A stretch of 64,000 nt of DNA from Extensimonas vulgaris (GTDB lineage: Bacteria > Pseudomonadota > Gammaproteobacteria > Burkholderiales > Burkholderiaceae_C), in assembly GCF_003337425.1 (NCBI RefSeq), contig NZ_QPJU01000001.1, positions 524,978-588,977 on the forward strand, read 5' to 3'. Positions 1 through 64,000 of this stretch are shown one piece after another (the first letter of the stretch is position 1; each line of letters opens with the position of its first letter). A model generated the notes under the pieces. That model had not been told where the DNA came from, made no database searches, and saw only the letters and a list, made by a program, of their open reading frames with translations. The position numbers and the translations under genes were made by a program.

Positions 1-149
1 CTTTGCAAAAAGAGCTGGGCCGCGAAGGTGAGCGTCGCTACACCAAGCTCTCGGTCTCTGAAAAAATGCGCCTGCAGCTCGACTCCATCCTCTCCGATCC
101 CAAAAAATCCCTTGCCTCGTCTGCGCGCGACGCAGCCAAGCCCCGATGA
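1..149 (+). CDS. C-terminal end of an upstream gene, probably a serine/threonine protein kinase (partial)
   Basis: An open frame runs from the left edge to a TGA at 147-149. Its last 48 codons encode a charged tail containing LGREGERRYTKLSVSEKMRL. The TGA overlaps the ATG of the PP2C phosphatase (ATGA at 146-149), so the two genes are translationally coupled. PP2C phosphatases of this type in Burkholderiales usually follow a Ser/Thr protein kinase, and the assignment rests on that context. No kinase motif lies inside the visible fragment. Confidence 0.45.
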   Translation, partial: LQKELGREGERRYTKLSVSEKMRLQLDSILSDPKKSLASSARDAAKPR

Positions 150-1060
150 AGTTTTCCGTATTCCAGCTCAGCCGCCGTGGCGGGCGCGCAAAAAATGAGG
201 ATCGGATGGGTTACTGCTATACGCGCGAAGCCAGCCTGTTTTTGCTCGCCGATGGCATGGGCGGACACCCTGAAGGCGAAGTGGCCGCACAGATTGCGGT
301 GCAAAGCATGGCCGAGATGTTCCAGGCGCAGGCCAAGCCACGGCTTGCAGACGTGCCAGCCTTCCTGGCTTCGGCCCTGCTGGCTGCACACCACCAAATC
401 CTGCGCTACGCCGACGACCAAGGCATGCCCGATGCCCCGCGCACCACGCTGGTGGCCGCCGTGCTGCAAGCCGGTTCGGCCTACTGGATCCACTGCGGCG
501 ACTCGCGTCTTTACTTGGTACGCGACGGCCAGCTCGTGGCGCGCACGCAAGACCACTCGTATCTCGCGCAGCACCCTGCGCGCCCGCTGGAGGTTCCCCA
601 CGCCAACCGCAATGTGCTGTTCACCTGCCTGGGCTCTCCGCTCAAACCCGTCTCCGACCTCGGGGGGCCCTTTGCGCTCGCACAAGGTGACCGCATTTTG
701 CTGTGCTCGGATGGGCTGTGGGGGGTGCTTGACGACAAGACCATCGCACAGCAAATGGAGCGTCTGCCGATCGACAAAACCGTGCCCACGCTTGTCGATG
801 CTGCGCTGCGCAAGGCCGGCGCAACCAGCGACAACGTCACCGCCATCGCGCTCGAATGGCAAACGCCCGATGATGCAAATACTTCGCTGGGTATTTCCAC
901 CGACCACATCGACGAAGACGGATTCGCCTCTTCCTTCGAGGCTGAATCGCTGAATGAGAGCGACGTGGCACAGTTGGACGAGTTCGACGACGCGGCGATC
1001 GAGCGCTCGATTGCCGAAATCAACGAGGCCATTCGCCGCTCTGCCGCGCGCCGTCGCTGA
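146..1060 (+). CDS. PP2C-family serine/threonine protein phosphatase
   Basis: A metal-dependent protein phosphatase of the PPM/PP2C family, 304 residues, expected in the cytoplasm. It should remove phosphate from Ser/Thr residues, probably opposing the kinase whose end overlaps its start. The metal and phosphate motifs are present in order: KNEDRMG (about 15-21), ADGMGG (34-39), CGDSR (116-120), CSDGLWGVLDD (about 190-200) and SDNVTAIALE (about 228-237). Roughly 60 residues after the catalytic core form an acidic tail rich in Asp, Glu and Ser that ends in a basic patch. The tail is not needed for catalysis and may be a regulatory or docking segment. The family call is secure; the substrates are unknown. 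Confidence 0.93.
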   Translation: MKFSVFQLSRRGGRAKNEDRMGYCYTREASLFLLADGMGGHPEGEVAAQIAVQSMAEMFQAQAKPRLADVPAFLASALLAAHHQILRYADDQGMPDAPRTTLVAAVLQAGSAYWIHCGDSRLYLVRDGQLVARTQDHSYLAQHPARPLEVPHANRNVLFTCLGSPLKPVSDLGGPFALAQGDRILLCSDGLWGVLDDKTIAQQMERLPIDKTVPTLVDAALRKAGATSDNVTAIALEWQTPDDANTSLGISTDHIDEDGFASSFEAESLNESDVAQLDEFDDAAIERSIAEINEAIRRSAARRR

Positions 1061-1370
1061 ACCCAGATGGTTCATGAGGACGCGGGATGATGGCGAGGCG
1101 GCTGGCGTGGCAGTTTGGTCGCGGGTGAGAAGTCCATGGCCGGTGCCATGAACGCCGAAGCCGCGGCCAAAATGACCGGCAGACGTCCGCCAGCGCCCGC
1201 GTAGGTGCGAAGCACCGCCTCATGGACAATCTGGGTTGAAAGCACGCTGCGGCTGCACCGCGCGACCCATCGTAAGCACGCCTTGCACGGCCGGCGCAGC
1301 GCCCCCAACTGTGTGCCGGCCATTGCGTCAATGCAGTCCATCATCACCCTCCTCACTCATCCCACAAGCC
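1061..1370. other. 310-bp gap between the PP2C gene and rph
   Basis: No gene is convincing on the plus strand. On the minus strand an open frame at 1072-1347 starts with ATGATGGAC behind a good ribosome-binding sequence (GAGGAGGGTG). It would encode about 91 residues with an Arg-rich, partly hydrophobic composition and no recognisable domain. It could be a small unknown gene, a remnant, or chance. No clear promoter or terminator was seen. Confidence 0.35.
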
Positions 1371-2099
1371 ATGAGCACCATCTTCCGTAGCAACCAACGC
1401 CCCGCCGACGCCTTGCGCCCGGTGCGCATCACACGCAACTACACCATGCACGCCGAAGGCTCGGTGCTGATCGAGCTCGGCAACACGCGCGTGCTGTGCA
1501 CCGCCTCGGTCGAAGACAAGGTGCCGCCGCACCAGCGCGGCAGCGGCGCGGGCTGGGTCACGGCCGAATACGGCATGCTGCCGCGCGCCACGCACCAGCG
1601 CAACGACCGCGAGGCTGCGCGCGGCAAGCAAAGCGGACGCACGCAAGAAATTCAGCGCCTGATCGGGCGCTCGCTGCGCGCGGTGTTCGACCTGCGGCTG
1701 CTGGGCGAGCGCACCATCACGCTCGACTGCGACGTGATCCAGGCCGACGGCGGTACGCGCACCGCGGCGATCACCGGCGCCTGGGTGGCCGCGCAGGACG
1801 CCGTGCACCAGCTGCTTGCCAGCGGCAAACTGAGCCAGTCGCCCATCCGCGAAGCCGTGGCCGCCGTGTCGGTGGGCATGCTGCAGGGGACGCCGCTGCT
1901 GGACCTCGAATACGAGGAAGACCAACGCTGCGACACCGACATGAACGTGGTCATGACCACCGCAGGCGCCTTCATCGAGCTGCAGGGCACGGCCGAAGGG
2001 GCGGCGTTCACGCGCGCGCAGCTCGACCAGATGCTCACGCTGGCCGACAAAGGCATCCGCGAGCTGCTCGCGCTGCAACAAAAAGAGCTATATGAATAA
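1371..2099 (+). CDS. rph: Ribonuclease PH
   Basis: A phosphate-dependent 3'-5' exoribonuclease that trims tRNA 3' ends. The protein has 242 residues, close to the usual 238-245. ATG at 1371 is chosen because the product then begins [15 protein letters not shown], the family's standard N-terminus; upstream codons in frame are non-homologous. Conserved segments include [11 protein letters not shown], the Arg-rich [31 protein letters not shown] and DMNVVMT. The final codons (QKELYE) and the stop lie inside a short intergenic repeat, so the extreme C-terminus is repeat-derived. rdgB follows on the same strand, a common arrangement. Confidence 0.97.
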
Positions 2100-2140
2100 T
2101 AGCTGCTTGCGCTTGATACATAAGGGATAGGTGCCAATTT
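2080..2140 (+). repeat. Short intergenic repeat, family S (copy 1)
   Basis: AAAAAGAGCTATATGAATAAT followed by AGCTGCTTGCGCTTGATA is one copy of a short imperfect inverted repeat found many times in the window. This copy overlaps the last codons of rph and ends just before rdgB. Confidence 0.7.
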
Positions 2141-2144
2141 GACC

Positions 2145-2750
2145 ATGAAAATCGTGCTGGCATCGAACAACCCCGGCAAGCTCGCCGAGCTGCAAGCCAT
2201 GCTCGCGCCGCTGGGCGTGGAACTGCTGCCCCAAGGCGCGCTCGGCGTCGGCGAAGCCGAGGAGCCGCACTGCACCTTCGTCGAAAACGCGCTCGCCAAG
2301 GCGCGCTTTGCCGCGCAGCACACGGGCCTGCCCGCGCTCGCCGACGACGCGGGGCTGTGCGTCGCTGCCTTCGGCGGCCTGCCGGGCGTGCAAACCGCCT
2401 ACTACGCCACGCAATTCGGCTACGCCAAGGGCGACGCGAACAACGTGCGCGCACTGCTCGAGCAAATGCGCGGCATCACCGACCGGCGCGCCGCGCTCGT
2501 GAGCACGCTCGTGGCCGTGCGCAGCCCGCAAGACCCCGAGCCGCTGATCGCCGTGGGCCGCGCCGCAGGCGAGATCACCGAGGCACCGCGCGGCAGCCAC
2601 GGCTTCGGCTTCGACCCCGTGATGTACCTGCCCGAACTCGGCCAGACCTTTGCCGAGCTGCCGCCCGAAGTCAAAAACGCGCACAGCCACCGTGGCCAGG
2701 CGGCGCGGCAGATGATGCAGCTGCTGCGCGAGCGCTGGCTTGCCGGCTGA
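2145..2750 (+). CDS. rdgB: dITP/XTP pyrophosphatase (RdgB/HAM1 family)
   Basis: This enzyme hydrolyses dITP, dXTP and ITP to monophosphates, keeping deaminated purines out of DNA. The protein has 201 residues. It opens with the family signature MKIVLASNNPGKLAEL and contains ALADDAGLCV, a conserved acidic patch, and GSHGFGFDPVMYLPELG with the SHRGQA motif near the end. ATG at 2145 is preferred over an in-frame TTG two codons earlier because it gives the canonical MKIVLASNN start. The gene lies between rph and hemW; its end is separated from the hemW start by 7 bp. Confidence 0.97.
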   Translation: MKIVLASNNPGKLAELQAMLAPLGVELLPQGALGVGEAEEPHCTFVENALAKARFAAQHTGLPALADDAGLCVAAFGGLPGVQTAYYATQFGYAKGDANNVRALLEQMRGITDRRAALVSTLVAVRSPQDPEPLIAVGRAAGEITEAPRGSHGFGFDPVMYLPELGQTFAELPPEVKNAHSHRGQAARQMMQLLRERWLAG

Positions 2751-2757
2751 AATCTCC

Positions 2758-4053
2758 ATGCCCACCATCCCCATCCACCCGGCTGCATCCGATGCGCAGC
2801 ACGGCGCCGACCCCGCCCCTGCCCTCACTGCCGAGCCCGCCCCGGCCACGCCGCGCGACCTGCAGCAATCCATGCGCCCGGGCGTGCTGCACCTGCCCAG
2901 CCTGCCGCCGCTCGCGCTCTACGTGCACCTGCCCTGGTGCCTGAAAAAATGCCCGTACTGCGACTTCAACTCGCACGCGCTGACGGCCAGCGGGGCCGAG
3001 GCCGAAGCGCTGCAGTCGCGCTACCTCGACGCGCTCGTCGCCGACCTCGAAGCCGCGCTGCCGCTCGTGTGGGGGCGCAAGGTCTTGAGCGTCTTTCTCG
3101 GCGGCGGCACGCCCAGCCTGTTCGCGCCCGAGCGCATCGAAGCGCTGCTGGGCGCGCTCCGCGCGCGGCTGCCGCTGCTGCCGGGCTGCGAGATCACGCT
3201 CGAAGCCAACCCCGGCAGCTTCGAGCGCGAGCGTTTTCACGCCTTTCGCGCCGCGGGCGTCACGCGCCTGTCGGTGGGCGTGCAGAGCTTTTCCGACCGC
3301 CACCTGCAGGCGCTGGGCCGCGTGCACGACCGCGCGCAAGCCCTGGCCGCCATGCAGGAGGCCGCGCAGGCGTTCGACAATTTCAACCTCGACCTGATGT
3401 ACGCCCTGCCCGGCCAGACGCTCGCAGAATTAGAGCAGGATGTGCACACTGCGCTTGCCTTTGCGCCGCCGCACCTCTCCATCTACCAGCTCACCGTCGA
3501 GCCCAACACCTACTTTGCCAAACACCCGCCGCCCGCGCTGCCCGAGGACGACCTGGCCTACGCCATGCTCGACCGCATCACCGCGCTCACGCAGGCCGCG
3601 GGCCTACAGCGCTATGAAGTCTCGGCCTACGCGCGGCCCGGCCACGCCTGCGTGCACAACGGCAATTACTGGCAGTTTGGCGACTACCTGGGCCTGGGCG
3701 CGGGTGCACACAGCAAGCTGAGCTTCGCGCACCGCATCGTGCGCCAGGTGCGCTTTCGTGATCCGCAGCGCTACATCGCGCAGGCGCTCACGGGCCAGGC
3801 CGTGGCGCAGGACGACGAGGTACGCCGCGCCGACCTGCCGTTCGAATTCATGCTCAACGCACTGCGCCTGCGCGCAGGCTTTGCGCTGCAAGACTACTGC
3901 GACCGCACCGGCCTGCCGCTTTCGACCATCGCCCCGGCGCTGGAGCAGGCCGAACGCCAGGGCCTGATCACACGCGACCTGGGCCACGTGCGCCCGACGG
4001 CGCGCGGATTTGACTTTTTGAACGACCTGCTCGCGTTCTTTTTGCCGGAGTAG
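2758..4053 (+). CDS. hemW: Radical SAM heme chaperone HemW (HemN-like)
   Basis: A radical SAM protein of the HemW branch, which binds heme and is thought to deliver it to target proteins; it is often annotated as oxygen-independent coproporphyrinogen oxidase. The 4Fe-4S/SAM motif CLKKCPYC uses Cys 61, 65 and 68. It is followed by FLGGGTPSLF, LEANPG and SVGVQSFSDRHL, and a C-terminal HemW domain. ATG at 2758 gives 431 residues with about 50 low-complexity Ala/Pro residues before the core; an alternative ATG at 2872 would give a more usual N-terminus. The stop codon (TAG) coincides with the left end of an F2 palindromic element. Confidence 0.93.
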   Translation: MPTIPIHPAASDAQHGADPAPALTAEPAPATPRDLQQSMRPGVLHLPSLPPLALYVHLPWCLKKCPYCDFNSHALTASGAEAEALQSRYLDALVADLEAALPLVWGRKVLSVFLGGGTPSLFAPERIEALLGALRARLPLLPGCEITLEANPGSFERERFHAFRAAGVTRLSVGVQSFSDRHLQALGRVHDRAQALAAMQEAAQAFDNFNLDLMYALPGQTLAELEQDVHTALAFAPPHLSIYQLTVEPNTYFAKHPPPALPEDDLAYAMLDRITALTQAAGLQRYEVSAYARPGHACVHNGNYWQFGDYLGLGAGAHSKLSFAHRIVRQVRFRDPQRYIAQALTGQAVAQDDEVRRADLPFEFMLNALRLRAGFALQDYCDRTGLPLSTIAPALEQAERQGLITRDLGHVRPTARGFDFLNDLLAFFLPE

Positions 4054-4143
4054 CAGCCTGTCGGACTTTGGGCGTCGATAGCGAGAATGGGCTCCAGCGG
4101 CGCATTCGCAGCCGACGACTCCAAAGTCCGACAGGCTGCCAGG
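4051..4143. mobile_element. Short F2-family palindromic element between hemW and pilB
   Basis: Terminal inverted repeats GCAGCCTGTCGGACTTTGG at the left and its complement at 4121-4139 enclose a short core containing GGCGTCGATAGCGAGAA and GCGGCGCATTCGCAGCCGACGA. Those core blocks also occur in the 169-bp copy in gloB (48635-48803), but the middle part is missing here. This is therefore an internally deleted member. The hemW stop codon lies at its left edge. Confidence 0.8.
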
Positions 4144-4196
4144 TTTGTCTGGTGATAGGATGGCTCACTTGCAGAACTTCACACAGCATTGCTTCC

Positions 4197-5951
4197 ATGG
4201 CTGCCACCGCTGACTCTTTGCAAAAGCAAGCCCCTTCGATTGCCCTGCCCGGACTGGTGCGGGCTTTGGTTACTGCGGGGAAACTGTCGCAAAAAACCGC
4301 GGAGGAGATTTACAAAAAATCCCAAGCGGGGCGCAACAGTTTCATCGCAGAATTGACGGGATCGGGTGCAGTCTCTGCGGCCGACCTGGCGCACACTGTT
4401 GCCGCCGTTTTTGGCACTCCTTTGCTGGATCTCGATGCCGTCGATCCATTGCATTTGCCCAAAGGATTGCTGGATCAGAAAATTTGCAGCGCATATCGCG
4501 TCGTTGCCCTCGGCAAAAGAGGAAACCGGCTCATTGTGGCCACGGCAGACCCTACTGACCAGGAAGCCGGCGAGAAAATCAAATTTACAACCCAATTGGG
4601 AGTCGAATGGGTCATTGCGGAGTACGATAAACTCAACCGGTTCATTGACGCAAACGCCAAGCCGGCCACCGATTTCAACGAATATACTATCTCTGACGGC
4701 AGCGATTTTGAATTCGATTTCGGCATTGAGGCAGGTTCGGACGACGCCGCACCGGAGAGCGTGGACATTGGGGAGTCCGAGGTCGAAGACGCTCCTATCG
4801 TCAAATTCCTGCACAAAATGTTGCTCGACGCATTTCACATGCGCGCCTCCGACCTGCATTTCGAGCCTTTTGAAAATCAATATCGTGTCCGTTTTCGTAT
4901 CGATGGCCAATTGCGTGAGATTGCATCGCCTCCGGTCGCGATCAAAGACAAGCTGGCTTCGCGCATCAAAGTTATTTCGCGACTGGACATATCAGAAAAA
5001 AGAGTCCCTCAAGACGGGCGCATGAAACTGAAAATAGGACCCGATCGCGTCATCGATTTTCGCGTCAGTACCTTGCCGACGCTTTTTGGTGAAAAGATCG
5101 TCATTCGTATTCTCGATCCAAGTTCTGCAAAAATGGGCATAGACGCCCTGGGTTACGAACAGGAAGAAAAGGAAAGGCTTCTTCAAGCAATCAACCGTCC
5201 CTATGGCATGATTCTTGTTACGGGCCCTACCGGCTCAGGCAAAACGGTTTCCCTCTATACCTGCCTGAATTTATTGAACAAGCCTGGAGTCAACATCGCA
5301 ACAGCCGAAGACCCTGCGGAGATAAATCTTCCGGGCGTCAACCAGGTCAATGTGAATGAAAAAGCAGGATTGACTTTTGCTGTCGCGTTACGCGCCTTTC
5401 TGCGCCAAGACCCGGACATCATCATGGTGGGTGAGATTCGCGATCTGGAAACCGCCGATATTTCCATCAAGGCAGCGCAAACCGGACATTTGGTGCTTTC
5501 CACCCTGCACACCAATGATGCTCCGACGACCTTGACACGCATGCGCAACATGGGAATTGCGCCATTCAATATCGCTTCGAGTGTCATATTGATTACGGCG
5601 CAACGTTTGGCGCGCCGACTTTGCCCTGCATGCAAGCAACCTGCGGACATCCCGATGGAGGCACTGCTGGACGCCGGATTTCACGAACATGAACTCGATG
5701 GCACCTGGGCGCCCTATCGCGCCGTTGGCTGTTCAGCCTGCAACAATGGCTATAAGGGCCGTGTCGGCATCTACCAAGTCATGCCCATATCCGAAGAAAT
5801 CCAGCGCATCATTTTGCGTGACGGCAGTGCAATCGAAATTGCAGAACAATCGCGGCGAGAAGGTGTGCGATCGCTGCGTGAGGCCGGCTTGCACAAGGTC
5901 AAATTGGGCTTGACTTCACTGGAAGAAGTGCTGGCCGTCACCAACGATTAA
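4197..5951 (+). CDS. pilB: Type IV pilus assembly ATPase PilB
   Basis: A hexameric ATPase that powers pilus extension at the cytoplasmic face of the inner membrane. The protein has 584 residues and the usual layout: an N-terminal MshEN/T2SSE_N domain (about 1-150), then the ATPase domain with Walker A GPTGSGKT (about 342-349), an Asp box, Walker B region DIIMVGEIRDLETADI, His box LVLSTLHTNDAPTTL, and a zinc-binding tetracysteine region (CPACK and CSACN). ATG at 4197 (AATADSLQKQ) is preferred; the frame stays open upstream through a palindromic element, but that part is not homologous. pilC follows after 13 bp. Base composition looks lower in GC than hemW or coaE. Confidence 0.97.
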   Translation: MAATADSLQKQAPSIALPGLVRALVTAGKLSQKTAEEIYKKSQAGRNSFIAELTGSGAVSAADLAHTVAAVFGTPLLDLDAVDPLHLPKGLLDQKICSAYRVVALGKRGNRLIVATADPTDQEAGEKIKFTTQLGVEWVIAEYDKLNRFIDANAKPATDFNEYTISDGSDFEFDFGIEAGSDDAAPESVDIGESEVEDAPIVKFLHKMLLDAFHMRASDLHFEPFENQYRVRFRIDGQLREIASPPVAIKDKLASRIKVISRLDISEKRVPQDGRMKLKIGPDRVIDFRVSTLPTLFGEKIVIRILDPSSAKMGIDALGYEQEEKERLLQAINRPYGMILVTGPTGSGKTVSLYTCLNLLNKPGVNIATAEDPAEINLPGVNQVNVNEKAGLTFAVALRAFLRQDPDIIMVGEIRDLETADISIKAAQTGHLVLSTLHTNDAPTTLTRMRNMGIAPFNIASSVILITAQRLARRLCPACKQPADIPMEALLDAGFHEHELDGTWAPYRAVGCSACNNGYKGRVGIYQVMPISEEIQRIILRDGSAIEIAEQSRREGVRSLREAGLHKVKLGLTSLEEVLAVTND

Positions 5952-5964
5952 GTGAGGAAGCAGC

Positions 5965-7185
5965 ATGGCGACCGCAATTTCAAAAAGAGATGTCAAGGAT
6001 TTCGTCTTTGAATGGGAAGGCAAAGACAGAAACGGCAAAGTGGTTCGTGGAGAAACCCGCGCCGGCGGCGAAAACCAAGTGCAGGCGACCCTGCGCCGGC
6101 AAGGGGTTTTGCCCACAAAAATCAAAAAGCGCCGCATGCGCGCGGGCAAGCGAATCAAGCCCAAAGACATTGCCCTGTTTACACGCCAGTTGGCTACGAT
6201 GATGAAGGCGGGCGTGCCGCTTTTGCAGGCTTTCGACATCGTCGGGCGCGGCAATAACAATCCTAGCGTGACCAAACTACTCAACGACATCCGCATGGAT
6301 GTCGAAACCGGCACCTCTTTGAGCAGCGCTTTTCGCAAATACCCCATGTATTTCGATAGCCTGTACTGCAACCTCGTCGAGGCAGGTGAGGCTGCGGGCA
6401 TTCTGGATTCGCTGCTCGATCGGCTCGCAACCTATATGGAGAAAACCGAGGCCATCAAATCAAAAATCAAATCTGCCTTGATGTATCCGGTTTCCGTGAT
6501 CATTGTTGCATTTGTCGTGGTCACGATCATCATGATCTTCGTGATCCCGGCCTTCAAGGAGGTTTTTACCTCTTTTGGCGCCGATCTTCCTGCTCCCACT
6601 TTGTTCGTCATCGGGCTCAGCGACACTTTTGTGCGCTGGTGGTGGCTGATTTTTGGGGTGCTTGGCGGAGGCATTTATTTTTTCATGCAAGCCTGGCGGC
6701 GTAGTGAAAAAATGCAAATGTTCATGGATCGCTTGCTTTTGCGCCTGCCGATTTTTGGTGATTTGATCAACAAGTCTTGCGTGGCGCGCTGGACACGCAC
6801 GCTTTCGACCATGTTCGCTGCGGGCGTGCCTCTGGTCGAGGCGCTGGACTCCGTGGGTGGGGCTGCCGGGAATTCGGTCTACGAAATGGCCACGAAAAAA
6901 ATTCAACAAGAAGTCTCGGTAGGCACCAGTTTGACGGCGGCCATGACCGATGCCAATGTTTTCCCTTCGATGGTGCTGCAAATGTGCGCCATCGGCGAAG
7001 AATCCGGCTCCATCGATCACATGCTGGGCAAGGCGGCTGACTTTTATGAAGCCGAGGTCGATGACATGGTCGCGGGCCTCTCGAGCCTGATGGAGCCCAT
7101 CATCATCGTGTTTCTGGGCGCCATCATCGGCGGCATCGTGGTGTCGATGTACCTGCCGATCTTCAAACTCGGGCAGGTCGTTTGA
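5965..7185 (+). CDS. pilC: Type IV pilus inner-membrane platform protein PilC
   Basis: A polytopic inner-membrane protein (GspF family, 406 residues) that forms the platform coupling PilB and PilT/PilU motors to pilin polymerisation. Two T2SSF domains are visible, each with the F/L-TRQLATMMKAGVPLLQAF type signature (about 70-90 and again around WTRTLSTMFAAGVPLVEAL). Membrane segments lie around residues 170-195, 210-245 and at the C-terminus (IIIVFLGAIIGGIVVSMYLP). A ribosome-binding sequence GAGGAAG lies just before the ATG. The stop overlaps the start of pilD by one base. Confidence 0.96.
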   Translation: MATAISKRDVKDFVFEWEGKDRNGKVVRGETRAGGENQVQATLRRQGVLPTKIKKRRMRAGKRIKPKDIALFTRQLATMMKAGVPLLQAFDIVGRGNNNPSVTKLLNDIRMDVETGTSLSSAFRKYPMYFDSLYCNLVEAGEAAGILDSLLDRLATYMEKTEAIKSKIKSALMYPVSVIIVAFVVVTIIMIFVIPAFKEVFTSFGADLPAPTLFVIGLSDTFVRWWWLIFGVLGGGIYFFMQAWRRSEKMQMFMDRLLLRLPIFGDLINKSCVARWTRTLSTMFAAGVPLVEALDSVGGAAGNSVYEMATKKIQQEVSVGTSLTAAMTDANVFPSMVLQMCAIGEESGSIDHMLGKAADFYEAEVDDMVAGLSSLMEPIIIVFLGAIIGGIVVSMYLPIFKLGQVV

Positions 7186-8093
7186 TGGGCCTGGAGCTTT
7201 GGCCGCCGGCGGTGCAAGTGGCGCTGGCAGGTGTTTTGGGCCTGCTGCTGGGTAGCTTTCTCAACGTCGTCATCTACCGCCTGCCCAAGATGATGGAGCA
7301 GCAATGGGCGGCGGAATGCGCCGAGTTTGTGGCACAGCAGCAATCCGATGGCGCAAAGCCCCCGGCGCACGCTGGGGTGACGGCGCCGGTTGCGCCCGCG
7401 CAAGCCTTCAACCTCTGGACGCCACGCTCGCGCTGCCCCGCATGCGGGCACGGCGTGCGCTGGTGGGAAAACATCCCCGTGCTGAGCTTTTTGTATCTGC
7501 GCGGGCGCTGCTCGGCCTGCGGCGCGCGCATTGGCTGGCGCTATCCGCTCGTCGAACTGGCGACCGCTGGCCTCTTTGCCTGGTGCATCGCCCGCTGGGG
7601 CTGGACGCCTGCGGGACTTTGCTGGTGCGGCTTTGCGGCGGCCTTGCTCGCGCTGGCCTGCATAGACTGGGACACCACGCTGCTGCCCGACGACATCACC
7701 CAGCCTTTGCTGTGGGCGGGCTTGCTGGCGTCCGTGCTGGGCTGGAGTGGCGTGCCGCTTTCCCAGGCCGTGGTCGGCGCGGCGGCGGGGTATTTGTCGC
7801 TGTGGCTGGTGTATTGGGGCTTCAAGCTCGCCACGGGCAAGGAGGGTATGGGCTTTGGCGATTTCAAGCTGTTTGCCGCCCTGGGTGCCTGGTTTGGCTG
7901 GCAGGCGCTGGTGCCCATCATCCTGCTCGCTTCGGTGATCGGCGCGCTGGTGGGCATCGCCATGAAAGTATTCCACACCCTGCGCCCGGGCGGCTACGTG
8001 CCTTTTGGGCCCTTTTTGGCTGGTGCGGGCATCGTTGCCATGGTGTTCGGGCCTGGCGCCATCTTGCAGGCCGTCTGGATGCTGCTAGTGTAG
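7185..8093 (+). CDS. pilD: Prepilin leader peptidase / N-methyltransferase PilD
   Basis: An inner-membrane aspartyl protease that cleaves prepilin leaders and methylates the new N-terminus. It has 302 residues, many membrane segments, a cytoplasmic zinc motif with two CxxC pairs (CPAC and CSAC), and the two catalytic Asp regions [12 protein letters not shown] and [17 protein letters not shown] couples it to pilC. The last two codons and the stop (CTA GTG TAG) lie inside the F1 element at 8085. Removing the element and one CTAG gives CTG CTA GGA TGA, so the ancestral protein ended Leu-Leu-Gly and overlapped the coaE start as ATGA. The insertion changed only the final residue. Confidence 0.96.
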
Positions 8094-8250
8094 TGTTCGA
8101 CGCTATCTGCGACATCAAACCGCGTCTTTGCGGCCTGGGCCGCGTTGCAAATCCTCGCGATACCGCCCGGTATCGCTGCGGTTTGCGCCTTGCCCAGACC
8201 AAAAATCCATCGGTTTTATTTGTCGCATCAAGCATCAAACACTACACTAG
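8085..8250 (-). mobile_element. F1 palindromic element, copy 1 (166 bp)
   Basis: Bounded by CTAG on both sides, with ends CTAGTGYAGTGTTYGAYGC. It lies in the opposite orientation to the other three copies and has the same length. It supplies the pilD stop codon and lies 1 bp before the ATG of coaE. The coaE frame is open across the element. See findings for the reconstruction of the empty site. Confidence 0.9.
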
Positions 8251-8251
8251 G

Positions 8252-8872
8252 ATGAAACACATGCAAAAAACCTTGCGCCTCGGTTTGACGGGTGGCATAG
8301 GCAGCGGCAAGAGCACGGTCGCGCAGATGTTCGTTGCGCGCGGTGCCGCATTGATCGATGCCGACCAGATCGCTCGCGCCGTGACGGGGCCGGGCGGCGC
8401 GGCCATGGCGGCGATCGCCGAGGCGTTCGGGCCCGAATACGTGGCGCCCGACGGCGCCATGGACCGCGAGCGCATGCGCCGCCTCGCCTTTTCCGACCCG
8501 ACGGCGCGTGCCCGGCTCGAAGCCATCGTACATCCGTGCGTGCTGCACGAAAACGAGCGCCGCGCCCGCCGCGCGATGGAGCAGGGCAGCGCGTTGATCC
8601 TGTTCGACGTGCCTTTGCTCGTGGAGTCCGGCCACTGGGAGCGTCGGCTCGACGGCGTGCTCGTGGTGGACTGCAAGGTCGAGACGCAGATCGAGCGCGT
8701 GATGCTGCGCAATGGCCTGGCTCGCGCCACCGTCGAAGCCATCATCGCCGCACAGGCAACGCGCGAGGCGCGCCGCGGCGCGGCCGACGTGGTGATTTAC
8801 AACGACGACGGCGTGACCTTGGCCGATTTGCAGCGACAAGTGGCGCAAACGCTGCAATGCTTGGGGCTATGA
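8252..8872 (+). CDS. coaE: Dephospho-CoA kinase
   Basis: Catalyses the last step of coenzyme A synthesis, phosphorylating the 3'-hydroxyl of dephospho-CoA with ATP. The P-loop TGGIGSGKS is at residues 13-21, followed by the DADQIAR and DVPLLVESG segments typical of the family; 206 residues is normal. Two starts are possible: ATG 8252, which before the F1 insertion would have overlapped the pilD stop as ATGA, or ATG 8261, with AGGA eight bases upstream. The order pilB-pilC-pilD-coaE-zapD-yacG is widespread in gammaproteobacteria and betaproteobacteria. Confidence 0.95.
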
Positions 8873-8973
8873 TCCCGCACGGCGCTGCCGTTGGTGTGCT
8901 GCCTGCTTTTGCGCAGCCGCCGGCAGCCACCGGCAGCAGCCGCGACACCCCGAGCCCCGAGGAAGCCCTCAGC

Positions 8974-9729
8974 GTGATTCTTTACGAGTACCCCTTCAAC
9001 GAGCGCATGCGCACTTATCTGCGGCTGGAGCAATTGCTGCTGCGGCTGGGCGAGCTGATTCCGCGTGCGCAGGCGCTGGACCACCACTTCGCGCTCGCCA
9101 CCCTGTTCGAGCTCATGGACGTGGCCGCGCGCTCCGACCTCAAGGCCGACCTGTTCAAGGACATCGACAAGCACAAGCAGCAGCTCGAGAGCTACCGCGG
9201 CAACCCTTCGATCTCGGAGCAGGCGCTCGACGCCGTGCTGGAGCAGCTCGAGCACTGCCATGCCGCGCTCAACGCCGAGCCCGGCAAGATCGGCCAAAGT
9301 CTGACCGAAAACGAGTGGCTCATGGGCATACGCAACCGCATCGGCATCCCCGGAGGCACCTGCAGTTTCGACCTGCCCGCCTACCACGCCTGGCAACACC
9401 AAAGCCCCGAGGCGCGCCAGCAGGACTTGCAGCACTGGGCGGGAACGCTGGCGCCACTCGCCCAAACCGTGTATTTGCTGCTCAAACTGCTGCGCAATGC
9501 CGGCATGCCGCAAAAGGTTGCGGTCGTCGGCGGCCAGTTCCAGCAAAACCTGCCGCAGGGCCGCACCTACCAGCTTTTGCGCCTGCGCATAGACCCTGCG
9601 CTGGGTTTGATTCCCGAGATCAGCGGCAACCGCTTGCTCCTATCGGTGCGGCTTTTGCGCCAGCAGGCCGACGGCCGCTTGCTTGCCAGCGGCGAGGACG
9701 CCGCATTCGAAATCGCCTTGTGCGCGTAA
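8974..9729 (+). CDS. zapD: Cell division protein ZapD
   Basis: A cytoplasmic FtsZ-binding protein that bundles FtsZ filaments and stabilises the Z ring. The GTG at 8974 gives the canonical start ([19 protein letters not shown]) and 251 residues, the usual length, with GAGGAAG about nine bases upstream. The frame also extends to an ATG at 8869 that overlaps the coaE stop (ATGA), which would add 35 low-complexity residues; automated annotation may use that one. Conserved features include the [10 protein letters not shown] helix, [11 protein letters not shown] and a C-terminal domain with RLL-rich strands. yacG follows 4 bp later. Confidence 0.93.
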
Positions 9730-9733
9730 CGCC

Positions 9734-9961
9734 ATGCCGCGCACCCCCGCCCCACCAACACCCGCGCCCGAGCGGCATGTGACTTGCCCGACTTGTGGCG
9801 GCGACAGCATCTACGGCCCAAGCAACCCCTACCGGCCATTTTGCAGCGAGCGCTGCAAACAGATCGACCTGGGCGCCTGGGCCAGCGAGTCCTTTCGCGT
9901 CCCCACCGAGGCACCGCCCGACGACGCGCCGCATGGCGACCCGCGCCTCGATAAAGCATGA
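9734..9961 (+). CDS. yacG: DNA gyrase inhibitor YacG, zinc-binding
   Basis: A small zinc-finger protein of 75 residues; in E. coli YacG binds GyrB and inhibits gyrase. The four zinc ligands are Cys 18 and 21 (CPTCGG) and Cys 37 and 41 (CSERC), followed by the family's [11 protein letters not shown] segment. ATG at 9734 follows zapD by 4 bp. The conserved association with coaE and zapD supports the call. The downstream DNA begins at once with a short intergenic repeat. Confidence 0.95.
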
Positions 9962-10014
9962 AAATGGCTGCAAGTGCTTATATATCAAGCGCGAACAGCT
10001 CTTATTTGAGTAGC
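9958..10014 (-). repeat. Short intergenic repeat, family S (copy 2)
   Basis: GGCTGCAAGTGCTTATATATCAAGCGCGAACAGCTCTTATTT is an inverted arrangement of the same AGCT...GCGCTTG blocks seen at 2080 and elsewhere. It starts at the yacG stop codon. Confidence 0.6.
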
Positions 10015-10017
10015 ATT

Positions 10018-10031
10018 GTCAGACCTCTGAC
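10018..10031. promoter_or_regulatory. Perfect inverted repeat before the Mg-transport ATPase gene
   Basis: GTCAGA-CC-TCTGAC is a 6-bp perfect inverted repeat with a 2-bp spacer, 19 bp before the ATG of the P-type ATPase gene, followed by another GTCTGACCC. It could be an operator, but no regulator is known to match and the role is a guess. Confidence 0.3.
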
Positions 10032-10050
10032 CCGTCCCCCTGTCTGACCC

Positions 10051-12624
10051 ATGAGCCCCGCGCCCGTGCACACTTTGCCTTTTTGGCAACAAACGCCCGA
10101 GGCGCTCTATGCCCAGTTGCAGTGCGGTGCTGCAGGGCTCAGCGCAAGTGAGGTGCAAAACCGGCTCGCACGCTACGGCCCCAACAGCGATGCGCCGCCG
10201 CCCAGCCGTGGCCTGCTGCGCGCCATAGGGCGGCGCCTTTTGGAGCCGCTGTCGCTGATCCTGCTGGGCGCGGGTGCCGTTTCCGCTGTCACGGGCGACA
10301 ACGTGGGCGGCGGCATCATCGTGACCATTCTGGGCCTCTCGATCGGCCTGGACACGCTGCAGGAAGGCCGCGCCACGCGCGCCGCCGAGATGCTGCGCCA
10401 GTCCGTGGCGCTGCGCGCCGAGGTGCTGCGCGACGGTGCTTTTCGCCAGGTGCCAGTGCAGGACATCGTGCCCGGCGACGTGATCCGCGTGCGCGCGGGC
10501 GACATCATCCCCGCCGACGCGCTGGTGCTGCAAGCTGATGCCTTCACCGCGGGCGAGGCCGCCCTCACGGGCGAGCCCTACCCCGTCGAAAAGCACCCCG
10601 GCGTGGTCGATGCCGCCAGCCCGGCCGAAGCGCGCAACGCGCTGTTTCGCGGCGCCGTGGCGCAGACGGGCGAGGCGCTGGCGCTGGTCGTGGGCACGGG
10701 GCGCAATACGGTATTCGGCGCCGCCGCGCTGGTGCTCGGCGAGGCGCAGCAGCCCTCACCGTTCGAGCGCGACATGCACGCCTTCGGCCTCATGACGGCA
10801 CGCCTGACGCTCGCGCTCGTGCTGCTGGTGCTCACGGCGCACATGCTGTTCGGCCGGCCGGTGCTCGAATCGCTGCTGTTCGCCGTGGCGCTGGCCGTGG
10901 GGCTCACGCCCGAATTGCTGCCCATGATCACCACCGTGACGCTCGGACGCGGGGCGCTGCGCATGGCGGCGCGCAAGGTGATCGTCAAGCGCCTGGCGAG
11001 CATCCACGACCTGGGCGCGATGACGGTGCTGTGCACCGACAAGACCGGCACGCTGACGCGCGCCGAGATCGCGCTCGACCGCAGCCTGGACGCAGACGGC
11101 AGCCCCGACCCGCGTGCCGCCCAGCTCGCTGCCATCGCGGCCGATCTGGGCGGCGACCGCGGCGCGCTCGACACGGCGCTGCAGGCCGCGCACCCTGAGG
11201 CAGCGCAGGGCTGGACGCTGCTGCGCCGCCAGGCGTTCGACTTCAACCGGCGCTTGGGGAGCGTGCTGGCTGAACACTCCACCGCGTCCAATGCGAATGG
11301 AGACGAGCATGAGACGCTATCACAAACAGAGCGCCTACTGATCGTCAAAGGCGCCCCGGAGGCCGTTTTGCCGCTGTGCACGCAGCGGCGCGTGGGCGAC
11401 CAGCTGCTGCCGCAGGGCGATGCCGAGCGCGCGCAGGACGCCGCGCGCCTGCGCCAGCTCGCGCAGCAGGGTCTGCGCGTGCTCGCCGTGGCCTCGCGGC
11501 GCTGGGCGCCGCAGGACGCGGCGCCGCAGGAACTCGAGGAGTCGGGGCTGGTCTTCGAGGGCTTGTGCGCCTTTGCCGATCCGCCCAAGCCGAGCGCGCC
11601 CGCAGCGATCGCGCGGCTTGCCGCGGCCGGGGTGCGGCTCAAGATTCTTTCGGGCGACGACCCCGTCGTGGTGCAGCGGCTCGCGCAGCAGATGGGGTTG
11701 CGCGCAGAGCAGGTGCTCACAGGCGCCGACATCGCGCAGCTTGGCAACGAGGCGCTCGCGGTGCAGGTGCAGGCGGTGGACGTCTATGGCCGCCTCACGC
11801 CCGACCAGAAGGCGCGCATCGTGCATGCGCTGCAGGCCCGCGGCACGGTCACGGGCTTTCTGGGCGACGGCATCAACGACGCACCCGCGCTCAAGGTGGC
11901 CGACGTCGGCCTGTCGGTGGAGGGCGCGAGCGGCGTGGCGCAGGCCGCAGCGGACATGATCCTGCTGGCCTCAGACCTCGAAGTCGTGGCCGACGGCGTC
12001 GAGGAAGGTCGGCGCACCTTCGTCAACATCCTCAAGTACGTGCGCATGGGGGCGAGTTCCAATTTCGGCAACATGCTGTCCATGGCCGCGGCTTCGCTGC
12101 TGCTGCCCTTTTTGCCCATGTTGCCCACGCAGGTGCTGCTCAACAACCTGCTGTACGACTTTTCCGAGATCGGCATCCCTTTCGACACCGTGCGCCCCGA
12201 AGCCCTGGCGCGCCCGCAGGTGTGGGACATGCACGGCCTGCTGCGCTTCGCGGGCATCATGGGGCCGCTGTCGTCACTGTTCGACCTGGCGACGTTCGCG
12301 GGCCTGCTGTGGCTGTACCGCGCGACGCCCGAGGCCTTTCACACGCTCTGGTTCATGGAATCCATGGCCACGCAGATTCTGGTGATTTTCATCATCCGCA
12401 CGCGCGCCCTGCCCTGGCAGGACAGGCCGCACCCCGCGCTCACGGCCTCGTCGTTGGTAGCGCTGGCCGTGGCCCTGGTGCTGCCCTTCACGCCGCTCGC
12501 CGGCTGGTTCGGCTTCGTGCAGCCGGGCTGGGACATGCTCGGCGGAATGGCGCTGCTGGTGCTTGTCTATCTGCTGTGCGCGCAATGGCTCAAGGGCTTT
12601 GCCTTGACCGGGAAATTTGGATAA
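10051..12624 (+). CDS. mgtA: P-type ATPase, magnesium-translocating type (MgtA/MgtB-like)
   Basis: An inner-membrane P3B-type ATPase expected to import Mg2+. It has 857 residues. The order is an N-terminal cation-ATPase domain, the TGE loop (GEAALTGEPYPVEK), the phosphorylation site CTDKTGTLT (about 328-336), the ATP-binding domain, the hinge GDGINDAPALK (about 606) and C-terminal membrane helices. The segment NNLLYDFSEIGIPFDTV is typical of MgtA rather than Ca2+ or K+ pumps. The nucleotide-binding domain carries an extra polar stretch (HSTASNANGDEHETLSQT, 11276-11329) that may derive from a decayed short repeat. The transported ion is inferred from family resemblance. Confidence 0.88.
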   Translation: MSPAPVHTLPFWQQTPEALYAQLQCGAAGLSASEVQNRLARYGPNSDAPPPSRGLLRAIGRRLLEPLSLILLGAGAVSAVTGDNVGGGIIVTILGLSIGLDTLQEGRATRAAEMLRQSVALRAEVLRDGAFRQVPVQDIVPGDVIRVRAGDIIPADALVLQADAFTAGEAALTGEPYPVEKHPGVVDAASPAEARNALFRGAVAQTGEALALVVGTGRNTVFGAAALVLGEAQQPSPFERDMHAFGLMTARLTLALVLLVLTAHMLFGRPVLESLLFAVALAVGLTPELLPMITTVTLGRGALRMAARKVIVKRLASIHDLGAMTVLCTDKTGTLTRAEIALDRSLDADGSPDPRAAQLAAIAADLGGDRGALDTALQAAHPEAAQGWTLLRRQAFDFNRRLGSVLAEHSTASNANGDEHETLSQTERLLIVKGAPEAVLPLCTQRRVGDQLLPQGDAERAQDAARLRQLAQQGLRVLAVASRRWAPQDAAPQELEESGLVFEGLCAFADPPKPSAPAAIARLAAAGVRLKILSGDDPVVVQRLAQQMGLRAEQVLTGADIAQLGNEALAVQVQAVDVYGRLTPDQKARIVHALQARGTVTGFLGDGINDAPALKVADVGLSVEGASGVAQAAADMILLASDLEVVADGVEEGRRTFVNILKYVRMGASSNFGNMLSMAAASLLLPFLPMLPTQVLLNNLLYDFSEIGIPFDTVRPEALARPQVWDMHGLLRFAGIMGPLSSLFDLATFAGLLWLYRATPEAFHTLWFMESMATQILVIFIIRTRALPWQDRPHPALTASSLVALAVALVLPFTPLAGWFGFVQPGWDMLGGMALLVLVYLLCAQWLKGFALTGKFG

Positions 12625-12675
12625 AAAAAGCGCTTTTCCCAAGGTATATCAAGCGCTTATAGCTATCGTTTCTTA
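12622..12675 (+). repeat. Short intergenic repeat, family S (copy 3)
   Basis: AAAAAAAGCGCTTTTCCC followed by ATATCAAGCGCTTATAGCTAT lies between the convergent ATPase gene and the small gene downstream of glnS. It contains palindromic AAGCGCTT blocks that could form a hairpin with A/T-rich flanks and might act as a bidirectional terminator. Confidence 0.55.
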
Positions 12676-12893
12676 TCTTCGCCTGCAGACTTTGGGGGCG
12701 TGAAACCCAGCGCTTCCAACGCCTCTGGGGACAGGTGCAACTCCTCGACCTCGGGCTGGCGCCTTTCGATGCTGCGCCGCCGCTCGTGGCGCGTGGGTGG
12801 GCCTTGTTCCACCTGGCGTCTGTCCACGGCTGTTCTTTTATCACCCGTCGCTGGCGCGTTGGCTGGGGGTGTCGCGGGTTGATCTTTGCCCAT
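12663..12893 (-). CDS. Small charged protein of unknown function downstream of glnS
   Basis: A 76-residue protein read just after glnS on the same strand. The ATG at 12893 has AAAGGA six bases upstream; a GTG at 12917 that overlaps the glnS stop is an alternative. The sequence is rich in Arg, Lys, Glu and Pro, with a basic middle (TRHERRRSIERR) and a C-terminal part EVEELHLSPEALEALGFTPP that looks like a short amphipathic helix. No domain was recognised. The good ribosome-binding site and operon position suggest a real gene. Confidence 0.6.
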   Translation of the reverse strand: MGKDQPATPPANAPATGDKRTAVDRRQVEQGPPTRHERRRSIERRQPEVEELHLSPEALEALGFTPPKSAGEDKKR

Positions 12894-12913
12894 GGAAAGT
12901 CCTTTTGCCAGGC

Positions 12914-14743
12914 TCACTTGCCCCAGCTGTCCTTGAGGCCCACCGCCAGGTTGAACACGGGGCGCTGCGGCGTGTGCTCGACGCGGTCGGCGACGAAGTA
13001 ACCGTGGCGCTCGAACTGGAACTTGTCGTCAGGGCGTGTCGTGGCGAGCGAGGGCTCGACGATGGCCTGCACCACGCGCAGGCTCTGCGGGTTGAGCAGT
13101 TGCAAAAAGTCTTTGCCGCCCGCGTCGGGCTGCGCGTCGGTGAACAGGCGGTCGTACAGGCGCACTTCGGCGCTGATGCCGTCGGCTGCGCCCACCCAAG
13201 TGATGGCCGCCTTGACCTTGACGCTGTCCGCGCCCGGCGTGCCGCTCTTGGTGTCCGGCAGCACGCTGGCGTGCACCTCGGTGACCTGGCCGCTCGCGTC
13301 CTTCACGCAGCCCGTGCATTCGATCACGAAGCCGCCCTTGAGGCGCACGCGGTTGCCCGGGAACAGGCGCTTGTAGCCCTTGGGCGGCACTTCGGCGAAG
13401 TCGTCGCGCTCTATCCAGACCTCTTTGCCCAGCGTGAAGCGGCGCGGCGGCGGCGTGGGCTGGTCTTGCGGCGCATGTGGCAGGGCCGGCAGCTCGCAGG
13501 GCTCGAGGTGGCCCGCGCCGAAAAGATCGTCCCAATTCGTGAGCACGAGCTTGAGCGGCTCGAGCACGGCCATCGCGCGCGGCGCCTTGTGCTCGAGCTC
13601 GTCGCGCAGCGCGCCTTCGAGGGCGCTGTATTCGATCCAACTGTAATCTTTGGTGACGCCGATGCGCTCGCAAAACAGCTGGATCGCCTCGGGCGTGTAG
13701 CCGCGGCGGCGCAGGCCCACGATGGTGGGCATGCGCGGGTCGTCCCAGCCCTGCACGATGCCGGCATCGACCAAGTGTTTGAGCTTGCGCTTGCTCGTGA
13801 CCACATAGGTCAGGTTCAGGCGCGCGAATTCGTACTGGCGCGGCTGCGGCGTGGCGATCAGCCCGCCCGCGACGAGGTGGTCCAGCAGCCAGTCGTAGAA
13901 CGGGCGCTGGTCTTCGAATTCGAGCGTGCAAATGCTGTGCGTGATGCGCTCGAGCGCGTCCTCGATCGGGTGCGCGAAGGTGTACATCGGGTAGATGCAC
14001 CAGCGCGTGCCGGTGGCGTGGTGCGCGGCGTGCTTGATGCGGTAGAGCACCGGATCGCGCAGGTTGATGTTGGGCGAGGCCATGTCGATCTTGGCGCGCA
14101 GCACTGCGGCGCCGTCGGGCAGCTCGCCCGCCTTCATCTGGCGAAAGCGCGCGAGGTTCTCGGCCACGCTGCGCGTGCGGTAGGGGCTGTCCACCCCCGG
14201 CGTGGCAAAGTCGCCGCGGCGCGCGCGCATTTCTTCGGGCGTTTGCTCATCGACGTAGGCCAGGCCTTGTTCGATCAGGTACTCGGCCGCCCGGTACATG
14301 AAGTCGAAATAGCTGCTCGCGTAATAAAGGTGCTCGGTGCCGAAGGCGTGCCAGTCGAAGCCCAGCCAGCGCACGGCGTCGATGATGCCGTCCACGTACT
14401 CCTGGTCTTCTTTTTCGGGGTTGGTGTCGTCGAAGCGCAGATGGCACACGCCACCATAGTCGCGCGCCAGACCGAAATTCAGGCAGATGCTCTTGGCGTG
14501 GCCGATGTGCAAATAGCCGTTGGGCTCGGGCGGAAAGCGCGTGCGGATGCGCGCCGGATCGAGCGGCCCTGCCGCATGGTGCGCTGCATCACCCGGGCTG
14601 CCGCCCCAGCGCGCCTGCGCGAACTTGCCCTGCGCGAGGTCGTGCTCGATGATCTGACGCAAAAAATTGCTGGGCTGTGGGCGCGGCGTGGCAGCACCGT
14701 TGTCGCTGCCCTGGACATTGGCGGGGGAATGGGGCGAACTCAT
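12914..14743 (-). CDS. glnS: Glutaminyl-tRNA synthetase
   Basis: A class I synthetase that charges tRNA-Gln with glutamine. The HIGH motif is HIGH at residues 79-82 (PPEPNGYLHIGHAK), and the KMSKS-like loop is VTSKRKL at about 313-319. The C-terminal anticodon-binding barrels are complete. ATG at 14743 (SSPHSPANVQ) gives 609 residues with about 45 extra N-terminal residues compared with E. coli GlnRS; another ATG at 14779 is less likely. A direct GlnRS is normal for betaproteobacteria. A small gene follows with a possible stop-start overlap. Confidence 0.97.
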   Translation of the reverse strand: MSSPHSPANVQGSDNGAATPRPQPSNFLRQIIEHDLAQGKFAQARWGGSPGDAAHHAAGPLDPARIRTRFPPEPNGYLHIGHAKSICLNFGLARDYGGVCHLRFDDTNPEKEDQEYVDGIIDAVRWLGFDWHAFGTEHLYYASSYFDFMYRAAEYLIEQGLAYVDEQTPEEMRARRGDFATPGVDSPYRTRSVAENLARFRQMKAGELPDGAAVLRAKIDMASPNINLRDPVLYRIKHAAHHATGTRWCIYPMYTFAHPIEDALERITHSICTLEFEDQRPFYDWLLDHLVAGGLIATPQPRQYEFARLNLTYVVTSKRKLKHLVDAGIVQGWDDPRMPTIVGLRRRGYTPEAIQLFCERIGVTKDYSWIEYSALEGALRDELEHKAPRAMAVLEPLKLVLTNWDDLFGAGHLEPCELPALPHAPQDQPTPPPRRFTLGKEVWIERDDFAEVPPKGYKRLFPGNRVRLKGGFVIECTGCVKDASGQVTEVHASVLPDTKSGTPGADSVKVKAAITWVGAADGISAEVRLYDRLFTDAQPDAGGKDFLQLLNPQSLRVVQAIVEPSLATTRPDDKFQFERHGYFVADRVEHTPQRPVFNLAVGLKDSWGK

Positions 14744-14949
14744 GGCAGCGATTGTAGGTGGCGCCCCACGGCACGCCACCGCAACGTACGCCGCACTTGG
14801 CGCCCCGGCCTCTCGTGTTTACCTGCAGAAACAAGCTTCACGCAAGCGTGTGACATCCTATGGCGCACTTGCTGCGTTGTATTCGTAGGCCCGGTCGCCT
14901 TTGCAGTGCACCGGGCAATAAGGTCAGAGTGACCTTGAAGGAGGTTCCC

Positions 14950-15297
14950 ATGAAAAAAGCACGTTTTTCTTCCCGCTCTGCAGTTGCTGCACTGGGCCTG
15001 GGTGCAGCCTTGCTACTGGGCGCCGGTGCCGCACAGGCACGTGACTCGGTGTATTGGTCGGTCGGCGTGGCATCCCCGGGCGTAGCCGTGGGTGTGAGCA
15101 ACGCTTATCCAGCCGTGGTGGCGCCGGTGGCCCCCGTCGTCGCCGTGGCGCCGGCGCCGGTCTATTACGCCCCGCCACCCGTCGTTTATGCACCGCGCCC
15201 CGTCTATTACGCCCCACCCGTGATGGTGGCGCCGCGCGGTTGGTATCGTGGCGGACATCACCATCATGAGCACGGGTGGGAAGGCCATCGACGCTGA
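14950..15297 (+). CDS. Secreted Pro/Tyr/Val-rich repeat protein of unknown function
   Basis: A 115-residue protein with a clear signal peptide: basic start, hydrophobic stretch ALGLGAALLLGAGAAQA and cleavage after AQA near residue 30. The mature part is made of short repeats such as VYYAPPPVVYAPRPVYYAPP, and it ends in a His/Gly-rich tail (HHHHEHGWEGHRR) that could bind metal. It resembles the PXPV-repeat exported proteins common in Burkholderiales, whose function is unknown. An unusually strong ribosome-binding sequence (AAGGAGGT) precedes the ATG, so high expression is likely. Confidence 0.75.
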   Translation: MKKARFSSRSAVAALGLGAALLLGAGAAQARDSVYWSVGVASPGVAVGVSNAYPAVVAPVAPVVAVAPAPVYYAPPPVVYAPRPVYYAPPVMVAPRGWYRGGHHHHEHGWEGHRR

Positions 15298-15410
15298 CTT
15301 CCGCTGTCGATCGCCATTGGCACTAGTTTCTTCCGGCTACCGTAGCAGCTCGATCGTGCGCGGCCCTGCGGCTGTTGCGCGCGCCGCATAATCGGCTCCC
15401 CACCTTCCTT

Positions 15411-15431
15411 GCCGCCGCAGGCTGCGGCGGC
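15411..15431 (+). promoter_or_regulatory. Strong GC hairpin before aroQ
   Basis: GCCGCCGCA-GGC-TGCGGCGGC is a perfect 9-bp stem with a 3-nt loop, ending 21 bases before the aroQ GTG start. No T-run follows, so it is not an ordinary terminator. It might affect translation or mRNA stability. It could also be a chance product of high GC. Confidence 0.35.
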
Positions 15432-15452
15432 AGCGTCTGGAGTCGATTCCCT

Positions 15453-15896
15453 GTGAAAACCGTTTTCGTCCTCAATGGGCCCAACCTGAACCTGCTGGGC
15501 ACGCGCGAGCCCGCCATCTACGGCGCGCAGACCCTGGCCGATGTCGAACGGCTGTGCGCCGCGGCCTGCGCGCGCCACGGTTTTGCGCTGCGCTTTCACC
15601 AAAGCAACCACGAAGGCGCGCTCGTGGACTGGCTGCACGAGGCCGGGCGCCTGCACGCCGCGGGCACGCTCGCGGGCGTGGTGCTCAATGCCGGCGCCTA
15701 CACACACACCAGCATCGCGCTGCTCGACGCCATCAAGGGCACGGGCGTGCCGCTCGTCGAGCTGCACATCAGCAACGTGCACGCGCGCGAGTCTTTCCGC
15801 CACCACTCCTACATCGCCGCCGCGGCCAGGGCGCAGCTGTGCGGCTTCGGCGTGCAAGGCTACGCGCTGGCCATAGACGGCATTGCAAGCTGGTGA
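15453..15896 (+). CDS. aroQ: Type II 3-dehydroquinate dehydratase
   Basis: Third step of the shikimate pathway, removing water from 3-dehydroquinate. The 147-residue protein begins [20 protein letters not shown], with the catalytic Tyr in EPAIYG. It continues with [30 protein letters not shown], the catalytic His region [13 protein letters not shown] and RHHSYI. The start is the GTG at 15453, which fits the family N-terminus and has GGAG nine bases upstream. Upstream in-frame codons do not resemble the family. Confidence 0.96.
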
Positions 15897-15901
15897 TTTT
15901 T

Positions 15902-16759
15902 ATGGAGCAGGATTTTTCCCTTCCCGAAGCGGCGCGCGCGCTCGAAGCCCAGGCTACGCGCCACACCACGCCCTGCGGCGCGGGCGCGCTGGTCTGGCAT
16001 GTGTGGGGCCAGGCGCGGCCCGGCGCGGCGCCGCTCGTGCTGTTCCACGGCGGTGCTGGCAGCTGGACGCACTGGCTGCGCAACATCGACGTGCTGGTGG
16101 ATGCAGGGCACCAGGTCTGGGTGCCCGATCTGCCGGGCTTTGGCGACTCGGCGAGTTCGCCCTTCGGCGGTGACGCCGACGGCGCGGTCGAGCCGCTGCG
16201 CGCAGGGCTCGCGCAATTGCTGGGCGGCCAGCCCTGCGATCTGGTCAGCTTTTCGTTCGGCGGGCTCACCGCGGGCCTGCTGCTGGCCGCGCACCCGCAG
16301 CTCGCGCGGCGCCTGGTGCTCGTGGGCGCGCCCGCGATGGGCGTGGTGCCCAAGCGCCAGTTCGAGCTCAAGGCCTGGCGCCATCTGCCCACGCTGCAGG
16401 AGCAGTTGGACATCCACTGCTACAACCTCGGCGCGCTGATGCTTTGGGACAAGGCGCGCATCGACGACTTCGCGCTGCGGCTGCATGTGGCCAACGTGGT
16501 ACGCGACCGCGCGCCGCACCGGCGGCTGTCGCACACCGACATCCTCGCGCGCTCGCTGCCGCGCGTGCCCTGCCCCGTGTATGCCATCTACGGCCAGTAT
16601 GACGCGCTCTACAAAGACTGGATCCACCAGCTCGAAGACGCCTATGCCGCGGCCGCACCCGACTTCCGCGGCCTGACGCTGATCCCGGACGCGGGCCACT
16701 GGGTGCAGTTCGAGCGGCCGCAGGCATTCAATGCGGCGCTGCTCGCGGCATTGGCCTGA
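15902..16759 (+). CDS. Alpha/beta hydrolase
   Basis: A 285-residue alpha/beta-hydrolase fold protein, substrate unknown. The oxyanion region LVLFHGGAGSWTHW, the nucleophile elbow SFSFGG, a likely acidic member in YGQYDALYKDW and the catalytic His in IPDAGHWVQFERP are all present. The first Gly of the usual GxSxGG elbow is replaced by Ser. It begins 5 bp after aroQ and may be co-transcribed with it. It could be an esterase or a C-C hydrolase; nothing in the context decides. Confidence 0.85.
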   Translation: MEQDFSLPEAARALEAQATRHTTPCGAGALVWHVWGQARPGAAPLVLFHGGAGSWTHWLRNIDVLVDAGHQVWVPDLPGFGDSASSPFGGDADGAVEPLRAGLAQLLGGQPCDLVSFSFGGLTAGLLLAAHPQLARRLVLVGAPAMGVVPKRQFELKAWRHLPTLQEQLDIHCYNLGALMLWDKARIDDFALRLHVANVVRDRAPHRRLSHTDILARSLPRVPCPVYAIYGQYDALYKDWIHQLEDAYAAAAPDFRGLTLIPDAGHWVQFERPQAFNAALLAALA

Positions 16760-16871
16760 TCGGACGAATATGGGCGCGAATATGGCCGCGTAAGCGCTCG
16801 CTAGAATCTTCGTCTTTCCTGCCTTTCAACCCGACGGCATCCGCATGGGGTGCCGTTTTCACGTGCGACCG

Positions 16872-19766
<2,895 letters not shown>

Positions 19767-19822
19767 CTCCGCCCAACCGCTTCTCGACACCCGAATTCGT
19801 AGCACTTCGTCAAAGGCCCACC

Positions 19823-20710
<888 letters not shown>

Positions 20711-20825
20711 ACCCGCGCGCCAGCGTGCACCGCGGGCGCGGGATGCGCGAGAATCGCTTTTGCCTCCCGGACCGTTTTCCGCTCCCCGTTTCCGCTCTCA
20801 TTGCGACTTCGAAGGTGAACCCTCC

Positions 20826-21368
20826 ATGCGCTACGAAACCCGCTACTGCACCCACTGCGGCACGCCGCTGATGCTCCTGGCTGCCGCCGAAGACGACGGC
20901 AACCACAAAGAACGCCTGCGCTGCCCGGCCTGCGGCTGGACGCACTGGAACAACCCCACACCCGTGCTCGCCGCAGTGATCGAGCTCGAAGGGCGCGTGC
21001 TGCTCGCGCGCAACGCGGCCTGGCCCAACAAGCAGGCTTTCGGGCTCATCACGGGCTTCATGGAAGCAGGCGAGACGCCGCAGGAAGGGCTGGTGCGCGA
21101 GGTCAAGGAAGAAACCAACCTCGACGTGAGCGCGCTCTCGCTCATAGGCGCCTACGACTTCCAGCGCATGAACCAGGTCATCATCGCCTACCACGCCGTC
21201 GCGCAGGGCGAGGTGCGGCTCTCGCCCGAACTCGTCGAATACCGCCTCGAAGCGCCTGAAGAGGTGCGCTGCTGGCGCGCGGGCACGGGCTTTGCGCTCG
21301 CCGACTGGCTGCGTGCGCGCGGCCACGAGCCAGAATTCGTCGATTTCGCCACGCGCCGCTCCGCCTGA
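20826..21368 (+). CDS. Nudix hydrolase with N-terminal zinc ribbon
   Basis: A 180-residue protein joining a zinc ribbon (Cys 8, 11, 33 and 36) to a Nudix domain. The Nudix box runs from Gly 77 to Glu 96 and fits GX5EX7REX2EE. This layout resembles NudC-type NADH pyrophosphatases and related zinc-ribbon Nudix enzymes, but the protein is shorter than NudC, so the substrate is open. ATG at 20826 follows GAAGGTGAAC. It probably acts as a housecleaning hydrolase of nucleotide derivatives. Confidence 0.88.
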   Translation: MRYETRYCTHCGTPLMLLAAAEDDGNHKERLRCPACGWTHWNNPTPVLAAVIELEGRVLLARNAAWPNKQAFGLITGFMEAGETPQEGLVREVKEETNLDVSALSLIGAYDFQRMNQVIIAYHAVAQGEVRLSPELVEYRLEAPEEVRCWRAGTGFALADWLRARGHEPEFVDFATRRSA

Positions 21369-21418
21369 GAAGGTATGAGAGGCTGAGCGCCCCCGCACCG
21401 CACCACCCGGAACACGCC

Positions 21419-21646
21419 ATGCACATCGACAAAGAAATCGACACCCGCGGCCTCCACTGCCCGCTGCCCATCCTGAAGGCCAAAAAAGCCCTGGCCGACA
21501 TGGCCAGCGGCCAATTGCTCAAGGTCGTGGCCACCGACCCGGGTTCGCTGCGCGACTTCCAGGCCTTTGCCAAGCAGACCGGCAACGAACTCGTCGAGCA
21601 GCAGACCGTGGGCGAGGAATACATCCACGTGCTGCGCCGGCGCTGA
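21419..21646 (+). CDS. tusA: TusA-family sulfur carrier protein
   Basis: A 75-residue protein with the TusA fold signature: DTRGLHCPLPILKAKKAL, where Cys 14 followed by Pro is the sulfur-accepting residue. TusA passes persulfide sulfur from IscS to tRNA 2-thiolation or other pathways. The length and the CPxP motif fit. Whether this is TusA proper or a paralog (YeeD-like) cannot be decided from the sequence. It ends just before a short repeat and an F1 element. Confidence 0.85.
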   Translation: MHIDKEIDTRGLHCPLPILKAKKALADMASGQLLKVVATDPGSLRDFQAFAKQTGNELVEQQTVGEEYIHVLRRR

Positions 21647-21660
21647 GCGCCGCGCCGCTT

Positions 21661-21722
21661 CCAAATAAAGAGCTACTAGCGCTTGATAGACGGGCGCTAG
21701 CGCCGGTTTTCATTCATATTTT
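21661..21722 (+). repeat. Short intergenic repeat, family S (copy 4)
   Basis: AAATAAAGAGCTACTAGCGCTTG followed by GACGGGCGCTAGCGCCGG is the clearest copy of family S. An F1 element begins directly after it at 21723. Confidence 0.75.
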
Positions 21723-21888
21723 CTAGTGCAGTGTTTGATGCTGGATGCGACCAATAAAACCGATGGATTTTTGGTCTGGGCAAGGCGCAAACCGCAGCGA
21801 TACCGGGTGGTATCGCGAGGATTTGCAACGCGGCCCAGGCCGAAAAGACGCGGTTTTATGTCGCAGATAGCGTCGAACACTGCACTAG
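21723..21888 (+). mobile_element. F1 palindromic element, copy 2 (166 bp)
   Basis: CTAG-bounded and the same length as the other three copies. It lies between convergent tusA and gshA, 1 bp from the gshA stop codon. Its centre holds GATACC-GGGT-GGTATC. The open frames visible across it are a by-product of the palindrome, not genes. Confidence 0.9.
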
Positions 21889-21889
21889 A

Positions 21890-23452
21890 TCAAAGCCCCG
21901 GCCCCGGGGTGGCTGCGTGGGCGTCGCCCGGCGCGTCGAGCGCATCGAGCGCGACGTAGCGCTGGCGCCAGGCCTCGAAGGGCAACGTGTCCGCCGCCTC
22001 GATGGCCTTTTGCTCGGCCAGCGATGCCTGCGCCATGGCGCGGTAGCGCGCCTGTTGCGCATCCGACCACGGCAGCGCGAGCAAGGCGTCGCGCGCGGCC
22101 ATCGACTGGTGCAGCGCGAAGTCGGCGTAGCTGTTGCCGTGCGCCTGGGCCATGCGTGCGAGCACGCGCGCCGAGGGCGTCTGCTCGGGCTCGTGCACCC
22201 GTGCCAACGCCTGCTGCAAGGCATCGCTGTAATCGCTGCCGCCCTGCGCGGCGTCGAGCGCGGCGGCCAGCGGCACGCAGGCGTCGAGCACTTCCTGCGC
22301 CCAGGCAACGAGCGGCACGCTCCGGCCCTGGCGTTGCAGGCACAGGCCGGGCTCGCGCCCGCGCTCGGCGGCCAGCTGCTGGTTGCGCTGCAGCTCGGTG
22401 ATTTCTTCAGGCGTGTCGGGCGGGCTGTCGCTGAGCAGGCAGTGCAGCAAAAACACGTCGAGCACGCGCATGGTCGCCGCGCTGATGCCGACGGGCTCGA
22501 ACGGGTCGATGTCCATCAGGCGCACCTCGACGTATTCGACGCCGCGCTCGCGCAGCGCGTGCAAGGGGCGCTCGCCGCTGCGCGTGGTGCGCTTGGGGCG
22601 GATGGTGCTGTAAAACTCGTTTTCGATCTGCAGCAAGCTGGTGGCAAGCTGGTTGTAGTCGCCGCCCGGATTGCGTATCCCCACGGCCTCATAGGGCGGA
22701 TAGGGCCGTGTGAGCGCTTCGTACAGCGAGGCGGCGTAGCCCTCGAGGCTGTTGTAGCTCACCGCAAGGCTGGCCTGCGCCTCGCTCTGGTACCCGAGCC
22801 GCCCCATGCGCAGCGAGGTCGCGTGCGGCAGATACAGCGCATTGGGCCCCAGCGGCTGCAGGTTGTGCACGCGCCCTTGCACGAAGCAGGGACACAAGGC
22901 AGGCGAGGCGCCGAACAGGTACAGCAGCACGAACGCATGGCGGCGGAAGTTGCGGATCAGCGCAAAGTAGCCCGCGCTGTCCACGCCCGGCAGCGACCAG
23001 TTGTAGTGCACCCCTGAAATCATCTGCATGCGTCGGCCGTAGCGGTGCCCCAGGCCCATGCGGTAAACGCTCTTGGCGCGGCCCACGTTGGACGCGCCAA
23101 AGCGCGCGAGCGGAATGGTCTCGTCGGTGGGCAGCGTGCAGGGCATGCTCGCGTTCCACAGCAGCTCTCCTTGCGCGTGCAGCGTGCGCGCGACGTATTG
23201 GTGGATTTCGGTGAGCTCGTCCACGCACGCGCCCACACCCACGCGCGCGCTGGTGACGAGCTCGAGCTGCGACTCGCTGTAGTCGGTGGTGATGTGCGGG
23301 TGCGTGAGCGCAGAGCCGAGCGCGAGCGGATGCGGCGTGAGCGCGAGGCTGCCGTCGGGCAGCACGCGCAGGCCCTCTTTTTCGATGCCGCGGCGCATGC
23401 CGGCGATGGCCTGGGGCGCGAGGGCGTGGATTTTTTCTTGCAAGGTGCTCAT
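21890..23452 (-). CDS. gshA: Glutamate-cysteine ligase
   Basis: First step of glutathione synthesis: ATP-dependent joining of glutamate and cysteine. The 520-residue protein matches the E. coli-type GshA family, with RRGIEKEGLRV near the N-terminus, TTDYSESQLELVT, ISGVHYNWSLP, VRLMDIDPFEPVGI and NQQLAAERGREPGL. ATG at 23452 gives the usual start. The C-terminus ends in a short low-complexity tail, and the TGA is 1 bp from an F1 element. A glutathione synthetase gene is not in the window. Confidence 0.95.
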   Translation of the reverse strand: MSTLQEKIHALAPQAIAGMRRGIEKEGLRVLPDGSLALTPHPLALGSALTHPHITTDYSESQLELVTSARVGVGACVDELTEIHQYVARTLHAQGELLWNASMPCTLPTDETIPLARFGASNVGRAKSVYRMGLGHRYGRRMQMISGVHYNWSLPGVDSAGYFALIRNFRRHAFVLLYLFGASPALCPCFVQGRVHNLQPLGPNALYLPHATSLRMGRLGYQSEAQASLAVSYNSLEGYAASLYEALTRPYPPYEAVGIRNPGGDYNQLATSLLQIENEFYSTIRPKRTTRSGERPLHALRERGVEYVEVRLMDIDPFEPVGISAATMRVLDVFLLHCLLSDSPPDTPEEITELQRNQQLAAERGREPGLCLQRQGRSVPLVAWAQEVLDACVPLAAALDAAQGGSDYSDALQQALARVHEPEQTPSARVLARMAQAHGNSYADFALHQSMAARDALLALPWSDAQQARYRAMAQASLAEQKAIEAADTLPFEAWRQRYVALDALDAPGDAHAATPGPGL

Positions 23453-23558
23453 TGTCGAAATCGGATGGAAATTCGGCCCGGAACTTACCACGGCACCCAT
23501 GAATGTGCTGAACGGGGGATGAAACGCCGCCCCTGCGCCGGCATGAACGTTCGAAAGC

Positions 23559-24821
23559 TCAAGCGCCGCGCAATGCGCCCACGCCGCCCCCGTACAGCCA
23601 GGGCTGGTCGAGCAATTGCGCCCCGAGCAAGCGCAGCGCTGCGTCGCGCGCCCAGCGCACGGGCCCGCGCGCATGGAAGATCTGGCCGTTGCGCACCGCG
23701 CGCTCCTGCACGCGGGCCGCGCGCTGCCAGCGATTGAGCGCGTAGCGGCGCAGGCGCAAGGGCACTTCCAGCGCGTCCATGGCGAGCGCACGTTCGAGTT
23801 CGGCCGCGTCCTCGATGGCCATGCCTGCGCCTTGCGCGAGGTAGGGGCGCATCGGGTGGGCCGCGTCGCCCAGCAGCGCGACCAGACCGCGCGCCATCTC
23901 GTGCGGCCCGCGCAGCGGCGGGCGGTCGCACAGCGGCCACAGGCGCCAGCCGCAACCCGCCGCGGCCACGCCGTGCACCACGTGCTGCAGCGCACTGCAG
24001 CTGCCATGCAGCGCGGCGGCGAGGTCGGCGGCGTTCGCCGCGTGATCCCAGGATTCGAGATTTTGCGGCGCCGGCCCTTCGACGAGCACCACGAGGTTGT
24101 GCAGCTCGCTGCGGCGCACCGGGTAGTGCACCGCGTGCAAGCGCGGGCCGAGCCAGAGCGTGACTTGGTTGACATAGTCGCGCCCTGCAAGGCCCGGCAA
24201 ATCCGCGAGCGCCTCGGGCGGTACGAGCGCGCGGTACGCGAGGTGGCCCGAGACGCGCGGCGGCAGGTCGCCCAGGAGCTGCGCGCGCGTGCGGCTCCAC
24301 AGGCCGTCGGCGCCGAGCAGCGCGTCGCCTTCGATCGGCTTGCCGGCGCTGCCGCCCCCGGTGACGGTTGTGGCGCCGCTCGCGGTGACGGTGGCGGTGA
24401 CGGCGCCACCGTCGTCGCTGAAGCGCTCCAGGCGCTGACCCAGGTGCAGCGCGATGTCAGGGTGCGCAATCGCGGCGGCGTGTAACAAGCCATGCAGATC
24501 GGCGCGGTGAATGGTCACGTACGGCGCACCGTAGCGCTGCTGCATGGCGGCGCCGAGCGGCAGCACCGCGAGTTCGCGCCCCGAGAGCGCACAGCGCACC
24601 TGGATGCGCTGCGGCAGCGCCGCCACGGCCTGCAGCGCCTGCGCAAGCCCCCAACCGTGCAGGATGCGCACCACGTTGGGGCCGAGCTGCACGCCCGCGC
24701 CGACTTCGCTAAAGGCCGCGGCGCGCTCATAGAGGCGCACCTGCCAGCCCGCACGCGCCGCGGCGAGCGCGCCCGCCAGGCCGCCGATGCCGCCGCCTGC
24801 GATCAGGAGCTGTTTTTGCAT
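23559..24821 (-). CDS. FAD-dependent monooxygenase (salicylate-hydroxylase-like)
   Basis: A 420-residue class A flavoprotein monooxygenase. The N-terminal dinucleotide fold is LIAGGGIGGLAGALAAARAG, the middle motif is GDALLGADGLWSRTR, and the C-terminal FAD motif is ALLGDAAHPMRPYLAQGAGM. It is close to salicylate hydroxylase and UbiH-like enzymes, which hydroxylate aromatic rings using NAD(P)H. The region around 150-170 carries a Thr/Gly/Val-rich stretch (VTATVTASGATTVTGGG) longer than usual, probably a surface loop. The neighbours give no pathway, so the substrate is unknown. Confidence 0.85.
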   Translation of the reverse strand: MQKQLLIAGGGIGGLAGALAAARAGWQVRLYERAAAFSEVGAGVQLGPNVVRILHGWGLAQALQAVAALPQRIQVRCALSGRELAVLPLGAAMQQRYGAPYVTIHRADLHGLLHAAAIAHPDIALHLGQRLERFSDDGGAVTATVTASGATTVTGGGSAGKPIEGDALLGADGLWSRTRAQLLGDLPPRVSGHLAYRALVPPEALADLPGLAGRDYVNQVTLWLGPRLHAVHYPVRRSELHNLVVLVEGPAPQNLESWDHAANAADLAAALHGSCSALQHVVHGVAAAGCGWRLWPLCDRPPLRGPHEMARGLVALLGDAAHPMRPYLAQGAGMAIEDAAELERALAMDALEVPLRLRRYALNRWQRAARVQERAVRNGQIFHARGPVRWARDAALRLLGAQLLDQPWLYGGGVGALRGA

Positions 24822-24839
24822 CCGCCTGGGATCAGCTTG

Positions 24840-27656
<2,817 letters not shown>

Positions 27657-27858
27657 CGATTCTCCCAACGTAGTCAAAGAATGCGCCATTTTGACAAACC
27701 TGCGCCGCGCGCAGCGCCGTTTCCAGCAAAACATCACCCCACGCTCGGGCATGGCCGATCCGCCCCGCCGGACCGCCCCTGGAAAGTCAAATGCAAAAAA
27801 ATCGCCGCCCGCCAAGATATTTCTCAAAACAGCGGCGCCCCGCGCGCAGCAAAGGATG

Positions 27859-27886
27859 AAAAAAGCCAGGCACTCGCCGCCTGGCT
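27859..27886 (-). terminator. Rho-independent terminator
   Basis: An 8-bp perfect stem (AGCCAGGC/GCCTGGCT) with a 7-nt loop is followed on the minus strand by TTTTTT. It would stop transcripts coming from the H-NS-like gene or from a small RNA before they reach acnA. Confidence 0.75.
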
Positions 27887-28000
27887 CTTATTAACATCCT
27901 CGCGGGGACCGGCTGAGCCCGATCCACGCACACATCGAATCTCTATGGCTTCATGCGGGGTACGATACAAATGAATCAAAGTCGAAGATTCGATGATCCC
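27859..28000 (-). ncRNA. Candidate small RNA ending in a rho-independent terminator
   Basis: Read on the minus strand, a stem pairing CATCGAATCT with AGATTCGATG (43-nt loop region) is followed about 45 bases later by AGCCAGGC-GGCGAGT-GCCTGGCT and a run of six T. The terminator is well formed only in this direction. Its distance from the upstream H-NS-like gene (about 260 bp) is large for a simple gene terminator. No -10/-35 pair was certain, so the 5' end is a guess. Confidence 0.35.
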
Positions 28001-28146
28001 GATCGCGCACAAAACCACCCAAAGCCCACAAAAACAAGAAAGGCCTCAAAGGCACGGGGAATACAGAGCCGAGACGGCTGAGCCAGATCGGGCAAAATAG
28101 AATGCACACCCGCGGAATGCGTGCCAACGCAAACCGCAAACGTCAC

Positions 28147-28446
28147 TCAAATCGCGTATTGCTCGCGATTTTCTTTGGGCATCCACCTCGGCGGCTTGCC
28201 ACGCCCCGTCCAGGTCTTGCCCGTCACGGGATCACGGTATTTGGGCGGCACTTTGCTGCCTGCCGTCGCGCTGCGCCCGCGGCTGGGTGCGCGCATCGAC
28301 GGAAATACGTCCTGCACCGTCAAACCGAACTCATCCACCAAAGTACGCACTTGCGCCAGGGCATTCGCCACTTCACGCTCCCGCGCCTCTTTGATTTGCT
28401 GCTCCAGGGCTTCACGCTGCTTCAGAAGTTCTTTATAGCTGTTCAT
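28147..28446 (-). CDS. H-NS-family nucleoid-associated protein
   Basis: A 99-residue protein of the H-NS histone family as found in Burkholderia and relatives. The N-terminal half is a coiled coil for oligomerisation (YKELLKQREALEQQIKEARE). The C-terminal DNA-binding motif is KYRDPVTGKTWTGRGKPPRW, where TGRGKPP is the AT-hook-like loop. It should silence AT-rich DNA. A good -10 element (TATAAT, 28479-28484 on the minus strand) lies upstream. Confidence 0.92.
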   Translation of the reverse strand: MNSYKELLKQREALEQQIKEAREREVANALAQVRTLVDEFGLTVQDVFPSMRAPSRGRSATAGSKVPPKYRDPVTGKTWTGRGKPPRWMPKENREQYAI

Positions 28447-28478
28447 GGTATCGATGGAAAGGACATTGTAGAAGTGCC

Positions 28479-28484
28479 ATTATA
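28479..28484 (-). promoter_or_regulatory. -10 promoter element for the H-NS-like gene
   Basis: A perfect TATAAT lies 33 bp upstream of the start codon on the minus strand, in an A/T-rich stretch. A matching -35 is weak. Confidence 0.5.
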
Positions 28485-28647
28485 AACACATAATTTTCCA
28501 ATTGGATTCAGGCACTTCCCATGAAGCCGCTCAGCACAAAAAGCCCCTTATCGACATCAGCGAGAGACGCGCTGCCTGGCGCGCAAGCCGTCCCCATTGC
28601 GACACCGGAACTACGTCCACCGCCACGATAGGACGGTAAAACCCAGC

Positions 28648-29208
28648 TCAAGGTTGTAATGAAAAGCGCAAAGGGGGATCGCCCGCATTCTTTGCCCCGC
28701 TTTCACGTACCGCTGCAATACGTTGCACGAAACGATCCGGTTGTGGCAAAAATCCTTCTTCATACGCGACGATATGCAAGCCTGCGCAGACTTGGAGTAA
28801 CTCACCCGAACGCAGCAAAAACTCCGGCCGCGCCGGACGTCCCACGGTTTCATTGCCTTGCGCAAAGGTTTCGTAAATCAATACCCCACCGGGTGCCAGG
28901 CTTTGCACGAGCGCGGGAAACAAAGGCCGCCACAAATAATTCGTGACGAGCACCGCACCGAAACTGCGCCCGGCAAAAGGCCAGGGGCCGTTTTCGAGGT
29001 CGGCGCACACCAGTTCACCCAACCCTGCACAGGCAGACAGGGCCTGCGGCGACGCATCCACACCGACCACCGCGTACCCTTGGGCGTGCAGCCAGCGCAA
29101 GTGGCGCCCCGCCCCGCACGCCACGTCGAGCACCGTGCTGCCGGGCGCTACCAGATGCGCCCAGCGGCGCACCCATTCCGATGGAAGCTGCGTACCATGC
29201 ATCTGCAA
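28648..29208 (-). CDS. SAM-dependent methyltransferase
   Basis: A 186-residue class I methyltransferase. Motif I is VLDVACGAGRHLRWL, followed by VVGVDASPQAL, and the post-motif segment is LAPGGVLIYETFAQGNE. It resembles the TehB-like/UbiE-type small methyltransferases; the substrate is unknown. ATG at 29208 or two codons later is possible. The DNA directly upstream contains a short family S fragment. Confidence 0.85.
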   Translation of the reverse strand: MQMHGTQLPSEWVRRWAHLVAPGSTVLDVACGAGRHLRWLHAQGYAVVGVDASPQALSACAGLGELVCADLENGPWPFAGRSFGAVLVTNYLWRPLFPALVQSLAPGGVLIYETFAQGNETVGRPARPEFLLRSGELLQVCAGLHIVAYEEGFLPQPDRFVQRIAAVRESGAKNAGDPPLRFSLQP

Positions 29209-29214
29209 TTACTC

Positions 29215-29266
29215 CTGAAAAATGAGCTGCTTGCACTGATTCTGCCTTGGTTTGGCGCCAAAATGA
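29215..29266 (+). repeat. Short intergenic repeat fragment, family S (copy 11)
   Basis: GAAAAATGAGCTGCTTGCACTGATTC followed by TGGTTTGGCGCC carries one arm and part of the tail of family S, between the methyltransferase gene and a small membrane-protein gene. Confidence 0.5.
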
Positions 29267-29276
29267 CCCAAAAATT

Positions 29277-29444
29277 TCAGAAACAAGCCCACAACTGGTT
29301 CGCGAGCAGCACCATGAAGTCAGGGGCGGTGTACGAAGCAAACACCCCCAGCAATGCCAGGCACACAAGGCCCCAGGCCAGCCAGCGCCACCGGGGACGC
29401 CACCGGTTTCTCACGTCGTCGCGCTGAGACCTTGCCGCACCCAT
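29277..29444 (-). CDS. Small single-span membrane protein, unknown function
   Basis: A 55-residue frame with a basic N-terminus (RNRWRPRWRW), one hydrophobic segment (LAWGLVCLALLGVFASY) and a short tail ending DFMVLLANQLWACF. The layout is that of a bitopic membrane protein with its basic end in the cytoplasm. The ATG at 29444 has only a weak ribosome-binding site and overlaps nothing essential. It sits between an MFS gene and a methyltransferase gene on the same strand. It is probably real, judging by its protein-like composition, but no function is known. Confidence 0.5.
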   Translation of the reverse strand: MGAARSQRDDVRNRWRPRWRWLAWGLVCLALLGVFASYTAPDFMVLLANQLWACF

Positions 29445-29458
29445 GGCCGCGTACCCGC

Positions 29459-30691
29459 TTACACCGACTGGGCGGCTGCCCTGCGGTACGGTGCCTCTCT
29501 GACAGGGAGGTTGACCAGCCCCGCAAACACCCCCAGCGCGATCGCGATGAGCCACACGGTGTCATAGCTGCCGGTTCGATCGTACAAATAACCACCGAGC
29601 CAGACGCCCCAAAAGCTGCCGATCTGGTGGCTGAAAAACACCAGCCCGCCGAGCATCGAAAGATGCTGCACGCCAAAAATCTGCGCCACCGTGGCGTTGG
29701 TCGGCGGCACGGTGGAAAGCCACAGCAGCCCGATCACGGCAGAAAACACATATACCGAAAGCGGACTGAGCGGCAGCAGCAGGAACACGCTGATCGCCAC
29801 GGCGCGCGCAAAATAAATGGCCGCCAGAATGAAGCGCTTGGGCATGCGCTGCCCCATCACCCCGGCCGCATAACTGCCCAGCACGTTGAAAAGGCCGATC
29901 AGCGCGAGCGCCTGGCTGCCCACCTGCGGTGACAAGCCATGGTCCTTGAGGTAACTGGGCATGTGCACGCCGATGAACACCACCTGGAAGCCGCACACGA
30001 AGTAGCCTGCCATCAGCAACAGATAGCTCGGGCAGGCCAGCGCCTCGCGCAGCGCCTGCCCCGCGCTCTGCGCGCGTGGAGCGTGCGCCGCGCCCTGAAA
30101 CCCCGGCTCGCGCAGGCCCCAGGCCAGCGGCACGATCAAGAGCGCCAGCAGGGCCAGCGCGAGCAGCGCCTGCTGCCAGCCTAGGTGCAAAAGCAGGCCG
30201 CCTTCCACCGGCACCATGAGAAACTGCCCGAACGAGCCCGCAGCCGCCGTCACGCCCATGGCCCAGGAGCGCTTGTGCGGCGCGATCTGCCGCCCCAGCA
30301 CGCCATAGACCACGGCATACGTAGTGCCCGCCTGCGCGGCGCCGATGAGCACGCCCGCGCTCAGGGCAAACAGCAGCGGCGTGCGCGCCCAGGCCATGCC
30401 CGCGAGCCCGAGCGCGTACAGCAGCGCCCCGCCGACAAGCACGCGAAAAGCGCCGAAGCGGTCCGCCAGCATGCCCGCGAGCACGCCGAGCAGGCCCCAG
30501 GCCAGGTTCTGGATCGCGATCGCGAGCGCAAAGCTCTGGCGCGTCCAGCCCAGCTCCTGCGTGATCGGCTGCAGCCACAGCCCGAAGCCATGGCGTATGC
30601 CCATCGACAAGGTGACGATGGCCGCACCGCAGGCGAGCACCTGCAGCATGGGCAGGCTGCCCGCAGAGGAGGAATGGTTTGCTTGTGTCAT
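29459..30691 (-). CDS. Major facilitator superfamily transporter
   Basis: A 410-residue inner-membrane protein with about 12 hydrophobic segments, including the loop 2-3 motif GMLADRFGAFRVLVGG and the repeat GQRMPKRFILA in the second half. It resembles oxalate/formate-antiporter-like or monocarboxylate MFS proteins (YbfB/OxlT group), with SMGIRHGFGLWLQPIT in helix 1. The substrate is unknown. ATG at 30691 gives a normal short cytoplasmic N-terminus; upstream in-frame sequence overlaps dut and is not homologous. Confidence 0.87.
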   Translation of the reverse strand: MTQANHSSSAGSLPMLQVLACGAAIVTLSMGIRHGFGLWLQPITQELGWTRQSFALAIAIQNLAWGLLGVLAGMLADRFGAFRVLVGGALLYALGLAGMAWARTPLLFALSAGVLIGAAQAGTTYAVVYGVLGRQIAPHKRSWAMGVTAAAGSFGQFLMVPVEGGLLLHLGWQQALLALALLALLIVPLAWGLREPGFQGAAHAPRAQSAGQALREALACPSYLLLMAGYFVCGFQVVFIGVHMPSYLKDHGLSPQVGSQALALIGLFNVLGSYAAGVMGQRMPKRFILAAIYFARAVAISVFLLLPLSPLSVYVFSAVIGLLWLSTVPPTNATVAQIFGVQHLSMLGGLVFFSHQIGSFWGVWLGGYLYDRTGSYDTVWLIAIALGVFAGLVNLPVREAPYRRAAAQSV

Positions 30692-30716
30692 GAAAAAACC
30701 TTGCCCCCATCCACCC

Positions 30717-31166
30717 TCACGCCGTGCCCGTGGAGCCATAGCCGCCGGTGCCGCGCGCGCTCGGCGCGGCGAAATCGGACACCACGTTGAACTCGGCCTG
30801 CAGCACCGGCACGATGACGAGTTGCGCAATGCGCTCCATGGGTTGCAGCGTGTACGCCTGCGCGCTGCGGTTCCAGGCGCTGACCATCAGCTGTCCCTGG
30901 TAGTCGCTATCGATCAAACCCACGAGGTTGCCAAGCACGATGCCGTGCTTGTGCCCCAGCCCCGAGCGCGGCAGGATCAAGGCGGCGTAGCCCGGGTCTT
31001 GCAAATGGATCGCAATCCCCGTGGGCACGAGCGCGCACGCGCCCGCCTCCAGCGTGAGCGGCGCATCCAGGCAGGCGCGCAAATCCAGGCCCGCGCTGCC
31101 GGGCGTGGCGTACGCGGGCAATTGCTGCGCCATGCGCGCATCCAAAATCTTCACATCGACCTTCAC
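30717..31166 (-). CDS. dut: dUTP diphosphatase
   Basis: Hydrolyses dUTP to dUMP, protecting DNA from uracil and feeding dTMP synthesis. It is a trimeric dUTPase of 149 residues with the five motifs: [43 protein letters not shown] and [10 protein letters not shown]. The start is a GTG (31166) with GAGAGGA upstream; no in-frame ATG fits the family N-terminus. It follows coaBC on the same strand, a conserved pairing. Confidence 0.95.
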
Positions 31167-31239
31167 GGCATCCTCTCGCACGAAGTAAAAAATGGGACGC
31201 GCTGCGCCCCGAACAAAGCGACGAACTCTGCGCGCAGCG

Positions 31240-32463
31240 TCAATGGTGCGGCAGGCGCGCGGCGATCTCGGCGACGAGCTGCTGCGCGAGCACGCGCTTG
31301 GACGCGCGCGGCAGTTCACGGTGGCCATTCGCATCGACGAGCAGCAAGGCGTTGTCGTCCTGCCCGAAGGTCGCCGGGCCGATGTTGCCCACGAGCAGCG
31401 GCACACCCTTGCGCAGGCGCTTGGCGCTGGACTGGGCGAGCAAGTCCTCGCTCTCGGCGGCAAAACCCACGCAATACAGCGCGCCGCTGCGCGCCTGCGG
31501 CAGTTGCGCCACGGTGGCGAGGATGTCGGGATTTTCCACGAATCGCAGAACCGGCGGCTCGCCCGAGCCATCCTTCTTGATCTTGTGCGCGGCCTGCGTG
31601 GCCGGGCGCCAGTCGGCCACGGCCGCGGTGGCAATGAAGACCGAGGCGCTTTGCACCTGCTGCAGCACGGCGTCGAGCATTTGCTGCGCCGACTGCACGT
31701 CGATGCGCCGCACGCCACGCGGCGTGGGCAGGTGCACCGGCCCAGCGACGAGCGTGACTTCGGCCCCGGCCGCGCGCGCCGCGCGTGCGATGGCAAAGCC
31801 CATCTTGCCGCTCGAATGGTTGGTGATGCCGCGCACCGGGTCTATGGCCTCGAAGGTCGGCCCCGCGGTGATGAGCACCTTGCGCCCGACGAGCAGCTTC
31901 GGAGTCAAGAAAGCCGTCAATTCCTCGACCAGCTCGTGCGGCTCGAGCATGCGCCCGTCGCCGGTTTCACCGCAGGCCTGGTCGCCGCAGCCCACGCCCA
32001 GCACCGTGGCGCCGTCCTGAGCCACCTGCGCGAGGTTGCGCTGCGTCGCGGGGTGGGCCCACATCTCGCGGTTCATGGCCGGCGCGAGCAGCAGCGGCAC
32101 ACGCTCGCGCGGGCGCGCGAGGCACAGCAGGCTGAGCAGCTCGTCAGCGCGGCCCTGCGCGAGGCGTGCGATGAAGTCGGCGCTCGCAGGCGCGATCAGT
32201 ACCGCGTCGGCGTTGCGGCTCAGGTTGATGTGCGGCATGTTGTTGGGCTCGCGCGCATCCCACTGCGAACCATAGACGGGCCGCCCCGACAGCGCCTGCA
32301 TGGTCACGGGCGTGATGAACTGCGCCGCCGCCTCGGTCATCACCACCTGCACCGTGGCGCCCGCGCGCTGCAGCTGGCGGCAAAGCTCCGCGGCCTTGTA
32401 ACAGGCCACGCCGCCGCTCAGGCCCAGTACGATGTGTTTGCCCGCAAGTTCCTCGTCGTTCAT
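31240..32463 (-). CDS. coaBC: Bifunctional phosphopantothenoylcysteine decarboxylase / synthase
   Basis: Two steps of coenzyme A synthesis: CTP-dependent joining of cysteine to phosphopantothenate (CoaB, C-terminal half) and flavin-dependent decarboxylation (CoaC, N-terminal half). It has 407 residues. CoaC motifs include [21 protein letters not shown] with the catalytic His, [10 protein letters not shown] and the CGETGDGRM Cys region. CoaB contains [22 protein letters not shown] and [11 protein letters not shown] at 32463 fits; a longer frame upstream is not homologous. Confidence 0.96.
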
Positions 32464-32488
32464 AGCGGCGAATGTAGCAGAGCACACC

Positions 32489-33541
32489 TCAAAATCCCGC
32501 CTCGCGCGCCAGCTGGGCCAGCAGCTGCGCCGCCGGCAGCGCACGCGCCAGCGGCGCGCCCTGCCCCGCCCAATGCGCGGCAAATTCATGCAGACCTTGT
32601 CGCACGGCGGCTGCGTGCAACTGCTTGGCCGCGTCGTAGGCCACCGGGTAAGCCGGCGGTGGCGGTGCACCTGCGGCCTTGCCCCATTCGATCAGGCGAT
32701 TGACCAGGCCGCGCGCTGGGCGCCCCGAGAGCACGCGCGTGAGCCGGGTATGCGATGCGCGCTCGCTCTGCAACTGCGCGCGGTAGGCCTCGGAGGCCGC
32801 GGACTCGGGGCACAAGATGAACGCCGTGCCCAACTGCACCGCAGCCGCACCGAGGTCCAGCGCGGCCCGAACCCCCTGTCCGTCCATGATGCCGCCCGCT
32901 GCGATCACGGGCAGGCGCGAGTGCTGCCGCAAAAGCCGCACGAGCACGGCGGTGCTCAGACCCTCGTCGGGCGCATCGGGGTCGAACACGCCGCGGTGCC
33001 CGCCCGCCTCCATGCCTTGCGCCACGATCGCATCCAGCCCTGCGCGCTCGATCTGCAGCGCCTCGTGCACATCGGTCGCCGTGGCAAGCAGAACAATGCC
33101 CGCCGCGCGCAGCGCCTGAATCCGCGCCGCGTCGGGCAGCCCGAAGTGAAAGCTCACCACCGCCGGGCGCAGCTGCAGCAGCAGCTCCACAGTTTGCGCA
33201 TCGTCACGAAAAGTTGGGTAGATCTCCTGCAAGGCCGCGGGCGGCGTCGCGCCCACTTCGGCAAACAGCGGCGCCAGATGCTGCAACCACGCGGCTTCAC
33301 CTTGGGCATCGCGCCGTGCGGGAGCATGGCAAAACACGTTCACGTTGAACGGCCGGCCCGTGCGCGCGCGGGTCGCTTCGAGCATGTCGCGTGCCTGCGC
33401 GGCGCTGCACGCGCCAATGCCCAATGAACCCAGACCACCCGCGTTGGAAACCGCTGCCGCGAGCTGCGGCGTGGACACCCCGGCCATGGGCGCCTGGATG
33501 ATGGGCCACTGCAGGCCGAGCCGGGTTTGCAGGTACGACAT
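32489..33541 (-). CDS. Nitronate monooxygenase (2-nitropropane dioxygenase family)
   Basis: A 350-residue FMN-dependent TIM-barrel protein. Motifs include [20 protein letters not shown] at the start, [20 protein letters not shown] with the catalytic His, and [15 protein letters not shown] followed by [11 protein letters not shown]. Family members oxidise alkyl nitronates such as propionate-3-nitronate, a detoxification role. It lies just before coaBC and just after a Bug-type binding protein, with no clear shared pathway. ATG at 33541 gives the canonical N-terminus. Confidence 0.88.
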
Positions 33542-33566
33542 GGGTGTGCTTTCAGAAAAGGACGAT

Positions 33567-34556
33567 TCACTGCGGCCGGAACCCACTGCCCTGAATGATG
33601 CGCGCCCACGCTGCGCGGTAGGCGCGTTCGCGCGCGTCGAGCTGCTCGGGCGCCATGAAGCCTACGCTCAAGCCCATGTCGGTGAGCTGCTGGCGTATGT
33701 CCGGCAGCGCCAGCACCTTGGCGAGCGCGCGCGAAAAGTCGGAAACGAACTGCGCCGGCACGCCGCGTGGCGCCCAGACGCCATAAAAAGGCGTGTCCTC
33801 CAGCCCCGCAAAGCCCAGCTCGCCGAACGTGGGCACGTCGGGCAAGACCGTCTGGCGCTGGGCGCCGACCACAGCGAGCATGTGCAGCTTGCCGCTGCGC
33901 AAATGTTCGATGAAGTCGGCCGACGAACCTATGCCCGCGGGAATCTGCTGGCCCAGCATGTCGGCGATCATCGGCGCACTGCCCTTGTAGGGCACGGCCA
34001 CCAGGTCCAAGCCATAGCGTTTGGAGAGCAGCTGCACCAGAAATTCGGGTGTGGAGGCCGGCGCGGGGATGCCGATGGCGCTTTTGCCGCCCTGCGCCTT
34101 CACCCACGCCACGTACTGCGCCAGACTGCGCGCCGGTGTGCCCGGGGCGACGGCCAGCCCGTTCACGAAGCTGGCCACACCGCCGAGCGGCACGAAATCG
34201 GTGTGCGGGTCGTAGCCCGGATGCGCGAGCACCAGCGGCAAGATGGAGATGGTGTGGTCGTGCGACAGCAGCACCGCGCTGCCATCGGCGGGCGCGGCCT
34301 TGAGCCACTGCGCCGCGAGCTGCCCGCCCGCACCGGGGCGGTTGTCCACCATGACGGGACGCTGCAGCGCATCCTTGAGCTTTTCGGCGAGCAGGCGGGC
34401 GATCACGTCCGAGCCACCCCCGGGCGGAAAACCCACGAGGATGCGCAGGGGCTTGTCCTGCGCCGCAGCCCGGGCAACAGGCCATGCCGCCGCCGCCAAC
34501 GCGCCCACGAGGAGGCGGCGACGGCTAGTGTAGTGTTTGATGCTTGATGCGACCAA
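33567..34556 (-). CDS. Bug/TctC-family periplasmic binding protein with a disturbed 5' end
   Basis: The body is a complete Bug (TctC) solute receptor of about 300 residues: [29 protein letters not shown], the [18 protein letters not shown] segment and DVPTFGEL. A signal peptide [21 protein letters not shown] is intact, but the codons before it (ACT AGC) are the CTAG end of an F1 element and no native start remains. The frame stays open across the element; the nearest usable start is a TTG at 34556 inside it, giving 329 residues. An ATG further upstream would bury the signal. The gene may still be weakly expressed or may be decaying. Confidence 0.7.
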
Positions 34557-34690
34557 TAAAACCGATGGATTTTTGGTCTGGGCAAGGCGCAAACCGCAGC
34601 GATACCGGGCGGTATCGCGAGGATTTGCAACGCGGCCCAGGCCGAAAAGACGCGGTTTTATGTCGCAGATAGCGTCGAACACTGCACTAG
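34525..34690 (+). mobile_element. F1 palindromic element, copy 3 (166 bp)
   Basis: CTAG-bounded. The left end cuts into the first codons of the TctC-like gene. The right CTAG is shared with an F2-like repeat starting at 34687, so two element families meet at one target. Confidence 0.9.
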
Positions 34691-34772
34691 GAGCCTGTCG
34701 AACTTTGGGTATCGAAAGAGGCATGGGTGACATGGATGGCTGCAGAAAAAAGGGGAGTGAAACGACAGGCTG
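34687..34772. mobile_element. Degenerate F2-family element next to F1 copy 3
   Basis: CTAGGAGCCTGTCGAACTTTGG at the left and CGACAGGCTG at the right match the F2 ends, but the core (GGTATCGAAAGAGGCATGGG...) differs from the gloB and pilB copies, and the right CTAG is lost. It is older or recombined. Confidence 0.55.
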
Positions 34773-34798
34773 AAATTCTATGGGCCGGCCAGCCCTGA

Positions 34799-36610
<1,812 letters not shown>

Positions 36611-36629
36611 GGCCACGAAGGAAGACCCC

Positions 36630-37487
36630 ATGCAACTGTGCGGTTTCGACGTCGGGCTCCAGCAGCCGTTTTTCCTCATCGCCGGCCCCTGCGTGGTCGA
36701 GTCCGAGCAGCTGCAGATGGACGTGGCCGGGCAGCTCAAGGAAATCACCTCGGCCCTTGGCATCCCTTTCATCTTCAAGAGCAGCTACGACAAGGCCAAC
36801 CGCTCGAGCGGCGCGAGCTTTCGCGGCCCAGGCATGGAGCGCGGGCTGGAGATTCTGGCCAAGGTGCGCCGCGAGATCGGCGTGCCCGTCCTCACCGACG
36901 TGCACACCGAGGCCGAGGTACCCGCCGTGGCTGCAGTCGTCGATGTGCTGCAAACGCCGGCCTTTTTGTGCCGCCAGACCGACTTCATCCGCGCCGTGGC
37001 GCAGTCGGGCAAGCCGGTCAACATCAAAAAAGGCCAGTTTCTCGCGCCACACGACATGAAGAACGTGATCGACAAGGCACGCGCGGCCGCCCGCGAGGCG
37101 GGCCTGTCGGAAGATCGCTTTCTCGCGTGCGAGCGCGGCGTGAGCTTTGGCTACAACAACCTCGTGAGCGACATGCGCGCGCTCGCCATCCTGCGCGAGA
37201 CCGGTGCGCCCGTGGTGTTCGACGCCACGCACAGCGTGCAGCTGCCCGGCGGCCAGGGCACGAGCAGCGGCGGCCAGCGCGAGTTCGTGCCCGTGCTTGC
37301 ACGCGCGGCCGTGGCCGTGGGCGTGGCGGGCTTGTTCATGGAAACGCACCCCAACCCCGCGCAAGCGCTCTCGGACGGCCCCAACGCCGTGCCGCTCGAG
37401 CACATGCGCGCCCTGCTCGAAACCCTGCTCGCGCTCGATACGGTCACCAAGCGCCAGGGCTTTCTCGAAGACGCTTTTCGCTCTTGA
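36630..37487 (+). CDS. kdsA: 3-deoxy-8-phosphooctulonate synthase
   Basis: Condenses phosphoenolpyruvate and arabinose 5-phosphate to KDO 8-phosphate for lipopolysaccharide. The 285-residue protein has [76 protein letters not shown] and [17 protein letters not shown] at 36630 has GAAGGAAG upstream. The gene implies a Gram-negative envelope. Confidence 0.97.
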
Positions 37488-37536
37488 CCCAGCGTAAAAG
37501 GGTCTGTTCCCAAACTCAACCTCGTGGAGACAAAAA

Positions 37537-37827
37537 ATGAGCAGTGCCTACGTCATCGCCTCGGTCACCGTCACCAACCCCGCGCAGTACGACGAATACC
37601 GCAAACTCAGCACCGAAGCCATGCGCGTGCACGGCGCCGAAGTGTGCGTGCGCGGCGGCAAGGCCGAGGTGCTCGAAGGCGAGTTCGATCCGGGGCGCAT
37701 CGTGGTCTTGAAGTTCCCCAGCATGGAAGCCGCGCGCGCCTTTTACGACTCGCCCGAATACCGCAAGGCCCGCGCCGCACGCGAGGGCGCTGCCGTCATG
37801 CGCCTGCTGGCCGTCGAGGGCGTGTGA
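37537..37827 (+). CDS. DUF1330 domain protein
   Basis: A 96-residue protein of the dimeric alpha-beta barrel type (DUF1330). Features are AYVIASVTVTNPAQYDEYRK at the start, the GAEVCVRGGKAEVLEG strand pair, IVVLKFPSMEAARAFYDSPEYRKA and a final hydrophobic strand. The family is widespread with no settled function. It lies between kdsA and eno with a GTGGAGA ribosome-binding site. Co-transcription with kdsA is likely (49-bp gap). Confidence 0.88.
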   Translation: MSSAYVIASVTVTNPAQYDEYRKLSTEAMRVHGAEVCVRGGKAEVLEGEFDPGRIVVLKFPSMEAARAFYDSPEYRKARAAREGAAVMRLLAVEGV

Positions 37828-37835
37828 GCCAAGCC

Positions 37836-39215
<1,380 letters not shown>

Positions 39216-39259
39216 CAGCGCGCCGCGCCAGAGCCGCCATCCGCTGCCATCGAGCCACC

Positions 39260-39538
39260 ATGGGCGGGCGCCTCGTTCCCTTCGTGCTGCTGGCCTTGCT
39301 GGTGGCTTTGCATGCCCAGCTCTGGCTCGGACGCGGCAGCGTCGCGCACGTGCGCAGCCTACAGCAGCAGCTCGCCGCCCAAAAAGCCGCGAACGCCCAG
39401 GCCCAGCAGGCCAACGACCGGCTCGCGGCCGAGGTCAACGATCTGAAAGAGGGGCTGGAGATGGTCGAAGACAAGGCCCGCAGCGAACTGGGCATGGTCA
39501 AGCCCAACGAAATCTACGTGCAAATCGCGCCGCGCTGA
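39260..39538 (+). CDS. ftsB: Cell division protein FtsB
   Basis: A bitopic division protein that forms a complex with FtsL and FtsQ. The 92-residue protein has a short cytoplasmic N-terminus, one membrane helix (LVPFVLLALLVALHAQLWL), a periplasmic coiled coil with Gln/Ala/Asn heptads (about 32-68) and the conserved GLEMVEDKARSELGMVKPNE end. The ATG at 39260 lies 45 bp after eno, the usual neighbour. A strong terminator follows. Confidence 0.95.
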   Translation: MGGRLVPFVLLALLVALHAQLWLGRGSVAHVRSLQQQLAAQKAANAQAQQANDRLAAEVNDLKEGLEMVEDKARSELGMVKPNEIYVQIAPR

Positions 39539-39558
39539 AAACACTCGTCATAACGACG

Positions 39559-39598
39559 CGGGGCGCCGGTTCAGACAAACCGGCGCCCCGTTTTTTTT
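39559..39598 (+). terminator. Rho-independent terminator after ftsB
   Basis: CGGGGCGCCGGT and ACCGGCGCCCCG form a 12-bp perfect stem with an 8-nt loop, followed by eight T. It closes the pyrG-kdsA-eno-ftsB block. Confidence 0.95.
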
Positions 39599-39607
39599 CT
39601 GGATGAC

Positions 39608-40006
39608 TTACACCGGCGTGAACATCGGCACCATGGTGCCGTTTTCGCTCGGCTTCATCACCACCTTGACGCGGTCGCCGATGCGCAGGGCCTCGAAGTC
39701 GCAATCGACGATGTTGGTCAGCATGCTCACGCCCTCGTCGAGCGTGACGTAGGCGATCACGTAGGGCACGGGGCCGACGCGGCGGTTGATGCTGAAGGTG
39801 TAGATGGTGCCGGTGCCGGCGGCTTCCCGCCACTCGGTCTGCTCGCTCATACAAAACGGGCACAGGGGGCGCGGATACCAGTGCGGCTGGTTACAGCTGC
39901 GGCAGTGTTTGACGAGCAGTTTGCCGGACTGCGCAGCGGCCCAGAATTCCTTGTTGTCGGGCCAGATATCGGGCGAAGGGATGGCGCGTGTGCTTGCAGT
40001 GGTCAT
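39608..40006 (-). CDS. Zn-ribbon/OB-fold (DUF35) protein
   Basis: A 132-residue member of the DUF35 family: an N-terminal helix and zinc ribbon with two CxxC pairs (CRSC and CPFC), then an OB-fold acyl-CoA-binding part (GTIYTFSINRR, YVIAYVTLDEGVSMLTNIV). These proteins work as partners of thiolase-like enzymes. The thiolase-like gene lies 4 bp upstream on the same strand, which supports a complex. It is likely to act in CoA-thioester metabolism. Confidence 0.88.
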   Translation of the reverse strand: MTTASTRAIPSPDIWPDNKEFWAAAQSGKLLVKHCRSCNQPHWYPRPLCPFCMSEQTEWREAAGTGTIYTFSINRRVGPVPYVIAYVTLDEGVSMLTNIVDCDFEALRIGDRVKVVMKPSENGTMVPMFTPV

Positions 40007-40010
40007 GGCT

Positions 40011-41177
40011 TCAGGCCCTTTCCAAAATCAAAGTGGCGCTGCCGTGCAAAGCGCCGAGTCTGCCGCCGGTGCCTTGCGCCAGCGCCAGCGTGCAGTTTTT
40101 CACTTGTACCGCGGGGTGCGCCTCGCCGCGCAGCTGGCGCACGGCCTCGATCACCTTGGTGATGCCGCCGCGGTTGGCCGGGTGGTTGTTGCACAGGCCG
40201 CCACCGTCGGTATTGAAGGGCAGCTTGCCCACGCCGGAGATCAGGTTGCCGTCGGCGACGAACTTGCCGCCCTCGCCTTTCTTGCAAAAACCCAGGTCTT
40301 CGAGCTGCATCAGCACGGTGATCGTGAAGCTGTCGTAGATCGAGGCGTATTGGATGTCGGCCGGCGTCACGCCCGCCTCGGCAAAAGCGCGCGGGCCCGA
40401 CCAGGCCGCAGCCGAGTAGGAAAGATCGACCTTGCCGCCGTTGAGCCCCTTGGGCGCCTCGCCCGCGCCCAGCACGTTGACGATGGGACGCTTGAGCGAA
40501 CGTGCGATTTCAGGCCGCGCGACGATCAGCGCACCACCACCGTCGCTGACCACGCAGCAGTCGAGCTTGTGCAGCGGGTCGGCGATCATGGGCGAATTCA
40601 CCACGTCCTCGACGGTGACCACGTCACGCAGCATGGCGTTGGGGTTGTGCTGCGCGTGGTGCGAAGCCGCCACCTTGATCCAGGCGAGTTGCTCCGCCGT
40701 GGTGCCGAATTCGTACATATGACGCTGGGCAACGATGGCGTACAGGTTCACCGTGACCGGCCCGTAGGGCGCCTCGAACGGCGACTCGGGCACGTTCGGG
40801 CCGAAATTGCGCGGTATCGTGCCGCTCGAAGCCTCGGAGCGCGGCCGTCCGGCCAAAGTGATGAGGGCGATATTGCACTTGCCCGCCATGATGGCCTGCG
40901 TGGCATGGGCCACATGCGCGATGTACGAGGAGCCGCCGGTTTCGGTCGAATCGACGTGGCGCGGGCGCAGGCCCATGTAGTCGACCATGCTCAGCATGCC
41001 CAGGCCCGGCGCGTCGCCGGCGCAGAAGTAGCCATCGACATCGCTCAGCGAAAGCCCCGCGTCTTCGAGGGCGCCGCGCGCGGATTCGGCGTGCAGTTGG
41101 GCGACGGTCTTGTCCGGCGCCTTGCGGGTGGGGTGCTCGTAGGCGCCCACGATACAGGCTTGTCTTTTGATGCTCAT
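40011..41177 (-). CDS. Thiolase-like protein (SCP2-thiolase/Ltp2 type)
   Basis: A 388-residue thiolase-superfamily protein, expected to form a complex with the DUF35 protein next to it. It starts SIKRQACIVGAYEHPTRKAP and has the fold's two halves. Where classical thiolases carry the acyl-accepting Cys, the visible segment is TETGGSSYIAHVAHATQAI, without Cys. The C-terminal motif is GLCNNHPANRGGI. Relatives with this pattern and a DUF35 partner act as retro-aldolases on CoA thioesters (Ltp2 in steroid side-chain loss). Thiolase activity is therefore doubtful. ATG at 41177 is divergent from an SDR gene. Confidence 0.85.
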   Translation of the reverse strand: MSIKRQACIVGAYEHPTRKAPDKTVAQLHAESARGALEDAGLSLSDVDGYFCAGDAPGLGMLSMVDYMGLRPRHVDSTETGGSSYIAHVAHATQAIMAGKCNIALITLAGRPRSEASSGTIPRNFGPNVPESPFEAPYGPVTVNLYAIVAQRHMYEFGTTAEQLAWIKVAASHHAQHNPNAMLRDVVTVEDVVNSPMIADPLHKLDCCVVSDGGGALIVARPEIARSLKRPIVNVLGAGEAPKGLNGGKVDLSYSAAAWSGPRAFAEAGVTPADIQYASIYDSFTITVLMQLEDLGFCKKGEGGKFVADGNLISGVGKLPFNTDGGGLCNNHPANRGGITKVIEAVRQLRGEAHPAVQVKNCTLALAQGTGGRLGALHGSATLILERA

Positions 41178-41368
41178 GGAGAACCAATCAGAATGATGAA
41201 AAGGAAAGAAACGACATCTAAGCGATGAACCTGCTATCCTAACAAACGTTCGGATGGCTTGAGTATCGCACCATTCGTGCCCTCGCAAAACCGGGCAAAA
41301 CCAGCCCAAAATCGAGCAACCCACGCGAGGCGGCTCCCTTTCTCAACAACCGCACCAAGGAGACAGCT
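41178..41368. promoter_or_regulatory. Divergent control region between the thiolase-like and SDR genes
   Basis: This 191-bp region carries both promoters. CCTAACAAACGTTCGGATGG (41236-41255) is an imperfect palindrome centred on AACGTT and resembles TetR-family operators of fatty-acid or CoA metabolism. No regulator gene is adjacent. The SDR has GGAGACAGCT as ribosome-binding site. Confidence 0.4.
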
Positions 41369-42283
41369 ATGAGCATTCGTTTCGACAACCGCGTCGCCAT
41401 CGTCACCGGCGCCGGTTCGGGTTTGGGCCGCAGCCATGCGCTGCTGCTCGCCTCACGCGGCGCCAAAGTCGTGGTCAACGACCTGGGCGGCGCCGTCGAT
41501 GGCAGCGGCGGCTCGCTCACGCCGGCGCAGCGCGTGGTGGCCGAAATCGAGGCTGCAGGCGGCGCCGCGATTGCCAATGCGGATTCGGTCGCAAACCCCG
41601 AAGGCGCCAAGCGCATGGTGCAAGCCGCCATCGACCAGTGGGGGCGCGTAGACATCCTCGTGAACAACGCCGGCATCCTGCGCGACCGCACCATTTTGAA
41701 AATGACGCCCGAGGATTTCGACGCCGTCGTGGCCGTGCACCTGGCTGGCTCGGCCTACTGCACCATGGCCGCCTGGCCGCACATGAAAGAAGCCAACTTC
41801 GGGCGCATCGTGATGACCACCTCGGCCGCCGGCTTGTTCGGCAACTTCGGCCAGGCCAACTATGCGGCGGCCAAGCTGGGCATTGTGGGCCTCATGAACG
41901 CGCTCAAGCACGAAGGCGCCAAGTACGACATTCGCGTCAACACCGTGGCGCCGATCGCGCTCACGCGCATGACCGAAGACTTGATCTCCCCCGACGTCAA
42001 GCCCCGGCTCAAACCCGAGTACGTGTCATCCATGGTGGCGTGGTTCTGCGCGCCCGAAAACCAGGCCACCGGGGACATCGTCGAAGTGGGCGCGGGCTAC
42101 TACGCGCGCGTGCAAATCATGGAAGGCGAAGGCGTGCTGCTGGGCGACGGCCAAGTGCCCACGCCCGAAGAAGTGCGCGACCACTACGCGCGCATCTGCG
42201 ACATGCGCGGCGCCAAGCCCTTCGAGTCGGCCAACGAGGTCATGCGCCGCGTGTTCGGTGAAATCCAGCGGCCGAGCAAATAA
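41369..42283 (+). CDS. Short-chain dehydrogenase, 3-hydroxyacyl-CoA dehydrogenase-like
   Basis: A 304-residue SDR. The NAD motif is TGAGSGLGRSHA (about 14-25), with NNAG at about 100 and the catalytic Tyr/Lys in FGQANYAAAKLG. The N-terminal pattern VVVNDLGGAVDGSGGS is that of the dehydrogenase part of peroxisomal multifunctional enzyme type 2, which oxidises (3R)-hydroxyacyl-CoA. With the divergent thiolase-like/DUF35 pair it suggests breakdown of a CoA-activated side chain. The C-terminal 50 residues extend past a simple SDR. Confidence 0.9.
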   Translation: MSIRFDNRVAIVTGAGSGLGRSHALLLASRGAKVVVNDLGGAVDGSGGSLTPAQRVVAEIEAAGGAAIANADSVANPEGAKRMVQAAIDQWGRVDILVNNAGILRDRTILKMTPEDFDAVVAVHLAGSAYCTMAAWPHMKEANFGRIVMTTSAAGLFGNFGQANYAAAKLGIVGLMNALKHEGAKYDIRVNTVAPIALTRMTEDLISPDVKPRLKPEYVSSMVAWFCAPENQATGDIVEVGAGYYARVQIMEGEGVLLGDGQVPTPEEVRDHYARICDMRGAKPFESANEVMRRVFGEIQRPSK

Positions 42284-42348
42284 ACACGCGAGACCTGGCG
42301 CCCGGGCTTCATCTCGGACACCGCCACGATGGCTGTTTGGGGGTTCAT
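42184..42348 (-). pseudogene. Truncated gene start downstream of hslO, overlapping the SDR end
   Basis: On the minus strand an ATG at 42348 sits behind a near-perfect ribosome-binding site (AAAAGGAGACCTG), 29 bp after the hslO stop. It encodes MNPQTAIVAVSEMKPGRQVS, then runs into the antisense of the SDR gene and stops after 54 codons. The strong start signal and protein-like first 20 residues suggest the head of an older gene cut off when the neighbouring DNA changed. It could instead be a genuine overlapping small protein. Confidence 0.4.
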
Positions 42349-42377
42349 CAGGTCTCCTTTTGTCGTCGTCCAACATT

Positions 42378-43385
42378 TCACTGCAGCCCCTGCGGCCCTG
42401 GTGGCGCAAAAGGTGCATCCGGCACATCGGGCGAGGCTGCAAAAATCTGCGCCACATCGACGGCGTCGAAGTGGTACTGCTGGCCGCAGAACTCACAACC
42501 CACCTCGACCTCGCCGCGCTCGGCCAGAATGCTTTCGCACTCGTCCCGCCCCAGGCTGCGCAGCATGGCGCTCACGCGCTCACGGCTGCAGCTGCAGGCA
42601 AAACGCGGCCCGCGCGCGCCCTGCAAGGGCTCGAAGCGCAGCAGGTTTTCTTCCCAGAACAGGCGGTGCAAGATGGTGTCCGCGTCGAGCGTGAGCAGTT
42701 CCTCGCGCGTGAGACTCGCAGCCAGGTGCGCAATGCGGTTGTAGTCCTCGTTGGCGCCAATCTGCTCCTCGTTTTCGGCCGAGCTCAAGCGTTGCGCCAG
42801 ATTGCCTTCGCCCGCCACCGGCATGCGCTGGATCAGCAGGCCGGCAGCCAGCTCGTCGTTGGCGGCCAGCACCAGCACGGTGTCGAGTTGCTCGGACTGC
42901 AACATGTAGTGCTGCAGCACCTCGGACATACTCGCAAAGCTGCGATAGGACGCATCTTCGAGCGGCACGATGCCTTGATAGGCTTGTTGCCCGGCCGATT
43001 TGTCCTTGGGGTCGAGCGTGATCGCACAGCGCCCGCCGCCTGCGACGTTGAGCATCTGGGCGAGCGTGGCATCCTCGGCCACAGGGCCGCGCACCGTGGC
43101 CGTGGCGCGCAGGCTCAAATCGGGCTGCACCTCGACCACGGCGAGCTTGACCGGGCCGTCGCCAAACACCTGCAGCACCAGTGCGCCGTTGAATTTGATG
43201 TTCGACTCCATCAGCACCGCCGCCGCGGCCATTTCACCGAGCAAGGCGCGCACCGGCGCCGGATAGGGGCCGGTGGCGGAATTGGCCGCGCGGCGCCGCA
43301 GGATGTCGCGCCAGGCATCGGTCAGACGCACGAGCATGCCGCGCACGGGCAGGCCTTCGAACAGAAATTTGTGTAATTCGGACAC
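42378..43385 (-). CDS. hslO: Redox-regulated chaperone Hsp33
   Basis: A cytoplasmic holdase activated by oxidation, 335 residues. The C-terminal zinc site is formed by CSC (FACSCSRERVSAML) and CEFC (GCEFCGQQYHF), the redox switch of the family. The N-terminal folded domain has LTDAWRDIL and VFGDGPVKLAVVE. The GTG at 43385 (SELHKFLFEGLPVRGM) is chosen because it gives the family N-terminus; a TTG two codons earlier is possible. An F3 palindromic repeat lies 15 bp upstream of this start. Confidence 0.95.
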   Translation of the reverse strand: MSELHKFLFEGLPVRGMLVRLTDAWRDILRRRAANSATGPYPAPVRALLGEMAAAAVLMESNIKFNGALVLQVFGDGPVKLAVVEVQPDLSLRATATVRGPVAEDATLAQMLNVAGGGRCAITLDPKDKSAGQQAYQGIVPLEDASYRSFASMSEVLQHYMLQSEQLDTVLVLAANDELAAGLLIQRMPVAGEGNLAQRLSSAENEEQIGANEDYNRIAHLAASLTREELLTLDADTILHRLFWEENLLRFEPLQGARGPRFACSCSRERVSAMLRSLGRDECESILAERGEVEVGCEFCGQQYHFDAVDVAQIFAASPDVPDAPFAPPGPQGLQ

Positions 43386-43400
43386 GCGCAACTTTCGCTG

Positions 43401-43478
43401 GACTTACGCAAACAAGGATGCAGCAAACTGCTTTGCCATTGGGGCGTGCGCCTTGCCTGACCCCGATTTGCGTAAGTC
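43401..43478. mobile_element. F3 palindromic repeat, copy 1 (78 bp)
   Basis: Perfect 12-bp terminal inverted repeats GACTTACGCAAA / TTTGCGTAAGTC enclose a core with AAGGATGCAGC, TTTGCCATT and CGCCTTGCCTGACCCCGA. The same core blocks occur at 44296-44393. It lies between hslO and the gamma-carbonic anhydrase gene. Confidence 0.75.
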
Positions 43479-43532
43479 GTGTTTCGTTTTCGAAGGTTCA
43501 GTGGGGCAAAAAAAGAAGCGACCGCCAGCCGC

Positions 43533-44057
43533 TCACGCCAGCTTGTGCAGGCTGCGCTGGAAGCGGCGCGCGTTCTCGATGTAGTGCTGCGCACTCTGGC
43601 GCAACCCCTCGATCTGCTCGGGCGTGAGCTGGCGCACCACCTTGGCGGGGCTGCCCAGGATCATCGAGCCATCGGGGAACTCCTTGCCCTCGGTCACGAG
43701 TGCACCCGCACCCACGAGGCAGTTCTTGCCGATTTTTGCCCCATTGAGCACCACGGCGCCTATGCCTATGAGCGACTCGTCGCCTATGGTGCAGCCGTGC
43801 AGCATGACCATGTGGCCCACCGTCACGCGCTCGCCCACGACCAGCGGCTGGCCGGTGTCGGCATGCAGCACGCTCGCGTCCTGGATGTTGCTGCCTGCAC
43901 CTACGGTGATGCTGTCGGCGTCGCCGCGCAGCACCGCGCCGCACCACACGCTCGCCTGCGCGCCCAGCGTCACGCGGCCGATCACCTGCGCGCTCTCGGC
44001 CACCCAGGCCGAATCGGCGACCTGCGGCACCATGCCGTCGAGTTCATACACTGCCAT
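43533..44057 (-). CDS. Gamma-class carbonic anhydrase-like protein
   Basis: A 174-residue left-handed beta-helix protein made of hexapeptide repeats. The three metal-ligand histidines of gamma carbonic anhydrases are present (His 65, 82 and 87 in SVLHADTG and [15 protein letters not shown]). A C-terminal helix ([20 protein letters not shown]) is typical. YrdA-type members often lack measurable activity, so the role is uncertain. Two F3 repeats flank the gene. Confidence 0.9.
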
Positions 44058-44164
44058 GCTCTCGTCTCCCTGAAGCTGTTCCGCCCTGCCGCCCGGCAGG
44101 GGCCGTGCCCAATTGTAGGGATGGAACTGCGCGCACGTGCACTGCAGCCTCTGCGTGGGCGAAA

Positions 44165-44226
44165 CCCAGTGCAAAAATCGGCTCCAGTGCTCGATACACA
44201 AGCGCAAGAAGCTCCTTTTAATATAG
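44165..44226 (-). repeat. Short intergenic repeat, family S (copy 6)
   Basis: AATCGGCTCCAGTGCTCGATACACAAGCGCAAGAAGCTCCTTTT is the family S repeat in inverted orientation, upstream of the gamma-carbonic anhydrase gene. Confidence 0.6.
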
Positions 44227-44295
44227 CAAATGATCCTTGCGGTACGGAGTCGAATCCACCCGGAGCACGGCGTGCTGCAAGCCGCGCGGCAACCT

Positions 44296-44393
44296 GGCTG
44301 ATTTGGCGCAAACAGGGGCAACGCAAACCAAGGATGCAGCGAGGCGCTCTGCCATGCGGCGAGCGCCTCGCCTCACCCCGATTTGCGCAAGCC
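44296..44393. mobile_element. F3 palindromic repeat, copy 2 (98 bp)
   Basis: It ends in TTTGCGCAAGCC, with a related but interrupted left end GGCTGATTTGGCGCAAA. The core GCGAGGCGCTC (44339-44349) and GAGCGCCTCGC (44361-44371) form an 11-bp stem. Shared blocks with copy 1 are AAGGATGCAGC, TGCCAT and ACCCCGATTTGCG. Confidence 0.7.
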
Positions 44394-44490
44394 GTGATGG
44401 AATACGTTGCTACACAATGCTGCAGCCTTCGTCCTGCCAGAATCCTAAAATCCCTCGACCTCTTTTGGCCTGCCCCAACCCCAACCGTCC

Positions 44491-45747
44491 ATGTCCACTC
44501 CAGCCGCGACCTCTACTGTGACGTCTGTCCAGGGGCCATTTGCCGTCACCATGATTGCACGCCAGGCCATCGTGAACGCCCAGCAGGCCGTGATAGGTCA
44601 TGAATTGTTCAACCGCGCCCGCTCGAGTGGGGAGCACACGGCGGCAAGCGATGTCATCTTGGTGTTTGCCACCTTGTCGCACACCGGCACAGAGGACTTG
44701 CTGGGCAACAAGCTCATCTTCATCAACTGCACGCATGAAAGTCTCTCGGGCGGCCACCTCGAGCTACTCAATCCAGAGCAAATCGTGCTCGAAATCCCTC
44801 CACTGGGCCACACTGCCGTCGATGAAGTCCATGCCCGCCTGCCCATTCTCAGTGCCCTGCGTGAACGCGGCTTTCGCCTTGCCTTCAACCACACGGTGCT
44901 CGAGTCGGCCTATGCCCCTTGGCTGTCTCTGGCCGACTACATCAAGCTCGACTTGTCCATACTGGCCCCAGATCAGCTCGCCGTGCTCGTGCGCTATGCA
45001 ACGCGCAATTCCAAGGCCCAACTGATCGCAGAAAAAGTAGAAACCGCCCAGCAGTATGACTTGGCCTCGCAGCAGGGTATCGGGCTTTTCCAGGGCTATT
45101 GGTTCGCACGCCCGACCCTCATGGAGACGCGCGTGCTCACTCCTGCCCAGACCAGCATCATCGAACTCATCAACAAAGTGCGTCAACAAGCCAGCACCGA
45201 AGAAATTGAAGAGGTGCTCAAGAAAGACCCGAGCCTGGCCTTCAACCTGCTGCGCCTGATCAACTCCGCTGGCCTGGGCTTGCGCCATGAGATCACTTCA
45301 TTGCGCCAGGCCGTGCTGCTGTTGGGTCTCAAAAAACTGTTCCGCTGGGCAGCCTTGCTGCTGACTGCCACGCGCGCGAGTGGGACACCTTCTCCCCTTG
45401 CGCACACCGCCGTGGTACGGGGTCGGCTCATGGAATTGCTGGCGCAGCAAATCCTCACGCAAGAGGACGCCGATCAAGCCTTCGTGACAGGCATTTTCTC
45501 TTTGCTCGATGTGATGCTTGGCATGCCCATGGCCTCTGCGGTGCGCTTGCTGAACCTGCCTACCAGGGTCACCAGCGCACTGCTGCGGCATGAAGGTTCG
45601 CTGGGTGACTTGCTTACCCTGGCTGAGGCTTGCGAAATGGGCGACGACTCGGCCTTCGACCGCGCCGCGCACAATTTGCACCTCACGAGCCAACAGATCA
45701 ACCTCGCACACTTGCAAGCACTCGCGTGGGCCGATCAGCTCGACTGA
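44491..45747 (+). CDS. Degenerate EAL plus HDOD signalling protein (first of a tandem pair)
   Basis: A 418-residue cytoplasmic protein of the YuxH type. The N-terminal EAL domain (about 20-215) has GHELFNR at the EAL position, LEIPP instead of LEIxE, and FNHTV where active enzymes have DDFG. It keeps IKLDL, AEKVET and FQGYWFARP. c-di-GMP hydrolysis is therefore unlikely; binding or scaffolding is possible. The HDOD domain (about 220-400) has FNLLRLINSAGLGL and LLGLKKLFRWAALLL. A paralog follows after 67 bp. The function is inferred to be signalling, perhaps motility control. Confidence 0.85.
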   Translation: MSTPAATSTVTSVQGPFAVTMIARQAIVNAQQAVIGHELFNRARSSGEHTAASDVILVFATLSHTGTEDLLGNKLIFINCTHESLSGGHLELLNPEQIVLEIPPLGHTAVDEVHARLPILSALRERGFRLAFNHTVLESAYAPWLSLADYIKLDLSILAPDQLAVLVRYATRNSKAQLIAEKVETAQQYDLASQQGIGLFQGYWFARPTLMETRVLTPAQTSIIELINKVRQQASTEEIEEVLKKDPSLAFNLLRLINSAGLGLRHEITSLRQAVLLLGLKKLFRWAALLLTATRASGTPSPLAHTAVVRGRLMELLAQQILTQEDADQAFVTGIFSLLDVMLGMPMASAVRLLNLPTRVTSALLRHEGSLGDLLTLAEACEMGDDSAFDRAAHNLHLTSQQINLAHLQALAWADQLD

Positions 45748-45814
45748 GCAGTAACACTTGAACACAATTTGAAGCAAGAAGCCTAGAATGGGACGCTCAT
45801 GCATTGCCAACCTT

Positions 45815-47128
45815 ATGCTTCCCATGCCAAGCCCCGCTGACTCCACAGACATTGCCGCCCCCTCCGCCCTGCCGGATTTCGGGGCTGCGCCCGACGCGCA
45901 AGCGTCGAACCAGGCCATCATCGCACGCCAGCCCATCGTCGACGCGCAGCGCGCCGTCTATGGCTACGAGCTATTCGACCGCACCACCGCTTCGAACCAC
46001 CACACGGCGGCCAGCGACGCCGCCTTGCTGTTCAACGCGCTCTCCAACGCCGGAACCGAAGCCTTGGTGGGCAAGAAAACGGTTTTCATCAACTGCACCC
46101 ATGAGAGTCTGGCTGGTGGCCATCTGGAGCTCATTCATCCCGACAAAGTCGTGCTCGAGATCCCCCCTCTCGCCGTCGATGCCAGCGCACAAAACATCGA
46201 GGGCCGCATTGCTGCGCTGCAGGCCCTGCGCCAGCGCGGCTTCAGACTGGCTTTCGACCAGCAGGTTCTACGCCGTCCCTACGCCAGCTGGCTGCCCCTC
46301 GCGAGCTTCATCAAGCTAGACATGCAGGCCTTGAAGCCAGAACTTGCCGCCCCATTGGTGCAATTCGCCCGCGCGCACAGCCAAGCCACACTCGTCGCAG
46401 AAAAGGTCGAGACCGCCGAGCAATTCCAGCGCATGGCCGATCTCGGGGTCACACTGTTCCAGGGATTTTGGTTCGCCCAGCCCGTCCTGGTGTCCACCAC
46501 CATCGCCAAGCCCGCGCAAGCCAATGTCATCCAGCTCATCAACCTGGTGCGCAAACAGGCCAGCACGGCAGAGATCGAAGAAATCCTCAAACGCGATCCG
46601 GCCCTGTCGTTCAATCTGCTGCGCTTCATCAACTCCTCTGGGTTTGGCCTATCGTGCGAAGTGACTTCGTTTCGCCACGCAGTGATGATCCTCGGCCTGA
46701 AAAAACTCTTTCGCTGGGCGGCGCTGCTTCTGACCACCTCTCGCGCCGATGGCACGGCTCCCGCAGTGGGCACTACGGCCGTCGTGCGCGGCAGGCTCAT
46801 GGAATTGCTGGCCGCCGAATTGTTGCCCCCAGAGGAGTGCGACAACGCCTTTGTCGTAGGCGTGTTTTCCTTGCTCGACGTCATGCTCGGCATACCCCTG
46901 GAAAAGGCACTGCAATCCGTAGCCTTGCCAGACACGGTGACCGACGCGCTTCTGCATCACAAGGGCGTGTTCGCGCCATTTCTTGCGCTCACCAAAGCCT
47001 GCGAGAGTGGCGATGAGGAGAGCTTCGCCCGGCTCGCGCAGGAATTGCACCTCACCAACCGGCAAGTCAATTGGGCGCATCTACAGGCCCTGGCCTGGGC
47101 CGAGAGCCTGGGCGAAGAAGCGATGTGA
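45815..47128 (+). CDS. Degenerate EAL plus HDOD signalling protein (second of a tandem pair)
   Basis: A paralog of the preceding gene with the same layout; about 437 residues if translation begins at ATG 45815 (45824 and 45788 are alternatives). The EAL position reads GYELFDR, the DDFG site reads FDQQV, and LEIPP again replaces the metal-binding Glu. The retained motifs IKLDMQ, AEKVET and FQGFWFAQP match the first copy. The HDOD part has FNLLRFINSSGFGL and LGLKKLFRWAALLL. TAGAAT at 45784-45789 may be its own -10, which would exclude the 45788 start. The pair arose by duplication and has diverged considerably. Confidence 0.85.
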   Translation: MLPMPSPADSTDIAAPSALPDFGAAPDAQASNQAIIARQPIVDAQRAVYGYELFDRTTASNHHTAASDAALLFNALSNAGTEALVGKKTVFINCTHESLAGGHLELIHPDKVVLEIPPLAVDASAQNIEGRIAALQALRQRGFRLAFDQQVLRRPYASWLPLASFIKLDMQALKPELAAPLVQFARAHSQATLVAEKVETAEQFQRMADLGVTLFQGFWFAQPVLVSTTIAKPAQANVIQLINLVRKQASTAEIEEILKRDPALSFNLLRFINSSGFGLSCEVTSFRHAVMILGLKKLFRWAALLLTTSRADGTAPAVGTTAVVRGRLMELLAAELLPPEECDNAFVVGVFSLLDVMLGIPLEKALQSVALPDTVTDALLHHKGVFAPFLALTKACESGDEESFARLAQELHLTNRQVNWAHLQALAWAESLGEEAM

Positions 47129-47135
47129 GAGCGAA

Positions 47136-47594
47136 TCATCCGCCCCGGGCGCGCGCAAGCACCTGCGCTACGCCTTGATTTGCAAGCGCGTCGGCGCGCT
47201 CGTTGCCCGGATCGCCCGAATGTCCGCGAATCCAGCGCCACTCGATGCGGTGTCCGCGCTCGCGCACGAGCGCGTCAAGCTGCTGCCACAAGTCCACGTT
47301 CTTCACCGGCTGCCCTGACGCGGTGCGCCAGCCTTTGGCCTTCCAGCCCGCAAGCCATTCGGTGATGCCCTTGCGCACGTACTGGCTGTCCAGGTGCAGC
47401 GTCACGGCGCACGGGCGCTTGAGCGCCGCGAGCGCCTCAATCACGGCGCGCAGTTCCATGCGGTTGTTGGTGGTATCGGGTTCTCCGCCGAACAGCTCCT
47501 TTTCGTGGCTGCCCGAGCGCAGCCACACGCCCCAGCCACCCGGGCCCGGGTTGCCCTTGCAGGCGCCATCGGTATAAATCTCTACGTGGTTCAA
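47136..47594 (-). CDS. rnhA: Ribonuclease HI
   Basis: Degrades RNA in RNA-DNA hybrids. The 152-residue protein has the four catalytic acids at Asp 9 ([14 protein letters not shown]), Glu 47 ([13 protein letters not shown]), Asp 69 (LHLDSQYV) and Asp 135 (NERADALA), plus His 125 in RGHSGDPG. The start is a TTG at 47594 that overlaps the stop of the methyltransferase gene (TTGA), with AAGGAAAAGCA upstream. Unusually it is followed by an EAL-HDOD gene convergently, not by dnaQ. Confidence 0.95.
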
Positions 47595-48436
47595 TGCTTT
47601 TCCTTGTCCAAACGAGCGGCATGGAGCCCACGCGCCCGATCGCCGCCAGGCCCCGCGTCCGCCCCGCGCAGCCGCGCCACCGGCATGGACGCCGCGGCCC
47701 GCTGGGGCGCGGCACGCCACGTGGGTTCGAGCAAGCGCATGCCATGCACCCGCTTCACGGCCACGATGAAATACACGGCCCCCAAGACGGGCCAGGCGCG
47801 CGCGCCAAGTGCGTCCATCCAGGCCAAGCGCTCGAGCCACTGGCTGCCGCGCACGGCTGGCCGGTAGCAGCCGAATTGCGCCGATTCGACCTCGAAACTC
47901 AGCAGCCGCAGCCAGTCGCGCAGGCGCCGGTAGGCGATGAATTCCGCCACGCCGGGCACGAAGCGCCCGCCCCAGCCCATGCGCTCCCACCAGCACGAGC
48001 GCATCTGGCGCAGGCCCCACAGGCTCAGCGTATGCAGGCCGCTGATGATCACGCGGCCCTCGGGCACGAGCACGCGCTCGACCTCGCGCAGCGTGGTGTG
48101 TGGGTCGATGCTGCGCTCCAGCGTGTGCGGCAGCAGCACCAAATCCAGACTTTGCGCGGCAAAAGGCAAGGCCGCGGGATCGGCGAGCAGCGCCGGGCGC
48201 ACACCGGACAGGGAATGCGCCGCCAGCGCAGCCACGCCCTCCTGCCCCAGCGCCAGCCAGCGGTGCGGCATGCGGTTGCAACGCAGCCCGTCGAGCTGCG
48301 GCAGGCCCAGCTGCAGGCTGTGGTAGCCAAACACGTCGGCCACCGCGGCATCGAAGCGTGCCTGCTCCCAAGCCAGCAGGTAGCGACCGGCAGGGCTGTC
48401 GAACCAAGCCGGGTCGAAAGAACTTAACGCATCCAT
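47591..48436 (-). CDS. SAM-dependent methyltransferase (YafS-like)
   Basis: A 281-residue protein with a methyltransferase-11 domain: [36 protein letters not shown]. The Gly-rich motif I is weak. It lies between gloB (divergent) and rnhA (overlapping stop-start), the arrangement of YafS in E. coli and many proteobacteria. The C-terminal 50 residues are Ala/Arg/Gly-rich and probably disordered. The substrate is unknown. Confidence 0.85.
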
Positions 48437-48511
48437 GCAGGTGCCGCCCGAAAAACCCTTTGCCGCTCACCGGGCACTTGCAGCACCGCGGTTTTTATAA
48501 TCTCCAGGACC

Positions 48512-49456
48512 ATGAAGCTCATTCCTCTACCTGCGTTTAGCGACAACTACCTTTGGCTGCTCCACGATGAGGCAGGCCAAGCCTTGGTCGTCGATCCTGG
48601 AGATGCCGCACCGGTTCAAGACGCCCTCCAGCGCCTAGGAGCCTGTCCGACTTTGGGCGTCGATAGCGAGAAGGCGCCCCAGCGTGACCAGTTTTTGCCG
48701 GATTCGCCGCCCCATAGCGGGACTATGGGGCAAGAAGACGGTAAAAAATGGGCCGCTGCGGCGCATTCGCAGCCGACGATTCCAAAGTCCGACAGGCTCC
48801 TAGGGCTGCAATTGCGCGCAATTTTAGTCACGCACCACCACCCCGACCATGTCGGCGGCGTGGCCGCGCTGCGCGACGCCACCGGGGCGCAGGTCTATGG
48901 CCCGGCGCGCGAAACCGTCCCCGAGCCGCTCGTGCGGCTGCAGCAAGGCGACACCGTCGAAGTGCTGGGCCTGCGCTTTGCGGTGCTCGACGTGCCGGGC
49001 CACACGGCGGGGCATATCGCGTTTTTCGCGCCCGAGGCCGAAGGCGGGCCACTGCTGTTTTGCGGCGACACCTTGTTTTCCGGCGGCTGCGGGCGGCTGT
49101 TCGAGGGCACGCCTGCGCAAATGCTCGCCTCGCTCGACCAGCTGGCAGCGCTGCCCGACGCCACGCGCGTGTGCTGCGCGCATGAATACACGCTCTCGAA
49201 CCTGAAATTCGCGCGCGCCGTGGAGCCCGACAACCAGGCCCTGCGCGACTACCAGCAGCGCTGCGAAGACCTGCGCGCCCAGGGCCTGCCCACCTTGCCC
49301 TCGACCATCGCACTCGAGCGCGCCATCAACCCGTTTTTGCGCACGCGCGAAGCCGCCGTGGCGGCCGCCGCGCAGCGCCACGACCCTGCCGTGAACCCTG
49401 CCGACCCCGTTGCCGTGCTGGCCGCACTGCGCGCATGGAAAAACGGCTTTCAATGA
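48512..49456 (+). CDS. gloB: Hydroxyacylglutathione hydrolase with a 55-residue element-encoded insert
   Basis: Glyoxalase II, hydrolysing S-lactoylglutathione to lactate and glutathione. All catalytic features are intact: THHHPDH metal motif, GHTAGHIAF, FCGDTLFSGGCGRLFEG, CCAHEYT and the C-terminal NPFLRT. The protein has 314 residues rather than the usual 258. The extra residues 43-97 are encoded by an F2 element inserted at a CTAG (Leu-Gly junction) with a 4-bp duplication, adding exactly 165 bp without a stop. The insert lies between an N-terminal helix and the strand that leads to the metal motif. Activity is likely but untested. Confidence 0.93.
   Translation: MKLIPLPAFSDNYLWLLHDEAGQALVVDPGDAAPVQDALQRLGACPTLGVDSEKAPQRDQFLPDSPPHSGTMGQEDGKKWAAAAHSQPTIPKSDRLLGLQLRAILVTHHHPDHVGGVAALRDATGAQVYGPARETVPEPLVRLQQGDTVEVLGLRFAVLDVPGHTAGHIAFFAPEAEGGPLLFCGDTLFSGGCGRLFEGTPAQMLASLDQLAALPDATRVCCAHEYTLSNLKFARAVEPDNQALRDYQQRCEDLRAQGLPTLPSTIALERAINPFLRTREAAVAAAAQRHDPAVNPADPVAVLAALRAWKNGFQ
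48635..48803 (+). mobile_element. F2 palindromic element, full copy inside gloB (169 bp)
   Basis: CTAG at both ends; inverted ends GAGCCTGTCSGACTTTGG. The two halves pair over nearly the whole length, with a central hairpin CCCCATAG-CGGGA-CTATGGGG. Removing 165 bp restores CAGCGCCTAGGGCTGCAA, which encodes QRLGLQ as in normal GloB. Confidence 0.92.
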
Positions 49457-51015
49457 GCTGGCTGCGCTGGGCCCTGCTCGCCGGCTTGCTGTGGCTGGCG
49501 GGGTGTGCGACGACGGGCTCCCCGGGCGATCCTGCAGCCGGCAGCGACGGCACGCCATCATCCCCGACTGCCGCGCCCGGCAACGCAGCGCAATACCCGA
49601 GCGGCTCGCTGCGCCCCATCACACCCGGCGAGGCCGCGCGCGGCGGCGTCGCCTCGCTCACGGCGCCCGTCGATCTGTGGGATCGCATCCGCCGCGGCTT
49701 TGCCATGCCCGATCTGCAGGACGACCTGGTGCAGGACCGCATCCAGTGGTACAGCGCCCGCCCCGACTACCTGCAGCGCATGACGCTGCGCTCGAGCAAG
49801 TACCTGTTTTACATCGTCGAAGAGCTCGAGCGCCGCGGCATGCCCACTGAACTCGCGCTGCTGCCTTATGTGGAGAGCGCCTTCAACCCGCAAGCCGTCT
49901 CGAGCGCCAAGGCTGTCGGCATGTGGCAGTTCATGCCGGCCACGGGCACGACCTTCGACCTCAAGCAAAACGCCTTCCGCGACGACCGGCGCGACGTGCT
50001 CGCCTCCACGCGCGCCGCACTCGACTACCTGCAAAAGCTCTACGGCATGTTTGGCGACTGGCATCTGGCGCTGGCCGCGTACAACTGGGGCGAAGGCAAC
50101 GTGGCCCGCGCCATCGCGCGCAACCAGAAAGCCGGGCTGGGCATCAAGTACACCGACCTGAACCTGCCCGCCGAAACGCGCATGTACGTGCCCAAGCTGC
50201 TGGCCGTCAAAAACATCATCGCGAATCCCGACAGCTTCCACGCCGAGCTCGCACCGATCGAAAACCACCCGTATTTCCAAACCGTGGAGATCAAGCGCGA
50301 CATCGACGTGGCGCTGGTCGCCAAGCTCGCGGGCATCCGCGAGGAGGACTTTCGCGCGCTCAATCCGTCGTTTCACCGCCCCACGATCTTCGCCGCCGGC
50401 ACGCCGCGCATCCTGCTGCCGTGGGACAACGCGCGCGTGTTCGAGCGCAACCTCGAGGCCTACGACCAGGGCGAATACGCGAGCTGGACGGTCTGGACCG
50501 CGCCTGCGACCATGACAGTGGCCGAGGCCGCGCAGCGCGTGGGCATGAGCGAGAGCGACCTGCGCAGCGTCAACAACATCCCGCCGCGCATGCTCATCCG
50601 TGCGGGCTCGGCGCTGCTCGTGCCGCGCAGCGCCACGCGCAACGACGACGTTCCCGGCCAAATCGCCGACAACGGCCAGCTGCTTCTGGCCCCCGAAATC
50701 GTCACGCGCCGCACCGTCGTGGGCGCACGCAAGGGTGACACCGTGGCGCGCCTGGCGCAACGCTACCGCCTGAGCGCCGCGCAGGTAGCGCAGTGGAACG
50801 ACACCAAAATCAACGCCTCCTTCAAGGCCGGCCAGCCCGTCGTGCTGTTCGTGCCCGTGCGTATGCTGGGCACCAGCACCCCTGCCACAACCCACCGACC
50901 GGCAGCGCGCGCCGGCGAGCCTGCGCGCAAAAAATCCGTCTCCACCGCAAAACGCAGCGCCAGACCCGCGACCTCTGCCAAGCCGCGCATAACGGCCAAG
51001 GCTGCACGCCGCTGA
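49453..51015 (+). CDS. mltD: Membrane-bound lytic murein transglycosylase D-like lipoprotein
   Basis: Cleaves peptidoglycan glycan strands. A lipoprotein signal (LLAGLLWLAGC, lipidated Cys 18) leads to a Ser/Pro/Gly-rich linker, then a transglycosylase domain with catalytic Glu 141 (LPYVESAFNPQAVS, AVGMWQFMPATG, LALAAYNWGEGNVARAI). Two LysM-like segments follow (around TMTVAEAAQRVGM and KGDTVARLAQRY), and a basic Ala/Lys-rich tail. It has 520 residues. Its ATG overlaps the gloB stop (ATGA), as in many relatives where gloB precedes mltD. Confidence 0.94.
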   Translation: MSWLRWALLAGLLWLAGCATTGSPGDPAAGSDGTPSSPTAAPGNAAQYPSGSLRPITPGEAARGGVASLTAPVDLWDRIRRGFAMPDLQDDLVQDRIQWYSARPDYLQRMTLRSSKYLFYIVEELERRGMPTELALLPYVESAFNPQAVSSAKAVGMWQFMPATGTTFDLKQNAFRDDRRDVLASTRAALDYLQKLYGMFGDWHLALAAYNWGEGNVARAIARNQKAGLGIKYTDLNLPAETRMYVPKLLAVKNIIANPDSFHAELAPIENHPYFQTVEIKRDIDVALVAKLAGIREEDFRALNPSFHRPTIFAAGTPRILLPWDNARVFERNLEAYDQGEYASWTVWTAPATMTVAEAAQRVGMSESDLRSVNNIPPRMLIRAGSALLVPRSATRNDDVPGQIADNGQLLLAPEIVTRRTVVGARKGDTVARLAQRYRLSAAQVAQWNDTKINASFKAGQPVVLFVPVRMLGTSTPATTHRPAARAGEPARKKSVSTAKRSARPATSAKPRITAKAARR

Positions 51016-51042
51016 CGCCCCACCCACCTCTTTGCTGACCTC

Positions 51043-51915
51043 ATGGACGCCACCACCCAACTCAACGAGCGGCGCCTTGCCGACGCCTGGGCCGAACTCT
51101 ACGTCCAGGCACACAATGGCAACCCGCTGCATCCCGATGCCAATCGCCTGGCTTTTGCCGATCCCGAATTCCTCTTTCGCCGCGAAACCCGCGGCATCCG
51201 CTTCCAGCTCGAGCTGCTCAAGCCCGACCTCGGCCAGAGCGAGCAGGGCATAGAAAACACCATCGTCGTCTACGGCAGCGCGCGCATCCTTGACCCCGAA
51301 GCAGCAGCGCAGCAACTCGCCGCAGCGCAGGCCGCGGGCGACGCCACCCGCATCGCCCAGGCCCAGCGCGCCGTACGCAATGCGCGCTACTATGAAGCCG
51401 CGCGCCGCTTCGCCACCCTCGTGGCGCAATACAGCGAGCGCCAGCGCCCGTCCGAGCGCATCTACATCTGCACGGGTGGTGGCCCCGGCATCATGGAAGC
51501 TGCGAACCGAGGTGCACACGAAACCGGCGCGCTCAACGTCGGCCTCAATATTTCGCTGCCGCACGAACAGCACCCCAACCCTTTCATCACGCCCTCGCTG
51601 AGCTTCAAGTTCCACTATTTCGCGCTGCGCAAGATGCACTTCATGATGCGCGCCAAGGCCCTGCTCGCCTTTCCCGGCGGCTTTGGCACGCTCGACGAGC
51701 TCTTCGAAGTGCTGACCTTGGTGCAGACCAAAAAAGCCAAGCCCGTCCCCATCATCCTGTTCGGCAGCGACTACTGGAAGCGCCTGATCGACTTCGACGT
51801 GCTGGTCGAAGAAGGCATGGTGACGGCCGAAGACCTCGCACTGTTTCACTACAGCGACGATCCGCAACAGGCCTGGGAGCTCGTGCGCGACTTTTATGAG
51901 CTCTCGAAAGAGTAG
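51043..51915 (+). CDS. LOG-family (TIGR00730-like) Rossmann protein
   Basis: A 290-residue protein with the family's nucleotide-binding signatures GGGPGIMEAANRGA and PGGFGTLDELFE. Related proteins are cytokinin-activating phosphoribohydrolases (LOG) or nucleosidases acting on nucleotide monophosphates (PpnN). A long N-terminal region (1-70) and a helical insert make it longer than plant LOG. It follows mltD by 27 bp. The substrate is uncertain. Confidence 0.85.
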   Translation: MDATTQLNERRLADAWAELYVQAHNGNPLHPDANRLAFADPEFLFRRETRGIRFQLELLKPDLGQSEQGIENTIVVYGSARILDPEAAAQQLAAAQAAGDATRIAQAQRAVRNARYYEAARRFATLVAQYSERQRPSERIYICTGGGPGIMEAANRGAHETGALNVGLNISLPHEQHPNPFITPSLSFKFHYFALRKMHFMMRAKALLAFPGGFGTLDELFEVLTLVQTKKAKPVPIILFGSDYWKRLIDFDVLVEEGMVTAEDLALFHYSDDPQQAWELVRDFYELSKE

Positions 51916-51958
51916 CTGCTTACGCAGTATTCATCAGCGTTTTAGGCAATTTTATGCC
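51899..51958 (+). repeat. Short intergenic repeat, family S (copy 7)
   Basis: CGAAAGAGTAGCTGCTTACGCAG followed by CATCAGCGTTTTAGGCAATTTT includes the stop of the LOG-family gene and ends at the stop of the reductase gene, joining two convergent genes. Confidence 0.6.
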
Positions 51959-52962
51959 TAACCGTTGGTGTCGCTGCGCGGGCGCGGCTGGTTCACCGGC
52001 GTGAGCGGCCCGCGCCCGGCAAAGAACGCAATCAGGTTGTCCGCCGCGAGCTGCGCCATCGCCAGGCGCGTGGGCAGCGTGGCGCTGGCGATGTGCGGCG
52101 TCAGCACCACGTTGGGCACCTCGAGCAGGCCCGGATGCACCTGCGGCTCGCCTTCGAACACGTCCAGGCCGGCGGCGGCGATGCGCCGCGTGCGCAGCGC
52201 CTCGGCCAGCGCCGCGTCATCGACGATGCCGCCGCGCGCGATGTTCACGAGCGTCGCCGTGGGCTTCATCAGCGCGAGTTCGGGCGCGCCTATGGTGTGG
52301 TGCGACTCGGGCGAGTAGGGCAGCACCAGCACCACGTGGTCGGCCGTGCGCAAGAGCTCCTCCTTGCCCACGTAATTCGCCTTGCATTCGGCCTCGACCT
52401 CGGGCGCGAGGCGCGAGCGGTTGTGGTAGATCACGCGCATGCCAAAGCCGTACGCGCCGCCCCGGGCAATGGCCTGGCCTATGCGTCCCATGCCGATGAT
52501 GCCCAGCGTGCTGCCGTGCACCTCGGCGCCCGCGAGCAAGTCGTAAGACCAGCGCCGCCACTGGCCCGCGCGCAAATAGCGCTCGCCCTCGGTCACGCGC
52601 CGCGCCGTCGCCAGCAGCAGCGCAAAGCCGAAATCGGCCGTCGTTTCGGTGAGCACGCCGGGCGCGTTCGTGCCCTGCACGCCCCCCGCGTCCATGGCCG
52701 CGAGGTCGAAGTTGTTGTAGCCCACGGCCATGTTCGCGACGATGCGCAGGCGCGGGCAGGCCGCGAGCAGCGCAGCGTCGATGCGCTCGCTGCCTGTGGT
52801 GAGCGCGCCGTCCTTGTCGCGCAGGTGCGCCGCGAATTCGGCGGGCGACCAAATGTCGTCATGGACGTTCGCCTCGACCTCGAAGTGCTGCGCGAGGCGC
52901 TCGATCACTTCGGGAAAGATCGCGCGCGCCACGAGGATGCGCGGTTTTTGCATTGCAGTCAT
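51958..52962 (-). CDS. D-2-hydroxyacid dehydrogenase (glyoxylate/hydroxypyruvate reductase type)
   Basis: A 334-residue NAD(P)-dependent dehydrogenase. The cofactor fold has LGIIGMGRIGQAIARG, the substrate Arg lies in VNIARGGIVDD, Glu in LDVFEGEP and the catalytic His in LTPHIASAT. These are the motifs of glyoxylate reductase and related enzymes. The start overlaps the stop of the antiporter gene (ATGA). The physiological substrate cannot be told from the sequence. Confidence 0.92.
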   Translation of the reverse strand: MTAMQKPRILVARAIFPEVIERLAQHFEVEANVHDDIWSPAEFAAHLRDKDGALTTGSERIDAALLAACPRLRIVANMAVGYNNFDLAAMDAGGVQGTNAPGVLTETTADFGFALLLATARRVTEGERYLRAGQWRRWSYDLLAGAEVHGSTLGIIGMGRIGQAIARGGAYGFGMRVIYHNRSRLAPEVEAECKANYVGKEELLRTADHVVLVLPYSPESHHTIGAPELALMKPTATLVNIARGGIVDDAALAEALRTRRIAAAGLDVFEGEPQVHPGLLEVPNVVLTPHIASATLPTRLAMAQLAADNLIAFFAGRGPLTPVNQPRPRSDTNG

Positions 52963-54401
52963 AGGAAGCAGATCCAGGTCATGAGCAGAAACAAGGGCAG
53001 CAAGATGCCGCCCGACCAGAGCATGTAGCCGAAAAACCCCGGCATCGCAACCCCGCGGTCTTCGGCGATGGCCTTGACCATCAGGTTCGGTGCGTTGCCG
53101 ATATACGAATTGGCGCCCATGAACACCGCACCGGCCGAAATCGCCGCGAGCGTAGGCGCGAGCGGCCCCATGAGCGTCGCCGCGTCGCCGCCTGCGGTGT
53201 GGAAAAAAACGAGGTAGGTCGGCGCGTTGTCGAGAAACGAGCTCAGCGCCCCGCTGGCCCAGAAATACATGGCCGGATCGGGCGTGCCGTCGGCGCGCGT
53301 GACGGCGCCCACGATGGCCGCAAAAGGCCCCTGCGTGCCCGCCTGGAGCATGGCGATCACCGGCGTGATGGTCAGGAAAATGCCCGCAAACAGCTTGGCC
53401 ACCTCCTGCATGGGCGCCCAGCCGAACTGGTTGTCCGCGTGCACCTGCGCGGGCGTGGCGCGCAGCGACAGCAGCGTGACCAGCACCAGCCCCCCGTCGC
53501 GCACCAGGCCCGGCAGTCCGAGCGGCACGCCTGCGAGCTCGAACACCACGGGCGACTTCCAGATACCCGAAAGCAGCACCAGCCCCACGATGGCCGCAAG
53601 CAGCGCCAGGTTGACCTTGCCCTCCAGCGCCAGAGCGTGCGTGTCGGGCGTGGGGTCGGTGGGTTGCAGCTCCTCGCGGCGGTGGTAGAACCAGCTGTCG
53701 AGCGCATAAAAAATCAGCAGCAGCGCGCCGACCAGAAACAGCGCCTTGTCCCAGACGTGGCGCAATGTCCAGAAAAAATCCACGCCTTGCAGAAAACCCA
53801 GAAACAGCGGCGGATCGCCGAGCGGCGTGAGCGCACCACCGGCATTCGAGACGATGAAGATGAAGAACACCACCACGTGCGCAACATGGCGCCGGTTGTC
53901 ATTGGCGCGGATCAAAGGGCGGATCAGTAGCATGGACGCGCCCGTCGTGCCCATACAGCTCGCGAGCAGCGCGCCCGTGCCAAGCAGCGCCGTGTTCAAC
54001 GCCGGGCTGCCGTGCAGGTTGCCACGCAGATAAATCCCGCCCGCCACGGTGAACAAGGCCGTGAGCAGGAGCACGAACGGCAGGTATTCGGCCAGCAGCG
54101 CATGCGCAAAAGCCGCCGTCGCAGCGCCCGGGCCGAACACCGCCGCGCAGGGCAGCAAAAACGCGAGCGCCCAGCCCGCCGCCACCTTGCCATAGTGGTG
54201 GTGCCAGAACAGCGGCGCCAGCAAAGGCAGCAGTGCGATCGACAGCAGCATCCCTGCAAACGGCAGGCCCCACAGCGGCGAGAGGCTCGCCCCCTGGAGC
54301 TCGCCCGCGCATGCGAGGGCCGGCGCGACGCCCAAAACACCTCCCAGAACGGCGCCATAGACAGCACGGGCCGGCCACCTCCACCCACGGCGTTGGTTCA
54401 T
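52959..54401 (-). CDS. nhaD: NhaD-type sodium:proton antiporter
   Basis: A 480-residue inner-membrane protein of the ion transporter superfamily with about 12-13 hydrophobic segments. NhaD features include SNAGGALTPLGDPPLFLGFL and, in the second half, SSFLDNAPTYLVFF, along with MGANSYIGNAPN. These two re-entrant motifs fit Na+/H+ exchange. It starts with a signal-like segment. It is translationally coupled to the hydroxyacid dehydrogenase downstream. The ion specificity is an inference from family motifs. Confidence 0.85.
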   Translation of the reverse strand: MNQRRGWRWPARAVYGAVLGGVLGVAPALACAGELQGASLSPLWGLPFAGMLLSIALLPLLAPLFWHHHYGKVAAGWALAFLLPCAAVFGPGAATAAFAHALLAEYLPFVLLLTALFTVAGGIYLRGNLHGSPALNTALLGTGALLASCMGTTGASMLLIRPLIRANDNRRHVAHVVVFFIFIVSNAGGALTPLGDPPLFLGFLQGVDFFWTLRHVWDKALFLVGALLLIFYALDSWFYHRREELQPTDPTPDTHALALEGKVNLALLAAIVGLVLLSGIWKSPVVFELAGVPLGLPGLVRDGGLVLVTLLSLRATPAQVHADNQFGWAPMQEVAKLFAGIFLTITPVIAMLQAGTQGPFAAIVGAVTRADGTPDPAMYFWASGALSSFLDNAPTYLVFFHTAGGDAATLMGPLAPTLAAISAGAVFMGANSYIGNAPNLMVKAIAEDRGVAMPGFFGYMLWSGGILLPLFLLMTWICFL

Positions 54402-54459
54402 CTTGTCTCCTCGTTCATGGTCGGCGGCGCTGCCATTTGGCCAGCATCAATTCATATTA

Positions 54460-54490
54460 AAAAATGCCTTTTGCGCTTATGTAGCAAGCG
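54460..54490 (+). repeat. Left half of a family S repeat split by F1 copy 4 (copy 8)
   Basis: AAAAATGCCTTTTGCGCTTATGTAGCAAGCG leads into the CTAG of the F1 element. The repeat continues after the element. Confidence 0.65.
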
Positions 54491-54656
54491 CTAGTGCAGT
54501 GTTTGATGCTTGATGCGACCAATAAAACCGATGGATTTTTGGTCTGGGCAAGGCGCAAACCGCAGCGATACCGGGTGGTATCGCGAGGATTTGCAACGCG
54601 GCCCAGGCCGAAAAGACGCGGTTTTATGTCGCAGATAGCGTCGAACACTGCACTAG
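54491..54656 (+). mobile_element. F1 palindromic element, copy 4 (166 bp)
   Basis: CTAG-bounded and nearly identical to copies 2 and 3. Removal of 162 bp joins AAGCG-CTAG-ATGCTATTTCTTATATAGC, which is a continuous family S repeat. The element therefore entered a pre-existing repeat. Confidence 0.92.
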
Positions 54657-54680
54657 ATGCTATTTCTTATATAGCAATCA
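54657..54680 (+). repeat. Right half of the split family S repeat (copy 8)
   Basis: ATGCTATTTCTTATATAGCAATC continues the repeat interrupted by F1 copy 4. It ends at the stop codon of the thioesterase gene. Confidence 0.6.
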
Positions 54681-55142
54681 CGTGCGCAGCAATGGCTGCA
54701 GCGCCGCACGCAAAGGCTCAGGCAAGGGCACGGGGCGGCGCGTCGTGCGGTCCACATAGACGTGCACGAAATGCCCGGCCGCCGCCGTTTGCGGCGCGCC
54801 TTCGGCAAACAGCCCGACCTCGTAGCGCACGCTCGACCCACCGAGCCGCGCCACGCGCAGCCCAGCTTCGACGGTCTGCGGAAAGGCCAGCGGCGCGAAA
54901 TAGTTGCACTGCGTCTCGACCACCAAGCCTATGGTCGCGCTGCGCTCGATGTCGAGCACGCCCTGCTCGATCAAATAAGCGTTCACGGCAGTATCAAACC
55001 AGCTGTAATAAACGACGTTGTTCACATGACCATAAACGTCGTTGTCCATCCAACGCGTACCAATGGCGCGAAAAACACGGTAGGCGCAGCGTGGCTCGGG
55101 TACAGGCCGCAGCGCGGCCGCAGGCATGGGGGATTCGCTCAT
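54678..55142 (-). CDS. Acyl-CoA thioesterase, hotdog fold (4HBT)
   Basis: A 154-residue hotdog-fold thioesterase. The signature [19 protein letters not shown] carries the catalytic Asp followed by GHVNN, as in 4-hydroxybenzoyl-CoA thioesterases and YbgC-like proteins. [20 protein letters not shown] forms the second conserved strand. ATG at 55142 is preferred over 55178. It is divergent from the phasin gene. The substrate is probably a fatty or aromatic acyl-CoA, but which one is open. Confidence 0.9.
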
Positions 55143-55268
55143 GGCGGGCGATTCTGCCAAAAAGCGCAACGACTGCACGCGCAGGCCCCCCTTTGTGGGG
55201 CACGAGAGTGGAGCGGATCGGATCCGTCGGTGCAGATTTTTAGAAAACCATTTCTAAAACGCAAAAAA

Positions 55269-55284
55269 ATGCTGCACTGCAACA
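55269..55284. promoter_or_regulatory. PhaR-type box 1 before the phasin gene
   Basis: ATGCTGCACTGCAACA matches the TGC-rich palindromic boxes bound by the PHB regulator PhaR. It lies just upstream of the -35 element. An identical copy lies 59 bp downstream. Confidence 0.65.
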
Positions 55285-55292
55285 AATTTCTC

Positions 55293-55320
55293 TTGCAATC
55301 CGCCAGTAAGCCCCTAAAAT
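55293..55320 (+). promoter_or_regulatory. Probable promoter of the phasin gene
   Basis: TTGCAA, a 16-bp spacer and TAAAAT give a good sigma-70-type promoter. Transcription would start near 55327, at the edge of the second PhaR-type box. Confidence 0.6.
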
Positions 55321-55327
55321 TCGCCCC

Positions 55328-55343
55328 ATGCTGCACTGCAACA
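55328..55343. promoter_or_regulatory. PhaR-type box 2 before the phasin gene
   Basis: A second exact ATGCTGCACTGCAACA, placed at the expected transcription start. Binding there would block transcription. Confidence 0.65.
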
Positions 55344-55415
55344 TGACTTTCGGTCAGGCCAGGGCAGAGTTTCTCAACCCTGGTCGTAAAGACTGGATTT
55401 TTTAGGAGATATCAA

Positions 55416-55964
55416 ATGTCGCTGACCCCTGAACAAGTCATGGCCACCCACAAAGCCAACATGGAAACCTTCTTCGGCTTGGCCAACAAAGCCTTTGATG
55501 GCATGGAAAAAATGGTGGAACTCAACCTGTCCACCTCGCGCGCTGCCTTGACCGATGTGGGCACGCAAATGCAGTCGATGCTGAGTGCCAAGGATCCGCA
55601 GGAGCTGCTCTCGCTGCAAACCAGCATGCTCCAGCCGCTGGCCGAAAAAATCGCCAGCTACAACCGCCAGATGTATGAAATCGCCTCGGCCACGAGCGCA
55701 GAATTCACCAAGACGCTCGAAGCCCAGGTTGCAGATGCGCAAAAGGCCTTCACCAATCTGATCGACAGCACCGCCAAGAACGCCCCTGCCGGCTCCGAAA
55801 CCGCCGTGGCCGTGATGAAGAGCGCCGTGTCTGCCGCAACCAACGCCTTCGAATCGATGCAAAAAGCCGTCAAGCAAGCCACTGACATGGCCCAAGCCAA
55901 CATCAGCGCCGTGGCCGAGACGGCCGCCGACGCCGCCAAATCGGCGGCTCCGCGCAAGCGTTGA
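55416..55964 (+). CDS. phaP: Phasin (polyhydroxyalkanoate granule protein)
   Basis: A 182-residue phasin that coats PHB granules. It is almost entirely helical, with amphipathic segments: [44 protein letters not shown] and a C-terminal Ala-rich coiled coil ending in KSAAPRKR. The ribosome-binding site AGGAGA is strong. Two identical PhaR-type boxes frame its promoter, and a strong terminator follows. This implies that the organism makes PHB and that PhaR represses the gene when no granules are present. Confidence 0.94.
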
Positions 55965-56088
55965 GCCAAGCATCGATCCAGCAGCCCAACGTAGCCTCTT
56001 GAATCCGCGCCCATAGCCCCGATTTCAAGAAGGCTCCAACAGTTGTCTCCTTGGATCCTCTCGAAACCCCGTTTCAGGGATCCTTTAC

Positions 56089-56116
56089 AGCCCGGCCCCG
56101 TGCCGGGCTCTTTTTT
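56089..56116 (+). terminator. Rho-independent terminator after the phasin gene
   Basis: AGCCCGGC-CCCGT-GCCGGGCT is an 8-bp stem followed by C and six T. It also faces the end of the convergent chemoreceptor gene. Confidence 0.92.
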
Positions 56117-56148
56117 GGCTTTTTGCCATCCGGGCTCGCGGCGGCCCC

Positions 56149-57636
56149 TCAGCGTTGCGCCAGGGTTTTGTATACGCCGCAGCCCAGGTACAGGTCGCCG
56201 ATGCGCGTGACGAACGACATCTTGGTCTGCACTGCCCCGGTCAATGGGTTGGTAATGTCGTACTCCACCCACCCTGGCCCTCGATCTGCCTGCGCAATGA
56301 TGTCGTGCAGCAAGCGCTCCCCGTCCACACCGGGAATGTCTTGCACCCTCGTGCCCACTTTGGCCGGATTGCCACCAAAGGCGAGGTAGGCGCCGGAGGC
56401 ATCGAGCACGAACACATACATGTCGCGGTCGTGGTAAGGCTCACCGGGGTCGGTGATGCGACGCAAAAATGCCTCGCGCGTACTGCTTTTGGCGAGCGCC
56501 ACGGCTTTGTGCACCAATGCCATGGCTTCATCGGCCGTGCCTTGCTGCAGGCGAAACGTGGACACTGCCTGCAACAAAGCCGCTGCCCGACTTTGCAGCG
56601 CCTGTGCCTGCGCAACGGCGTGCTGCGCCATTTGCGCATTGTCTTGCGTGATTTGATCGAGTTGCTGCACGGCCAGATTGACTTCATGCAGGCCGGAACT
56701 TTGCTCGGCGCTCGAATGAGAAATTTCGCTCATGCTGGCAGCCACGCGATGCATGCCCTCCGCCATGGCGGCGATGCCCGTGCCCGTCTTGCGGATGAGG
56801 CCGGAACTCGCCTCCACCTGCCGCACCGACTCCTGGATGAGGGCGCGAATCTCGCGAGCGGCATCGCTCGAACGTTGTGCGAGCGTGCGCACCTCGGTCG
56901 CCACCACGGCAAAACCACGTCCCTGCGCGCCTGCTCTGGCCGCCTCGATGGCGGCGTTGAGCGCCAGGATATTGGTTTGAAACGCAATGCCGTCGATCAC
57001 CCCAATGATCTCGGCCATGCGGCGTGCGCCGTGCTGGATCGCCTGCACCGATTCGACCGCTTGCGCCATGGCCTGGGCCCCCTCGTCGGCCGCCTGGCGC
57101 ACCTGGGCCGCGCGCCGATCGGCATCCTGCGTGATTTGCGCATTGTTCTGCACCGCGGACGCCAGCTGCTGCACGCTGCTGGCCGTTTCTTCGAGGCTGC
57201 TTGCCTGCTCTTCGGTGCGCTCGGCCAGCGCACGGTTGCCCTGGGCCAGACTCTGGCCACCCTGGCTCACGAGCGCGGCATTGCTGCGGATGTCGGCCAC
57301 CATGGCAGAAAGCGTACGCACCATGCGCTCCAGCAGCTGCGCCAACGCGCCTGCTTCATCCCGCCCACCGGTATCCGCACGCACCGCCAAATCCCCCTGC
57401 ATTGCGCGCTCCAAGGCACGCGCCAGCGCGGCGAGATCGCGCGCAAGACTCAGGTACAAAGCCACAAACCAATACAGCCCCAGCACAGCCCCGGCAAGCA
57501 GGCCCCACCAGCCCAGGCCCAGCATGGCAAGTGCCATACCCGCGAGCCAAGCCCCGCCCGATACAAGCAATTTCCCCGGCAAATGCAGACGGCGCATGAG
57601 CCTCAGCCCCGGAGCAAACAAAAAATATCCTGGCAT
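56149..57636 (-). CDS. Methyl-accepting chemotaxis protein with a C-terminal Cache-like domain
   Basis: A 495-residue chemoreceptor with an unusual order. Two membrane segments (about 22-66) are followed at once by a HAMP-like region ([18 protein letters not shown]) and the methyl-accepting helical hairpin, whose tip [28 protein letters not shown] is standard. There is no periplasmic sensor domain between the helices. Instead about 125 residues at the C-terminus (from [16 protein letters not shown]) resemble a single-Cache domain, with [17 protein letters not shown] and [13 protein letters not shown]. Sensing would then be cytoplasmic. ATG at 57636 follows AGGAG. Confidence 0.9.
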
Positions 57637-57674
57637 GACGTCTCCTGATCTGGCGCAAGCATGTCAGCCGAAAC

Positions 57675-58637
57675 TTACACAAACTTACACGACATGGGGT
57701 TCGGCAAAACTCCGCTGTCGCGCTTCATCCGGCTGCGCCCCGGCAGGGTCTCGCCCAGAAAGTCCAGAAAACAGCGCACCGCGGGCAGCAAGCCGCGGCG
57801 TGACGGGAAGACGGCGTGCACGATGCCCGGCGGCGGCGCCCACTCGGGCAGCAGGTGCACAAGACGGCCGGCGCGCACTTCGTCGGCGCACAGATAGTCG
57901 GGCAGCCAGCACATGCCCACACCCGCGAGCGCGGCGAGCTTGAGCGTGAGCAGGTCATCGACCACATAGCGCGGCGCATACTGCAGGCTGTGTTCGCGCC
58001 CGCCCGGCCCGAGCAGGCGCAGCGTGCAGCGCCCATCGACAGCCGACATGGCGATGCTGTCGAGCTGCGCGAGCGCTTCGAGCGTCTGGGGCGTGCCCTG
58101 GCGCGCGAGCAGGGCCGGGCTCGCGACGAGGATCTGGTGCGCATCGTCGAGCCGCTTGACGACCATGCTGCCGCTGTCGTCGAGCGTGGGACGCACGCGC
58201 AGCGCCACGTCCAAGCCCTCTTCGATCAGGTTGACCACGCGGTTGCTGACCTGCATCTCCACACGCACCTCGGGGTAGCGCGCCAGAAAATCGGGCATGA
58301 GCTCGCCCAGGACGGTCTGCGCGAGCGTCACCGGACAGCTCACGCGCACGGTGCCGCGCGGCGCGGTTTGTACCTGGGCCACGGTGTCCGCCGCCGCCTG
58401 CGCCGCAGCGCGCAAGTCCTGGCAATGGCGCAGGTAGGCTGCGCCCACCTCGGTGAGCGCAAGCCGCCGCGTGCTGCGCTGCAACAGGCGCACACCGAGC
58501 GCGGCTTCGAGCGCAGCCACGCGGCGTGACAGGCTGGACGTGGGCATTCCGAGCGCCCGCGCGGCCGCGGCAAAACTGCCACGCTCCACCACTTCGGCAA
58601 AGTAGCGCATGTCGTTGAGGTCTGGCAGTTGTGGCAT
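57675..58637 (-). CDS. LysR-family transcriptional regulator
   Basis: A 320-residue LysR regulator. The N-terminal winged helix ([38 protein letters not shown]) is followed by the inducer-binding domain (from about 95: [19 protein letters not shown]). It is divergent from azoR, and a perfect 9-bp inverted repeat lies in the 116-bp space between them. It probably controls azoR, perhaps in response to quinones or electrophiles, as related LysR regulators do. Confidence 0.93.
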
Positions 58638-58642
58638 GGCTC

Positions 58643-58664
58643 ATCGTTCCAAAAATGGAACGAT
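58643..58664. promoter_or_regulatory. Probable LysR operator between the regulator and azoR
   Basis: ATCGTTCCA-AAAA-TGGAACGAT is a perfect 9-bp inverted repeat with a 4-bp spacer, 5 bp from the start of the LysR gene. It contains the T-N11-A core expected of LysR sites. Confidence 0.7.
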
Positions 58665-58753
58665 ACCGTGCATTTCTGCGGTCTTGTCGATTTCCAGAGC
58701 GAATCCCACAATATTCACCAGCCATTTTTGCTTTTTCACTTCAGGAGAACACC

Positions 58754-59368
58754 ATGCGATTGCTTCACGTCGATTCCGCCATCACCGGCGCTGCCTCTGT
58801 CTCGCGCCAGCTCAGCGCAAAAATCGTCGCGGCCTGGCAGGCCAGCCACCCTGGCACCGAGGTCGAATACCTGGACCTGGTGGCGCAGCCTCCGGGCGAC
58901 TTCACCATGGACGCGATGTCGCTGCGCCTGGGCCAGAGCGAGGGCCTGAGCGAAGCGCAAAAGCGCGAAAACGCCATCACCGAGCGCCTGGTGCGCCAGT
59001 TTCTCGCGGCCGACGTGGTCGTGCTCGGCGCACCCATGTACAACTTCACCATTCCTACCCAGCTCAAGGCCTGGATAGACCGCCTCGCGCAGCCGGGCTA
59101 CACCTTCCACTACACAGCCAACGGCCCTGAAGGGCTGGCCAAGGGCAAGACGGTGCTCATCGCCTCGAGCCGCGGCGGCGTGTATTCGACCAGCGACACG
59201 GGCCGCGCCATGGATCACCAGGAAAGCTACCTGCAGACCGTGCTGGGTTTTTTTGGCATCACCGACATCCGCATCGTGCGCGCCGAAGGCGTGGCCATGG
59301 GTGACGAGGCCCGCGCGCAGGCGCTGGCCGCAGCCGAACAGGCGATCCGCACGCACACCGCAGCCTGA
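58754..59368 (+). CDS. azoR: FMN-dependent NADH:quinone oxidoreductase / azoreductase
   Basis: A 204-residue flavodoxin-fold enzyme that reduces quinones and azo compounds by two electrons, protecting against quinone stress. Motifs: [19 protein letters not shown] for the FMN phosphate, [31 protein letters not shown] and [18 protein letters not shown] is the ribosome-binding site. It is divergent from the LysR gene and shares a palindromic operator with it. Confidence 0.94.
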
Positions 59369-59437
59369 GAGCAGGCAAACAGAGCAGAGGGCGCTGGGCG
59401 TGATCGGGCCGCATGCAGCGCGCGATAATCCGCGCCC

Positions 59438-60661
59438 ATGAATCCCCTGCTCTCGCGCCTGCAGCCCTACCCTTTCGAGCGGCTCAAGCAACTCTTTGCG
59501 GATGTCACGCCCGCGCCCAACTATCGCCCGATCAGCCTGGGCATAGGCGAACCGCGCCACGCCACCCCGCAGTTCATCAAAGACGCCTTGTGCGCACACA
59601 CGGACGGCCTGGCGAGCTACCCCGCCACGGCCGGCGAGCCGCGCCTGCGCGCTGCGTTCACCGACTGGCTCGCGCGCCGCTATGGCCTGCAGCTCGACCC
59701 GGCCACGCAGGTGCTGCCCGTGAACGGCTCGCGCGAGGCGTTGTTTGCGTTCGCGCAGACGGTGATCGACGCATCCAAGAGCAAAGGCTTGCCCGAAGAC
59801 GCGCCCATCGTGGTCTGCCCGAACCCGTTTTACCAAATCTACGAAGGCGCGGCCCTGCTCGCGGGCGCGACGCCGCACTACGTGCCGAGCCTGCCCGAGC
59901 GCAACTTTGCCGTCGATTGGGACAGCGTGCCCGAAAGCGTATGGCGGCGCACGCAGCTCGTCTATGTGTGCTCGCCGGGCAACCCCACGGGCGCCGTGAT
60001 GCCGCTCACGGAATGGGAAAAGCTCTTTGCCCTGAGCGAGCGCCACGGCTTTGTGATCGCCTCGGATGAGTGCTATAGCGAGATTTACTTCCAGGGCGAG
60101 CCGCCGCTGGGGGGCCTGCAGGCCGCAGAGCGCCTGGGGCGCAGCAGCTTCAAAAACCTCATGGCCTTCACGAGCCTGTCCAAGCGCAGCAACGTGCCGG
60201 GCCTGCGCAGCGGCTTCGTCGCGGGCGACGCCGAGCTGATCCGCGCCTTTTTGCTCTACCGCACCTACCACGGCGGGGCCATGGGGCCCGCGGTGCAAGC
60301 CGCGAGCATTGCCGCCTGGAGCGACGAGCAGCACGTGGCAGAAAACCGCGCGCTGTACCGGCAAAAGTTTGCCGAAGTGACGCCGCTGCTCGCGCAGGTG
60401 ATGGACGTGCGCCTGCCAGACGCGGGCTTTTACCTGTGGGCCGGCGTGCCCGCGGCGCTCGGCCTCAGCGACACGGCCTTCGCGCGCGAGCTGCTGGCTC
60501 AATACAATGTGACGGTGCTGCCCGGCAGCTACCTGGCGCGAGAAGTGGCCGGCAGCAACCCCGGCGCGCAGCGCGTGCGCATGGCCCTCGTGGCCGAGAC
60601 CAGCGAATGCCTAGAGGCCGCCCAGCGCATCGTGCAATTCATCCAATCCCATTCCACCTGA
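59438..60661 (+). CDS. dapC: Succinyldiaminopimelate transaminase
   Basis: A PLP-dependent aminotransferase in the succinylase branch of lysine and diaminopimelate synthesis. It has 407 residues. The Lys that binds PLP lies in SLSKRSNVPGLRSGF; SPGNPTGAVM, ASDECYSEIYF and the C-terminal RVRMALVAE Arg are all present. dapD follows after 18 bp, which supports the DapC assignment over other class I transaminases. Confidence 0.94.
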   Translation: MNPLLSRLQPYPFERLKQLFADVTPAPNYRPISLGIGEPRHATPQFIKDALCAHTDGLASYPATAGEPRLRAAFTDWLARRYGLQLDPATQVLPVNGSREALFAFAQTVIDASKSKGLPEDAPIVVCPNPFYQIYEGAALLAGATPHYVPSLPERNFAVDWDSVPESVWRRTQLVYVCSPGNPTGAVMPLTEWEKLFALSERHGFVIASDECYSEIYFQGEPPLGGLQAAERLGRSSFKNLMAFTSLSKRSNVPGLRSGFVAGDAELIRAFLLYRTYHGGAMGPAVQAASIAAWSDEQHVAENRALYRQKFAEVTPLLAQVMDVRLPDAGFYLWAGVPAALGLSDTAFARELLAQYNVTVLPGSYLAREVAGSNPGAQRVRMALVAETSECLEAAQRIVQFIQSHST

Positions 60662-60679
60662 GCCTTCCGCTTGATTTTC

Positions 60680-61504
60680 ATGACCCAGCAACTGCAAGCC
60701 ACCATAGACGCCGCGTGGGACGACCGCGCCAACCTTTCGCCGACGAGCGCACCCCCAGAGGTGCGTGACGCCGTCGAGCACGTGATCGCCGAGCTCGACG
60801 CGGGCCGCCTGCGCGTGGCCACGCGCACGGCCGTGGGCCAGTGGACGGTGCACCAGTGGATCAAGAAGGCGGTGCTGCTGTCCTTTCGCCTCAGCGACAA
60901 CGCCCTCATGCGCGCGGGCGACCTGGCTTTCTACGACAAGGTGCCCACCAAATTCGCCGGCGCTTCGGCCGCCGAACTGCAGGCCCTGGGCGTGCGCGTG
61001 GTGCCGCCCGCCGTGGCGCGCCGCGGCAGTTTCATCGCCAAGGGCGCGATCCTGATGCCGTCTTACGTGAACATCGGCGCCTACGTCGATGAGGGCACCA
61101 TGGTCGATACCTGGGCCACGGTGGGCTCGTGCGCGCAGGTCGGCAAGAACGTGCACCTCTCGGGCGGCGTGGGCCTGGGCGGCGTGCTCGAGCCGCTGCA
61201 GGCAAACCCGACCATCATCGAGGACAACTGCTTCATCGGCGCACGCTCCGAGATCGTCGAGGGCGTGGTCGTCGAAGAAAACTCCGTCATCTCCATGGGC
61301 GTCTATATCGGCCAGAGCACGCCGATCTACGACCGCGCCACGGGCGAAGTGAGCTACGGCCGCGTGCCCGCAGGCTCGGTCGTGATCAGCGGCAGCCTGC
61401 CCAAGGAGGGCGGCAAATACAGCCTCTACGCGGCCATCATCGTCAAGCGCGTCGATGCGCAGACGCGCGCCAAGACCAGCCTCAACGACCTGCTGCGCGC
61501 CTGA
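60680..61504 (+). CDS. dapD: Tetrahydrodipicolinate N-succinyltransferase
   Basis: Adds succinyl from succinyl-CoA to tetrahydrodipicolinate, the first step of the succinylase branch. It has 274 residues. A helical N-terminal part is followed by a left-handed beta-helix of hexapeptide repeats ([32 protein letters not shown]). ATG at 60680 is preferred over a TTG three codons upstream. It lies between dapC and pilU on the same strand. Confidence 0.97.
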
Positions 61505-61558
61505 AGCCCACACTGCAGCGACTGCGATTTGCGCGCACCACCACGAAAGGAGCCTCCC

Positions 61559-62731
61559 ATGGGCATGATGGAGCGGATTTTGCGTCTGATGGGCGAAAAG
61601 CAGGCCTCGGACGTGTACCTTTCGGCCGGCGCACCGGCGCTGATCCGCATCCACGGCGAGTGCGTGCCGATCAACAGCCAGATGCTGCCGCCCAACGCTC
61701 CGCGCGACCTGCTGGCCGAGGTCGTCTCGCCCGAGCGCATGGAAGAGCTCGAAGAAACGGGCGAGCTCAACCTCGCCATTCCACTCGCTGGCGTGGGGCG
61801 CTTTCGTATCAGCGCGATGCGCCAGCGCGGCACGTATGCGGTCGTGATCCGGTTCATCTCGTACCAAGTGCCAGAACTCGCCTCTCTCAACATGCCCGCG
61901 GCACTAGGGGAGATCGTGCTGCAAAAGCGCGGCCTGGTACTGGTCGTGGGCGCCACGGGCTCGGGCAAGAGCACCACGCTCGCGGCCATGATAGACAAGC
62001 GCAACAGCGAACTCACGGGCCATATCCTCACCGTCGAAGACCCGATCGAATACCAGTTCAAAAACAAGAAATCCATCGTCAACCAGCGCGAAGTGGGCAC
62101 GGACACGCAATCGCTGCAGATCGCACTCAAAAATGCGCTGCGCCAGGCGCCCGACGTGATCCTGATCGGCGAAATCCGCGATCGCGAAACCATGTCCGCC
62201 GCCATCGCCTACGCGCAGTCGGGCCACCTGTGCCTGGCCACGCTGCACGGCAACAACAGCTACCACGCGCTCAACCGCATCCTGAGTTTCTACCCCGTCG
62301 AGGTGCGTGCAGCCATGCTCGGCGACCTGTCCTCGGCGCTACGTGCCATCGTCTCGCAGCGCCTGGTGCGTACCGTGCAAGGCACGCGCCTGCCCGCGGC
62401 CGAGGTCATGCTCAACACCAAGCTCGTGGCCGACCTGATCGAGCAGGGCAATTTCTCGGGCATTCGCGAAGCCATGGAGTCGTCGCTGGCCGAGGGCTCG
62501 CAAACCTTCGAAGAAGACCTCGCCCGGCTCGTGCGCGATGGACTCGTGGCGCGCAAGGAAGCACTCGCCAATGCCGACTCGCCCACCAACCTCACCTGGC
62601 GCCTGCAAAACGACTTTGCCCTCGCCGCCAACGCCGCCAAGGCGCAGCAGCAACAAAAAGCCCAACCCGCCCCCAGCGAGGACGACCAACCCTCGTTCAC
62701 CGAAATCGTGCTCGACGTGGACCCCGACTGA
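61559..62731 (+). CDS. pilU: Type IV pilus retraction ATPase PilU-like
   Basis: A PilT/PilU family ATPase, 390 residues, which is nearer to PilU than to the shorter PilT. Walker A is GATGSGKST; further motifs are [31 protein letters not shown] and [18 protein letters not shown]. The AIRAGQ-like PilT tail motif is not obvious. AAAGGAGCC precedes the ATG. It sits inside the dap gene row, away from pilBCD. It would help PilT retract pili. Confidence 0.9.
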
Positions 62732-62751
62732 GCACCCGCTTCTTCTTTTTT

Positions 62752-63948
62752 ATGTCCCGCACCCTGCAACTGGCCGAGCAGCTCATCGCCCGGCCCTCCG
62801 TCACGCCCGAAGATGCGGGCTGCCTCGAACTGCTCGCGCAGCGCCTCGCGCCGCTGGGCTTCGTCTGCGAGCGCATGGACAGCGGCCCGCCCGAGTTCCG
62901 CGTCAGCAATTTATGGGCAAAAAGGCCCGCAGCGCTTGATGGCTCTGCGCTAGCAGCTTCCAAAACAATAGTATTCGCAGGCCATACCGACGTCGTGCCT
63001 ACCGGCCCGCTCGAGCACTGGAGCAGCAACCCCTTTCTGCCCACGCAGCGCGGCGGCAAGCTCTACGGGCGCGGCGCGAGCGACATGAAGACCTCGATCG
63101 CCGCCTTCGTCGTCGCCGTCGAGGAATTCCTCGCCACCACACCCGCGCCGCACCTGGCGCTCGCCTTTTTGCTCACGAGCGACGAGGAAGGCCCCTCGGT
63201 CGATGGCACCAAGGTCGTGGTCGAGCGCCTGCGCGCGCGCGGCGAGCGGCTCGACGGGTGCATCGTCGGCGAGCCCACCTCGGTGCAGCGCAGCGGCGAC
63301 ATGATCAAGAACGGCCGCCGCGGCACGCTCAGCGGCAAGCTCACGGTGCGCGGCATCCAGGGCCACGTGGCCTACCCGCAGCTCGCGCGCAACCCCATCC
63401 ACCAGGCGCTGCCCGCGCTCGCCGAGCTCGCCGCGACCACCTGGGACGAGGGCAACGCCTTTTTCCCGCCCACGAGCTGGCAGATCAGCAACATCCACGC
63501 AGGCACGGGCGCGACCAACGTCATCCCGGGCAGCCTGGAGGTCGATTTCAACTTCCGCTTTTCCACCGAATCCACGGCCGAATCGCTGCAGCGGCGCGTG
63601 CACGCGGTGCTCGACCGCCACGGGCTCGAATACGACCTGCGCTGGACACTCGGCGGCCAGCCCTTCCTCACGCCCGTGGGCGAACTCGTGCACGCCGTGC
63701 AGCAGGCCATACGCGCCGAAACCGGCATCGAGACCGAGCTCTCGACCACCGGCGGCACGAGCGACGGGCGCTTCATCGCGCAAATCTGCCCGCAGGTGAT
63801 CGAACTCGGCCCGCCCAATGCCTCGATCCACAAGATCGACGAGCATGTGTGCCTCGCGGACATCGAGCCGCTCAAGAACATCTACCGCCGCACGCTCGAA
63901 GCGCTCGAAGCCCAGGCCGCCGCGCAGGCCGGGGCCGCCCAGGCATGA
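62752..63948 (+). CDS. dapE: Succinyl-diaminopimelate desuccinylase
   Basis: A zinc metallopeptidase that removes succinate from N-succinyl-LL-diaminopimelate. It has 398 residues, somewhat more than the usual 375. Metal motifs: [28 protein letters not shown] and GEPTS, with the dimerisation domain between. Before AGHTD there is an unusual stretch, [14 protein letters not shown], encoded by a family S repeat. The last bases overlap the next ATG (ATGA). Confidence 0.95.
62912..62975 (-). repeat. Family S repeat inside the dapE reading frame (copy 10)
   Basis: GGCAAAAAGGCCCGCAGCGC followed by TTGATGGCTCTGCGCTAGCAGCTTCCA carries the GCGCTTGA and GCGCTAGCAGCTT blocks of family S and encodes extra residues just before the first metal motif of DapE. 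Confidence 0.65.
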
Positions 63949-64000
63949 GCGCCGCCGACCAAAACCTTCCCGCCGCCGCCCTGCCCGCCTTGCAGGGCGA
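63945..64000 (+). CDS. Start of the next gene, probably prmB (partial)
   Basis: An ATG overlaps the dapE stop (ATGA) and opens a frame [17 protein letters not shown] that leaves the window. In related genomes dapE is often followed by prmB, the ribosomal protein L3 glutamine methyltransferase. Only 18 codons are visible and they carry no motif. Confidence 0.35.

Follow-up and report, generated by a model that had tools for sequence, protein, structure and literature searches.

The palindromic repeat element F1 has probably inserted in frame into a gene for a TctC-like receptor (tctC) in Extensimonas, behind the start codon and ahead of the signal peptide. The insertion, F1 copy 3, lies in the window, the whole 64-kb stretch of DNA analysed here, and comparison with an ortholog from Extensimonas perlucida shows, at the level of sequence, that the ancestral start of tctC lies upstream of F1 and has been retained. 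This corrects the first-pass annotation, according to which F1 had removed the start of the gene: the start sequence of the uninterrupted E. perlucida ortholog is kept in frame upstream of F1, which places the ancestral ATG beyond the element, not lost. Three genomes were compared: the window's own (G000, 3.09 Mb), a sister genome (G001) and G002, apparently that of E. perlucida HX2-24. The features of the window are collected in Table 1.

Table 1. Features at the tctC locus and further repeat copies in the window
Feature	Positions	Strand	Basis or remark
TctC-like (Bug-type) receptor gene	33567..34733	-	388-aa open frame read from the retained ATG, with stop
Retained ancestral ATG (MSP...)	34731..34733	-	ATGTCACCCA common to the window and the E. 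perlucida ortholog
Second in-frame ATG (MPL...)	34722..34724	-	in-frame start listing
In-frame TTG inside F1, possible alternative start	34554..34556	-	leader of 11 residues before RR
Twin-arginine-like signal peptide	34461..34526	-	SRRRLL motif by eye; sequence; alignment
F1 copy 3	34525..34690	-	bounded by CTAG; adds 162 bp net (54 codons); folds into a strong hairpin
F1 copy	8085..8250	+	repeat matches
F1 copy	21723..21888	-	repeat matches
F1 copy	54491..54656	-	repeat matches
F2 relic, last 32 nt of a repeat end	34687..34718	-	29/32 identical to F2 copies; read LSIPKVRQAPS
Full-length F2 copy	48635..48803		repeat matches
Shortened F2 copy	4051..4143		repeat matches
Nitronate monooxygenase open frame	32489..33586	-	without insert in the window
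Open frame, presumably pyrG (CTP synthase), divergent neighbour	34871..36610	+

The gene belongs to the TctC receptors by its domain: the 383-residue reading that begins at 34718 matches PF03401 (TctC) in Pfam over residues 106–377, at 1.3e-43 and 150 bits against a cut-off of 27. It has the order of other TctC/Bug receptors, a signal peptide followed by the TctC domain, but differs from them in its leader, which runs to 70 residues before the twin arginines if the ATG at 34733 is used, 54 of them encoded by the mobile element. We take the signal peptide, with its SRRRLL motif judged by eye, to be of the Tat (twin-arginine) type. On the minus strand the sequence reads ATG TCA CCC ATG CCT CTT TCG ATA CCC AAA GTT CGA CAG GCT CCT AG, then F1, then C CGT CGC CGC CTC CTC; the order is thus the ATG (34733), then what remains (32 nt, 34718–34687) of a second repeat element, F2, then F1 and SRRRLL. 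The frame is free of stops from upstream of the ATG down to 33567 and stays open through F1, and the signal peptide is intact, directly following the terminal ACT-AGC of F1, the element's own CTAG end; both points had been made from the first inspection and hold in the sequence. Besides the ATG at 34733, the frame offers starts at ATG 34724, GTG 34682, TTG 34592 and TTG 34556. By eye, no clear Shine-Dalgarno sequence was seen before either ATG or before TTG 34556.

The position of the ancestral start is fixed by a single ortholog, the sole one close enough, that of E. perlucida HX2-24 (L039, of which L010 is a duplicate), which is 93% identical. This ortholog begins ATGTCACCCA..., encoding MSPTLPID-SRRRL, and reads ATGTCACCCACTCTGCCCATCGACTCT-CGTCGCCGCC, MSPTLPIDSRRRLI. 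The same 10-mer is found at 34733–34724 of the minus strand, on the far side of F1 and in frame with the signal peptide, and this is its single occurrence in the 64-kb window, where a mean of 0.06 is expected. The first base of its ATG lies 43 nt beyond the edge of F1, in frame, and in the protein alignment from MSP to SRRRL the leader in the window is 61 residues longer than that of E. perlucida. Leaders were counted in 13 of 18 orthologous loci, where the start lies 2–9 residues before the twin arginines, compared with 70 in the window. The five loci left out of the count are L010, as the duplicate of L039, together with L022, L042, L021 and L043; by eye, the twin arginines stand 3 and 1 residues in for L022 and L042, and L021 and L043 are without them at that place. 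The remainder of tctC is intact, with 318 codons compared with 321, and has a dN of 0.038 and a dS of 0.298 relative to E. perlucida, a ratio that mainly reflects the time before the insertion.

F1 copy 3 is a genuine member of a repeat family, as first noted: its CTAG ends lie at 34525–34528 and 34687–34690, and G000 holds 40 scored F1 copies at 96–100% identity. The F1 end pattern, allowing at most 2 mismatches, matches 119 times in the same genome, and the reversed control pattern does not match at all. At 166 bp, with a palindromic fold, inverted repeats, no transposase and many copies, F1 has the properties of a miniature inverted-repeat transposable element (MITE). Folded as RNA, it reaches -75.5 kcal/mol (z = -9.3 vs shuffles). 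CTAG is present at both edges in 35 of the 40 copies, and it could be part of the element itself. In two places (L170, G001:C49; L122, G000:C13:39479-39512) F1 ends are joined through a single CTAG, which is expected if element ends are themselves targets; one of the L122 copies may be incomplete. No convincing pair came from a search of the three genomes for an insertion sequence (IS) with F1-like ends, which allowed 4 mismatches and looked around PF01609 and PF05598 transposases, and the close F1-end matches in G002 belong to that genome's 2 F1 copies. IS630 elements prefer CTAG, but IS630 was rejected as a source of F1, since PF13358 is absent from G000. Rfam returned a single match for 34300–35000, at 14.9 bits against a gathering score of 49. 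F1 gives matches in 6 of 10 other genomes, outside the genus mostly through a core of about 59 nt. In a second genus of the same family the core recurs dozens of times at 82–88%, as in L088 and the other matches from G027.

The F2 element has the structure CTAG-SAGCCTGTCGGACTTTGG ... CCAAAGTCCGACAGGCTS-CTAG and adds a net 165 bp. Its ends match 234 times in G000 at up to 2 mismatches, corresponding to about 117 copies. Of the 32 bases of the relic in tctC, 3 depart from those of F2 copies, and its reading has no stop. By exact motif, 14 of the 40 F1 copies abut an F2 terminus, copy 3 among them, and the sequence at the junction shows copy 3 as having landed in the CTAG that closes F2. A likely source of its transposase is a 1.5-kb IS (L279:1366-2899) that starts CTAGCAGCCTGTCGGACTT, ends AAGTCCGACAGGCTGCTAG and carries CTAG at both ends; its 452-aa transposase belongs to the IS1182 family (NF033551, 383.8 bits, cut-off 270). 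Like L279, the loci L281 (G000), L282 (G001) and L283 (G002) have at each end a sequence that departs from the 20-nt F2 end by no more than 2 mismatches, which makes four such IS loci; the transposase family scan covered L279 among them. F2 and this IS of the same genus share the terminal TAGCAGCCTGTCGGACTT as well as CTAG at both ends, and F2 is therefore best read as a MITE of that IS, from which it differs in being 165 bp net and without a transposase gene; F1, unlike F2, is without an IS partner found. F2 is probably mobilised by an IS1182-family transposase. Of 60 genomes searched with F2, 10 gave matches at E <= 0.001, G000 among them. Among the best 14 or fewer candidates scored per genome, identity reaches 97–100% in G000, G001 and G002 and 69–93% in the other seven genomes, where it is highest on short stretches.

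Whether an inserted element can be read through depends on its context. Inside a gene, the CTAG is read in one of two phases, CTA-GNN or NCT-AGN. F1 in the context found in tctC (+/phase-1) is free of stops in 87 of 89 full copies, compared with 30, 1 and 0 of the 89 in the three remaining contexts. For F2, assessed on 60 full copies from G000 and G001 that excluded the in-gene copies known by then, two contexts are open in 58 and 57 copies and the other two in 2 and 1; a random in-gene F2 would consequently be readable about 49% of the time. We infer the following order of events. The tctC gene would first have acquired an F2 copy directly behind its start, now reduced to 32 nt, and F1 would then have inserted into the terminal CTAG of F2, in the orientation and phase that are nearly always readable. 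A strain lacking both F1 and F2 would be expected to have ATGTCACCC adjacent to the signal peptide. With the ATG retained, the product would be a 388-residue preprotein carrying the 70-residue leader before its twin arginines, and either the Tat n-region would tolerate this extension or the TTG inside F1 would be used instead. Expression may have been lowered, the long hairpin of F1 beginning 43 nt after the A of the ATG.

It is somewhat unlikely, though it deserves weighing, that tctC has been silenced and is now a young pseudogene, whose protein is intact but poorly expressed or not exported. Pointing in this direction are the strong hairpin in the leader, the leader length of 70 residues against 2–9 in the counted orthologs, and the different DNA upstream. 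That upstream DNA is unlike that of E. perlucida and adjoins pyrG, so the tctC promoter may have changed. The DNA upstream of pyrG has different neighbours in G000, G001 and E. perlucida, which suggests rearrangement near repeat ends; positions 34734–34814 of the window are the DNA between tctC and pyrG. The sister genome G001 also seems to do without an ortholog: its best match to tctC is 38% identical, and a DNA query gave, in its tctC and nitronate monooxygenase part, no G001 match among the 40 of 408 candidates scored. In addition, F1 insertion can break other genes, because the F1-bearing units L184 and L168 carry stops, and tctC may be impaired as well. Against silencing stand the frame, which is undamaged through all 388 codons, those of the element among them, and the F2 relic, whose 3 changed bases out of 32 have introduced no stop.

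A further reading, which we consider unlikely, is that the old ATG has become too distant or is blocked by the hairpin, and that translation starts at TTG 34556, with F1 donating both the start codon and the n-region. The first-pass annotation had pointed to a TTG inside the element, and the codon is indeed there, in frame, with its first base at 34556; its leader of 11 residues comes near the 2–9 of the counted orthologs, and the stable F1 fold would fit a block on the upstream ATG. TTG is generally a weak start codon, however, no Shine-Dalgarno sequence is seen by eye upstream of it, and the ATG is both in frame and common to the ortholog. Highly improbable is the original proposal that F1 split off a start near the signal peptide, ATG-ACT-AGC, and left the gene without its true ATG: SRRR is indeed preceded by the element's own ACT-AGC, but the E. 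perlucida start sequence is found upstream of F1, and F1 borders there on an F2 end, the reading before F1 having been ...GCT CCT AGC CGT..., in which CTCCTAG is that end. What stands of the proposal is that F1 inserted at a CTAG and separates the ATG from the signal peptide; the placing of this target at codons 2–3 of the gene does not, as the CTAG belongs to F2. In-frame insertion downstream of a retained start thus remains the preferred account of the tctC locus.

The behaviour of both elements inside genes was surveyed in the three genomes on copies taken with their flanks, the F2 copies being the head of the result lists and not picked by context. In an empty-site test, the flanks were joined and the site was required to be spanned by a coding-like frame extending 35 codons or more to either side, the element itself being ignored. 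From 215 units, 14 were partial and 2 lay at edges, leaving 199: 101 single F2, 61 single F1, 32 F1/F2 composites, 4 F2+F2 and 1 F1+F1. The tested set included 68 F2-bearing units of G000, compared with about 117 copies by ends. Twenty-five units passed, 23 with F2 and 2 F1-bearing. One F2 unit (L261) was dropped as an in-gene case, since the signal peptide begins after the element. All 22 in-gene F2 copies keep the frame and are free of stops (20 of 165 bp, one of 102 and one of 186). They represent 19 distinct sites, three of them each common to two genomes (tsaC, L164/L251; an aminotransferase gene, L077/L243; pdxA, L224/L264), and the chance of all being readable is 0.49^19 = 1.4e-6. The two F1-bearing units, in contrast, both contain stops (one in L184, two in L168, an F2+F1 composite); repeated read-through of F1 in genes was thus not found, the open, N-terminal tctC case not being among the units that this test picked up. 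The in-gene share likewise differs, at 21 of 101 for single F2 and 1 of 61 for single F1 (Fisher p = 2.6e-4). The F2 pattern argues that read-through copies persist because unreadable inserts are removed, and by itself is no demonstration that the inserts are useful; it also carries a bias, as a gene-killing insertion may lead to gene decay and so escape the empty-site test.

By Pfam and NCBIfam, the genes that host F2 include tsaC, pdxA, serB, mpl, cysN and those for gamma-glutamyltranspeptidase, an AMP-binding enzyme, NAD(P)H-hydrate dehydratase, a DUF2126 protein, a UvrA-like protein, an MFS transporter, a sodium symporter, a Kdo transferase and an intein-bearing ribonucleotide reductase. 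In 17 of the 22 cases, the host family spans the insert or matches in two stretches; the two sides of F2 match different domains in L155 and L150, weakly on one side in L150, and L129, L253 and L257 have a family match on one side only. The same gene can be hit more than once. F2 occupies one site of tsaC in both G000 and G001 (L164, L251) that is without it in E. perlucida, where tsaC (L211) carries its own F2 further downstream, in frame. Similarly, pdxA contains a short, 102-bp F2 in G000 (L129), and G001 and G002 (L224, L264) carry a full-length copy elsewhere in the gene. Outside the empty-site test, the E. perlucida nitronate monooxygenase gene beside tctC, the copy on which the Pfam NMO run was made, carries an in-frame F2 in a usually closed context, with Trp where the reference copy has a stop. 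In L151 (G000:C3:167705-169863, 1-2157 minus), F2 lies in frame in the intein-bearing stretch of the ribonucleotide reductase, an apparent nesting of one mobile element inside another that itself sits in a gene. In the UvrA-like frame of L150, near-repeats (KWGSDSNF, KLGSDSNYF, KLESDPNL, SESDPHF) follow one another besides F2 and may represent a further family of in-frame repeats. An earlier sorting by a 150-bp coding score alone had missed L151 and L205; the same score flagged L071 (F1) and L138 (F2) as out of frame, and these two, uncalled by the empty-site test, could be disrupted genes.

Known systems offer two further likenesses, covered by the background reviews PMC10969869, PMC2229807 and PMC3733652. 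Rickettsia palindromic elements (RPE) are described as hairpin-forming repeats of about 105–150 bp that lie in frame in unrelated conserved genes (PMC10969869, PMC2229807); these reviews report them from Rickettsia and, by a cited title, from Wolbachia, and an RPE-like mechanism in other prokaryotes has been called conceivable (PMC10969869). F2 resembles them as a palindromic hairpin repeat that is in frame in unrelated conserved genes in 22 of 22 in-gene cases, a likeness drawn by description; it differs in its CTAG ends, an IS1182-family IS with the same ends, its net 165 bp and its host, Extensimonas (Comamonadaceae), a genus found in soil (PMC11936349). The second likeness is to ERIC and the 107-bp Correia element: there too, the open frames of MITEs continue in frame into host genes, as do those of many bacterial MITEs (PMC2229807). 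This limits the novelty of the present case, and F2 is set apart by other ends and hosts and by the 17 of 22 cases in which the host domain spans the insert or matches in two stretches. In the open-licence literature, no title or abstract opening reported in-frame palindromes in Comamonadaceae or IS1182-derived in-frame palindromes, and no title among papers naming Extensimonas concerned repeats.

We put forward tentatively that selfish palindromes in Extensimonas have evolved to be translatable, with a length of 3n and a stop-free frame in the CTAG phases, and spread within genes including tsaC, pdxA and serB, which they remodel in mid-domain; F1, through its copy in tctC, would add another family of this kind, one that provides a new N-terminal region for a secreted receptor. 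If true, translatable selfish palindromes spread in bacteria other than intracellular parasites. The best-known palindromic repeats that code for protein come from Rickettsia and Wolbachia, in which weakened selection could account for their persistence. Extensimonas, with some 117 F2 copies in G000 by end counts, 19 in-gene sites among the copies examined in three genomes, an IS with the same ends, and filled and empty sister sites, offers a setting for testing whether inserts of this kind are tolerated, neutral or useful.
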